IMG/VR virus record: IMGVR_UViG_3300026512_000028
Span: 1-41,911 of that record
From: a virus
DNA length: 41,911 nt
Strand: one strand, 5' to 3'
Shown piece by piece: positions 1 to 41,911 of this stretch. Position numbers and translations under genes: made by a program. The notes under the pieces are model-generated. The model was not told the DNA's origin. It ran no database searches and saw only the letters and a list, made by a program, of their open reading frames with translations. Position 1 is the first letter of the stretch; every line of letters starts with the position of its first letter.

Positions 1-81
1 ATTATAAAAAACATCATAACTCACATTTAATGAATCTGTTTTAGAAGGAAACGTCCATCCTCTATTTTTTGTTGTTATCAT
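1..81 (-). CDS. Probable tail fibre protein, N-terminal end only (runs off the window)
   Basis: An open frame starts at the ATG at 81 and continues to the left edge, so only 27 codons are visible. A good ribosome binding site (AAAGGA) lies 8 nt upstream. The visible residues include an RGWTFPSKTDSL stretch. It resembles the start of the next upstream gene (RNYPFPDSTEDL), which suggests a second fibre or fibre-attachment protein with a related N-terminal anchoring segment. The function is inferred from that similarity and from its position downstream of the tail fibre gene; no fold can be judged from this fragment. Confidence 0.5.
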   Translation of the reverse strand, partial: MITTKNRGWTFPSKTDSLNVSYDVFYN

Positions 82-129
82 TTAAAAAATCCTTTAAAGG
101 TCTTATAACTTCTATGTCTTTTATTTGTA

Positions 130-267
130 TTACTTCTGACCAAATTTCATCCATTTGAAAATTATTCCATAAATATTAATAATTATATTTTGAACAATAA
201 AATAATATTTTATGCTGTGTTCAATAATATCTTCTTCATTTTTAACAAGCATCCCGCATGCTATCAT
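130..267 (-). CDS. Small ORF of 45 codons, uncertain; frame may be broken
   Basis: The ATG at 267 overlaps the stop codon of the tail fibre gene in a TAATG arrangement, which suggests translational coupling. The first part (MIACGMLVKNEEDIIEHSIK) looks like real coding sequence and recalls the start of family 2 glycosyltransferases, but it is too short to assign. The second half becomes hydrophobic and low in complexity. A different frame (62..154, ATG at 154, 30 codons) then looks more protein-like and overlaps the start of the next gene. One frameshifted gene of roughly 68 residues would explain both pieces. I do not recognise the product. Confidence 0.35.
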   Translation of the reverse strand: MIACGMLVKNEEDIIEHSIKYYFIVQNIIINIYGIIFKWMKFGQK

Positions 268-1085
268 TATACCACTTCTTCAACATGAAGTGCTCCAGCA
301 TCTATATATAGCCTATATTTCTTTGATGTATCACTTCTATCTATTAAAACTACACCATTAGTTTCTGAATTAAATGTTAAATCACCTGTTCTTGTTTCAG
401 CAACATCTTTTCTTGTAAATTGTGTTGATTCTAAACCATCTAATGTATCAGCATCAAGTTCAGAACCACTTCCATCAACATTTTTAATTTTATTTAAAAT
501 ATCTGAGTCTTCATAATCAGTTGTTTTCACAAATGATCCACTATCCAAACCATCAAGTAAATCTGCATCAAGCCCAGAGCCACTTCCATCAACATTCTTA
601 ATTTTATTCAAAACATCTGAATCATCATAATCGGATGTTTTTACAAATGATCCACTATCTAACCCATCTAATGTATCAGCATCAAGTCCAGATCCACTTC
701 CATCAACATTTTTAATTTTAGATAAAATATCAGAATCTGAAACATTACTTAAATCTGTTCTTGCAAATGAACTACTATCAACACCATCAAGAAGATCAGC
801 ATCAAGTCCACTGTCAACACCATCAACAGTTTTTATTTTTTCTAAAATTTCTTCAGCAGTTGTTGCATCTGAAACTTTTTCATCAATTGTTGAATCAATT
901 TTACTTGAGCTCCAAGTTTTTTCAGTTAATGTGTTTTCATCATCTATCTCTGCTTTAATTGTATATAAATCATTTATATCCAAATCTATTTTATTAAATG
1001 CTTCATTTAACACAGTATTTGAAGTTTTTAAATCTTCTGTAGAATCTGGGAATGGGTAATTTCTATAAGATGTATAAACTATCAT
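267..1085 (-). CDS. Tail fibre protein with LDADTLDG repeats
   Basis: This 272-residue protein probably forms part of a distal or short tail fibre. Residues 77-230 are four tandem repeats of 38-40 residues, each with an (I/V)L-x-KIK-x-VDG segment, an LDAD(T/L)LDG core and an SxxF ending. The LDADTLDG-type motif is common in trimeric phage fibre shafts. The N-terminal ~70 residues are unique and acidic and probably attach to the tail. The C-terminal ~40 residues (LTFNSETNGVVLID region) look like a short beta-rich end domain, too small for a typical receptor-binding tip, so the tip may be supplied by the next gene. It has its own ATTAAATA-type promoter motif about 45 nt upstream, after the terminator of the preceding gene. 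Confidence 0.75.
   Translation of the reverse strand: MIVYTSYRNYPFPDSTEDLKTSNTVLNEAFNKIDLDINDLYTIKAEIDDENTLTEKTWSSSKIDSTIDEKVSDATTAEEILEKIKTVDGVDSGLDADLLDGVDSSSFARTDLSNVSDSDILSKIKNVDGSGSGLDADTLDGLDSGSFVKTSDYDDSDVLNKIKNVDGSGSGLDADLLDGLDSGSFVKTTDYEDSDILNKIKNVDGSGSELDADTLDGLESTQFTRKDVAETRTGDLTFNSETNGVVLIDRSDTSKKYRLYIDAGALHVEEVV
396..857 (-). repeat. Four tandem coding repeats of about 114-120 bp in the tail fibre gene
   Basis: The DNA encoding fibre residues 77-230 repeats with a period of 114 bp (first copy 120 bp). The middle copies are nearly identical at nucleotide level. Such repeats allow slippage or recombination that changes fibre length. Confidence 0.85.
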
Positions 1086-1127
1086 TAAAATCCTTTTTTG
1101 TTTTCTTAATAAACACTATCTTAATAA

Positions 1128-1135
1128 TATTTAAT
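1128..1135 (-). promoter_or_regulatory. Putative late promoter motif ATTAAATA
   Basis: On the minus strand this reads ATTAAATA, 43 nt upstream of the fibre gene start and just beyond the terminator of the upstream gene. It is one of nine such intergenic sites in the window and resembles the T4 late promoter TATAAATA. Assignment rests on recurrence and position. Confidence 0.5.
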
Positions 1136-1147
1136 AAAAAAACAAAT

Positions 1148-1167
1148 CAAGAGACTTAAATCTCTTG
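1148..1167 (-). terminator. Intrinsic terminator after the 1145-residue tail gene
   Basis: On the minus strand the stem CAAGAGA/TCTCTTG (7 bp, 6-nt loop) is followed by a run of T (1136-1142). The hairpin overlaps the stop codon of the upstream gene. Confidence 0.75.
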
Positions 1168-4100
1168 AAGTGTAGTTCTTAAATTAGCAACCACTGGTCT
1201 ATATTTTATATCTGTTGTTGACAATGTTATTCTTATTCTTGTTTTTAAATTATCAGGTGGTGTTATATTATCAAGTCTAAAATGAAGTTCTTGCCATCCG
1301 TTACCTAAATCTTTGGCATCACCTGGAATTTCAGGTAAAGCAACCCAACTATATGTATCTGATCCGGCATCATAATCCTGATATTCTAAAATAATAGCTG
1401 TATTCATAGGTCTATATACATCTATATATGTGTCAACAATTTTACAATCTGCTGGAAAATCAAATTGTCTGCTTGTATAATAACTTGTATTTTTTGTTGT
1501 TCCCACAGATAAAACAGCTGTTGGTTCTAAATTTGGTGAAAAATCTCCATCACCTTCAAGAACAGCTTCAACTTTTACTCTTCCAGTATATGAGTCACCT
1601 ATAGGAATAGGTAAATTGTTTGAAACATTTGTAAAAGTATTATTTTCTGCTCTATCTAATAGTGATATATTGAAATAAATGCTTGTATTTTTTTGTAATT
1701 CAACACCTGCATTAATAAGTAAATCTGTAGCATTTGTTACAGTAACTTCATTGAATTCTACAGTGTGTGATTCTGCAAAATCTGCTACAAAAATTTGGAA
1801 CTGCATATCTTCATCTTGTATAGGCGTCCAAGAGCTTAAATTTGATGAAATTAATAAAACACCTTCTGAATATGGTTGTTTTGTCATCCATTTTCCAACA
1901 GTTTTGTCTCTTTCACCCATTTTGGCTACTCTTATTGTCCCAACGGCATCCTCACACATAACAACAAAAGCATATTCTGTGTCTTTCACTAACGTAGGCT
2001 TATAAGGAAATTCAAAATATGTTCCTTCATCACCTATTGTTAATTCGTCTGGTTGGAATGTTTTAAAAGCAAGTGTTTTGTCTTTATTAGGAACACCCGC
2101 ATTTACTTCCATTAAAAGAACTTTGGTTTCAGTATTAGGTCTTTTATCGAAATAAACCTTTACTCCATGTATAGGTGATGTTTCAGTCATAACAAATGTT
2201 TGTGCGGTTGGATCCCACCACCACCATCTCCAAATATTTACTCTTTTTATCCATCTCCAATATGTTTTTACTATTGTTGTGGATAATTTTACTAAAGGAA
2301 TTGCTTGAAATAAAGTTGTTCCATCAGCAGTTGATGTTTTCCCTACAAGTTTAACTTCTTTTGTTCCACTATATACTCCATTAGGAACAGTAAAGGTATC
2401 ATCAACTTTACCATTTGAATTTGCATGTGTTGTTTTTACCAATTTTTCTGCAAAATAAATGTCCACTTCTTCATTATTATTGAAATCTTGTTCATCACTC
2501 CAAATATGGACATTTATTTGTGGAATAATTTGTGGACTATCTTTCCAAGATGATGTGTGTGTGTTACTTGTTCTTGAAACTATTTCTCTCCCAACAGTCT
2601 GTGTTCTACTTCCACGCCATCCATGGAAATTCCAGTGCCAAGAGAAATATCTCCTATCAGCTAATTGAATATTTTTAAAATATGTTCTATAAATTTTTCT
2701 ACTAATCCATCTATATATTTTTGGATAAATATTTACTTTTGGTGTAGGAGGCTTTCTGTAAATAAAAGGATCGATTAATCTTGTTTTTGTCCAATATGGC
2801 TGTTCTATTAATAATCTTTTATTTATTGTTGGAATTTGTAAATATGGTAAATCCTCATCAAGATAAAATCCTATATCTTTGTTATCCCAATCAGTATCAA
2901 GAATTAAATTTCCATCTGCAGTAATTGCATCATTTATTATTCCAAGATTTGTATCATCATCAACATCTCTCAAATCATCATTTGAAAAATCATCAACAAA
3001 TGAATTTTTAAAAATACTTGAAGGCTGTGTTTCTTTTAGAACCTGCATTAATCCAAGTTTAGCAACATTATATCTTAACTCATTTATTGCATCAAGCATA
3101 TCAGATATATCTGACATTTTAAATACTCTTTGAGAATCATTTTCTACTTTTGGATCATAATTTTCTCCAAGTGTAACAAATCCTAATTGAAGCAATTTAC
3201 CTTTATTATCAATTCTCGGTCTTTGAGGTGAAAATTCATCAGGGACGCCTGTTATCACACCAAGTTTTCCATCACTATTAATATAAATTAAATCTGTTCT
3301 TTGAAGCACAAAATCGTAATCTATTTGGACAAGTGTTCCTGAAACAAACCCAAATAAATAAACAGATAAATAGTCGTCACTTATTTCACCCATTTGTCTA
3401 CCAGAAACGCTATCTGTAGAAAATCCTCCATCAGAAGTTTCAGTATATTGATATTGATAAATAGCATAATAACTTTCTCCAGGAGCAGGTTCAGCTCCAG
3501 AAGGACTCCAGTCGATAAAATCTCCATCAACAACATAATCTGTTCCTACAGAATAAAATGTGTTATTTGTATCATTAGAGTCTGAATTTCCACTCCAAAC
3601 TTTTATAACACTTAATACTGGTTGATTCGGAAGCTCATCTCTCCCTCCAGAGGCACTAACATGCTGAATTTCTTGCTGAATTTCTTTTACACCAGAAATT
3701 CTGTATACTTTTCTAATAGGATAATGCCTTGTAGAATAAAAATTGTTACCATTGAAAGTCGTAGGCTCACCTTGTTTTAATTCAAAATTTACAAGAGGTG
3801 GAATTTCAATTTCTTGAGAGCTATCTGTTGTGAATTTAAATCCATAAACATTGCAAGTTCCTTCTTTTATATCTAAATAGAAAGAACCTAAATCACTATC
3901 TTTTTCCTTATAAGAAAGAGTAAATCCTTCAACAACATAGTTTCCATTTGCATCTCTATCATATTCAGCTACAATTTGTTTTATATCATTCATCCAAGGT
4001 TTTGGATCAACAATTACAAAAACATCACCTCCCTTAATAGTATAAAGTGGGAAATAATTTTCTTTTACTAATGGTTCAACATCACTTTCTAAAGTCCATT

Positions 4101-4593
4101 GAGCTGTAACTTTTAATCTTCCGGCACCTGGTTGTCCGAAGTTTTTACTTTCAACAGCAGGATTCAGTAATTTTGGATCTTCTATTTCTGTTATTTCTTC
4201 ATATGTAACCAAAACACCTAATGTGTCATTAAATGTTTCTGGATTTTGAGAAAGTTTTTTAATTTCTTGATCTGGGACCTCTATAAAAAATGTATTATAA
4301 AATGCTATACCTTTTTTACATGTAAATGTATAATTTAACAATTCAGCATCAGATGCATCAAATCCTGCACTTTCTGTAGATTTCTCCACATCACAACCAG
4401 AAACAATAGATCCATTTACAAGAAGTTTTGATGCAAATTTGGAAACTTCTCCCATAATAACTTCTTGCATCTCATTTAATTCTGCTGATTGAATTACTTT
4501 TTGAGCTCTAAAAAGAAGCCTTTTATAATTTTTATATTTTTCATCAGTATCATATCTATTATAATACCCATTTAATGTTATATCAACTGACAT
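1156..4593 (-). CDS. Large DUF4815-like tail/baseplate structural protein
   Basis: This 1145-residue protein is probably a peripheral baseplate or fibre-network component. The N terminus carries the QSAELNEMQEV segment typical of DUF4815 phage proteins, where the motif is close to QARELNELQ. Around residue 790 a DPTAQTF motif matches the DP-x-AQTF signature seen in large phage tail proteins. The middle is unusually aromatic and basic, with many Trp/Arg residues around residues 640-720 and an IWRWWWWDP stretch. The C-terminal ~350 residues look beta-rich. Start: ATG at 4593 with AAAGGA upstream. The family assignment comes from these motifs and from the position between baseplate wedge and fibre genes; the exact role is inferred. 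Confidence 0.65.
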   Translation of the reverse strand: MSVDITLNGYYNRYDTDEKYKNYKRLLFRAQKVIQSAELNEMQEVIMGEVSKFASKLLVNGSIVSGCDVEKSTESAGFDASDAELLNYTFTCKKGIAFYNTFFIEVPDQEIKKLSQNPETFNDTLGVLVTYEEITEIEDPKLLNPAVESKNFGQPGAGRLKVTAQWTLESDVEPLVKENYFPLYTIKGGDVFVIVDPKPWMNDIKQIVAEYDRDANGNYVVEGFTLSYKEKDSDLGSFYLDIKEGTCNVYGFKFTTDSSQEIEIPPLVNFELKQGEPTTFNGNNFYSTRHYPIRKVYRISGVKEIQQEIQHVSASGGRDELPNQPVLSVIKVWSGNSDSNDTNNTFYSVGTDYVVDGDFIDWSPSGAEPAPGESYYAIYQYQYTETSDGGFSTDSVSGRQMGEISDDYLSVYLFGFVSGTLVQIDYDFVLQRTDLIYINSDGKLGVITGVPDEFSPQRPRIDNKGKLLQLGFVTLGENYDPKVENDSQRVFKMSDISDMLDAINELRYNVAKLGLMQVLKETQPSSIFKNSFVDDFSNDDLRDVDDDTNLGIINDAITADGNLILDTDWDNKDIGFYLDEDLPYLQIPTINKRLLIEQPYWTKTRLIDPFIYRKPPTPKVNIYPKIYRWISRKIYRTYFKNIQLADRRYFSWHWNFHGWRGSRTQTVGREIVSRTSNTHTSSWKDSPQIIPQINVHIWSDEQDFNNNEEVDIYFAEKLVKTTHANSNGKVDDTFTVPNGVYSGTKEVKLVGKTSTADGTTLFQAIPLVKLSTTIVKTYWRWIKRVNIWRWWWWDPTAQTFVMTETSPIHGVKVYFDKRPNTETKVLLMEVNAGVPNKDKTLAFKTFQPDELTIGDEGTYFEFPYKPTLVKDTEYAFVVMCEDAVGTIRVAKMGERDKTVGKWMTKQPYSEGVLLISSNLSSWTPIQDEDMQFQIFVADFAESHTVEFNEVTVTNATDLLINAGVELQKNTSIYFNISLLDRAENNTFTNVSNNLPIPIGDSYTGRVKVEAVLEGDGDFSPNLEPTAVLSVGTTKNTSYYTSRQFDFPADCKIVDTYIDVYRPMNTAIILEYQDYDAGSDTYSWVALPEIPGDAKDLGNGWQELHFRLDNITPPDNLKTRIRITLSTTDIKYRPVVANLRTTLQEI

Positions 4594-4612
4594 TAATATT
4601 CCTTTATTTTAA

Positions 4613-5086
4613 TTAAAATGCTATAATATATTCAAAAATATTTTTAGTAGCATCATTTCTATTTATAACCATAATGTTTTCAATAAACATTAATTTTCCA
4701 GTATCACTTATTTCTGATGGCAAAAGATAAATTTTATCTTCATTTCCTGCAGAAGGAACTGTGTTAGAAAAAAGTCCCAATTGATAAATAGTATCATTTG
4801 AATTATATTCAGGCTCAAAAATAAATTTTAAATATATAAATTTTGTTGGTTCAGTAGAAATTGTCCAACTTTGATTATTAACTTCTATAGCTCCATTTTC
4901 ATCTGGTTTTACAAATTCTTTAAAAGCTTCTTTCACTCTCCCAACTTCTTGCTCTAATTGCGTTAGTTCTAAATTTTCAACAGGTGGTGCATCCCAAGGT
5001 TCTGGAACAGCCCCCCAAGCTAACCAATAAGTATAATTTTTCATATTTGTAGCAATATCTACATGACCAATTTCTGTCAATACCAT
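4613..5086 (-). CDS. Tail-associated protein of unknown function
   Basis: The product has 157 residues. It contains an AWGAVPEPWDAPP segment resembling the N termini of small phage fibre or collar proteins that begin with a beta-rich attachment domain. No catalytic motif, signal peptide or membrane segment is visible. The ATG at 5086 has an AAGGA site and a putative late promoter motif 27 nt upstream, so this gene and the large protein after it may be one transcription unit. A baseplate-to-fibre linker role is inferred from context. Confidence 0.55.
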   Translation of the reverse strand: MVLTEIGHVDIATNMKNYTYWLAWGAVPEPWDAPPVENLELTQLEQEVGRVKEAFKEFVKPDENGAIEVNNQSWTISTEPTKFIYLKFIFEPEYNSNDTIYQLGLFSNTVPSAGNEDKIYLLPSEISDTGKLMFIENIMVINRNDATKNIFEYIIAF

Positions 5087-5112
5087 TTATAACATCCTTA
5101 TAATTTTATTAT

Positions 5113-5120
5113 TATTTAAT
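5113..5120 (-). promoter_or_regulatory. Putative late promoter motif ATTAAATA
   Basis: Minus-strand ATTAAATA overlapping the stop codon of the upstream gene and 27 nt upstream of the start at 5086. One of nine sites sharing this motif and placement. Confidence 0.5.
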
Positions 5121-6291
5121 AAATTTTTTCTATTTTATGAAATTTTATCACACGAGGGGTATAAAAAGAGTTTAAAGAAAATTCTTCTAATAAAATATTA
5201 TTAGTAGTTTTTGTTTTATTTAAAGAATCAAAATCACTAATTTTCCCTTTAAATAAAATGTTTTCTTCCCATGTATAATTTTCATCCCAATCAATTACTT
5301 CAGGTGTATATTGTCTTTCTATTAATTTATCAAACTCTATTCTTTCCCAAGTTTGATATGGCTCCCAAAATCCTTCCCATCCATTTGATAAAGGGGATAC
5401 TAAATACCCTGGATTCATTTGGACAAATCTAAAAGGCTGATAAACAGTCATTTGTTTCCAAAGATATTTATCATTAGTTTCATCTAATATATAACTGTCA
5501 TAAAGAGAATTTGAATCAAACCATGTAAATAGTAATTCTGTCTTTATAGAAGTTAAAAATTTATAATCTAATGTTTCAAATTGTTCAGTTTCGTCTTTGA
5601 ATATATTTGTAAATAAAAGTAAAACTCCATCAAAAAGTTTACCATTTGGACTATCTAAAAAACATTCATCAAGAGGTTTTTCATCTGAAATTAAACTACA
5701 GTATAATTTATCGTCCTGTATAGAATAAAAATCACTTTCTATATTTTTATAAATTCTGCTTAATTTTATAAAAGAATCTAATTGTGTTTGATAATTATTT
5801 GGAAGGCTATCAAACACAAATCCATAAGTAAATATAGGATATTCATATTCATACCATTCAAAATATTTACCTTTATAAGGAGAAATTTTTAAAAGATATC
5901 TTTGAATTTCTGATGTTCCATAATAAGGCTCAATAATATTTTTCCAAGCGTTAAAGCCATCTTCTGAAATATCAATACCTCTCATTATTTTTAATAAATC
6001 TATTTCTTTAAAAAATTTTAATGTTTCTGATGGATTCAATGATGAACCAAAATCTACAGATGAAGTATTCCAATCTCCAAAATTTATGTCATTCCATGAT
6101 AAAGATGAATACCAATCTAAATTTATTTGCTCTTCTCCTCCTGTTCTTGTTGTAAATGAAAGAGGAAATTTTGTTAATAAAGATTGTAAATAATCATCGT
6201 CAAAATTTAATGAACAATACAAATAATCTAGTTCTTTATAAAGTTCTAGATCTTGAAGATTTGGTGGAATCCATTTTATAATACAAGACAT
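5116..6291 (-). CDS. Baseplate-region protein of unknown function
   Basis: This is a 391-residue acidic, aromatic-rich protein (many Trp, Tyr, Phe) with no recognisable enzyme motif. It begins 3 nt after the gp6-like gene. In contractile-tail phages the gene after the gp25/gp6 pair often encodes a further wedge component or the protein that links wedge to fibres (tail protein I or gp7-type function). By that synteny this is the best candidate here, but there is no motif to confirm it. The ATG at 6291 has AAAAGGA upstream, overlapping the end of the gp6-like frame. Confidence 0.5.
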   Translation of the reverse strand: MSCIIKWIPPNLQDLELYKELDYLYCSLNFDDDYLQSLLTKFPLSFTTRTGGEEQINLDWYSSLSWNDINFGDWNTSSVDFGSSLNPSETLKFFKEIDLLKIMRGIDISEDGFNAWKNIIEPYYGTSEIQRYLLKISPYKGKYFEWYEYEYPIFTYGFVFDSLPNNYQTQLDSFIKLSRIYKNIESDFYSIQDDKLYCSLISDEKPLDECFLDSPNGKLFDGVLLLFTNIFKDETEQFETLDYKFLTSIKTELLFTWFDSNSLYDSYILDETNDKYLWKQMTVYQPFRFVQMNPGYLVSPLSNGWEGFWEPYQTWERIEFDKLIERQYTPEVIDWDENYTWEENILFKGKISDFDSLNKTKTTNNILLEEFSLNSFYTPRVIKFHKIEKIY

Positions 6292-6294
6292 TAA

Positions 6295-7632
6295 TTATCC
6301 TTTTTTAATGTAAAAAACATCTAACTGCTTTAAATATTCACCTTTTTTAAGTTCTAAATTTTCATCTAAAGAAGATGCATACATTTTTCCATTTGGAAGA
6401 AGTTTTGTTACTTCAACAGCAAAATCAGAACTATTAAAAAAAGTATCTGTTTTTATTATTTTTCTTTCAAAATAATTTTTTACAATATTAATAACATTTT
6501 GTATTACATCATCTGTATCACTTCCAACATATGTTAAAAAGAATTTGAATTTTTTTCCATAAGAGCTATCAATAATGTTTATGTTTAAAAGAGCACTTGT
6601 GCTTTTTCTTTTTTCTATTAAATCTAAAATTTCATTTTTATTTTCATCAGAGAGAAAATCATTTTTAGGTAATATCCATACATTTTCTGAAGGATATAAA
6701 TCTTCAACCCAAACATCATCCAATATAGAATAAAAAGAATACATAATTCCATCTTCGTAATCTTTTGCATTTACCCATCTTCCGTCAATAGATGTTCTTA
6801 ATGCAATTTTTCTTATAAGCTCTTTATCTATATATTTCTGAGGAAATTTATTTACTTCAATAGATAATTGAGAAAATAATGTTGATTCTATAAATTTTAA
6901 TTGAGACTGATCAAATTTATTAAAAAGATCATCATTAAATGTTAAAACTTTAAATTCAACTTTATCATTTAAATTTACTTTTTTACCTAATGTCCCATCT
7001 CCAAAAATTAACTCAAATCCATAATAATCAATAATTTTTAAAACAGTATTACTTAAATTTTCATAATATAGGGATTTTCTTTCATTTAATAATTCTAATT
7101 CTTCTCCATTAACAAATAAACTTTCTATAGAATTTGATAAATATTTATTTTTTGATAAATCTTTTATTTCATAGTAGTCAATATTTTTATCAACAATATA
7201 CGAAAATTCTTCTAAAAGTCCTATACATACATTTAATGTGTTTTGAGTATTTTTTAAAAATTGCTTATCTTCTAATGAATAAATATTATAATTTTTATAA
7301 AACCCTATCAATTCATTTTTAGTAACAGCCCCATCTTCTAAAGAAACAAATGATAGAGTTAATTCAAGAGAATTCGTAGAAGGTCTGTAAATACCTTTAT
7401 TAATTGCTAATTTTATTATACTTGATTCTAATATGGCTGTGTCTAAGCTTGACTCTCTTATTCTCATAAGATTATTAAAATTTTTATCAGCCAATGCTGC
7501 TGCTAAAACTTCTAATATTATTTGTCCTGAGCTTCCTTCAAAAAAACTTTCCCATGAATTTTCTTGATTTTTTACTAATTGAGAAAGTTGGTCAAGTAAT
7601 GCTTCTTGAGAAATTGCTTTATAGTCTATCAT
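6295..7632 (-). CDS. Baseplate wedge protein, gp6-like (baseplate J family)
   Basis: This 445-residue protein probably forms the ring of wedge heterodimers around the hub. The N-terminal layout resembles T4 gp6: an E-GSSGQIILEVLA-type helix, then ESSLDTAILESSIIKLAINKG and a YRPS segment. In T4 gp6 the same order is an EGS-x-LNVL helix, then a LRSSVVQAA...NGY-x-PTS segment. It is shorter than T4 gp6 (660), nearer the core baseplate J proteins of simpler phages. Its ATG overlaps the gp25-like stop codon (ATGA), a coupling seen for gp25-J pairs in many phages. A typical AAAGGA site lies just upstream. Confidence 0.75.
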   Translation of the reverse strand: MIDYKAISQEALLDQLSQLVKNQENSWESFFEGSSGQIILEVLAAALADKNFNNLMRIRESSLDTAILESSIIKLAINKGIYRPSTNSLELTLSFVSLEDGAVTKNELIGFYKNYNIYSLEDKQFLKNTQNTLNVCIGLLEEFSYIVDKNIDYYEIKDLSKNKYLSNSIESLFVNGEELELLNERKSLYYENLSNTVLKIIDYYGFELIFGDGTLGKKVNLNDKVEFKVLTFNDDLFNKFDQSQLKFIESTLFSQLSIEVNKFPQKYIDKELIRKIALRTSIDGRWVNAKDYEDGIMYSFYSILDDVWVEDLYPSENVWILPKNDFLSDENKNEILDLIEKRKSTSALLNINIIDSSYGKKFKFFLTYVGSDTDDVIQNVINIVKNYFERKIIKTDTFFNSSDFAVEVTKLLPNGKMYASSLDENLELKKGEYLKQLDVFYIKKG

Positions 7633-8012
7633 TTTTGTCCTTTTATAATATAAGAAAATGTATATGTGTTTGAATCAAACCCTAAAATTTCAAATACAAC
7701 ATATACTTTAAAAATATGATTATCTAAATCTATTGGAGTGACATTAGAAAGGGAATAAATCATTTTTATTCTAGGTTCCCATCTTTTTAAAGCCTCTATA
7801 ATTTCTGTCAAAATTGCTTCTCTTGTTTCATCTGTATGTAAATCAAACAAGTAATTTTCTATATTACAACCAAATTCTGGTAAAAATGCCCTTGTTCCTT
7901 TAGGTGTAGTTAAAATATTTTGAATAGATTGATAAATATCGTCTATATCATATAAAATTTCATTTTTTTCTTCTATTCCATCATAAAATTGATTTATATC
8001 GCTATATTGCAT
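7629..8012 (-). CDS. Baseplate wedge subunit, gp25-like (GPW/gp25 family)
   Basis: This 127-residue protein has the hallmark of the gp25 family: an IYQSIQNILTTPKGTRAFLP region (I..I..IL.T..G.R...PEFG) followed by NIENYLF and an R-W-EPRI segment. gp25 nucleates sheath assembly and sits at the junction of sheath and wedge. The length is typical of the family (T4 gp25 is 132 residues). It starts 2 nt after the PAAR gene stop, whose final codons supply the GGAGG site, and overlaps the gp6-like start by four bases. Confidence 0.88.
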   Translation of the reverse strand: MQYSDINQFYDGIEEKNEILYDIDDIYQSIQNILTTPKGTRAFLPEFGCNIENYLFDLHTDETREAILTEIIEALKRWEPRIKMIYSLSNVTPIDLDNHIFKVYVVFEILGFDSNTYTFSYIIKGQK

Positions 8013-8014
8013 TT

Positions 8015-8308
8015 TTATCCTCCTGCAAATACATTATTCGATCCAGAAGCAACTGTAGAGCCACAGGCTATTGAATCTCCAATTCTTCCTATTGGTTTTC
8101 CATTTACAAAAACAGAAGAACTTCCACTTGCTAACACACTATCATGAGTTTCAGGAATTTTGCAGCAGCAATGGGGAACCCAGTGATCACCTTGCCTATG
8201 CGCAGGAAGTCCATTTATAAATACATTAGAACTTCCTTGATCATTTGCTCTTGGTGGCCAGCATCCATGTCCACTTCCCATATCTCCTAATCTACAAACT
8301 CCAGGCAT
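8015..8308 (-). CDS. PAAR-repeat spike tip protein
   Basis: This 97-residue Gly-, His- and Cys-rich protein matches the PAAR family, which forms a sharp metal-bound cone on the spike. It has CRLGDMGSGHGCWPP at the start, then two copies of an SxxVF(I/V)NG(L/K)P segment, GRIGDSIACGS and a final GSNNVFAGG. It follows the gp5-like spike gene directly, as expected for the tip that caps it. Several His and Cys residues (HGC, HRQGDHW, HCCC) could bind the metal. Confidence 0.88.
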   Translation of the reverse strand: MPGVCRLGDMGSGHGCWPPRANDQGSSNVFINGLPAHRQGDHWVPHCCCKIPETHDSVLASGSSSVFVNGKPIGRIGDSIACGSTVASGSNNVFAGG

Positions 8309-8317
8309 ATTTTTCCT

Positions 8318-9004
8318 TTAATTTAAACTTATCTTTGATGCTTTTAAAGCCATATTTCCACCAGAAGATATTGTTGTATTTCCTCCTACAGAAATATCTA
8401 AATCTCCATTTATTTTTGAAGAGTTATTGCCCTTTACATTTATAACTGAATTTCCTCCAACAGAAATATCAGAATTACCCTTTACATTTATGTTTGAATT
8501 TCCATTTATATTTATATTGATGTCTTTTACTCCTGTAATATTTATAGTTCCATCTTTTTCTATATTTAGTTTTGTTCCACTATGATGGAAAAAATCCATG
8601 GTTTCTTGTTTCATATTAATATACCATTTATCTCCTATTTTATTTTGGAACCCATAAGTTTCAGGATAATCTCCTTTAACTTCAGGAAAATCATAATCTT
8701 CAAATAATAATTCTCCAAAATAAAAACTTGTGTAAATATCATTTGAAGGAAATACAATTAAAACCTTTGTTCCAATACCAGGAACAAGTAAAGACGAAGA
8801 TTTTTTATTTTCTCCAGTTCCATTAGGATAAACTTTATATGTCCAAGGTAAGTCTTCATTAGGTATACCATCTGTTAAATTTTTTATTTGAACTTTAATT
8901 CTTCCAATTTTTAGAGGATCGTCATTAATTACAACTTCACCAACAAAAAATCCAGAAAAATCTTTTTTATCTTTAAATATTTTTAATAAATCATTTAATA
9001 GCAT
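8318..9004 (-). CDS. Central spike protein, gp5/gpV/VgrG-like, without lysozyme domain
   Basis: This 228-residue protein has an OB-fold N-terminal part (about residues 15-110: FFVGEVVINDDPLKIGRIKVQI, then a GTKVLIVFP strand). A beta-helix follows, built from short Gly/Asn-rich repeats (NINVKGNSDISVGGN, residues ~165-220). These features match the gp5/gpV spike of contractile tails. T4 gp5 has a lysozyme domain between these parts; none is present here, so cell-wall digestion must come from elsewhere. The ATG at 9004 overlaps the stop of the hub gene (TAATG), so the two are translationally coupled. Confidence 0.82.
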   Translation of the reverse strand: MLLNDLLKIFKDKKDFSGFFVGEVVINDDPLKIGRIKVQIKNLTDGIPNEDLPWTYKVYPNGTGENKKSSSLLVPGIGTKVLIVFPSNDIYTSFYFGELLFEDYDFPEVKGDYPETYGFQNKIGDKWYINMKQETMDFFHHSGTKLNIEKDGTINITGVKDINININGNSNINVKGNSDISVGGNSVINVKGNNSSKINGDLDISVGGNTTISSGGNMALKASKISLN

Positions 9005-10140
9005 TATATGACGCCTAACTCTTTTAAATTATTTTGTGACTCTCTATTTATATTAAATTTCATTGAAAATACTCCTTTAAAAAATATTATATCTATTTTT
9101 GATATTATATAATATCCTTCTAAATGCTGGTCTGAATTCTTTAGTGTTGCATAATCATTGAAATAAACTTTATCAAATAACTCAACATCTAAAAATTCTC
9201 CATCAGTTTCAATTTCTAACTGTAATTCAGATAAAAGGCTCAACCAACCTTTTAATACTAATGGTGCTTTGAAATAATTATCATGCATATTTTCATTATA
9301 AAAAACAGAACCAATATTTTTTGAAATTTTTAAATTTATTACATTAATAAATGAAGAATTAGAAAAAACAGTATCAAGTTTTGGAGTTTTTATAATTTCA
9401 TCTGAATTCTTTATTATATTATAGTTTAAAATATTTTTTTCATAAACGCCAAAAGAATTTAAAATTCCAAAATCGTTATAAACATCATAATCTAAATTAT
9501 AAATTTTATCTTTATCAGATTTTTTTCCAACATTTATAAAATTTATTTTTTCATCTGAAGAAGTTTGAGTTTCTAAATCTTTAATTAAAAACTCTCCAGA
9601 AAAATTAAATCCAACAAATAAAATATTATTATCATTTATATAAGAATGTTTATATATCTTCTTTAAAAATGAAAAAGGCGTTTCATTATAATTTAACCAT
9701 GTTTGAAAATCATTTGTTTCTACAGCATAATCATTTGTTGTTATATCAATTTTATTTAATACATCTTTAAAAATTTCTTTAGAAAATCCTTTTTTTGAAA
9801 ATACTATACTATTGTTATAATATTTCTGTGGAACTATAATAGTCCCAGCCATTATAACTTTAAAATATTCTCCTGATTTTTGAAATGTAACATTTCTAGG
9901 ATATAATGTTAAAATATAAGGACTATTGCTATCTTTTCCTATTTGGCAATAAAATTCACTTCTTTCATTTATTGATTTAATTACTTCATTATCTCCAGTT
10001 AAAAACACCAATTCAAAAATTGGAATATTGAATCCTGCTTCAAATGATATAGTTAATTTCAATAAATTTTTCGGTTCCTTTACAATATCTTCATTGCCAT
10101 TAGTTATCATTATAAAATATTTATCCTTAATTTCAATCAT
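9004..10140 (-). CDS. Baseplate hub protein, gp27/gpD-like (by synteny)
   Basis: This 378-residue protein sits directly before the spike gene and is coupled to it. Composition and strand pattern (FSFLKKIYKHSYI, EGYYIISKIDIIF near the end) are consistent with the hub fold, in which tube-like domains bind the spike top. The segment TWLNYNETPFSFLKKI matches the type of ...TPFEFLKRI... motif found in gpD/gp27-type hub proteins. T4 gp27 is 391 residues, so the length fits. No strong single motif is available, and the call rests mainly on gene order. Confidence 0.65.
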   Translation of the reverse strand: MIEIKDKYFIMITNGNEDIVKEPKNLLKLTISFEAGFNIPIFELVFLTGDNEVIKSINERSEFYCQIGKDSNSPYILTLYPRNVTFQKSGEYFKVIMAGTIIVPQKYYNNSIVFSKKGFSKEIFKDVLNKIDITTNDYAVETNDFQTWLNYNETPFSFLKKIYKHSYINDNNILFVGFNFSGEFLIKDLETQTSSDEKINFINVGKKSDKDKIYNLDYDVYNDFGILNSFGVYEKNILNYNIIKNSDEIIKTPKLDTVFSNSSFINVINLKISKNIGSVFYNENMHDNYFKAPLVLKGWLSLLSELQLEIETDGEFLDVELFDKVYFNDYATLKNSDQHLEGYYIISKIDIIFFKGVFSMKFNINRESQNNLKELGVI

Positions 10141-10143
10141 TTT

Positions 10144-10509
10144 TTACTCTTTATTTATTTTCTTTTGTTTTAATGACATTTTCATAATTAATTTGTTTAA
10201 ATCAGATATATCAAAAAACTTTATTGTTTTATCTTTTAATAATAAATCACTATCTAAAATTTCATTGAACATCATAAGTAGCCACCAATATTTTACATCT
10301 CTATAAATTTTATAACTTAAAAGATCCGGTCTTTTTTCTTCTGATTCTGATATGTTTATTTCTCCTAATTTTTTAAGTTTCATAAATTCTATTATAAATT
10401 CGTTGTCAAACATATCATAACAATAATTATTATAATCAAATTTAAAAAAATGTTCTTCTTGAGAAAGACCAGTATTTTTTAAATCATTTATATTTTGATA
10501 AAAAAACAT
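10144..10509 (-). CDS. Baseplate wedge protein, gp53-like
   Basis: This 121-residue protein contains RPDLLSYKIYRDVKYWWLLM followed by FNEI. It matches the conserved core of gp53-type wedge proteins, which have RPE/RPD, a short Tyr-containing helix, YWWLLL and a following N-x-I. gp53 clamps neighbouring wedges together. It lies 3 nt from the hub gene and 2 nt from the preceding tube-cap candidate, within one tight operon. The C terminus is lysine-rich. Confidence 0.68.
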   Translation of the reverse strand: MFFYQNINDLKNTGLSQEEHFFKFDYNNYCYDMFDNEFIIEFMKLKKLGEINISESEEKRPDLLSYKIYRDVKYWWLLMMFNEILDSDLLLKDKTIKFFDISDLNKLIMKMSLKQKKINKE

Positions 10510-10511
10510 AT

Positions 10512-11216
10512 TTAACTCCTAAACCAAGAATTAACATCATCAACAGAAACATCTTCAACAGTTTGAAATGTAACAGTAACTTCTACAAATAATGGTTTCC
10601 CAGAAGGGAGTTTTTGTCTACTAATACTATATTCTAAAGATGTCATAATTAAATTTTCTATTACAATATATCTATCTCCCAAAATAACTTTCCATGTTCC
10701 AATAGGATTAACTCTTTGAAGTTCTGCAGAATATCCATTTGGAGGATAAAATCTTCTACCATTTCCTTTTCCGGATTGTTGTGGAAAAACTCCATTTAAA
10801 AGAGTTTTTACTTTATACATTACGTCATCTGAATTATTAAGGGCTAAAATAGCAAAATTGAATGTAAAATCACCTATAGATGATTTACTCCATGTTTTTC
10901 TAGATTGAATAGGAAAATCAACAGAAAGTCCCTTACCATTACTAACCTTTATTGCTTGTAAATATTTTTTTATTTTTTCTTGAGCTCCCGACTGCTCCAT
11001 AAAAGGAGTCCATTCTGAAGATCCTGAAATTGTAAAATTGTCTTTTAAATATCCTGTTACAGGAATATTTCCTTCAGATGTTATCATTATTCTATTATTT
11101 TTTGAAGCAATAACACCAGAAATATCGCTATCTTTATTTACTCCAGAAGATGTATTTTTTGTTGTTGTTGGTGGTGGTTCTGGATCTTTTAATGCTTTTA
11201 TTTGTGCAAAAGTCAT
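10512..11216 (-). CDS. Baseplate tube-initiator candidate (gp48/gp54 position)
   Basis: This 234-residue protein begins with a Pro/Thr-rich low-complexity segment, followed by a beta-rich domain with a SLEYSISRQKLPSGKPLFVEV strand pair and a final VTFQTVED strand. That pattern is consistent with tail-tube-like proteins that cap the hub and start tube polymerisation (gp48 or gp54 in T4). It follows the tape measure gene directly, as gp48 and gp54 do in T4, and its ATG overlaps the tape measure stop (TAATG). Assignment is by synteny and strand pattern. Confidence 0.5.
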   Translation of the reverse strand: MTFAQIKALKDPEPPPTTTKNTSSGVNKDSDISGVIASKNNRIMITSEGNIPVTGYLKDNFTISGSSEWTPFMEQSGAQEKIKKYLQAIKVSNGKGLSVDFPIQSRKTWSKSSIGDFTFNFAILALNNSDDVMYKVKTLLNGVFPQQSGKGNGRRFYPPNGYSAELQRVNPIGTWKVILGDRYIVIENLIMTSLEYSISRQKLPSGKPLFVEVTVTFQTVEDVSVDDVNSWFRS

Positions 11217-13435
11217 TATACATCTCCTTCACTATTTATTATATTTCTTTTATTTATTCTTGATTTGTCTTCATTGACAATAACTGGTCCTTGCTCAACA
11301 GTTATTTTTTGTTCTGGTAATTTTATTTCAGGTGCATTGTTTTTTGATTTTCTTTCTATATTTATTGTTTTATTATAATTTCCAGACTTAATATTTTTTG
11401 ATTTAGGATAATTTATATCTGCAGTTTTTAATCTTTTTGGAGTTGAAACATTTTGTGTTGTTATAGAAATATTATTTACATCTTTTTCAGTAATTTTTAA
11501 TTTTTCTTTTTTAGATTTATCATCTCCTCCAAATCCAAAAAATGTTTTAACACCATTCCAAGCTTTATGTGCTTTATTTTTTACATAATTTTTAGCTTCA
11601 TTGTATTTTTTCTTTGCATAATCTTTAAAGCCCATTAATTTATGATATAAATCAACTAACCATTTAAATGCTGATTGAAACTTTTCTGCAACCCAATCAA
11701 CAACTCCCCTCAAAGCCTTTATAGGTGTTTCAAATGCGTTTGAAATCCAATTTCCTATACTTGTAAATAAATCAGAAAACCAAGATCCTATTTTCTTGAA
11801 TATGTTAGCATACCAATTAAAAGCACCTTTTATTCCATTCCAAATACTACTAAAAATACCAGAGAACCAAGAGCCTATTTTCTTGAATATATTAACATAC
11901 CAATTAAAAGCACCTTTTATTCCATTCCAAATACTACTAAAAATATTGGAAAACCAAGAGCCTATCTTTTTAAATATGTTTGAAACCCAATTAAAGGCAC
12001 CTTTTATTCCATTCCAAATATTACTAAAAATATTAGAGAACCAAGATCCTATCTTTTTAAAAAACCCTCCAAACCAATCTATAATTGGACCAAATATCTT
12101 TTTATAAAAATTTGAAATTTTTGAAAATACAGTTTTTATTCCATCCCATACAAATGAAAAAATTCCTTTTGCTATTTTCCAAACACCCTTTATAACACTT
12201 TCACCAATATCTAACAGAAATTTAGTAAAATGTGCAGCAGATTTACCACTTATTAATCCCATTGTTAGGCCTTCTACAAGTCCTCCAACAGTGGCAGATG
12301 CTTTTTCTTTAACAGTTGTATCTTTTTGATCTTTTCCAAAATAATTTCCTGCATTTTTATATCCATTTACTGCAGAAATTCCTCCGCTTAAAAGCATTCC
12401 AGCAGGACCAAGAAATTTTAATGCTTTTCCTGCAATGCCCCCTACTTTTCCTAAAAGTCCTCCAGATTTACTTAAAAGTCCTCCTTCTTTCCCTAAACCT
12501 CCCGAAAAGAATTTTCCTAATGCTCCTTTTTTAGAAAAAAATCCTGTAAATTTTTTCCCTAAAAATCCGTCTTTTGAGAAAAAATTCATAAATTTTTTTC
12601 CAAAATTTTTCATAAAATTAGGCATTAATTTACTAAATAAAGAGCTTAAAAACCCTCCGCTACCTTTTTCTTCTTTTTCAGTATCAATATCTGCTTTTAT
12701 TCCATTTTTTTCTAAATCATCTAATGTATTATTAAGTTTTTCTAGTGTGTCTGTTTGTTTTTCTAAAACTATATCACTTTTCTGCTTAGCAATTTGTTCG
12801 TCATCTTTATTTTCTTGTTCTAAAGAAAGCATGGTTTTAAATTTATCAGTCATATCTGATACATAATTTTTTGAAGAAATAAGAACTTTTCCTAAAAAGG
12901 AACTCTTTATTTTGTTTCCAAAAAAATCTTTTATAGATGAAATCATAGATTTTTTATTTACTTCTACTTCATCTAATATATCTTTAACATTCTCTCCCGA
13001 TTTATCTTCAGTATCTTGTAATTTTTTGCCTAAATTTGAAACTGAATCTTTTACTTTCGATGTAACTTTATCCAATAATCCAAAATCATCATCTAATGCA
13101 TTTATCAAAGGTCCAAACGGTGTAGATGACATTATTGCTGACTTCAAAAAAGTTCTTGAATATTCATTGGACATTGTTTTATCTAACATTTCTGAAGATT
13201 TTTCTAATGCTTTTCCAATGTCTCCATTAAATTTTTTTAAGGACTTTTCTAATGTTTCTGAAAATAATTTTGTAGTTTCTTTTCTTGCTTTTTCATTTAT
13301 ATTTTTTTCAATTACTTCTTTTTTCTTGTCTTCAGATTTTTCCTTTACCCAAAATTTATAAACATTATCTAAAGTTTTCTTATTTTCTTCAGCAATATCT
13401 GTTTGCTTCTTTAAAATTGAATCATCTATATTCAT
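11216..13435 (-). CDS. Tape measure protein (gp29-like)
   Basis: This 739-residue protein shows classical tape-measure features. The N-terminal third is highly charged and helical (to about residue 260). A Gly/Phe/Lys-rich hydrophobic segment with possible membrane-active helices follows (about 270-420), then amphipathic aromatic repeats. Four repeats of 29 residues (KIGSWFSNIF-SNIWNGIKGAFNW type) span roughly residues 460-580, followed by a KKKYNEAKNYVKNKAHKAWNG helix. The C terminus is polar. Tail length should scale with its helical length, so this phage should have a moderate tail. The ATG overlaps the stop of the small upstream ORF (ATGA), which supports coupled translation. Confidence 0.82.
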   Translation of the reverse strand: MNIDDSILKKQTDIAEENKKTLDNVYKFWVKEKSEDKKKEVIEKNINEKARKETTKLFSETLEKSLKKFNGDIGKALEKSSEMLDKTMSNEYSRTFLKSAIMSSTPFGPLINALDDDFGLLDKVTSKVKDSVSNLGKKLQDTEDKSGENVKDILDEVEVNKKSMISSIKDFFGNKIKSSFLGKVLISSKNYVSDMTDKFKTMLSLEQENKDDEQIAKQKSDIVLEKQTDTLEKLNNTLDDLEKNGIKADIDTEKEEKGSGGFLSSLFSKLMPNFMKNFGKKFMNFFSKDGFLGKKFTGFFSKKGALGKFFSGGLGKEGGLLSKSGGLLGKVGGIAGKALKFLGPAGMLLSGGISAVNGYKNAGNYFGKDQKDTTVKEKASATVGGLVEGLTMGLISGKSAAHFTKFLLDIGESVIKGVWKIAKGIFSFVWDGIKTVFSKISNFYKKIFGPIIDWFGGFFKKIGSWFSNIFSNIWNGIKGAFNWVSNIFKKIGSWFSNIFSSIWNGIKGAFNWYVNIFKKIGSWFSGIFSSIWNGIKGAFNWYANIFKKIGSWFSDLFTSIGNWISNAFETPIKALRGVVDWVAEKFQSAFKWLVDLYHKLMGFKDYAKKKYNEAKNYVKNKAHKAWNGVKTFFGFGGDDKSKKEKLKITEKDVNNISITTQNVSTPKRLKTADINYPKSKNIKSGNYNKTINIERKSKNNAPEIKLPEQKITVEQGPVIVNEDKSRINKRNIINSEGDV
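11780..12061 (-). repeat. 87-bp tandem coding repeats in the tape measure gene
   Basis: Copies of the same segment begin at 11780, 11867, 11954 and 12041 with an exact 87-bp period, encoding a 29-residue amphipathic unit containing GSWF and WNGIKGAFNW. Gain or loss of a unit would change tail length by a fixed step. Confidence 0.88.
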
Positions 13436-13650
13436 TTATCAGCCTTTTTTTCATTTTCCTGCTCTTTTATTTCTATAAGTTTATCATATAATAATAATAA
13501 TTCAGAATAATCTCTGTTTAAAATATCATCCAATTTTAAGAAAAATTTATATTGTAATATTGATTCTATCTCTAAAAAACTTTTTAGAGGTATCTGATAA
13601 AACAGCATATCCATAGATATCGTAAAAGGGAAACTCGGCAATATTGCCAC
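13432..13650 (-). CDS. Small overlapping protein upstream of the tape measure gene, possible tail assembly chaperone
   Basis: The 72-codon frame overlaps the 3' end of the gp26-like gene by 104 nt in a different frame and ends in an ATGA overlap with the tape measure start. The likely start is GTG at 13650, placed just after an AGGAGG sequence inside the upstream gene; an ATG at 13614 is an alternative. The product is helical and ends in a Lys/Glu-rich tail (KEQENEKKADK). The position recalls the overlapping tail-assembly-chaperone frames of many phages. The frame offset is +1 relative to the upstream gene, so a simple -1 slip would not produce a fusion; independent initiation is more likely. 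Confidence 0.6.
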   Translation of the reverse strand: MAILPSFPFTISMDMLFYQIPLKSFLEIESILQYKFFLKLDDILNRDYSELLLLYDKLIEIKEQENEKKADK

Positions 13651-14392
13651 ATCCCTCCTTTTTACAAACGAATTTTAATTTCTTTGGACCATGATATAAA
13701 ATGGTATCCATTGTTTCAAGAATATTAACATTTACTCCATTTAATTTTTCTTTTACTATTTTTAATGCTTCATTAAACTCTTTATTTTTTATTTGCTTTG
13801 CAATTTTTGCATTTTCATAATCTTCTGTTCCTTTAAATTTAGAAGTTTCTAAATAAATATAATCCCCGATTGTTAAAGGATAAAATTCTAATTTTTCATC
13901 ATTTAATTCATATTCTACAGGAATATTTACAGAAATATCAAAAAAGTCAATTTCGGATAAGTTAATTCTTTCTTTATTCTTTATTCCGCATTTTTCGCAT
14001 TCATAATTTATTGTAATCTCATTATCCCCAAATACAGATAATCTAATAATAAAAATTATAAAAACAAAATCAAAAAATGTTAAGTCATTTTTATTAAATG
14101 ACGTTTTTATTTTTTTATTCAAATAAAATTTATAAAAATCTAATTCTGTTAAATCACTATTTGAAAGATACTTTACTTCGCCATATGTTAGAGGAGAATA
14201 AGAGATAATGGAATTCTTTGGATATGATTTTCCTTTAGAGGGTAAATTGTCTAAAGAAATTTTATAATCATAAATATCTATATCAATATTTTCTTCTAAT
14301 GACTTATATTTATCAAGTTTTTCTTTTATTTCTGGAAGAATTTCTGAAAGTAAATCTGCTTCAGAAGATGTTGTGGGTTTTATCCTTTTCAT
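13547..14392 (-). CDS. Baseplate hub assembly chaperone, gp26-like, with Cys4 zinc site
   Basis: This 281-residue protein resembles the T4 baseplate protein family that includes gp26. It has an LPSKGKSYP segment near residue 50, an L-(T/S)-x-GEVKYL segment, a hydrophobic helix FFDFVFIIFIIRLSVFG, then YECEKCG. Cys132/Cys135 and Cys243/Cys248 form two half sites that could bind one zinc ion. T4 gp26 also has a Cys-containing segment after its hydrophobic helix. The protein acts in hub assembly and may not remain in the virion. The gene has a putative late promoter motif 19 nt upstream and AAAGGAG before the ATG. Confidence 0.68.
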   Translation of the reverse strand: MKRIKPTTSSEADLLSEILPEIKEKLDKYKSLEENIDIDIYDYKISLDNLPSKGKSYPKNSIISYSPLTYGEVKYLSNSDLTELDFYKFYLNKKIKTSFNKNDLTFFDFVFIIFIIRLSVFGDNEITINYECEKCGIKNKERINLSEIDFFDISVNIPVEYELNDEKLEFYPLTIGDYIYLETSKFKGTEDYENAKIAKQIKNKEFNEALKIVKEKLNGVNVNILETMDTILYHGPKKLKFVCKKEGCGNIAEFPFYDIYGYAVLSDTSKKFFRDRINITI

Positions 14393-14410
14393 ATAACTCC
14401 TTTTTTATTT

Positions 14411-14418
14411 TATTTAAT
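14411..14418 (-). promoter_or_regulatory. Putative late promoter motif ATTAAATA
   Basis: Minus-strand ATTAAATA 19 nt upstream of the gp26-like start. It starts the hub/baseplate operon. One of nine intergenic sites. Confidence 0.5.
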
Positions 14419-14438
14419 AAAAAGAAGTAAAAAGGAAA

Positions 14439-14918
14439 TTATAATGCAGTGGTTATATTGAAGGTAATTGTATATTGTGGGATGTTTCCATCACTTTCTC
14501 CATGATATGTTATATCAGAGTTTGGTATAACATAACAAGAAAATGTTAATAGTTTATTTTTTTCTTGATCTAATTTATTAATAATTATTAATTTTTTAGC
14601 ATCATTAATGGCATATACATAGTCTAAATTTTTTGGAACAACTTTATCCTTCCAGTCTTTTAGAAACATTAAAAAATCTAAATTTACATTGTCTAAAAAT
14701 GATAAAGATAATGACTGAGTTGTCCTTCCTGTAGGATATTCAAAATAAGTATCTGAAAATGCTTCAAAAGAAATTGCGCCAAAATTTATTTCAACATCAT
14801 TTACTGGAACAAATCCAAATTTATCTTCTATTTCAGGAAAGGAAATTTCCCATAAATTTCCTTTGTCCCAATTTACAGATCTTAATTTTTCTATATCTGT
14901 TTTTAATACCTTTGCCAA
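14439..14918 (-). CDS. Second tail-tube-like protein
   Basis: This 159-residue protein has the layout of a tail tube monomer: LWEISFPEI near the start, a GRTTQSLSLSFLD strand pair, FLKDWKD, and a final YTITFNI strand. It looks like a divergent relative of the tube protein encoded just upstream (LW-x-(V/I), tandem beta strands, a (L/F)IKDW or FLKDW helix). It may be a tube initiator, a tube terminator, or a second tube subunit. The start is TTG at 14918, chosen because AAAGGA lies 7 nt upstream and no ATG exists nearby in frame. Confidence 0.65.
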   Translation of the reverse strand: MAKVLKTDIEKLRSVNWDKGNLWEISFPEIEDKFGFVPVNDVEINFGAISFEAFSDTYFEYPTGRTTQSLSLSFLDNVNLDFLMFLKDWKDKVVPKNLDYVYAINDAKKLIIINKLDQEKNKLLTFSCYVIPNSDITYHGESDGNIPQYTITFNITTAL

Positions 14919-14955
14919 AATTATCCTTTTTAAAATTTTTTTTAACTTTAAAAAA

Positions 14956-14972
14956 GATAATCAGGGATTATC
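14956..14972 (-). terminator. Intrinsic terminator after the tail tube gene
   Basis: On the minus strand GATAATC-CCT-GATTATC forms a 7-bp stem directly followed by six T. It overlaps the stop codon of the tube gene. Confidence 0.75.
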
Positions 14973-15483
14973 CCCCGATATCATCTTTAAAATAATCATA
15001 ACTTAATGTTAATTCAAGATTTGAAATCTCTCCATTTTCACTTAATTCTCCTGGAGTATAGTCTTCAAGATATACACCATAAAGAGTATATGTAACAAAC
15101 GGTGTTCCGTCTTTTTTAAGTCTTCTAAGAACAACTGTTGTTTCATATTCAGATTTTTTCTTCCCTTTTCCAGTTTTAGTTTCCCAAATTCCTTCTCTCC
15201 AGTCTTTGATCAATTTAGAAACTTTACCGTCATCAGTTTCAACTAATGTTAATGTTAAAGTTCCTTCATATGCAATATCTCCGGCAACCTTAATTTTATG
15301 TCCTCTAATTTTTACTTCTTGCGACTCAAAATTGCCCTTTGGCAATCCTGAAGAAACTGCTCTAAAGTTTACATCTGAAACATCAACATTAACTCCTGAA
15401 GGGGATGTAATAGTAACATCCCATAAGTTATTAAAAGCAAAATTTGAAATACTTCTAATATCATTTATTGTTGGTCTGGCCAT
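14968..15483 (-). CDS. Major tail tube protein, gp19-like
   Basis: This 171-residue protein matches the gp19 tube family: NLWDVTITSPSG at the start, a SGLPKG turn, a KIRGHKIKVAGDIAYEG segment (T4 gp19 has INVAGDRTFDD), LIKDWREG, and a final beta strand LTLSYDYF. Hexameric rings of this protein form the inner conduit for DNA. The ATG at 15483 (MARPT) is chosen because AAAAGGAAT precedes it. The gene sits between two intrinsic terminators, suggesting separate and abundant transcription. Confidence 0.88.
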   Translation of the reverse strand: MARPTINDIRSISNFAFNNLWDVTITSPSGVNVDVSDVNFRAVSSGLPKGNFESQEVKIRGHKIKVAGDIAYEGTLTLTLVETDDGKVSKLIKDWREGIWETKTGKGKKKSEYETTVVLRRLKKDGTPFVTYTLYGVYLEDYTPGELSENGEISNLELTLSYDYFKDDIGG

Positions 15484-15509
15484 TTTATTCCTTTTTTTTA
15501 AAAAATAAA

Positions 15510-15529
15510 GAAATAGCAAAAGCTATTTC
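15510..15529 (-). terminator. Intrinsic terminator after the tail sheath gene
   Basis: Minus-strand stem GAAATAGC/GCTATTTC (8 bp) with a TTTT loop is followed by TTTATTTTTT. It overlaps the stop codon of the sheath gene. Confidence 0.75.
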
Positions 15530-17901
15530 ATTAATTGTGCATCTTTAAATGAGATGCCACTAGGCGTTAATATTGTTGTAAAGTTTATCCATTCAAGAGA
15601 CTGTGTTGGTTTGATATAAACATCCACATTTCTTATATGATTATCATAATCCTGAGGACTGTTATTTGTGTCGTTAGAAACTACTAAATAATCCTGAACA
15701 CCTTTTCTAGATTTAATATTTTCTAAATAGTTAGAAATTTGAATTTCCATTAATTTTCCAACCATATCATCATTAAGTTCAAATAAGAAATCTTCTAAGA
15801 ATTTTGAAATAGCATTTTCTATAACTATTAATAGCATTCTTATGTTTATTCTATCAAGTGCAGATGGTCTTGAACTCAATGTTTTTTGTCCCCAAATAGA
15901 AATTCCTTTTCCTGGATAAAATCTTATTGGGTTGATTCCTGCATCATATAATGCATCAAGTTCTCCATCTTTGAATTTAATTAATACATCTTTAACAAAT
16001 AAAACGCCTCTTCTTTGTCCAGCAGGTGGATACCAAATTTCAAAATTAGTCGCACTATAATTTATTGCAGCAGCAGCATATCCGTCAGGGCTTACATAAA
16101 TATCTCTATCGTTAAATTTATCAACAATTTTTAAATGAGATGTGAATAAAGCACCAAATGAGCTATTTGCATTTAATGTTACTTTTCTATAATCAATAAT
16201 TTTATTTAAGTAATCATTATCAAACTCAGCACTAATAGGAGTTGACAACAGTGCAAAACAATCTCTTCTTATTTCGCATATTTCTAATAATTTTTTCTGA
16301 TATCCTTCAAGAGTTATTCCGCCATCTAAAATTAAAGTTATAGGATAACTATTTTTATTAGAAAATACATCTGCCATAGCAACATAATTACTTTCTGTTA
16401 CAGGCAATCCATCGTCTCCAGCAACCATATATGCTAAATGCTTAATTGATATTTCAGCAGGTAAAATATTTTCATCAACAAGAGGATTATTAAATCCAGA
16501 AATATAATTTGAACCTTCTAAAGCATCATTTATATAAATGTTTCTTCCATATCCATCAAGTGTTCCAGGTTTTCTTGAAAGAACCCAACTTTCTACAGGA
16601 ATATTAATATTATCTGATAAATAAACATTTAATATAAATGCATTCGGTTCTTTTACGATATCAGGATTTGTAATTATTTCTATTCTTAAATCTTTTCCCC
16701 ATTCTCCTGGGTTTTTCTGCGTAAGATAAAATACTGATTCAATATCAAATTGAACTGCTTCAGGGTCATCAAATCCATCTGCAGTTGGTAAAACAAATTC
16801 GCTTGAAGACAAAATAGGTGTTACAAAATCATTTCCTGTATAATTTACCGGATCATTTAAAGTAATTGAATTTGTGGCACTATCAACAGCTGTAATAGTT
16901 GTATTAAAGTTAAATGATGTCCCATCACTTAAATCTAAAATAAATGATATATCCCTATTAACAAGCCAATTAATATTTCCCTTTAATCCACTTATTGATA
17001 CTGTATTACTTCCTTCATTTGCTAAAACAGTAAGATTTTCAGAAGGATAACTTGTTCTACCAGAAACAATGTTGACAATGTAAGTATCTTCTCCTGTTGC
17101 ATCAATAGTTATTGTTGAATTATCAGTATCAACAGATTTAACTGTAAAACTTTTATAAACATTATTATCATAAACATAAATTTCTTCATTTACAGATATA
17201 TCAGAAATATCTCCATTTTGAATATTATAAACAGTTAATATTGTATTTGCTATATCTGTGGTATCACTATTGCTTATATCAAATGTAATGCCTGAAATTT
17301 CTGAAACAGAAGCTGTTCCTGTTCCTACTACTGTTGGATCATTACTTGTTATTTCTTTATCTAAAGTAACTTCAGAAATACTTTCATCAGGAGAACTAAC
17401 AGCCAATACAGTATATGTTCCAGTTGTTCCAGGAATTGTTATTGTTCTTCCTAATAATTCTCCTGATTTTAACAATATTCCATCACTGGTAAGTATATTT
17501 GAAACTGTTATAGTATTTAAACCAACAGTAATGTTTGTTACATCAAATGTAATTTTTGGCTTTTCAGGTGTTACTTCATTTAATTGAGTAAATGTTGGAT
17601 AAGAACCATCTTTAAAAACATTTATCCCACCAAATTTTGCCTCATTAGCAACCCTTACAACCCATAGTTTATTACTTCTTTGCAGAACAGCCAAGGCACT
17701 ATAATATCCTAAATCATACCCTACTTCTATTCTTTCTTTAGGTGTAAAATATTTTAATAACTGACTTTCATCAGTTACAAGTCTTGGAACACCAACTTCC
17801 CCTTTTTTTGCATTTATAATTATTGCATTATAAACACCATCAAAAGATTTAACAGAGGCAGTTAAATCTCTTTCTTTCATAAATACTTGTGCAGAAGACA
17901 T
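15523..17901 (-). CDS. Tail sheath protein, gp18-like
   Basis: This 792-residue protein is a contractile sheath subunit. The N terminus (VFMKERDLTASVKSFDGVYN) and the following GYYSALAVLQRSNKLWVVRV segment match the gp18 family. The C-terminal core carries FYPGKGISIWGQKTLSS followed by RINIRMLLIVIENAI, the most conserved sheath signature, which builds the inner beta mesh. Residues ~115-370 are inserted beta-rich domains exposed on the tail surface, making it somewhat longer than T4 gp18 (659). The ATG at 17901 has AAAGGA upstream; a small SH3-like gene precedes it. Confidence 0.9.
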   Translation of the reverse strand: MSSAQVFMKERDLTASVKSFDGVYNAIIINAKKGEVGVPRLVTDESQLLKYFTPKERIEVGYDLGYYSALAVLQRSNKLWVVRVANEAKFGGINVFKDGSYPTFTQLNEVTPEKPKITFDVTNITVGLNTITVSNILTSDGILLKSGELLGRTITIPGTTGTYTVLAVSSPDESISEVTLDKEITSNDPTVVGTGTASVSEISGITFDISNSDTTDIANTILTVYNIQNGDISDISVNEEIYVYDNNVYKSFTVKSVDTDNSTITIDATGEDTYIVNIVSGRTSYPSENLTVLANEGSNTVSISGLKGNINWLVNRDISFILDLSDGTSFNFNTTITAVDSATNSITLNDPVNYTGNDFVTPILSSSEFVLPTADGFDDPEAVQFDIESVFYLTQKNPGEWGKDLRIEIITNPDIVKEPNAFILNVYLSDNINIPVESWVLSRKPGTLDGYGRNIYINDALEGSNYISGFNNPLVDENILPAEISIKHLAYMVAGDDGLPVTESNYVAMADVFSNKNSYPITLILDGGITLEGYQKKLLEICEIRRDCFALLSTPISAEFDNDYLNKIIDYRKVTLNANSSFGALFTSHLKIVDKFNDRDIYVSPDGYAAAAINYSATNFEIWYPPAGQRRGVLFVKDVLIKFKDGELDALYDAGINPIRFYPGKGISIWGQKTLSSRPSALDRINIRMLLIVIENAISKFLEDFLFELNDDMVGKLMEIQISNYLENIKSRKGVQDYLVVSNDTNNSPQDYDNHIRNVDVYIKPTQSLEWINFTTILTPSGISFKDAQLMK

Positions 17902-17910
17902 TTATATCCT

Positions 17911-18060
17911 TTATTTTTTTATTAAAATTCCCTTTGGAAGAGGTTTTGCTATTTTATTAATATCAACATTTTTTACAACGCCAAAAGGTGGTATTACCAT
18001 TTTTTCTCCACCATATGTAATAACTGTTTGATAGTTTACTATTGAAAGCATTTTTCCCAT
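17911..18060 (-). CDS. Small 49-residue protein before the sheath gene
   Basis: This short frame has ATG at 18060 with AAAGG 6 nt upstream and ends 9 nt before the sheath start. The product has a VITYGGEKMVIPPFG segment and ends LPKGILIKK. The alternation of short strands suggests a small SH3-like or barrel fold. It resembles the core of the 85-residue protein at 21339..21596 (KVTYTIKPES ... FPKGIIEI), so the two may be related small head/neck or tail accessory proteins. The function is unknown. Confidence 0.65.
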   Translation of the reverse strand: MGKMLSIVNYQTVITYGGEKMVIPPFGVVKNVDINKIAKPLPKGILIKK

Positions 18061-18078
18061 ATTTAACCTTTATTTATT

Positions 18079-18702
18079 TTAAGAAATTAAATCTTCAGAG
18101 ATTAAATTTCCGTTTTCATCCATTATCATTAATGGTATTTGCTCAATTATAGAACAATCTTCTTCATTTCCAAACACAAAATATGATAAATCCACGTCTA
18201 AATTTACAACCATAATAGAGCCAAGTGTTTTTGTATCTAATTTTTCATAAGTATAATCAGCATTTAATTTTGCTGTTCCTTTAAAACTTCCTAAATTATC
18301 TATTTCATATTCAAACTCTAAATTTTCTGGAATATTTAAAACCATAAATTCTTCTAAATCTTCACCAAGCATAACATCACTACAGAAAAAACTTAATGAT
18401 ATTGTTGTGGTTGCCATTTTAAATTTATATTTTTTCAATATTTCATTATAGTTTACAGAATAAATAGGTCTGTTTTGAAAAGCAATTGGCTTTATTACAG
18501 TTCTTTTCCACATCAAAATAACCCAATCATTTGTATCTGATTCTGGTATTTTTTGAAATAAATCTTCTCTTGCGATATACTGTGTTCCAACTTGCTCAAA
18601 ATCTAAATTATTATCATAAACAAAAACTGGAACAAGAGGGAAATCTGAAAACAATTCTCTAATTGTGCCGAATAAGCCTATTATAGCTTTTGATGTTATC
18701 AT
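18079..18702 (-). CDS. Neck/tail terminator candidate
   Basis: The product has 207 residues. It lies between the head completion genes and the sheath, where tail terminators (gp15/gp3 type) are found. It has an IPVFVYD-type strand near the start (PLVPVFVYDNNLDF), several beta strands, and an acidic C terminus. No diagnostic motif is visible and I do not recognise the family from sequence alone, so the role is inferred from position. The ATG at 18702 follows AGGAATAATA, 8 nt after the preceding stop. Confidence 0.45.
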   Translation of the reverse strand: MITSKAIIGLFGTIRELFSDFPLVPVFVYDNNLDFEQVGTQYIAREDLFQKIPESDTNDWVILMWKRTVIKPIAFQNRPIYSVNYNEILKKYKFKMATTTISLSFFCSDVMLGEDLEEFMVLNIPENLEFEYEIDNLGSFKGTAKLNADYTYEKLDTKTLGSIMVVNLDVDLSYFVFGNEEDCSIIEQIPLMIMDENGNLISEDLIS

Positions 18703-18710
18703 TATTATTC

Positions 18711-19139
18711 CTATGCAAATGGTATTAATGTATATTTTATGACAATAGGTTGATTATCATTTCCATTTTTTACAACTCTATCTAAAATTTTAAATGGAAA
18801 AAAAGAAGAGTTAAAAAATATTTCTACTTTAGAATTTCTTGGAATGTCAATGTATTCTTCATTTGTTGTCATGATATATAATTCATCGTGTCCAAAAGGC
18901 ATCATTGACAAACTATCTTCTTGTGTAAATGCTATAAATGCATTAAGATTATTAACTAAAAAATTATCAGTTATATCTGGTGTATTTGAATAATCATAAT
19001 CCTGAGATGAATCATTATAAATATTATCTTCTTTTTTAGGAAAATAAATATTTGTTAATAATCCAAAATATTTTGTTGAAAATGAAATAGCATTTTTTGT
19101 AAGCTTACCCGTATTTTTTAAAGCATTTTCGTAAAACAT
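18711..19139 (-). CDS. Head closure/neck protein candidate
   Basis: This is a 142-residue beta-rich protein. It contains FFNSSFFPFKILDRVVKNG and a final PIVIKYTLIPFA strand, consistent with small head-closure (stopper) proteins that sit below the portal. It overlaps the previous small gene by a TAAATG junction (stop and start adjacent). The assignment is by synteny: adaptor candidate, small protein, stopper candidate, terminator candidate, sheath. Confidence 0.45.
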   Translation of the reverse strand: MFYENALKNTGKLTKNAISFSTKYFGLLTNIYFPKKEDNIYNDSSQDYDYSNTPDITDNFLVNNLNAFIAFTQEDSLSMMPFGHDELYIMTTNEEYIDIPRNSKVEIFFNSSFFPFKILDRVVKNGNDNQPIVIKYTLIPFA

Positions 19140-19325
19140 TTATACATCCACACTATTTAAGGCATCTTTAATATATTTAACTACTTCTTTTTTTAATTTA
19201 AAGCTTATATTGTTTCCATTTATAAATAATAATTCAAATTCAACATACGGACCATTTGCAGAAATTTTTAATCCTGTTCTAATTGTTTTATATATAAGAG
19301 ATATCAACCCTTCATCAATTTTCAT
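19140..19325 (-). CDS. Small 61-residue neck-region protein, unknown
   Basis: The frame is tightly packed between two neck genes, with ATG at 19325 three bases after the upstream stop and GG/GTTG spacing upstream. It has an ISANGPYVEFELLFING beta hairpin flanked by helices (IYKTIRTGLKI and VVKYIKDALNS). I do not recognise it. Its place between adaptor and stopper candidates suggests a connector or assembly role. Confidence 0.6.
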   Translation of the reverse strand: MKIDEGLISLIYKTIRTGLKISANGPYVEFELLFINGNNISFKLKKEVVKYIKDALNSVDV

Positions 19326-19328
19326 TTT

Positions 19329-19898
19329 TCAACCTATCGCATCCCACCAGTCTTGATTATTTTCAGTTAATCTTTGGAATGCATTATCATAAATATCTTT
19401 TCCATCTGATTTTAAATCTTGAGCATTAGATTCAATTGGCAAATCAGTCATTTTAAAATTATCACGAGCTGTTCCTAAAGATATTAAAAATTGTCCTAAT
19501 ACCATTTCTAAAAAATCATCTTCGTCATAAAGAATATCATCAAGAGTTTTTTGCAATCTAAACCTTACATACAAAGATCCTGTAATAATTGAATATAATG
19601 TTTTTATTGATTTGTTAAAACTCCACATACCAATATCAGTAGCACCTTGAACCTTATAAGGATCAACCATAAAAATATTTTTTATATCTATAACTTGTCT
19701 TCCATCTACAGTTAAAATTTTATAAGGATTCGAAGGAATTTCGAACCTTATAGTTGTTTTATATGGTTTATAATTACTATATATATTTAAAACTCTTTGA
19801 ATTATTCTTTTTAGATTATCATCATCTATTTCTAATTCATCTATATTATATTGTGCTGAATTGGATATTAGGTATTGTTTTAACTCATCAAAAAGCAT
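19329..19898 (-). CDS. Head-tail connector/adaptor candidate
   Basis: This 189-residue, mostly helical protein is located after the head-accessory genes. It shows an N-terminal helical half (DDDNLKRIIQRVLNIYSNY), a central strand segment (TTIRFEIPSNPYKI ... IFMVDPYKV), then long helices ending NQDWWDAIG. The helix-strand-helix layout fits an adaptor that docks to the portal ring, or a gp13/gp14-like neck protein. No motif settles this. AAAGGAAATAA precedes the ATG. Confidence 0.5.
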   Translation of the reverse strand: MLFDELKQYLISNSAQYNIDELEIDDDNLKRIIQRVLNIYSNYKPYKTTIRFEIPSNPYKILTVDGRQVIDIKNIFMVDPYKVQGATDIGMWSFNKSIKTLYSIITGSLYVRFRLQKTLDDILYDEDDFLEMVLGQFLISLGTARDNFKMTDLPIESNAQDLKSDGKDIYDNAFQRLTENNQDWWDAIG

Positions 19899-19907
19899 TT
19901 ATTTCCT

Positions 19908-20741
19908 TTAAATTAAAGATTCAGCCAATGTTTTTCTCTTTCTTGAAGTTTTTGTGTCATTACCTTTATAATTTTCTACCATTAAAGCTTCAGCAAGAGA
20001 TTCTTTTTTACCTTTTTTCTTTTCATCTACATCAGAGTCATCATCATCTTCATCTACATCAGAGTCATCTTCATCAGCATCTTCAAAATAATTTTTGAAT
20101 ATTTTATTAACTTCTTCTTTTATTTTCTTTTTTAATTTTTCTTTCACATCTTCATCAGAGTCATCATCAGCATCTTCATCTTCATCAGAGTCATCATCCT
20201 CTTTTTTAGATTTAGATTCTTTTTTACCTTTTTTCTTTTCATCTACATCAGAGTCATCATCCTCTTCATCTACATCATCTTCATCAGAGTCATCATCCTC
20301 ATGAATTTTTTCTTTAATATATTTTATTATTGATTTTTTAAATGATTCTTCTAAATCATCTTCATCATCAGCATCTTCATCTTCATCAGAGTCATCATCC
20401 TCTTTTTTAGATTTAGATTCTTTTTTACCTTTTTTCTTTTCATCTACATCATCTTCATCAGTGTCATCTTCTTCTTCTTTTAATGCTTCTTCAATTCTTT
20501 CAGCAATAATTTTTTCAAATTCTTCATCAATTAAAGTCAGCATATCTTCGTCAAGAACTTTATAACCTTTTTCTTCAAGCTTTTCTTTTAATAATCCTTC
20601 AGAAATATAATTATCAAAATTTTCAATAAATGCTTTATCTAATTGTTTTAATTCTTTTTCAGATAAAACAGTATATCCTCTTTCTTCAAGCTTTTCTTTT
20701 AATTCTTTTGCTTTTAGATCTTCTCTTAAATCTCTAATCAT
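19908..20741 (-). CDS. Highly acidic/lysine-rich repeat protein of the head region
   Basis: This 277-residue protein has two related helical N-terminal modules: LKEKLEERGYTVLSEKELK and LKEKLEEKGYKVLDEDMLT. Long runs of Asp/Glu/Ser follow, alternating with a KKKGKKES(K/L) block, then a C terminus with two copies of an LAE motif (SLAEALM at 248-254, TLAESLI at the very end). The LAE sites fit the (L/I)xE cleavage rule of T4-type prohead proteases. The same C-terminal peptide occurs at the end of the protease-scaffold protein. I infer a prohead core or internal head protein that is processed during maturation. A putative late promoter motif lies 18 nt upstream. Confidence 0.6.
   Translation of the reverse strand: MIRDLREDLKAKELKEKLEERGYTVLSEKELKQLDKAFIENFDNYISEGLLKEKLEEKGYKVLDEDMLTLIDEEFEKIIAERIEEALKEEEDDTDEDDVDEKKKGKKESKSKKEDDDSDEDEDADDEDDLEESFKKSIIKYIKEKIHEDDDSDEDDVDEEDDDSDVDEKKKGKKESKSKKEDDDSDEDEDADDDSDEDVKEKLKKKIKEEVNKIFKNYFEDADEDDSDVDEDDDDSDVDEKKKGKKESLAEALMVENYKGNDTKTSRKRKTLAESLI
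20161..20451 (-). repeat. Pair of perfect 90-bp direct repeats inside the acidic gene
   Basis: Positions 20161-20250 and 20362-20451 are identical over 90 bp, with an offset of 201 bp (67 codons). Shorter related segments continue around 20000. The DNA encodes the acidic Asp/Glu/Ser block plus the KKKGKKES block. Confidence 0.85.
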
Positions 20742-20757
20742 TATTTTCCTTTTTTTA

Positions 20758-21336
20758 TTATTTAATTATTAATTTATCGTCTTTTAAAACGATATCTAAA
20801 TTAGGATATTTTTTATCAATTTGCTCAGCTATATCTCCAAGTGTATCACTATCTACGCCTGTAACTTCAATTCTATCGTTATAAATATCAACTGAAGCTT
20901 TTTTAAACCCCAATGAATCAACAAATTTAGAAATTTCTTCAGGATCAAATTCTGCTTCATCTAAACTTTCATTTGGAGATTTTTTAGGTTTTACCGCTGC
21001 ATTATTTCCATTATTTACAATATCTCCAGAAGATTTTTTAACAATAACCAATGTAAACTGATCTGGAGTAGAAAATTGATATTTATCTGCAAACATTGCA
21101 GTCATAATTTGCCAAAGTTTTTGTGCTTTAGAAAAATCTGACGTATCAACTTTCCAACCACTAGCTGTTTTTTGAATTTTTGATGGATCTTTTATAAATA
21201 ATTTCAATGTATCTGTAATATCTTTATCTGAAGTAACATCTTCTTCAAAAGAAATTACAATTTTACTTTCTTCTATTGACAACGTTCCTTCAATAGGAAG
21301 ATTTTCTATAATTTTCTTTAATTCTTCAAACTTCAT
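20758..21336 (-). CDS. Head-region protein of unknown function
   Basis: The product has 192 residues. Two similar alpha/beta halves can be seen: an N-terminal part (MKFEELKKIIENLP ... IVISFEEDV) and a C-terminal part (ASVDIYNDRIEVTGVDSD ... LDIVLKDDKLIIK). They are joined by a Lys/Asn/Pro-rich linker containing an SLDEAEF site that could be read by the prohead protease. It is in tight tandem with the 85-residue gene (2 nt gap). A head-associated role is inferred from location between capsid protein and neck genes. I do not recognise the family. Confidence 0.55.
   Translation of the reverse strand: MKFEELKKIIENLPIEGTLSIEESKIVISFEEDVTSDKDITDTLKLFIKDPSKIQKTASGWKVDTSDFSKAQKLWQIMTAMFADKYQFSTPDQFTLVIVKKSSGDIVNNGNNAAVKPKKSPNESLDEAEFDPEEISKFVDSLGFKKASVDIYNDRIEVTGVDSDTLGDIAEQIDKKYPNLDIVLKDDKLIIK
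20759..20766 (-). promoter_or_regulatory. Putative late promoter motif ATTAAATA
   Basis: Minus-strand ATTAAATA located 18 nt upstream of the acidic protein start, at the end of the preceding gene. One of nine sites. Confidence 0.5.
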
Positions 21337-21338
21337 TT

Positions 21339-21596
21339 TTATCCTTCTTCAGTTTCAATTTTTACTGATTTTTTTCTACCTCTTTTTGGTTTAGAAGTTT
21401 CTTCAACTACAGGCTGTTCTTTTTCAGTTTTAAAATCTTCTATTTCTATGATTCCTTTAGGAAAAATGAATTTTTCTTTTTCAAAAGCTAAAAAAGTAAT
21501 TTCACTTTCAGGTTTTATAGTATAAGTTACTTTTCCAACTCTTAAAATAGCAATTCCTTTGGAAATGTTTTTTGCTATAAATTTTTTCTTTGTCAT
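21339..21596 (-). CDS. Small head-region protein with PKGI motif
   Basis: This is an 85-residue protein. The first ~50 residues are beta-rich (KGIAILRVGKVTYTIKP ... FIFPKGIIEIEDF). The last ~30 are acidic and then basic (PKRGRKKSVKIE), a linker-like tail. It is the first gene after the capsid terminator and has its own promoter motif and AAAGGAAG site, so it is probably an abundant capsid- or head-linked protein. Its core recalls the 49-residue protein before the sheath. The function is not known. Confidence 0.6.
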   Translation of the reverse strand: MTKKKFIAKNISKGIAILRVGKVTYTIKPESEITFLAFEKEKFIFPKGIIEIEDFKTEKEQPVVEETSKPKRGRKKSVKIETEEG

Positions 21597-21636
21597 AAAC
21601 TTCCTTTTTTTAAAGTTTTGCTTAATATTACATAAT

Positions 21637-21644
21637 TATTTAAT
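21637..21644 (-). promoter_or_regulatory. Putative late promoter motif ATTAAATA
   Basis: Minus-strand ATTAAATA 41 nt upstream of the 85-residue gene and just beyond the capsid terminator. One of nine sites. Confidence 0.55.
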
Positions 21645-21673
21645 AAACTTTAAAAGATAATATTAAGCAAAAC

Positions 21674-21697
21674 GAATAAGAGGATATCCTCTTATTC
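21674..21697 (-). terminator. Perfect 24-bp palindrome after the major capsid gene
   Basis: A 12+12 palindrome (half GAATAAGAGGAT) starts 2 nt after the capsid stop codon and is followed on the minus strand by GTTTTGCTT. The T run is short for an intrinsic terminator, but the placement fits a transcript end or an mRNA-stabilising 3' hairpin. Confidence 0.65.
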
Positions 21698-21698
21698 A

Positions 21699-22312
21699 TT
21701 AAGCATTATCAATTACTAATTTAGTAATTAATGTTGGAACAGGTGCAACAATTCCAGCTTGTAATGCAACCCCTTTTTGTGATTTAAGTGGGTTGTGGTC
21801 AATACCATCAGCAGTATTTGTTACAAATAAAGGAAGATACGGACTATAAACAAGTGATGCATCAAACATATTTGAACCTTTTGAAATTAAAAGGATTACA
21901 TCATCAGGTATAACCATACTTCTAATCACAGGTTTTCCATCAAGTGTTCCGAAGAAATGAGTTCCAAGAACAGCATTTAATTCACCAGCTGGTTTAAATC
22001 CTGGTAAAGTTCTTAAAATGGCAGATGCTTTAACACCAACTACAAGAGCAGTTTGCCCACCACTTCTACCAGCATTTGTTAAGATTTGACTTTCAGCTTC
22101 AGCTAATGCGTCAAAGAATGTTAGTTTATGCTCAGTATAAGAAATACCATCAGGTGCTGTTTTGTCCCAATGAATTTCTCCAACTGCATTTAGATATGCT
22201 TGCATAACAACATTTGAAGCAACTTCAGTTGTTAATTCAGTTGTTAAATCTCTAGCAATAGTTTCTTCAACATTGATACCAAATCTTTTACTCATTGAGT
22301 AACTTTTGAATA
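21699..22312 (-). CDS. Major capsid protein, exon 2
   Basis: This exon supplies the C-terminal 204 codons of the gp23-like capsid protein plus two bases of the split codon. It starts at T of TATTC, where the intron-ending G is at 22313. It includes SYSMSKRFGINVEETIARDL, matching the T4 gp23 segment around AVHGLDADAEL, an ILTNAGRSGGQTALVVGVKAS stretch, and SLVYSPYLPLFVTN, close to T4 gp23 VFYSPYVPLTPL. The open frame extends upstream to 22367, but those ~21 codons are intron sequence and are not homologous to capsid proteins. Confidence 0.88.
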
Positions 22313-23132
22313 CTTTAACATTGAACGATAGTCTCAATACCACCATTCGAGGGAGTATTCTAACCAATGATTTGGTTCCAGTTATCTGGGATAACTGGAC
22401 AAAGACAACAAAAATTGTCTTTATTCAATTATCCAGGGAATTATTTTAATAAACTCCCCAATTCTTTTTTTCTTTTTGATAAATGTTTAATTTCTTCTTT
22501 TATATTATTTAATTTATTTAATTTATGTATTTCTCCTGCTTTAATATCTTTTTCTACCTTTCTTTTAAGCTTCTTTAAAAATTTCAATCTTTCAGAAACT
22601 TTTTTCCAGGTTCTCCAAGACTTTCTTTCATATTTGGGTTTTGGAATATTATTTAGCATATAATTTATTTCTTTATTTTTAAATTGCTTATTTTCCTTTA
22701 GAAAAATTAAAAAATTACTAAAAGCAATATACATTTTTGATCTTGTTTTATATTTTCGTAATTTAAAAAATAAATCTTTTATTACTTTTATTTCATCAAA
22801 TTCATTATTTTCAACTTTGAAATTTCTTTTAATAAAATGTTTTAAAATAAAATAACTATCTTTATCTAATTGTCTTATTTCTTGTAAATTCACCCTAATA
22901 CTCCCTCTCTGCAAGTTTCCAAGCAGAATAGACTATATCTTCACCATTTAGGTGTCGTGCATATAGTCGTTGAAATTTCCTTCCGTAATGAAGGTTATCT
23001 GCTGATTACCATATACATAAGAATTATCACCCATACTCTAAGTAACTTTGGTATCTTATGCTTCACGGTGTTTCAGCAATTAGCACGATTTTATTTGAGC
23101 TATTCAGATTGCTTATGCAGCAATCTCAGTCA
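22313..23132 (-). other. Group I intron (820 nt) in the major capsid gene
   Basis: The minus-strand RNA has the group I core. P1 is exon TTGGGT (23138-23133) paired with GCTCAA (23100-23095), with a U-G pair at the splice site. P10 is GAATA (23105-23101) paired with exon-2 TATTC (22312-22308). P7 is GACTATA (22968-22962) with TATAGTC (22937-22931), inside the canonical AAGATATAGTC element. A CACC/GGTG P8 hairpin lies between the P7 strands. A perfect 11-bp P9-type stem (22897-22907 with 22349-22359) encloses the ORF. The intron ends in G at 22313. Splicing restores a 466-codon gp23 frame. The ORF sits in the P9 loop. Confidence 0.92.
22441..22893 (-). CDS. Intron-encoded basic protein, unknown class
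   Basis: This 150-codon ORF lies inside the P9 loop of the capsid intron. GTG at 22893 is preferred because GGGAG lies 7 nt upstream; an in-frame TTG at 22914 lies in core structure. The GGGAG is part of the P9 5' arm, so folding of the intron should hide the ribosome site. The protein is very rich in Lys and helical (KKVSERLKFLKKLKRKVEKD), with WRTWKK in the middle. I see no LAGLIDADG, GIY-YIG, HNH or His-Cys box. It may be a divergent homing endonuclease, a degraded one, or an RNA-binding maturase. Confidence 0.7.
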   Translation of the reverse strand: MNLQEIRQLDKDSYFILKHFIKRNFKVENNEFDEIKVIKDLFFKLRKYKTRSKMYIAFSNFLIFLKENKQFKNKEINYMLNNIPKPKYERKSWRTWKKVSERLKFLKKLKRKVEKDIKAGEIHKLNKLNNIKEEIKHLSKRKKELGSLLK

Positions 23133-23919
23133 ACCCAATATCAGTTCTTAGCGCATATGTTTTAGCTCTTACAGAAAGGCTATCAAATCCAGTATCAATT
23201 GTTGGAATTTCAAGCATTTCCTCAAAGTTTGTTGAATAATCTGCTAAAATTTTAGCCCCACTAGCAGGTGCTTCATTAAATGTTACAGAAACAACACCTG
23301 TTTCATAGTTAATTACACCTTGTCCGCCAAGACCAATTAAGTTTCCTTGACCATCATCTATAAGTTTTACAGAAGTTCCATCAACATAAATAGCTACTGC
23401 TCTTTTTACTACTGGAAAATATTGAACATTAAATGTAAATGTAACAGCAGTTCCATCACCAACAGCTCCTGTATCTTCTCCATAAACTTCTTCTGAAGCA
23501 AATGTATTAGGAATTAATTTTCTTCCATTTTTTGGGTCAACAAGTGTATCACCAGCAGTAACATTACCTTTTGTTGTTCTTGAAGTAACTTTTTTAAAGT
23601 AAATTGTTCCCTGTTCTTCTTCCATTGGCTGAATACTTGCCATTAAAGGAATAGGACTTTGTGCATTAGATGCAACAATTACATCCATTGCAATATTAGG
23701 AAGAACTCCAAGGTCACTTCTTGAACCATTTTCTTCAGCAAATTTTACATATCCTTCAAATGCTTCAAGTTGCTCACCTAATGCATAGATGTCTTCATCA
23801 GTGACACCTTTAACCATAGCTTTAACAGATTTCTTTTCATAAAGATCCATATAATCTCTATATTTTCCATAAAGTTGATCAGCTCTTTCACTGATATTTA
23901 ATAATTTTTTCATACTCAT
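23133..23919 (-). CDS. Major capsid protein (gp23-like), exon 1
   Basis: This exon gives the first 262 codons plus one base of the capsid protein, which forms the hexamers of the head. The spliced product (787 + 614 nt) is 466 residues; T4 gp23 is 521. Residues 1-62 are a helical, charged pre-sequence probably removed by the prohead protease; T4 cuts after residue 65 and here KFAE ends at Glu62. The HK97-fold starts after GSRSDLGVLPN. Residues ~150-245 are an inserted Ig-like beta domain (GDGTAVTFTFN ... GVINYETGVVSVTF). Without splicing, translation would continue six codons into the intron and stop at 23113. AAAAGGT precedes ATG 23919. Confidence 0.9.
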
Positions 23920-23980
23920 TTATTATACCTTTTAAATTTTTATTTTAATTTTCTAGGCATTCTTTGCTACCCAATAAAAA

Positions 23981-25804
23981 TTAAATTAATTTTTCAGCTA
24001 ATAATGATTTATTTCTAATATTTCTATTTCCAATTACTTCTTCTTTTGATTCAATATATTTTGTATTTTGCTTATAAAATTTTTCTTTTATTTTTAATTG
24101 CTCTTGAATTGTTTTTTCATCTGAATATTTTTCAACTATATCTTTAATTTCTGATTCATCTAAAGAATAAATTGTTTTATAATATTTAATTTTTGATTCT
24201 TTTATATTTTTATTTAATAAAGATATTTTTTTATCTTTTTCTTTTATCTCTTTTTTATATTTTTCTTCTATAGAAACTAATTTTTCTTTTATATCTTTAT
24301 CTTTATTTTCTATTTTTAAAAGTTCTTTATTTTTTTCTCTTAAAGCTTCTTTTATTTCTCTTAAAGCTTTTTTTAATGTCTCATTTGTTTCTTTTAAATC
24401 ATCAAAACTTTCTTCAAGCTCTTCTTTTTCCTCTTTTATAATTTTCATTTTTCTATTTAAGTCATAATATTCTTTTTCATTAAAATTGGTTGATGAACTT
24501 TCTTTTAATTCCATTTTTTCAGATATATTTTCCAATCCAATTTTTAATGTTTCAATAATTTTTTCTTTCCTATTTACTTCTTCTTCCAATTTTTCATTTT
24601 CAGAGAAAAATTCTATAATTCTTTCTTGGAATTTTTCTATTGTGTTAATATACATAGATTTTAAATTTTCAAATTTCAACTCAGTATTTAACATTTTTCC
24701 TATTATTTCTTTTACGCTATCATCTATATCTTCTATAGATAAAATATTATTTAAAATCTCTTTTATTTTATTTAAATCATTTTCTTTTAATTCGTTTTTT
24801 TCCATATAACTTATAAGCTTTTCATAATTTTTAGAATATTTTTCATTCCATTTTATAGCTCTCAAAAGTAATTCTAAATATGCTAAAAATAAATCTAAAT
24901 TTTTTATTTTAAGCTTCTTATCATCAGTATCAATATCTTCAGGCTCATCACTTGTATTTGTTACAGTATTGTTTGTATCAATTGTATTTTTAAAATCATG
25001 ATAAGAACCTTCTGTAATACTTTTTCTTAAATCAATATTTTCTTTAGAAATATTTTTAATCATTTCAATTAAGGAATTTTTATCTAATTTTTCAAGTTTT
25101 TTAAATTTTTCTTCTGAAGCATTATCTTCTTGATTTTCAAGCTTTTCCCTAAGAGATGTTAATCCACAAAGTCCATCTTTGCAAGTAATTCCATCACTTA
25201 CATCAACAACTTTTTGTAAATCTTCTTTCATAGATTCTATTAATTTTGGGTCTGTTTCTAAAAATCCAGGTTCAATAACAAAATCTATACTTTCAAGTTT
25301 AAAATCTTTAGGGTCTATTACTTTAAATCTTTTTCCATCTTTTTCCACAGTTTCATTTTCTTTAAAACTACCAAATGCTCTTGTTGAAACATATAATTTA
25401 CTTCCAGATCTTAAAACTGTATTTAAAATTCTTCCAGCAGGAGTATCCAATATTTCATATGTGGCTATACCCTTTCCTGTCTTTTTATCTATTTTTATTT
25501 CTGTGACTTTATGAGAAACTTTTCCACTTGCTAATAATTCGTCAAGAGTATAGTTTTCAGGGTGTCCAATACAGCCAAAAACTAATCCTCTTTCAAGCTT
25601 ACTTTTAAAATTATTTTCTTTAATAGAATTTTCCCAAGCTTCAGCAGGATAAAATCTTCCATTTCTTGAATATCCGTTTAAAAATAGAGATGGTCCTTGA
25701 ACAACACCTAAAATCCCATTAGGCGATTTTCCTAAGTCACCTCTTGACCCGTCTTCTTCTAGAAATTTATAATTTTGAAATTCAAAATTTTCAAATATTT
25801 TCAT
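23981..25804 (-). CDS. Prohead protease fused to a scaffold/core coiled coil (gp21-gp22-like)
   Basis: This 607-residue protein has an N-terminal prohead protease of the T4 gp21 type (about residues 30-200). It contains GPSLFLNGYSRNGRFYP, a catalytic His in FGCIGHPE (His81) and a catalytic Ser in LYVSTRAFGSF (Ser140). From about residue 210 to 600 it is a long, charged coiled coil, as expected for the scaffold (gp22-like). In T4 these are separate genes. The N terminus shares a KFxEExGSRxDLG motif with the capsid protein and the C terminus ends SLLAEKLI, a likely (L/I)xE cleavage or binding signal. The start ATG follows AAGGAATAATTT. A putative late promoter motif lies 31 nt upstream. Confidence 0.82.
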   Translation of the reverse strand: MKIFENFEFQNYKFLEEDGSRGDLGKSPNGILGVVQGPSLFLNGYSRNGRFYPAEAWENSIKENNFKSKLERGLVFGCIGHPENYTLDELLASGKVSHKVTEIKIDKKTGKGIATYEILDTPAGRILNTVLRSGSKLYVSTRAFGSFKENETVEKDGKRFKVIDPKDFKLESIDFVIEPGFLETDPKLIESMKEDLQKVVDVSDGITCKDGLCGLTSLREKLENQEDNASEEKFKKLEKLDKNSLIEMIKNISKENIDLRKSITEGSYHDFKNTIDTNNTVTNTSDEPEDIDTDDKKLKIKNLDLFLAYLELLLRAIKWNEKYSKNYEKLISYMEKNELKENDLNKIKEILNNILSIEDIDDSVKEIIGKMLNTELKFENLKSMYINTIEKFQERIIEFFSENEKLEEEVNRKEKIIETLKIGLENISEKMELKESSSTNFNEKEYYDLNRKMKIIKEEKEELEESFDDLKETNETLKKALREIKEALREKNKELLKIENKDKDIKEKLVSIEEKYKKEIKEKDKKISLLNKNIKESKIKYYKTIYSLDESEIKDIVEKYSDEKTIQEQLKIKEKFYKQNTKYIESKEEVIGNRNIRNKSLLAEKLI

Positions 25805-25834
25805 AAATTATTCCTTATTTTTATCTATATAAAT

Positions 25835-25842
25835 TATTTAAT
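25835..25842 (-). promoter_or_regulatory. Putative late promoter motif ATTAAATA
   Basis: Minus-strand ATTAAATA 31 nt upstream of the protease-scaffold start. One of nine sites. Confidence 0.55.
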
Positions 25843-25859
25843 AAAGTTTTAATTTAACT

Positions 25860-26576
25860 CTAATTTTCAAATAATTTATCTATTTTATCACATATATTAT
25901 TTTCTGATAAATTTAAGCTTTCTACAATATTTAATTGCTCTTCAAACTCTTTGTCTATATTATCATTAGACAAATTTAATTCTTGTCTTTTAGTATAAAG
26001 ATATAATTTTGGATCTATAAAGAAATCAAATATATCTATAAGCATTTGATAATCTTCTTTTTGTATTGTCCCTGTATAAAAAACATCAAGAAGTTTTTCT
26101 TTCAAATATCTTGAGTCTTCTATAAAATATTCTATTATATCTAAAAACTCTTGTTGAGCTTCAGAATCAGGTTCATAATATTGTAATTCAAGAAATAGAT
26201 GAGTTTCTATAGATGATAATCCTAATAATGCATCATTCACTTCATCAATACTTAATGGAATTAATGGATTTCTTTCATCAAACTCATCTTGATAATAATA
26301 ATATTGATAAGCACCAGCCTCAGATAATTTTTCTGTTCTTAGAGAATTAAATCTACCTAATGCTCTATGAAATCTTTTTCCCTGAGTTGAATTATGCCAC
26401 TTTTTTAATCCTTTCAATAGAGAATTTTTATTTCTTCTCCATTGATTCTTCATATTTCTTTGCTTTTTTCTATCTTTTGACTTTTTTATCAACTCTAAGC
26501 TTTTTCTTATTGCTGATTCAGATAAATTCAAAATTTCAAATTGAATTTTATCTTCTTCTCTTTTAAACTTCATCAT
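25860..26576 (-). CDS. Prohead core-like protein downstream of the portal gene (gp67/gp68 position)
   Basis: This 238-residue protein starts at an ATG overlapping the last codons of the portal gene. Two adjacent ATGs (26576 and 26573) follow GAAGG in the portal end; I take 26576. The N-terminal ~80 residues are very basic (KKSKDRKKQRNMKNQWRRNK, then KRFHRALGRFNSLR). The rest is acidic and helical. The site LSE-AGAYQ could be a prohead protease cut. In T4 the small core genes 67 and 68 sit between portal and protease, so this is the positional counterpart; sequence identity is not claimed. Confidence 0.55.
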   Translation of the reverse strand: MMKFKREEDKIQFEILNLSESAIRKSLELIKKSKDRKKQRNMKNQWRRNKNSLLKGLKKWHNSTQGKRFHRALGRFNSLRTEKLSEAGAYQYYYYQDEFDERNPLIPLSIDEVNDALLGLSSIETHLFLELQYYEPDSEAQQEFLDIIEYFIEDSRYLKEKLLDVFYTGTIQKEDYQMLIDIFDFFIDPKLYLYTKRQELNLSNDNIDKEFEEQLNIVESLNLSENNICDKIDKLFEN

Positions 26577-28056
26577 TATTACCTTCATCTGAATTTGAAT
26601 TTGATTTTTCTTTAACAGACAATATATCAAATCCTACAATATTTGCAAAATTTTCATTTATTAAATTGACATAATTATCCCAATCTATTTCCACATTTTC
26701 ATTATCTTCAAAGTTTGCTATATAGCTATTAAAATTGTCAAGCATACTAACCATTAAATCTATATATTCTAATTTTTCTAAATCATCTATATTTAAAACA
26801 TTTAAAAATGATATTTTAATATTTTCTTTTATAAAGTATGTCAATCCTTTATTATTTAAATGAATAATAAACAGTCTTTGTAACCCTTCAATAAGAGAAG
26901 ATTGAATAGATTTTAATTTTTTTGTATACCTTATATTTTGTTTTATTACATCAGTTTTTATATTGTCTTCATCTATTATATTGGAAGGAATTCCAATAGT
27001 TGTTAATATCATTTTTCTAATATCATTTATCTTTTCAAACATAGAATCATAATTATCATCTGCAGAAAAATCTTGAGAAGCAAGTTCACCTTTGTCTCCC
27101 CAGTTAGGTATGACTTTTACGTTCCCAACTTTTGATTGTAAATTTTTTAAAATTTCTTCAGAATTACTTCCTGACGTATGATGGCCAACATTTAATGTAT
27201 TATTTATCATTTTTTCAAATGCTTTAGCAATATTTTGAGCATCTGTTGGTTTTGTTGTTGCGGGGACACTGACTGATACAAGCTTAGTTTTTAATGCATC
27301 ATTTACAAATTTCATAGGAAGTAAGTTTTCAAAAAATTGTAATTCATCAATTAAGCCATAAACAGGATATAAAATACTTCTTCCCATTTTAAAAATAGCA
27401 TTTTTTTCATCTACACCTTCAACCTTTACTTTTAATCTTTGAGAATTTAGAGAAAAGTAAACATATTTATTTGGAGAAACTGATAATATTTTATTATCTT
27501 CAAATTTTAAATAATATCCTATATCACTATCTTTGAATACCGGTATTATTTTTGTAATATCAACATCATCGTGTATATTTATAACTCCATTTTCTTGAGG
27601 ATAAAGACTTATGCTTTTTACATCCAATCTTAAAAAATATTCTCCATAAAATAATAAGTCAACAACGACATCTTTTAAAAGTTTTTCTATTTCAAATTCT
27701 TCAATAAAATCCTCTAAGATTTTTGTTGCTCCCTCATCAATTTCTTTTTCTTGAGTTAAAACTTTAACAGAAAAAATACTGTTTTCTTGAGATGTAGGAT
27801 TTAATGCATCGTCCATAAGTCTATCAATAATTAATTGAGAAAAATAAAAATTTTTAATATTATCTATTGATTCAATTATTCCTTCTTTTGTTTGAGAAAT
27901 ATTAAAAAAATTATATATTAATGTTTTTTCTAACCCGTCATCTTTTTGCATTGATTGAACAACACCGATACTTGGATCTGCCTTAACTTTCCATTGTCCA
28001 AATAATTGAGTTTGAAGATTTTTAAAATGATCTCCTAGAGATTTAAAAATTCCCAT
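26563..28056 (-). CDS. Portal protein, gp20-like
   Basis: This 497-residue protein matches the gp20 portal family by length (T4 524) and features: a N-terminal helical region with a LIYNFFNISQTKEGI segment, a VVDLLFYGEYFLRLD-type motif near residue 135-150, the LYPVYGLIDELQFFENLLPM helix, and a C-terminal IGIPSNIIDEDNI motif before the long helix KKLKSIQSSLIEGLQRLF. The dodecamer forms the DNA gate on the head and binds the terminase. It lies between terminase and core genes as in T4. The ATG at 28056 follows AAAAGGAATTTT. Confidence 0.85.
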   Translation of the reverse strand: MGIFKSLGDHFKNLQTQLFGQWKVKADPSIGVVQSMQKDDGLEKTLIYNFFNISQTKEGIIESIDNIKNFYFSQLIIDRLMDDALNPTSQENSIFSVKVLTQEKEIDEGATKILEDFIEEFEIEKLLKDVVVDLLFYGEYFLRLDVKSISLYPQENGVINIHDDVDITKIIPVFKDSDIGYYLKFEDNKILSVSPNKYVYFSLNSQRLKVKVEGVDEKNAIFKMGRSILYPVYGLIDELQFFENLLPMKFVNDALKTKLVSVSVPATTKPTDAQNIAKAFEKMINNTLNVGHHTSGSNSEEILKNLQSKVGNVKVIPNWGDKGELASQDFSADDNYDSMFEKINDIRKMILTTIGIPSNIIDEDNIKTDVIKQNIRYTKKLKSIQSSLIEGLQRLFIIHLNNKGLTYFIKENIKISFLNVLNIDDLEKLEYIDLMVSMLDNFNSYIANFEDNENVEIDWDNYVNLINENFANIVGFDILSVKEKSNSNSDEGNNDEV

Positions 28057-28078
28057 AAAATTCCTTTTCGCTTTTTAT

Positions 28079-28086
28079 TATTTAAT
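28079..28086 (-). promoter_or_regulatory. Putative late promoter motif ATTAAATA
   Basis: Minus-strand ATTAAATA 23 nt upstream of the portal start, just after the terminase stop. One of nine sites. Confidence 0.55.
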
Positions 28087-28092
28087 ATGAAT

Positions 28093-30039
28093 TTACATAC
28101 CAAAAATTTTCTTTATTATGTCGTCTTCCCCATAAGATAAGTTCATAAGCTCTTCTACAAAATCTTCTTCTGTTAATGGACTATAATCCATATTGAATAA
28201 AGCGTTATAAACTTGACAAACTGCATCAGCAATATCTTTACTACCATCTGTTCCATCAGGAAAATATTCAGGGTGATCTATTTTTTTAGCATCTTCTTTT
28301 AAAAATATAAGCTCTTTTTCCAATAAAGAATTTACAGGTAATTCAATAAGATTTTCATAAAGAGCATTTTTAAATACGTAATATGGCTCTTTTTTTCTGT
28401 CAACAGAATGTTGTATAGCATTAAATCCTAATTCAGACATTATTGAAATAAAATCGTATGATTGAAATGTATCTGCATAAATTGTGTCTATTCTTATATT
28501 TAACTTTTCTATTAAATCTAAAATAAATTTTCTTACTCTTGAAAAAATAATTTTTTGTCCAGAAGCAGGTTTTAAAGAAGTAGCAAAAATAATATCTATT
28601 ACCTTTTCTCCATTTTCTTTTATTTCCTTTATACATCCTAAAGAAATTCCTAGTTTATCTTGAGAATAAGCTAAATCCAGACCTATAGAAAATTGTTTAC
28701 CTTTATAATTTTTCACTAATTCTTCTAATATTTCTAAATGAAAGTAATTTATTAAAGGTATAGAATTATCATATTCTATTATAGTATTAACAGGATTTTT
28801 ATGTTTAAATGCTTTAGTAATTGAAGATTTATCAGAAATAAATGTGCTTGAACTAACAACAGGTATCCCTAAAATATCTCCTATAGATTGTCTAAGATTT
28901 TGTTTAAATTGAGTATAATAATCGTAAGGAACCTTTTCTACATTGTCAGGATATTTTTCTAAAAAATATTTTATCTCGTCTTCATTTTCTAAAATTTTTG
29001 GCTCTAAATTATATGTTCCAGTAAATACATAAAAAATATTTTTTGAATAGTTTATTTTTTCACTTAAAACTTCAAATTGTTTTGCTCTTATTTCTAAAAG
29101 AGGATTTTTAATTGTAATATTTTCGTTTTCATCGTCATCAAGAGTTTTTTTAACTTGCTCAATGAGTGAAGCATCTGTATCAGCAGAAGATACTATAATT
29201 AAATGTCCAGGAATGTATTTTTTATATTTGTTTTCAGATAAAAACCTTGAAGGAAGCCTGTTAATTGCTTCAGTGACATATGCTTTTGCTTGTTTAGGCT
29301 GAGGATGCCTATTAAGTTCATCCATTAAAACGCTAAAAACTGCTCTACCTGTTAATTGTCTTCTATACGGAGCAACAGGTAAAATATCTATACCTTTTTC
29401 AAACATTGACGTTTTAGTTTTATTGTTTAGTTTACTTAAAAAGAATGGACTATTCCTTATCATACCTAAAAGCAATGCAAAGTTTATAGATTCAGAGTTA
29501 TCTCTTGTTGAATTTGAAACAATAAAATCTATTTTTGTATTATGAGATAATTTATAAAATGCTTGAGGATTTTCTAAGCATAAAACATGAGCTAAGTCAT
29601 AAAGAAAAATGATGTTTCCCAAAAATGTGTTATGGTGAATACTCCCATCAGGAGTAATATATAAATGTGGATTATCTATATTAAAATCATATACAATTTC
29701 GTTATTGTTAAGTTTTTCTTTTTTAATCAATTTATATTTTTTTCCATCAATATTATCTACATAACAAGCATTTTTTATAAGTTTTTCTTCCCCATTTTCT
29801 AATATTATGTGATTTTCAGATGCTTTTATTGATTTTCCATTTTCTAAAAAATATTCATAAGTATTAGACTTTTTAGTAACAAATGCGTTTATTTTTGTTA
29901 AATTACCATTTGGTGTTTTTATAAAAATTTTTTTATTAATAAAATGTGTTTGACCTATTTTATTATTATATTCATTTTCTTCGTGTTTTATATCTAAAGC
30001 ATCAAAAAGTTTTTTAATTGAAATTTTTATTTTTTTCAT
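28093..30039 (-). CDS. Large terminase C-part: C-intein (1-137) plus C-extein (138-648)
   Basis: Residues 1-137 are the C-terminal part of a split intein. They contain an intein block B-like SENHIIL with His77, a block F-like VYDFNIDNPHLYI, and the terminal GSIHHN with His136-Asn137; Thr138 is the first extein residue. Residues 138-648 are the rest of a gp17-type terminase. This part has Walker B (VFSVLMDE, Asp240-Glu241), a coupling SSADTD segment near 285, and an RNase H-like nuclease with Asp455 (FSIGLDLA), Asp523 (IYADT) and Asp602/Asp605 near the end. After splicing with the product of 30146..30505 it would give a 604-residue TerL; T4 gp17 is 610. The ATG has only a weak GGAA upstream, and a stop lies 3 nt before it. 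Confidence 0.92.
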   Translation of the reverse strand: MKKIKISIKKLFDALDIKHEENEYNNKIGQTHFINKKIFIKTPNGNLTKINAFVTKKSNTYEYFLENGKSIKASENHIILENGEEKLIKNACYVDNIDGKKYKLIKKEKLNNNEIVYDFNIDNPHLYITPDGSIHHNTFLGNIIFLYDLAHVLCLENPQAFYKLSHNTKIDFIVSNSTRDNSESINFALLLGMIRNSPFFLSKLNNKTKTSMFEKGIDILPVAPYRRQLTGRAVFSVLMDELNRHPQPKQAKAYVTEAINRLPSRFLSENKYKKYIPGHLIIVSSADTDASLIEQVKKTLDDDENENITIKNPLLEIRAKQFEVLSEKINYSKNIFYVFTGTYNLEPKILENEDEIKYFLEKYPDNVEKVPYDYYTQFKQNLRQSIGDILGIPVVSSSTFISDKSSITKAFKHKNPVNTIIEYDNSIPLINYFHLEILEELVKNYKGKQFSIGLDLAYSQDKLGISLGCIKEIKENGEKVIDIIFATSLKPASGQKIIFSRVRKFILDLIEKLNIRIDTIYADTFQSYDFISIMSELGFNAIQHSVDRKKEPYYVFKNALYENLIELPVNSLLEKELIFLKEDAKKIDHPEYFPDGTDGSKDIADAVCQVYNALFNMDYSPLTEEDFVEELMNLSYGEDDIIKKIFGM

Positions 30040-30042
30040 TGA

Positions 30043-30108
30043 TTATTTCCAGCATATTTTTTCTAAAATTTCTTTTTTTATTCTTATATGTAACAAATCA
30101 TTTTTCAT
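30043..30108 (-). CDS. 21-codon ORF between the split-intein terminase halves
   Basis: ATG at 30108 is preceded by a strong AGGAG (spacing 7). The frame ends at TAA 30045-30043, three bases before the ATG of the C-intein gene and in the same frame. The product is Lys/Ile-rich. It could be a leader peptide that delivers ribosomes for reinitiation at the terminase C-part, or a remnant of a longer ORF cut by a nonsense change. No homology is visible. Confidence 0.45.
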   Translation of the reverse strand: MKNDLLHIRIKKEILEKICWK

Positions 30109-30145
30109 TTAATAACTCCTTTAAAAAATTTTCGGAATTTGCTCT

Positions 30146-30505
30146 TCAAGAATATTCTTCTAATCCCAATTCTTTTATATCTTCTTCTGACATATAAAAT
30201 TCAAGTTCTTGAGATTTTTCAAGACATTTACCAGTTCCTATAGCTGAATTATTTATAATAATATAATTATCTGTAAAAACATTTTCTCTAATTTTGTTTA
30301 ATTCGGGAAAGGGCGTGGGAAACATCTTAGCTAAAAGTTTCATCCAGAATTTATAAACGCCTTTTCCTCCACTTAAAGATTTTCCTAAATAATAATCATT
30401 TGACAAAAATTCTATAATATCAGGAGGAACTTCCTCATACCCATGCTTTTTTGCATATTGTGTAAAAAGTTTTTTAAATTCTGATTTTGAAATTGTTTTT
30501 CCCAT
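30146..30505 (-). CDS. Large terminase N-part: N-extein (1-93) plus 26-residue N-intein
   Basis: Residues 1-93 are the N-terminal adenine-binding and Walker A part of a gp17-type terminase, ending SAIGTGK. Residue 94 is a Cys that starts an intein block A-like sequence (CLEKSQELEFYMSEED) and runs only 26 residues to the stop. The C-part in the next gene begins its extein with TFLG, so the junction reconstructs GTGK-T, the Walker A P-loop. Neither product can hydrolyse ATP alone. The gene has AAAGGAG before ATG 30505. The short N-fragment is like the atypically split AceL-TerL intein, also found in terminase. Confidence 0.92.
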   Translation of the reverse strand: MGKTISKSEFKKLFTQYAKKHGYEEVPPDIIEFLSNDYYLGKSLSGGKGVYKFWMKLLAKMFPTPFPELNKIRENVFTDNYIIINNSAIGTGKCLEKSQELEFYMSEEDIKELGLEEYS

Positions 30506-30514
30506 ATAACTCCT

Positions 30515-31075
30515 TTAAGACTTAATCTTGTCAATTTCCTTCAATGATGTTTTTAAACTTTCTTCTAAGAAATTTTCATCAGAAAGTATTTTTTCTACAA
30601 TCTCATCTAATGAAGATATTTCATCTGAATCATTTTTTATATTCAATGATTGTATTTGTCCTTCAAGTCTTTCTGTATCAACCTTTTCTCTTAATTCATT
30701 TAAAGATTTTAAAAGTTCTCCTCTCATAATTCTTGTTTGTCCATAAAGCTGTAATAATTTTCCTTTATCAAGGTCAACAAGAGTTTCATTACTAAAAATT
30801 ATATCCTCTATTTTTGATAAAAAATTTTCTAATTTTATTAATTTATGAGAAGTTGATTTCATAAGAGCAACTAATGATAAATCTATTTCAAGCATAGTTG
30901 TTGATACTCTATCTAAAATTTTTATATCTGGAACTTTTGTTTTCCCAGATAATAATTTTTCTTGCTCTTCTTCTAATTCTTTTGTATATTCAGATGATTT
31001 AGAAAATTCATTATTTTCCTGTAATTGAAGTTTAATATCTTCTTCTATATATGCTTCTATAATTTCTTGTGACAT
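30515..31075 (-). CDS. Putative small terminase subunit (gp16-like, by synteny)
   Basis: This is a 186-residue helical protein, with the start at ATG 31075 because AAAGGGA precedes it. It has an acidic N-terminal helix, a central long helix pair (LVALMKSTSHKLIKLENFL; GQTRIMRGELLKSLNELREK) and an acidic C terminus. A central helical oligomerisation domain is usual in T4-type small terminases. It is the gene immediately before the terminase N-part, as gene 16 is before 17. No helix-turn-helix can be made out with certainty. Confidence 0.6.
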   Translation of the reverse strand: MSQEIIEAYIEEDIKLQLQENNEFSKSSEYTKELEEEQEKLLSGKTKVPDIKILDRVSTTMLEIDLSLVALMKSTSHKLIKLENFLSKIEDIIFSNETLVDLDKGKLLQLYGQTRIMRGELLKSLNELREKVDTERLEGQIQSLNIKNDSDEISSLDEIVEKILSDENFLEESLKTSLKEIDKIKS

Positions 31076-31110
31076 TTTATTTCCCTTTTTATTTTTAAAC
31101 ACATATAAAA

Positions 31111-31130
31111 AAAGACGAAAAATCGTCTTT
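31111..31130 (-). terminator. Strong intrinsic terminator after the lysine-rich protein gene
   Basis: Minus-strand stem AAAGACGA/TCGTCTTT (8 bp, TTTT loop) is followed by more T. It sits on the stop codon of the gene at 31130 and upstream of the putative small terminase. Confidence 0.85.
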
Positions 31131-31408
31131 TAGTTGGTATTTTTTGCTCTTGTTTTTGCTGCTTTTGCTCTAGCTTTTTTTGCTGCGCCAGATTTTGCAA
31201 ATTTCTTAGCAATTTTTGACATTCTTTTTGCAAGTTCTTTGTCAATAGGTTTGCATTTGAATTTGAATTTTGTCCCATTTGAACTAACTATATGAGGGGA
31301 TTGACCCTTTGGACATTTAATTTTAGCCATTGCTTTTCTTTTTAATATTGCAATTTTTTTGTCAACTGCTTCTGCTATCATTTTTTCAATTAATTTTTCT
31401 GCTTTCAT
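31130..31408 (-). CDS. Lysine-rich basic protein, unknown
   Basis: This 92-residue protein is very basic. The N-terminal helix (MKAEKLIEKMIAEAVDKKI) is followed by a small Cys-containing motif (Cys32 in CPKGQSPHIVSS, Cys52 in FKFKC). The Ala/Lys-rich C-terminal tail recalls histone H1-like tails (KSGAAKKARAKAAKTRAKN). The gene stands alone between a promoter region and a strong terminator, consistent with high expression. A DNA-binding or head-internal role is plausible; it could also be an early-late regulator. The function is not established. Confidence 0.65.
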   Translation of the reverse strand: MKAEKLIEKMIAEAVDKKIAILKRKAMAKIKCPKGQSPHIVSSNGTKFKFKCKPIDKELAKRMSKIAKKFAKSGAAKKARAKAAKTRAKNTN

Positions 31409-31432
31409 TTTTTTCCTTTTTTTAAAAATTAG

Positions 31433-31455
31433 ATCATAATTAATTTAATTATGAT
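31433..31455. repeat. Perfect inverted repeat in the divergent control region
   Basis: Arms ATCATAATTAA and TTAATTATGAT (11 bp) are separated by one base. The site lies 25 bp upstream of the lysine-rich protein gene. It could be an operator for a dimeric regulator or a transcript-end hairpin. Confidence 0.7.
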
Positions 31456-31465
31456 TTTGTATAAA

Positions 31466-31473
31466 TATTTAAT
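31466..31473 (-). promoter_or_regulatory. Putative late promoter motif ATTAAATA (overlaps plus-strand TATAAATA)
   Basis: Minus-strand ATTAAATA, 58 nt upstream of the lysine-rich protein gene. On the plus strand TATAAATA (31460-31467) overlaps it and matches the T4 late promoter exactly. Confidence 0.5.
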
Positions 31474-31517
31474 GAAATTTTAAATACATCATAATACAGA
31501 ATAATTGTAGATAATCT

Positions 31518-31540
31518 TGATTTATTTTATAAATAAATCA
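31518..31540. repeat. Inverted repeat containing a plus-strand TATAAATA
   Basis: Arms TGATTTATTT and AAATAAATCA (10 bp) flank a TAT centre. TATAAATA at 31528-31535 reads towards the spanin genes. It is an operator or promoter candidate of the divergent region (31409-31632), which has no gene. Confidence 0.65.
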
Positions 31541-31606
31541 GTTATATCTTCTGTTCCATTTTGACTATAATTTTTCTCATTTCATTTTTTCCCTTTTAAA
31601 GTCCTT

Positions 31607-31614
31607 ATTAAATA
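31607..31614 (+). promoter_or_regulatory. Putative late promoter motif ATTAAATA for the spanin genes
   Basis: This is the only plus-strand copy of the motif at such a position, 19 nt upstream of the first spanin ATG. The fact that it flips strand together with the genes is good support for a promoter role. Confidence 0.6.
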
Positions 31615-31632
31615 AATTAAAAAGGTTTTAAT

Positions 31633-31962
31633 ATGGACGTGTTTAAATTATTTAATAATATTAAATCGTATATAAAAATTATAAGCGGAAGTATTGTAGG
31701 ATTGGTTTTAATGTTCTTTACATATAAGTATAAATCAGCACAAAATGAAAACAAAAATTTAAAAAAAGAAAAAAATGCTTTAAAAAATACAATAGAAGTT
31801 GGAAAAAAGAAATATCAAAATGAAATAGATATAAAAGATATGACTATTGCTGTAAAAACAAAAGATACTGAAGAAGATAAAAAAGTTAAAAAAGAAGTTA
31901 GTGATACTATACAAAAAGCAGAAGGGAGTTCAAAGAATGAAAAAATTATTTTTGAAGCTTAA
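31633..31962 (+). CDS. Inner-membrane spanin (i-spanin)
   Basis: This 109-residue protein has one transmembrane helix near the N terminus (IIISGSIVGLVLMFFTYKY; about residues 15-32) and a long charged coiled coil in the periplasm. This is the architecture of Rz-type i-spanins. It works with the overlapping lipoprotein to fuse the inner and outer membranes at lysis. The ATG at 31633 follows AAAAGG. The last 26 nt overlap the next gene in another frame, as is usual for spanin pairs. Confidence 0.8.
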   Translation: MDVFKLFNNIKSYIKIISGSIVGLVLMFFTYKYKSAQNENKNLKKEKNALKNTIEVGKKKYQNEIDIKDMTIAVKTKDTEEDKKVKKEVSDTIQKAEGSSKNEKIIFEA

Positions 31963-32278
31963 TTTTTCATATTTACTTCCATTTTTAATTTATTCTTTAT
32001 TTGCCTTTGCTTTTTTAATAGAAGGATGCTCTACTAAAGTTGTAGAAAAACCTATTTTTATAGAAAAGAAATGCCCAGTTTTAAAAACATATGATTTTAA
32101 TAAAACATATAAAATGACAGCATATAAAAAAGGAAATAAATTTTTTATAGAAGAATGGAATGCTACTGTAAATAAAAATGTGGTTTATGATTTATATAAA
32201 TATATAAAAATATTAAAAAGTCAGTTAAATAAGTGCAATGAAGAAATAAAAATTTATAATAAAAAATTTGGGAATTAA
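31937..32278 (+). CDS. Outer-membrane lipoprotein spanin (o-spanin)
   Basis: This 113-residue protein starts at ATG 31937, chosen because AGGGAG lies 8 nt upstream inside the i-spanin gene. An N-terminal signal (KKLFLKLNF ... FAFAFLIEGC) ends in a lipobox-like IEGC with Cys31 as the lipidated residue; Glu at -2 is slightly atypical. The rest is a short periplasmic domain with two more Cys. It pairs with the i-spanin. The gene converges on the topoisomerase gene, and the two stop codons overlap by four bases. Confidence 0.78.
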   Translation: MKKLFLKLNFSYLLPFLIYSLFAFAFLIEGCSTKVVEKPIFIEKKCPVLKTYDFNKTYKMTAYKKGNKFFIEEWNATVNKNVVYDLYKYIKILKSQLNKCNEEIKIYNKKFGN

Positions 32279-32299
32279 ATTTTTATTTTGTTTAATTCC
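32271..32299 (-). terminator. Hairpin at the convergent gene ends
   Basis: Arms GGAATTAAA and TTTAATTCC (9 bp, 11-nt loop) cover the shared stop codons. On the minus strand a run of T follows (CAAATTTTTTATTA), so it probably terminates the topoisomerase transcript. On the plus strand no T run follows. Confidence 0.55.
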
Positions 32300-33561
32300 T
32301 CTATCCAAATTTCTTTTGGTTCTTTATTTTTAAGCCCTTCAAATTTTTTTTGAAGTTCTCTTATTTTCAATTTGAGCTCCTCTATTTTCTCTTCTGTTAA
32401 ATTATACAAATTCATTTTTAGATGATCTTCAGGATATTTTATATTCAAATTTTTACACTGCTCTAAAATATCTTTTTTGCTTCTCTTATTGACTATCAAT
32501 TTTTCATCAATTATAGATTTTATGAATTTAGTCCTATCTAACAGATAATCCATTTCTTCCTTATAATTTTTAAGAAGGTAATCTTTTCTTTTTTGGTAAA
32601 AATCAAGTCTTACTTCAATGTATTTATCAATCAATTCATATTCATTTTTAAATTCTATTATTTTATTATTTTCATCAATAGAAGTAAAATTTTCAGCTAC
32701 TTTTTTAGATAATTTTAACTTTTTAATAATTTCTTCATCGTCTAATTTATTGAATTCAGAGCTAACATTTAATTCAAATAGAAACTCTCCGTTTTGAGAT
32801 TTATCTTTAAAGTTTCTTATAATTTTTCTTTCTTCTAAATCATTTAAAACTTTTAAATAAGATTTTAATTCATAACCGATAGGCAATTCAGAAATAATTA
32901 TTTTTGTTCTTCCAACTCTTTCAAATTTTCCTAAAAGTTCCCATCCATTTTCATAAGCTCTAATGGTTCCTTTGAATCCTTTGAAAAAAGGGTTTAATTT
33001 AACTTTTTTTCCCTTAATATAATTAATTATATCTCTTAAATTTCTCGGAAGTATTTTTTGTGCAAATCCTGTGGAAACTCCTTCAGAACCATTTATTAAA
33101 ATCATAGGAACAATAGGAACATAATATTTATATTCTATTTTCTGTCCTTCAAAAGACTGCTCTTCTAAAATTGCATCATCTTCCTCTTTATATATATCTC
33201 TGATATATGGTTGCATATAAGTATAAATATATCTACTTGCAGCAGATTCAGAGCTTAACCTATCTCCAAAATGCCCTTCAGGAACTAAAAAAGGAACATT
33301 GTTTGTTCCTGTAAAATCCTGAGCTATATTAACAATAACGCCTTCTATACTTCCCTGACCATGAATATAGTTAGTATGCTCTGCTACTGTTGCTGCAAGC
33401 CTTGCTACCTGTGTTTCTTTTTTAATGTTTTTATCTAATACTGTATATAAAACTTTTCTGCTTGTATTTTTTAATCCATCTATATAACTTGCTATTTTTC
33501 TTGTATTATCATAAACAGGATAATTAATAAAATCATTATTAATAAATTCTTCAAATTTCAT
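32275..33561 (-). CDS. DNA topoisomerase II medium subunit, gp52-like
   Basis: This 428-residue protein is the GyrA/ParC-type breakage-reunion subunit of a T4-like topoisomerase; T4 gp52 is 442 residues. It begins with RKIASYIDGLKNTSRKVLYT, contains the HGQGSIEGVIV and NNVPFLVPEGHFG segments, and has the catalytic Tyr111 in SAASRYIYTYM. It ends in a coiled-coil C-gate region (KEEMDYLLDRTKFIKSIIDE). It lacks the GyrA wrapping domain, as T4 gp52 does. It works with the two proteins encoded just upstream. The ATG at 33561 follows AGGAGTTTAA. Confidence 0.9.
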   Translation of the reverse strand: MKFEEFINNDFINYPVYDNTRKIASYIDGLKNTSRKVLYTVLDKNIKKETQVARLAATVAEHTNYIHGQGSIEGVIVNIAQDFTGTNNVPFLVPEGHFGDRLSSESAASRYIYTYMQPYIRDIYKEEDDAILEEQSFEGQKIEYKYYVPIVPMILINGSEGVSTGFAQKILPRNLRDIINYIKGKKVKLNPFFKGFKGTIRAYENGWELLGKFERVGRTKIIISELPIGYELKSYLKVLNDLEERKIIRNFKDKSQNGEFLFELNVSSEFNKLDDEEIIKKLKLSKKVAENFTSIDENNKIIEFKNEYELIDKYIEVRLDFYQKRKDYLLKNYKEEMDYLLDRTKFIKSIIDEKLIVNKRSKKDILEQCKNLNIKYPEDHLKMNLYNLTEEKIEELKLKIRELQKKFEGLKNKEPKEIWIEELNKIKI

Positions 33562-33569
33562 TTAAACTC

Positions 33570-34646
33570 CTATATTTTATTTATATCTAAACTTGCCTCT
33601 TTAATAAACTCTTTTCTTTTATCTGTTTTGTTTTTTGCAAGCCAATCATCTAAAAGTTTTTCATCAATTTCATCAAGTTTCACAATCATATTATCTATCC
33701 CATCTTTATTAATAATTTCAAGAAGCTGTTTTTTAGTCCATCTACCAAGACCTTTGGCATATTGAACCTCTCTATTTGGAATATCTTTCATAGAATACCA
33801 CCAATTTTTTAATTTTCCATTTTTCACTTCAAAGGCAATAGGCGTATAAAATCTACAAATTTTATCTTTAAAATTAGGTAAATATTTTATAATATTTCCA
33901 ATCAAAAGTAAATTTATTTTAAATCCGTCCAAGTCTTGATCTGAAGCTATAATTATTTTTTCAAAATTGAAACTATTACAAATAGTGATCAAATCCTTTA
34001 ACTCTGTATTTGAATTAACTTTGCTCACAGAAACTTCCCAGGCATTTAATGGCACACCTTTTAATTCAAAATAAGCATATTCATTTCTACCCAAAATATT
34101 CATAAGACCACTTCTCGCAGAAGTTCCCTCACATACTAATAAATATTTGTTATTTCTAATTGCTGGGAAAAATTTTTCAGAAGTTATTTTCTTTTCTTTT
34201 TTAGTTAATTTTTTAAGCTCAGCATTTTCTTTAGCTTGTTGTTTAAGAGAAAAATATTCTGTTATAGAAAGCATTAAATTTTCATCTTTTAATAATTGCT
34301 TTATTATTTTATCCCAATCAATATCTTTGAAAAATTCTTCTAAATCTTTTTGAGAATTAGAAATTTCTATTTTTTCTTGAGAGCTGAATTCAAGCTTTGG
34401 AAAAAATCTCATTACAAGAAGAATTTTCATTTTATTTCTAATGTCTGCAGGCTTTATTGAAGGAAATTTTTTAAGAAGCTTTTCTCTAATTTTAGGAACA
34501 ATTTTATTATTAATAATGTAAGAAATTGGTGTTCCACCATTTCTTACATAAAGTCCATTTACAATCAAGCACTGTGAAAAATCATCACTATCATTATGCT
34601 TTATTTCAAAATAAAAATTGTCTTTTTTTATATTTCCATACTTCAC
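33570..34646 (-). CDS. Topoisomerase II large subunit, transducer + TOPRIM part
   Basis: This 358-residue protein starts within the transducer domain (LIVNGLYVRNGGTPISYI) and carries the TOPRIM domain, with Glu173 in LLVCEGTSARSG and the DxDxD set Asp236, Asp238 and Asp240 in ASDQDLDGF. It is the equivalent of the end of T4 gp39 plus gp60. The start is GTG at 34646 with AAGGAG upstream; an overlapping ATG two bases earlier is followed at once by a stop. It binds gp52-like protein and metal for cleavage. Confidence 0.88.
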   Translation of the reverse strand: MKYGNIKKDNFYFEIKHNDSDDFSQCLIVNGLYVRNGGTPISYIINNKIVPKIREKLLKKFPSIKPADIRNKMKILLVMRFFPKLEFSSQEKIEISNSQKDLEEFFKDIDWDKIIKQLLKDENLMLSITEYFSLKQQAKENAELKKLTKKEKKITSEKFFPAIRNNKYLLVCEGTSARSGLMNILGRNEYAYFELKGVPLNAWEVSVSKVNSNTELKDLITICNSFNFEKIIIASDQDLDGFKINLLLIGNIIKYLPNFKDKICRFYTPIAFEVKNGKLKNWWYSMKDIPNREVQYAKGLGRWTKKQLLEIINKDGIDNMIVKLDEIDEKLLDDWLAKNKTDKRKEFIKEASLDINKI

Positions 34647-34655
34647 ATAAACTCC

Positions 34656-35378
34656 TTAAAAATCAATCTCTGTCGATTTTATTAATTTTTGATTGAAATA
34701 AAACTTAATTTCAGGATATGTTAATGACAGCATAATTATCCTACTATAAATAGCCACCTTTTCATTTTCTGTAAATTTATTAACTTCAAATCTACCAAAG
34801 TCGGGCTCTACATAAACTTCAACACCTGATTTTGTTGTTTTCTTTTCTTGAGTTTTTATTTTTGTAGCATTTTCTATACTTGTATAAATTATTTCTTTAC
34901 CTGAGTTTCCATTTTTTCCAACAAAAACTTTACTAAAATAATTCGTTAGTGCAGCACCCATTCCATTAGCACCTGCTGATTTTCTATCCGAATCATCAAA
35001 ATTGCTTCCAGCCTTTAATGTCCCCCAAGCTGATTCACACATCCAGACTTCTTTATTTAAAATCTTATTAAAATGTTTTGTGTTGGGTATTCCAACACCA
35101 TTATCTTTTACGCTAAATGATTTATCATCTAAGACAATGTCTATTCTCGGATTACCATTAAAATTATTATCCACAAAGGCATCCACAGAATTATCTAAAA
35201 TTTCTTCAAAAATCTTAACAAGTCCTGGAACATATTCAAGTTCTGTCTCGACAAATTTATTGTCTCTTACTATATATCTTTTTTCTTGTATCTTTTTGAC
35301 TGCCCCAATATAAACATTGGGTCTTTTTAAAGCATGCTCTCTGTCATCTAAGATTTCTATTTTTCTTTGCTTTGACAA
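34656..35378 (-). CDS. Topoisomerase II large subunit, GHKL ATPase part
   Basis: This 240-residue protein is the N-terminal GHKL ATPase domain of a type II topoisomerase. It has EEILDNSVDAF (Glu59, Asp62, Asn63), KDNGVGIPN (92-99) and the lid SAGANGMGAALTN (136-146). It ends just after the start of the transducer, with TYPEIKFYFN. In T4 the large subunit is cut much later, within TOPRIM. Here the cut comes after about 240 residues, with a 9-nt gap and a fresh Shine-Dalgarno for the next gene. An ATP-gated dimer would have to assemble from three proteins. Confidence 0.88.
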   Translation of the reverse strand: MSKQRKIEILDDREHALKRPNVYIGAVKKIQEKRYIVRDNKFVETELEYVPGLVKIFEEILDNSVDAFVDNNFNGNPRIDIVLDDKSFSVKDNGVGIPNTKHFNKILNKEVWMCESAWGTLKAGSNFDDSDRKSAGANGMGAALTNYFSKVFVGKNGNSGKEIIYTSIENATKIKTQEKKTTKSGVEVYVEPDFGRFEVNKFTENEKVAIYSRIIMLSLTYPEIKFYFNQKLIKSTEIDF

Positions 35379-35388
35379 TCTTAACTCC

Positions 35389-35667
35389 TTATTTGTTTAA
35401 ATAAAAAACTTTCCAATCTCTTGTTCTTCTATAACCTCTTCTAAAAATTCCATTTGTGCTTTCAACTCTAAAATAAATTCTTAAAACTTTTCCAGATGTT
35501 GTTTTAACATCATAAAAAGAAGAATTAAAATCTTTATTTATTTCAGAATTTACTATTTTTTCAAGTTCATCATTCCCAAGAACTTTTATTACTTTACTTG
35601 TTAATGTGTCAAATTTAATTTTGTTATCTTGAGAAATTTTTTGAAGAATACCTAATGTTTTTGTCAT
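35389..35667 (-). CDS. Small protein at the head of the topoisomerase operon, unknown
   Basis: The product has 92 residues. The N-terminal half is helical (GILQKISQDNKIKFDTL). The C-terminal half looks like a beta hairpin followed by a basic Arg-rich end (FRRGYRRTRDWKVFY). It is the first gene after a sigma70-like promoter and ends 11 nt before the ATPase gene. I do not recognise the family. The Arg-rich end could bind nucleic acid. Confidence 0.6.
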   Translation of the reverse strand: MTKTLGILQKISQDNKIKFDTLTSKVIKVLGNDELEKIVNSEINKDFNSSFYDVKTTSGKVLRIYFRVESTNGIFRRGYRRTRDWKVFYLNK

Positions 35668-35696
35668 TTTAACTCCTTAACTTTTTCTTATATATA

Positions 35697-35725
35697 ATTA
35701 TATAATAATTTTTGAAAAAAGTAAA
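35697..35725 (-). promoter_or_regulatory. Sigma70-type early promoter A
   Basis: On the minus strand: TTTACT, a 17-nt spacer, TATAAT. Promoters B and C are nearly identical over the spacer as well (CTATTTAC then TTTTTC then AAAAA). Confidence 0.82.
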
Positions 35726-35733
35726 TAGCCCAA

Positions 35734-36486
35734 TTACCATTCATTAAGATTAAATTTTGCTTTATTATTTTTTAGTATTTTTTGTTCAATTTCTTTTGTC
35801 CCTTTTCTTTTGAATTTTGAATGTGGACTATTTAATTCTGTTAATTTTTTTTCTAAATTAACAATCTTTTTCCATTCTTCAGGATATTTTTCATAGATAG
35901 TTTTTAAAGAATCTAAAGATTGTTTAGGACAAATAAAACAACCTAATCTATCAAAATCTTTATATAGTGGATTATAATAAAAATTATTTTTATCTAAAAT
36001 CCATTTTTTAATATAATTTTCATCAATCTGTTTTTCTATCAAAGGATAAATTTCTTTTTTGTTTTTACTCATTCGTTTTAATTCATTATAAGCTAAACCA
36101 ATATAAGTATAAACATCAAAATTTTTATAATTTTCTTTTATATATATTTTAAATGGTTTAACCTTTAAATAATCTGTGCAATAACCTATAGAAAATACAG
36201 GTGGAAATCCTCTAATTTGGCCTTTTTTCTTACCTCTCACAAATTTTCCAAACATTTTTTCATGCCAAATATCCTTCCCTTTATTTTCATTTAATATTGT
36301 AACTTTATATCCTAATTTTTCCCAATATTCTTTAATTTTATAAATATAGTCATATAATTGTTTATGTTCATATCCTGTATCGCATAAAATTATTTCGTCT
36401 ATTGGTTTTTTCTCTTTAATGAGTATGTCTATCATAAAAGTGCTATCTTTACCTCCTGACCAAGAAGCTACATATTTCTTTTCCAA
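35734..36486 (-). CDS. PP-loop (PAPS reductase/ATP pyrophosphatase-like) protein
   Basis: This 250-residue protein has the PP-loop SGGKDS (residues 10-15) of the PAPS reductase/adenine nucleotide alpha-hydrolase superfamily, Cys103 in GYCTDYLKVKP, and a GCFICPKQS motif (Cys183, Cys186) that may hold a metal or a redox-active pair. Members activate a substrate with ATP before thiol or amine transfer, or reduce PAPS. Phage members are often found without a known substrate. It is preceded by its own early promoter (B). A sulphur or nucleotide modification role is possible but not shown. Confidence 0.75.
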   Translation of the reverse strand: MEKKYVASWSGGKDSTFMIDILIKEKKPIDEIILCDTGYEHKQLYDYIYKIKEYWEKLGYKVTILNENKGKDIWHEKMFGKFVRGKKKGQIRGFPPVFSIGYCTDYLKVKPFKIYIKENYKNFDVYTYIGLAYNELKRMSKNKKEIYPLIEKQIDENYIKKWILDKNNFYYNPLYKDFDRLGCFICPKQSLDSLKTIYEKYPEEWKKIVNLEKKLTELNSPHSKFKRKGTKEIEQKILKNNKAKFNLNEW

Positions 36487-36500
36487 GTTATTCCTTTAAT

Positions 36501-36529
36501 TTTATATAATATTTTTTGGAAAAAGTAAA
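36501..36529 (-). promoter_or_regulatory. Sigma70-type early promoter B
   Basis: Minus strand TTTACT, 17-nt spacer, TATAAA. It lies 15 nt upstream of the PP-loop gene ATG and shares the spacer sequence with promoters A and C. Confidence 0.8.
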
Positions 36530-36535
36530 TAGTTA

Positions 36536-36910
36536 TTATTCATTTATACATTTTGTAACTAACTCATTATTCAAATTTCTTAAATCATATTCTTTGGAAT
36601 CATCTTTGCTTTTTAAAAATAAATATTTTGGTAAAATAAATCCATCAAATTCATCATTTCCTTCTACCCAAGCTTCATATTTATTATCAACAAAAACTTT
36701 AGATCCTTTCATTTTAACAGGAAGCTTTCCAAACCCAAAAAATGTAATATAGGCTTTTATTACATTATTTTCATTATAATCATCACCATCAATATCATAA
36801 CATCTTTTTATTAAATCAAATTTTTCACATTCTGACATTTTTTGAATTTTTGGATAAGCCATATTTTTTGAAAAATCTTTTTGTAATTGTTCTATCATTT
36901 CTTTAATCAT
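36536..36910 (-). CDS. Unknown protein, 124 residues
   Basis: The product is an acidic/basic mixed protein with an N-terminal helix (MIKEMIEQLQKDFSKN) and a beta-rich centre (FGKLPVKMKGSKVFVDN). No known motif or membrane segment is present. It follows the SprT-like gene with a 9-nt gap and ends just before early promoter B, so it may be the last gene of the transcript from promoter C. Confidence 0.6.
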   Translation of the reverse strand: MIKEMIEQLQKDFSKNMAYPKIQKMSECEKFDLIKRCYDIDGDDYNENNVIKAYITFFGFGKLPVKMKGSKVFVDNKYEAWVEGNDEFDGFILPKYLFLKSKDDSKEYDLRNLNNELVTKCINE

Positions 36911-36919
36911 TTTTAACCT

Positions 36920-37259
36920 TTATTTAGGAATATGAATATTTATTTTCTTCATCAATTCATGTCTTTTTTCATCAAAATATCTGTCATGATAATCTTTAGC
37001 ATTATAATTTCCTGTGTGGAATTGCCATATGTGAATCATTTCATGTAAAAGGATACCTATTATATTTCTAGATTTAAGTATTTTAGGATTAAAGTGAATA
37101 GAAAAATAATCAAACCCTCCATTTTCATTCTCATGTCCATAAGCCATTGCTCCATATTTATCATCTAAAATGTCAAAATAAATAGAAACTTCTGGTAATT
37201 CATTATTAAAATATAATTTGTTTAGCTTTTTATACTCTTTAAGAAGTTTCGTTTTTCAT
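36920..37259 (-). pseudogene. SprT-like zinc metallopeptidase with a one-base frame break near its start
   Basis: The ATG at 37257-37259 overlaps the stop of the upstream gene (ATGA), but that frame ends after six codons. The next frame is open from just after the A5 run (37252-37256) and reads LLKEYKKLNKLYFNNELP, a typical SprT-like start. It continues to GAMAYGHENE and the zinc motif HEMIH within IIGILLHEMIHIW. A single added A would give one 113-residue frame. An internal ATG at 37147 gives a 75-residue protein that keeps HEMIH. The break could be a real mutation, transcript slippage on A5, or a sequencing error. Confidence 0.72.
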
Positions 37260-37741
37260 TTTTCCTCTATATTTTCTTTAATATTGATAATATACAGCAT
37301 TTGATTTAATGTAATATTTCCTCTCAAATAATCCTTGTATAACATACAATATGTAGCACTATCTCCAAATTTGTTTTGAAAGAATAAAAATATTTCATCA
37401 AAAATAATTGTTTCTTTGTCATGAAGATTGATTGTTTTTTCATAAATTTCATCATTTAAAATAACAAATTTATCACTTGTTTCCAAATTTGGCCATTGTA
37501 ACATAGTTTCGCGGATATATTCATTAATATTTTCTATTATATCAAAAAATTCATAAATATCATATGAATTAATATTAAATTTTTCTTTTAGATAATTTGA
37601 AAAATAATCTTTATTATTTAATATATCTTCTGAACTTATTGTTTTATTATCAATTTTTATTTGTAAATCTAAATGTTTTTCTGTAACTTCTTTTTTAATC
37701 TCTTCTATTTTTTCTTTTATATGCTTTTCTGTATAAATCAT
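37256..37741 (-). CDS. Unknown protein, 161 residues
   Basis: This is a highly charged helical protein (MIYTEKHIKEKIEEIKKEV at the start; several Asp/Glu/Lys-rich helices) with no recognised motif. AAGGAGTTAAG precedes the ATG at 37741. It is the first gene after early promoter C and a long structured 5' leader, and it is coupled to the SprT-like gene by an ATGA overlap. Confidence 0.6.
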   Translation of the reverse strand: MIYTEKHIKEKIEEIKKEVTEKHLDLQIKIDNKTISSEDILNNKDYFSNYLKEKFNINSYDIYEFFDIIENINEYIRETMLQWPNLETSDKFVILNDEIYEKTINLHDKETIIFDEIFLFFQNKFGDSATYCMLYKDYLRGNITLNQMLYIINIKENIEEK

Positions 37742-37756
37742 CTTAACTCCTTCTAA

Positions 37757-37853
37757 TTCATTTATCCAAGCCTCTCTAAGAGGTTTTAAAATGATTCTAA
37801 TATAATACCTATTAAAACCATTAAAGTTTATTAGAGAGGCTCTAATAAATGAA
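37757..37853 (-). promoter_or_regulatory. Highly structured 5' leader with nested inverted repeats
   Basis: Three pairs of arms nest within 97 nt: TTCATTTAT/ATAAATGAA (37757-37765, 37845-37853), GCCTCTCTAA/TTAGAGAGGC (37770-37779, 37831-37840) and GGTTTTAA/TTAAAACC (37782-37789, 37812-37819). The leader lies between promoter C and the Shine-Dalgarno of the 161-residue gene. A small ATG frame of 11 codons sits at the loop. It may be an mRNA-stability element, an RNase III target or a regulatory hairpin. Confidence 0.7.
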
Positions 37854-37881
37854 CTAAACCATATAAATAAATTGCATAATA

Positions 37882-37910
37882 ATTATATTATAATTTTTGA
37901 AAAAAGTAAA
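37882..37910 (-). promoter_or_regulatory. Sigma70-type early promoter C
   Basis: Minus strand TTTACT, 17-nt spacer, TATAAT. It sits right after a terminator and 140 nt upstream of the gene at 37741. Confidence 0.82.
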
Positions 37911-37913
37911 TAG

Positions 37914-37947
37914 TTTAAGGAAAATTTAAGATTCAATTTTCCTTAAA
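37914..37947 (-). terminator. Terminator after the nrdAB transcript
   Basis: Minus-strand arms TTTAAGGAAAATT and AATTTTCCTTAAA (13 bp, 8-nt loop) lie 18 nt past the stop of the 54-residue ORF. They are followed by CTATTTACTTTTTTC, which is also the -35 region of promoter C. Confidence 0.8.
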
Positions 37948-37965
37948 TCCTATCCAAAATTTCTT

Positions 37966-38130
37966 TTATTGTTTTTCTTTTATTAATTTTAAAATTTTTC
38001 TTTTATATTCATCTAAAGAATAATTTGTATTATTAAAAAAATTAAAATAATGAACATCATTTTCATCACAGAAATTAAAATAAGCTTTTAACGCTTCTAA
38101 AATTACAAAATTTTCTTGCTCTTTAGACAT
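37966..38130 (-). CDS. Small 54-residue protein overlapping the end of nrdB
   Basis: ATG at 38130 (or 38133) is preceded by AAAGGA inside nrdB and the frame overlaps the nrdB stop by 8 nt. The product is a small helical protein (MSKEQENFVILEALKAYFNF then a Lys-rich helix at the end). It has no known motif. Overlap, ribosome site and the terminator just after the stop support a real gene. Confidence 0.65.
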   Translation of the reverse strand: MSKEQENFVILEALKAYFNFCDENDVHYFNFFNNTNYSLDEYKRKILKLIKEKQ

Positions 38131-39217
38131 CATTATCCTTTAAAATATCAAATTTGTCTAAATCATTTTTTAGACTACCTTTTTGATAATTAGTATTATC
38201 TGCCTCTTGAAGAGCAACTTGCGTCTTGTTGAGATTTCTATATTCGTTATACCAGTCTATAATATCAGATTTTTCTTCATTGTAAATAGGTTTTAATCCT
38301 ATTTCTTTAAGTCTATTGTCAGTCCAATATTTTATAAAATGCTCATTTATTCTTTTATTAAATCCTTGAAAATCTCCATCTTTTAATAAATAATCACTCC
38401 ATTCCATTTCAAGTTCAGCAGTTTCTTTAGCCATCTCATAAGCTAAATCTTCAAAATATGATTTCAAATGAGAAAATCCTTGATTTGAATCTTTCATTAA
38501 AATTTTCATTACATTTGAACCTGTTGTAGTATGAACAGTCATTTCATCCCATGCAATAAGCTTTAACATTTGAGAAAATCCCTGAATAGAATTTCCATAA
38601 GCTTTATTAATACTCCACGTAGAAAAGAAACTAAATGGAAATTTGACACCCTCTAAGAAAAATGTTCTTAAAAGATTCTCTAAAAGAAGTTTTTTAAGTT
38701 CATCATCGACAGTATCTTCTTTCAATTTTTCAATTAATTTATTAGCACTCTCAATTTCTTTATCAGCTCTTTTTCTAACAACATTATCTTCATAGATTGA
38801 ATCAAGCATTTCAGTAACTTTACTTCCGAAAGATTGATTTAATCCTGTGCTATAACTTAATGCATGGATATCTTCTTCAACTTTAATTCTAGCATATAAA
38901 TAAGAAAGCCAAGTATCAGATGATAAATCTGATAATAATCCAAATGTTCCAGGAACCAAACTATCTAAAACATTTTGATAAAGAATATTAAGATGGAAAA
39001 TCCTTTTTGGAATTTCATCCATTGAATCCCATCCTTTTTTATCTTTTACACAGTCTATTTCTTTTGTAAACCATGTATTTGATTCAGAAGCCTCTGCTAA
39101 TTTTTGAAAAATATCATAAGATTTTTTATCTATCCTTTGGAAATTTCCATAATCTCCAAAGAAAAGTTTGTTGTAATCTTCTGGTTTTTTTGCTAAGCAT
39201 AATGTATGACAAATCAT
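38123..39217 (-). CDS. nrdB: Ribonucleotide reductase small subunit (class Ia)
   Basis: This 364-residue NrdB makes the tyrosyl radical for NrdA. The diiron/radical site is clear: LDS (Asp85), VEEDIHALSY with Glu115, His118 and the radical Tyr122 (the same numbers as in E. coli), FLEGVKFPFSF (Glu189) and WDEMTVH (Glu225, His229). The last has three residues between Glu and His where E. coli has two. The C terminus ends with a GSLKNDLDKFD segment typical of NrdB tails that bind NrdA. It follows nrdA by 11 nt. The ATG at 39217 has AAAGGAG upstream. Confidence 0.93.
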   Translation of the reverse strand: MICHTLCLAKKPEDYNKLFFGDYGNFQRIDKKSYDIFQKLAEASESNTWFTKEIDCVKDKKGWDSMDEIPKRIFHLNILYQNVLDSLVPGTFGLLSDLSSDTWLSYLYARIKVEEDIHALSYSTGLNQSFGSKVTEMLDSIYEDNVVRKRADKEIESANKLIEKLKEDTVDDELKKLLLENLLRTFFLEGVKFPFSFFSTWSINKAYGNSIQGFSQMLKLIAWDEMTVHTTTGSNVMKILMKDSNQGFSHLKSYFEDLAYEMAKETAELEMEWSDYLLKDGDFQGFNKRINEHFIKYWTDNRLKEIGLKPIYNEEKSDIIDWYNEYRNLNKTQVALQEADNTNYQKGSLKNDLDKFDILKDNDV

Positions 39218-39228
39218 TTATTTCTCCT

Positions 39229-41511
39229 TTAACTTGAACAGCTCTCGCAGATTTCATATTCTGCTTCAGCTTTTAATGTATTCATATAATATAATGTTTT
39301 TACACCTAATTTTTCAGCTTCAATAATGTCATAAACTATCTCAAATGCACTGTCAGGATTTTTATAATATGCATTTACTGATTGTGATTGATCTAAAAAT
39401 TTTTGTCTAATTGCAGCTAATTCTAAAATTCTTTTTGTGGGAATATCCCAAGCCAATTCATAATACATTCTATTTTTATTAAGATTTGGAACTAAAAATG
39501 GCAATGTATATGTTCCTTCTTTAATTATTTTATATTGTCTTATAGGTTCTATTCCTTCTGTAGAATTTATTACTAAACCACTTGTTTGTGTTGGAGCAAT
39601 TGAAAATAAATTTTCAAATCTAATACCAAACTCTTTTAGCTCTTTTCTTAATGCTTCCCAGTCTTTTTTCATTTCAAAATGATATTCTTTAGGAAGCTTG
39701 CTTAATTCCCAAGGAAATAGTCCTTTATCCCAAGATGTTCCAGAAATTTCTTTGTATTTTCCTCTTTCTTTGGCTAATCTGATAGCTTGCTTAATAAAAT
39801 GATATGTTAAATCTTCAAATAATTCATGAGTAAATTTTAAGGCTTCGTCATCAGTAAATTTCATACCTTTGCTTGCTAATAAATTCGCATAATTATTTAC
39901 GCCTATTCCTATACTTCTTAAATCTCTGTTGAATTTTTCACCTAATCTGACTTTATAGTTGGAAACATCAAAGGCATTGTCCATACCTAATAAAATGCTA
40001 TAAGCCAATTCGTCTTTTTCATTTTCTGTCATTTCATCCCATTTAACTAAATTAACAGAAGAAAGGTTACAAATACCTATTAAACCGTCGTATTTTCTTA
40101 CATTAGTCCATTCATCACTATCAGAATCTTTTACCAGTTTATCTTTAACAAGATTAATAGGTTTTGTTCTATTCACAATTTCAACGCATAAATTGCTCAT
40201 TTTTATGACATCAGGACACACTCTCTGTTCATTTACATTATCCATGCTTAACCAGTAAACATTTCCTGTTTCACTTCTAACTTTAGCATAAAGAAATGCT
40301 AATTCTCTTGCTTTGATTTTTCTTTTTCTAATACCTGGTTTTTTAGAGTAATAATCATACCATTTATCAAATTCATCTCCATATGCTTCAATTAATTCTG
40401 GTGTATCTAAAGGATCAAACAAAAAGATTTCTTCACCATTTTTAATAGCTTCAGAAAATCTCCTATTCCATTTCATTGTATATTTTAATTTTCTAGCTCT
40501 TTCCTCATCAGCACCTCCAGCATCTCTTAACATAATTATCTCAGGAGACTCATAATGCCACCACGCAAAATTAACAACTGCTGCACCACTTCTAACACCT
40601 CTTTGATTAAAGGCTGAAATAACACTTTCAAATAATTTAATAAAGTTAATAACACCAGATGTTTTTCCGACTAAATCTACAATAGCTCCAATAGCTCTTA
40701 ATCTTGTTACATCTAATCCTATCCCACTACCATATTTAGAATAAATTCCCATATCTCTTGCTACTTCTAAAATACTTTCAGAGTCGTCGTCCACTTCTAT
40801 CAGGACGCAACTGGTTGGATTAAAAACTCTTTCTAAAGCATTTACAATCATTGGTGTCGGTGCTGTAAATTTATGTAGAGACAAATCATCATATTTTCTT
40901 TTAATTGTTTCTAACCTGTTTTTATCTTTATAATGTAATTGAATAGCAACAGCCATGTATCTATGCTGTGGTAATTCTAAAAATTTTGTTTTTGTGTATT
41001 TTTTAGAATACTTCTGCATAAATAATTCAAATCCACCAAATGTAAAGAGAAAATCTCTTTCAGGTTTAATATAATTACCAAGCTCTCTTAATTCTTCTTC
41101 TGTAAAGGTATCTAAAATTTCTTTATTATAAACTTTGTATTGAATTCCTTTTTGAAGAACTTCTAAATAATCAGGATATTCATTTCTACTTACATTCCAA
41201 ACATCTTTTCTATATCTTAATATTACTAAATTTTTTGCTATAACATCCCAAATAGGATATAACTCAGAAATAAAATTAGCACAAGTTTCAATAACTTCAT
41301 CCAATAATTTGATAACTGAAATTTTATTTCCTATTTTTAAATCAATTGCCTTTAAAACATCTTTAACAAAAGTTTCGTCATAAGGCTCTTGTATACCTGC
41401 TTCATTAACAGCCCACTTAATGACTTTATAAAGTTTTTCTTCAGAATATGGTTCTTCTCTACCATCTCTTTTTATAACAATATGTTTTTTACCTTCTTTT
41501 AACTCAACCAT
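39229..41511 (-). CDS. nrdA: Ribonucleotide reductase large subunit (class Ia)
   Basis: This 760-residue NrdA reduces ribonucleoside diphosphates to supply DNA precursors. An ATP-cone regulatory domain occupies residues ~8-95 (IVIKRDGREEPYSEEKL). Active site: Cys235 in NPTSCVLIE and Cys481 in IGICNLSSVNL (redox pair), Asn440, Cys442 and Glu444 in SNLCVEI (radical and base), Tyr741-Tyr742 in TLYYMNT (radical relay), and Cys755/Cys758 in the C-terminal tail for reduction by thioredoxin or glutaredoxin. The full length is normal and there is no intein. AAAGGGTAATA precedes ATG 41511. Confidence 0.95.
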   Translation of the reverse strand: MVELKEGKKHIVIKRDGREEPYSEEKLYKVIKWAVNEAGIQEPYDETFVKDVLKAIDLKIGNKISVIKLLDEVIETCANFISELYPIWDVIAKNLVILRYRKDVWNVSRNEYPDYLEVLQKGIQYKVYNKEILDTFTEEELRELGNYIKPERDFLFTFGGFELFMQKYSKKYTKTKFLELPQHRYMAVAIQLHYKDKNRLETIKRKYDDLSLHKFTAPTPMIVNALERVFNPTSCVLIEVDDDSESILEVARDMGIYSKYGSGIGLDVTRLRAIGAIVDLVGKTSGVINFIKLFESVISAFNQRGVRSGAAVVNFAWWHYESPEIIMLRDAGGADEERARKLKYTMKWNRRFSEAIKNGEEIFLFDPLDTPELIEAYGDEFDKWYDYYSKKPGIRKRKIKARELAFLYAKVRSETGNVYWLSMDNVNEQRVCPDVIKMSNLCVEIVNRTKPINLVKDKLVKDSDSDEWTNVRKYDGLIGICNLSSVNLVKWDEMTENEKDELAYSILLGMDNAFDVSNYKVRLGEKFNRDLRSIGIGVNNYANLLASKGMKFTDDEALKFTHELFEDLTYHFIKQAIRLAKERGKYKEISGTSWDKGLFPWELSKLPKEYHFEMKKDWEALRKELKEFGIRFENLFSIAPTQTSGLVINSTEGIEPIRQYKIIKEGTYTLPFLVPNLNKNRMYYELAWDIPTKRILELAAIRQKFLDQSQSVNAYYKNPDSAFEIVYDIIEAEKLGVKTLYYMNTLKAEAEYEICESCSS

Positions 41512-41525
41512 TATTACCCTTTATA

Positions 41526-41911
41526 TTAAAATTCAATTCCCAAATCTTTTAATTGTTCTATATATTCATCAGTATATGATACAATATTTCGCTGAACATT
41601 TTTTTCAATGATTAAATTTCCTGAACTGTCAAACAAAATATTCCCTGAAGGCGTTTTCAACAAAAATATCTTTACAATATCATTTTCTAAAATTTTTTCT
41701 ACAGTTACATCAATGTTTAAATCTTTTTTATAATTTTTTTCAAAAAGTTCTTTATTAAATTTTTTTCCATTCGTTCTGGTGCTTTTTTCATAATATTTAA
41801 ACCATATTGTTTCTTCAAAATTTGTCGTTCCAACATTAATCAAATCAAAAATTGCACTTCTGAAATCACTTTCTGAACAATTTTTTCTTATATTATATCT
41901 TTCAGTAAAAC
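41526..41911 (-). CDS. Unknown protein upstream of nrdA, cut by the window end
   Basis: The frame is open from the right window edge through to the stop at 41526, so the true start is outside; an in-frame TTG at 41843 is not needed as a start. The visible ~127 residues contain a KNCSESDFRSAIFDLINVG segment, an aromatic stretch (ETIWFKYYEKSTR), and a beta hairpin (IFLLKTPSGNILFDSSG). It lies 14 nt before nrdA and is probably part of the same operon. I do not recognise the family. Confidence 0.6.
   Translation of the reverse strand, partial: FTERYNIRKNCSESDFRSAIFDLINVGTTNFEETIWFKYYEKSTRTNGKKFNKELFEKNYKKDLNIDVTVEKILENDIVKIFLLKTPSGNILFDSSGNLIIEKNVQRNIVSYTDEYIEQLKDLGIEF

What the first reader, a model, noticed from the sequence alone, without database searches (positions are those of the whole stretch)
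28093..30505. Naturally split intein cut into the Walker A motif of the large terminase, with a 26-residue N-intein
Sequence shows two adjacent genes: one ends GTGK then a Cys-starting 26-residue tail; the other has 137 residues ending HHN followed by TFLG and a complete terminase C-part. Joining them recreates GTGK-T (Walker A) and a 604-residue TerL, close to T4 gp17. Established knowledge: intein blocks A, B, F and G with Cys1, block-B His and the terminal His-Asn; the AceL-TerL intein is an atypically split terminase intein with a similarly short N-fragment. Inference: packaging ATPase activity is impossible before trans-splicing, so packaging may be timed or gated by splicing.
Basis: partly seen in the sequence, partly recalled or inferred. 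Interest (0 to 1): 0.93.

Follow-up and report, generated by a model that had tools for sequence, protein, structure and literature searches.

The report
Split mobile intein interrupts phage terminase
In this phage fragment the gene for the DNA-packaging motor is cut in two inside its ATP-binding loop by a natural split intein, a self-removing protein element that should join the halves, and at least six other related phage loci carry the same element while close relatives lack it, which shows that it is a mobile passenger and not a fixed part of the motor.

Summary
Gene N (window 30505-30146, -) ends ...AIGTGK plus a 26-residue Cys1 tail. Gene C (30039-28093, -) begins with a 137-residue domain ending SIHHN, then TFLG... 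The joined 604 aa match uninterrupted TerLs end to end; the closest (72-76% over the C-extein) have the empty site ...GK|T. The C-domain is an intein by profile (PDB inteins, E down to 4e-8) and by predicted fold. It is no frameshift artefact: six other IMG/VR loci (L102, L105, L106, L108, L109, L114) carry the same intein at the same Walker A site. In five of them both halves are seen, on separate genes, with 26-28-residue N-inteins, under purifying selection (dN/dS about 0.1). In three, a homing endonuclease and a second gene lie between the halves; L114 lacks the endonuclease, L102 and the window lack both. Intein and host histories disagree (intein 61%, C-extein 37% identical to L102; p-AU 4e-5), and L109/L110 are 98.7% identical neighbours with and without it. 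So it is a mobile, atypically split intein of the fractured-gene kind, split before alpha-1 (S1-like, as VidaL), unlike AceL-TerL (S2). 'Close to T4 gp17' and 'timed packaging' are not supported. Splicing itself is untested.

The parts
30227..30505 (-). TerL N-extein, 93 aa, ending at the Walker A lysine (AIGTGK)
   Evidence: aligns with uninterrupted TerLs L016/L017
30149..30226 (-). N-intein, 26 aa, Cys1, acidic tail (net charge -7)
   Evidence: 58-69% identical to N-inteins of L102 and L106; same family in L105, L108, L114
30040..30145 (-). 106-bp gap between the halves, the place where three relatives hold an endonuclease and a second gene
30043..30108 (-). 21-codon ORF MKNDLLHIRIKKEILEKICWK with AAAGGAG upstream; stop 3 nt before the C gene's ATG, same frame; probable translational coupling (inferred)
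29629..30039 (-). C-intein, 137 aa (SxxH block B at 74-77, D118, H136-N137)
28096..29628 (-). TerL C-extein, 511 aa, Thr+1; Walker B DE 103-104, nuclease acids D318/D386/D465 (C-extein numbering) conserved
26563..28056 (-). next gene, 497 aa, probable portal protein by position (no family match)
   Evidence: annotated portals lie next to or near terL in Rhizobium phage TM21B and Maribacter phage Colly_1

Best explanation
The two genes are the halves of one phage large terminase interrupted at Walker A (K|T) by a naturally and atypically split, class 1-type intein. Gene N makes TerL 1-93 plus a 26-residue N-intein (beta-1/beta-2 and an acidic tail). Gene C makes the rest of the intein plus TerL 94-604. 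The acidic N-intein most likely docks on the basic start of the C-intein (MKKIKI), completing the Hint fold; Cys1, Thr+1 and Asn137 then splice the halves into a 604-residue TerL with an intact GTGKT loop. The split intein is a mobile cassette: in relatives it carries a homing endonuclease and an extra gene between the halves, and the window holds a stripped, endonuclease-free copy. Shown by sequence: site, empty sites, recurrence, conservation of both halves, selection, horizontal transfer, endonuclease presence/absence. Inferred: docking, splicing, coupled translation through the 21-codon ORF, homing as the mode of transfer.
For: Empty sites: L016 ...SAISTGK|TTVSNIIFLYDLAHV and L017 ...SGIGVGK|TFIGNIIFLYDLAHV, 76% and 72% C-extein identity. 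Same split intein at the same site in L102, L105, L106, L108, L109, L114, with gaps of 580-2446 bp where measured. C-intein of the window 50-61% identical to the family's; N-intein 58-69% against L102 and L106. Purifying selection between L106 and L114: dN/dS 0.09 (N-intein), 0.11 (C-intein). Profile match to inteins in PDB, best E 3.7e-8. Predicted fold: Foldseek ranks 1-31 all inteins. Split-intein relative in the Vibrio phage vB_VmeM-32 helicase, 31% over 167 aa of N+C with the same split point, and a cis relative in a clamp-loader-like P-loop PGTGK|C...CHN|TSLAK of LR756508, 30% over 138 aa. Horizontal transfer: intein 61% vs extein 37% to L102, carriers not one clade p-AU 4.4e-5; L109/L110 98.65% over 4.9 kb starting at the insertion site. 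Endonucleases related to the one in the Vibrio cassette, E 1e-10 to 3e-14.
Against: No splicing experiment. Intein profiles hit the window's own sequence only below curated cut-offs (PF14890 17-18 bits of 35.8; TIGR01445 12 of 24.5). The structure model is of moderate confidence (pLDDT 62.9, last 24 residues under 50). The intein gene tree is too short to resolve. Only one copy of the window's own version was found.
Confidence: 0.93

Rival explanations
1. The split intein has been kept as a switch: TerL becomes an ATPase only after both halves accumulate and splice, which times or gates DNA packaging.
For: The interruption removes the Walker A Thr and everything after it from the N-part. The window's copy has no endonuclease in the gap or elsewhere in the 41.9 kb (no tblastn match) yet both halves are intact. 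Inteins prefer active-site loops, and TerL splicing has been proposed to be needed for complex formation (PMC5050341).
Against: Relatives without the intein have uninterrupted TerLs, including one 98.7% identical to a carrier. The cassette is mobile. No conditional feature was seen.
Confidence: 0.07
2. The two ORFs are one cis-spliced intein gene broken by a sequencing or assembly error.
For: The two genes are close and on the same strand; L102 does show a frame break just before Walker A.
Against: The window gap has its own start signal and stops. In five further loci the N-intein also ends in a stop after 26-28 residues and the C-intein starts anew, with up to two whole genes between.
Confidence: 0.01
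3. The halves are decayed and inactive; the working TerL is supplied elsewhere.
For: The complete genome is not available (IMG/VR fragment); one relative (L102) has a frame break.
Against: Splice-site and catalytic residues are intact in the window, TerL ATPase and nuclease motifs are conserved, and purifying selection acts on both intein halves in relatives. No second TerL in the record.
Confidence: 0.04

Closest known systems
AceL-TerL and GOS-TerL split inteins (Cat consensus; PMC11766414, PMC13014065; PDB 6dsl)
   Same: Naturally split inteins in phage TerL with short N-inteins (25 and 37 aa)
   Different: They are split after helix alpha-1 (S2) and use Cys+1; here Thr+1/Ser+1, and CatC aligns only from residue 26 of this C-intein, so the split is earlier
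VidaL (16 aa) and PolB16 OarG (15 aa) split inteins, S1 split (PMC13014065, PMC10189870)
   Same: Split directly after beta-2, large C-intein; closest in split position
   Different: Here the N-intein is 26-28 aa with a conserved acidic tail; host gene TerL. No VidaL sequence was available here for direct alignment
Fractured-gene split inteins with a free-standing homing endonuclease between the halves (Dassa et al. 2009, cited in PMC6892783 and PMC13014065; paper itself not held)
   Same: Gene order N-part, endonuclease, C-part in L105, L106, L108; the endonuclease is related to that in Vibrio phage vB_VmeM-32
   Different: The window, L102 and L114 lack the endonuclease; a second, unidentified gene is part of the cassette in L105, L106, L108 and L114
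Mycobacteriophage TerL1-a inteins (PMC5050341)
   Same: Inserted between Walker A Lys and Thr of TerL
   Different: Contiguous (cis) inteins, another TerL family
Campylobacter phage F379 TerL (L098)
   Same: TerL cut in Walker A (QPRQ|SSKST), N-intein 30 aa on its own gene, endonuclease gene between the halves
   Different: T4-type TerL, other insertion point, weak intein similarity (E about 1 in the phage search)

Membership tests
Intein (Hint-fold splicing domain) | Catalytic residues: Cys/Ser1, block B His, terminal Asn, Cys/Ser/Thr+1 | tested here: met
   C1, S74xxH77, D118, H136-N137, T+1; kept in the relatives
Intein (Hint-fold splicing domain) | Profile or fold similarity to known inteins | tested here: met
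   Family profile vs PDB E 3.7e-8; Foldseek ranks 1-31 all inteins, best 4e-4; single-sequence Pfam/NCBIfam scores below cut-off
Intein (Hint-fold splicing domain) | Exteins join to a complete, conserved protein | tested here: met
   Empty-site TerLs L016, L017, L110, L112
Intein (Hint-fold splicing domain) | Splicing activity | not testable with these tools
   needs co-expression
Naturally split intein | Halves encoded by separate genes, not a sequencing break | tested here: met
   N- and C-genes separated in the window and in L102, L105, L106, L108, L114
S1-type atypical split (as VidaL) | Split between beta-2 and alpha-1 | tested here: met
   By alignment with the cis intein of L095 and split intein of L096 and with CatC; no experimental structure
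S2-type atypical split (AceL/GOS-TerL) | Split after alpha-1 | tested here: not met
   CatC begins opposite residue 26 of this C-intein; predicted helix 8-14 lies in the C-part
Fractured-gene cassette | Homing endonuclease gene between the halves | tested here: not met
   Absent in the window (gap 106 bp; no match to related endonucleases in the window), present in L105, L106, L108
T4 gp17-type TerL | Detectable sequence similarity to gp17 | tested here: not met
   No PDB hit for the TerL profile; PF03237 not reached

The most novel reading that the evidence does not exclude
The endonuclease-free split intein in the window is retained because trans-splicing gates assembly of the packaging ATPase, i.e. 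a selfish cassette turned into a packaging timer.
Probability: 0.07. Interest if true: 0.85.

Novelty: new member of a known kind. Interest (0 to 1): 0.52.

Why it matters
It adds a family of at least seven loci to the few known natural split inteins with short N-parts, with closely matched loci with and without the intein and with and without the endonuclease. That makes the spread and persistence of an element that must work in two pieces directly testable. The 26-residue N-intein, short enough for peptide synthesis, with a Cys1/Thr+1 (or Ser+1) junction, is a candidate tool for protein labelling.

Tried and rejected
Single-protein scans of viral contigs with P0002, P0001 and the C-intein found nothing; alignments did. 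A genome-contig scan found no relative, so no host or prophage. Rfam: no intron in the window. A single-sequence structure prediction was useless (pLDDT 39.5). The 21-codon ORF could not be traced to the endonuclease or the second cassette gene (short hits only). phrog_19168 (59 aa, E 8e-4 on residues 68-105 of gene N) may be another family of split N-parts but its members could not be listed. The intein tree does not by itself reject one clade for the L102/L105/L106 inteins (p-AU 0.37); transfer rests on identity levels and the extein tree. Key papers on GOS-TerL, fractured genes, VidaL and Cat are not held.

Full report
OBSERVATION. The window is a 41,911-base IMG/VR viral fragment. On the minus strand, gene N (30505-30146) encodes 119 aa: 93 aa ending NNSAIGTGK, then CLEKSQELEFYMSEEDIKELGLEEYS and a stop. 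Gene C (30039-28093) encodes 648 aa: 137 aa ending SIHHN, then TFLG and 507 more residues. The 106-bp gap holds a 21-codon ORF (30108-30043) with AAAGGAG seven bases upstream, in frame with gene C and ending three bases before its ATG. Gene C itself has a weaker ribosome-binding site, whereas the relatives' C-genes have AAGGAG-like sites, so coupled translation through the small ORF is likely (inference).

THE HOST GENE. The joined 604 residues align end to end with uninterrupted large terminases: Walker A, Walker B (DE), the coupling-motif region and the three nuclease acids are all present. The nearest relatives, L015/L016 and L017 (76% and 72% over the C-extein), have the empty site...SAISTGK|TTVSNIIF and ...SGIGVGK|TFIGNIIF. 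Among about 75 TerLs whose Walker A region was read, none other is cut at K|T; L040 and L069 have what look like contiguous inteins a few residues upstream. The TerL is far from T4 gp17: the family profile finds no PDB chain, L017 matches PHROG terminase families and PF03237 only below cut-off.

IT IS AN INTEIN. The window's sequence alone gives weak hits (PF14890 E 0.002-0.005; gp41-1 intein E 8e-4). A profile of the family (A6, which also holds one ribonucleotide reductase intein, L103) hits PDB inteins at E 3.7e-8 and at about 1e-7 for three others, over residues 56-137. An AlphaFold2 model from five sequences (pLDDT 62.9) matches inteins at Foldseek ranks 1-31, including gp41-1, Npu DnaE and PolB1, with PolB16 and Cat further down. 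Cys1, SxxH, Asp118, His136-Asn137 and Thr/Ser+1 are kept.

A FAMILY AT THE SAME SITE. Alignment-based scans found six further loci with the same intein at Walker A K|T or K|S: L102, L105 (=L107), L106 (=L115), L108, L109 (which begins inside the C-intein) and L114. N-inteins are 26-28 aa and share CL..xQ(E/Q)(L/I)E...S(E/D)EDIK...LE(E/D). C-inteins are 135-140 aa and begin KKIKIPIG.LF or similar. Net charge of the N-inteins is -5 to -8; the first ten residues of the C-inteins carry +2 to +5. Between L106 and L114 dN/dS is 0.09 for the N-intein and 0.11 for the C-intein, so both halves are under selection, including the tail beyond what 15-16-residue N-inteins need.

WHERE IT IS SPLIT. The cis intein of LR756508 (L095; a clamp-loader-like P-loop, PGTGK|C...CHN|TSLAK) aligns with N plus C of the window, placing the split in the beta-2/beta-3 region before alpha-1. 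The Vibrio phage vB_VmeM-32 helicase intein (L096) is split at the same point (27-aa N-intein, C-intein starting MRIDIKEL, ending GVIHHN|T; 31% over 167 aa). CatC, the AceL/GOS consensus, aligns only from residue 26. By the published definitions (PMC13014065) this is the S1 position, as VidaL and PolB16, not S2 as AceL/GOS-TerL.

MOBILITY. Gap contents differ: endonuclease plus second gene in L105, L106, L108; second gene only in L114; a 76-aa ORF in L102; the 21-codon ORF in the window. The 528-540-aa endonucleases are related to the one in the Vibrio split-intein cassette (E 1e-10 to 3e-14) and are under selection (dN/dS 0.07, L105/L108). Window and L102 C-inteins are 61% identical while their C-exteins are 37%; L102 and L105, with 67% C-exteins, have 52% inteins. 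The extein tree puts the window with intein-free L016/L017 and L102/L105/L106 together, and rejects one clade of carriers (p-AU 4.4e-5). L109 and L110 (without) are 98.65% identical over 4,891 bp starting at the insertion site. The simplest reading is horizontal spread by homing, with later loss of the endonuclease in the window lineage (inference).

HOW IT WORKS. Inferred from established class 1 intein chemistry and the anatomy: the N-intein docks, the Hint fold closes, Cys1 and Thr+1 exchange the acyl group, Asn137 cyclises, and TerL 1-604 is released. Before splicing the Walker A loop is broken. Gating of packaging remains possible but has no positive evidence; the intein-free near-identical relative argues that it is dispensable.

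COMPARISON AND VERDICT. Every element has precedent: short-N split TerL inteins (PMC11766414), S1 splits (PMC13014065), endonuclease-split 'fractured' genes (Dassa 2009, cited in PMC13014065 and PMC6892783), and K|T inteins in TerL (PMC5050341). Their combination, the conserved acidic tail and the matched with/without loci are, to my knowledge, unreported. A new member of a known kind, of moderate interest.

Noticed in passing
window 34656-35378 and 33570-34646 (-): The topoisomerase II large subunit is split into an ATPase ORF (240 aa) and a C-terminal ORF (358 aa) 9 bp apart, with no intein visible at the break.
   Followed up: partly
L005:2022-5141 (Gordonia phage Gmala1 TerL): A 352-residue contiguous intein-like insert at the same Walker A site (GIGVGK|Q...SHN|S) begins with Gln instead of Cys or Ser.
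   Followed up: no
L011 and L014 (Listeria phage LIS04, Bacillus phage SP-15): terL is interrupted several times: a contiguous intein before the P-loop (SP-15), a second, split intein at RDIF|C...VVHN|CGLLDEVEF, and endonuclease genes between fragments.
   Followed up: partly
L098:1340-4686 (Campylobacter phage F379): TerL cut in Walker A with a 30-aa N-intein and an endonuclease gene between the halves, while Campylobacter phage CP20 has the same intein contiguous.
   Followed up: partly
L096:1-4321 (Vibrio phage vB_VmeM-32): A split intein with an endonuclease gene sits in the T4-like replicative helicase P-loop, and the neighbouring RecA-like gene is also fractured with a Hint domain.
   Followed up: partly
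L095:3944-4390 (LR756508): Contiguous mini-intein in a clamp-loader-like P-loop at GTGK|T, a relative of the window's split intein.
   Followed up: yes
L115:3908-4543, L114:3906-4541, L107:3805-4575, L108:1790-2554: A second conserved gene of unknown function (211-256 aa) travels inside the split-intein gap, next to the C-gene; no Pfam family.
   Followed up: partly
L102:1830-1890: Frame break just before Walker A in the N-part, so N-extein and N-intein are in different frames: assembly error, inactive copy or recoding.
   Followed up: no
L012:3935-4403 (Vibrio phage 150E35-1): terL reading frame breaks at Walker A (LSGCI... then IGAGKST in another frame) downstream of a NUMOD3 gene, perhaps an intron.
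   Followed up: no
L017:2051-3718: A 555-aa ORF without family match lies directly upstream of the uninterrupted terL where the window has none.
   Followed up: no
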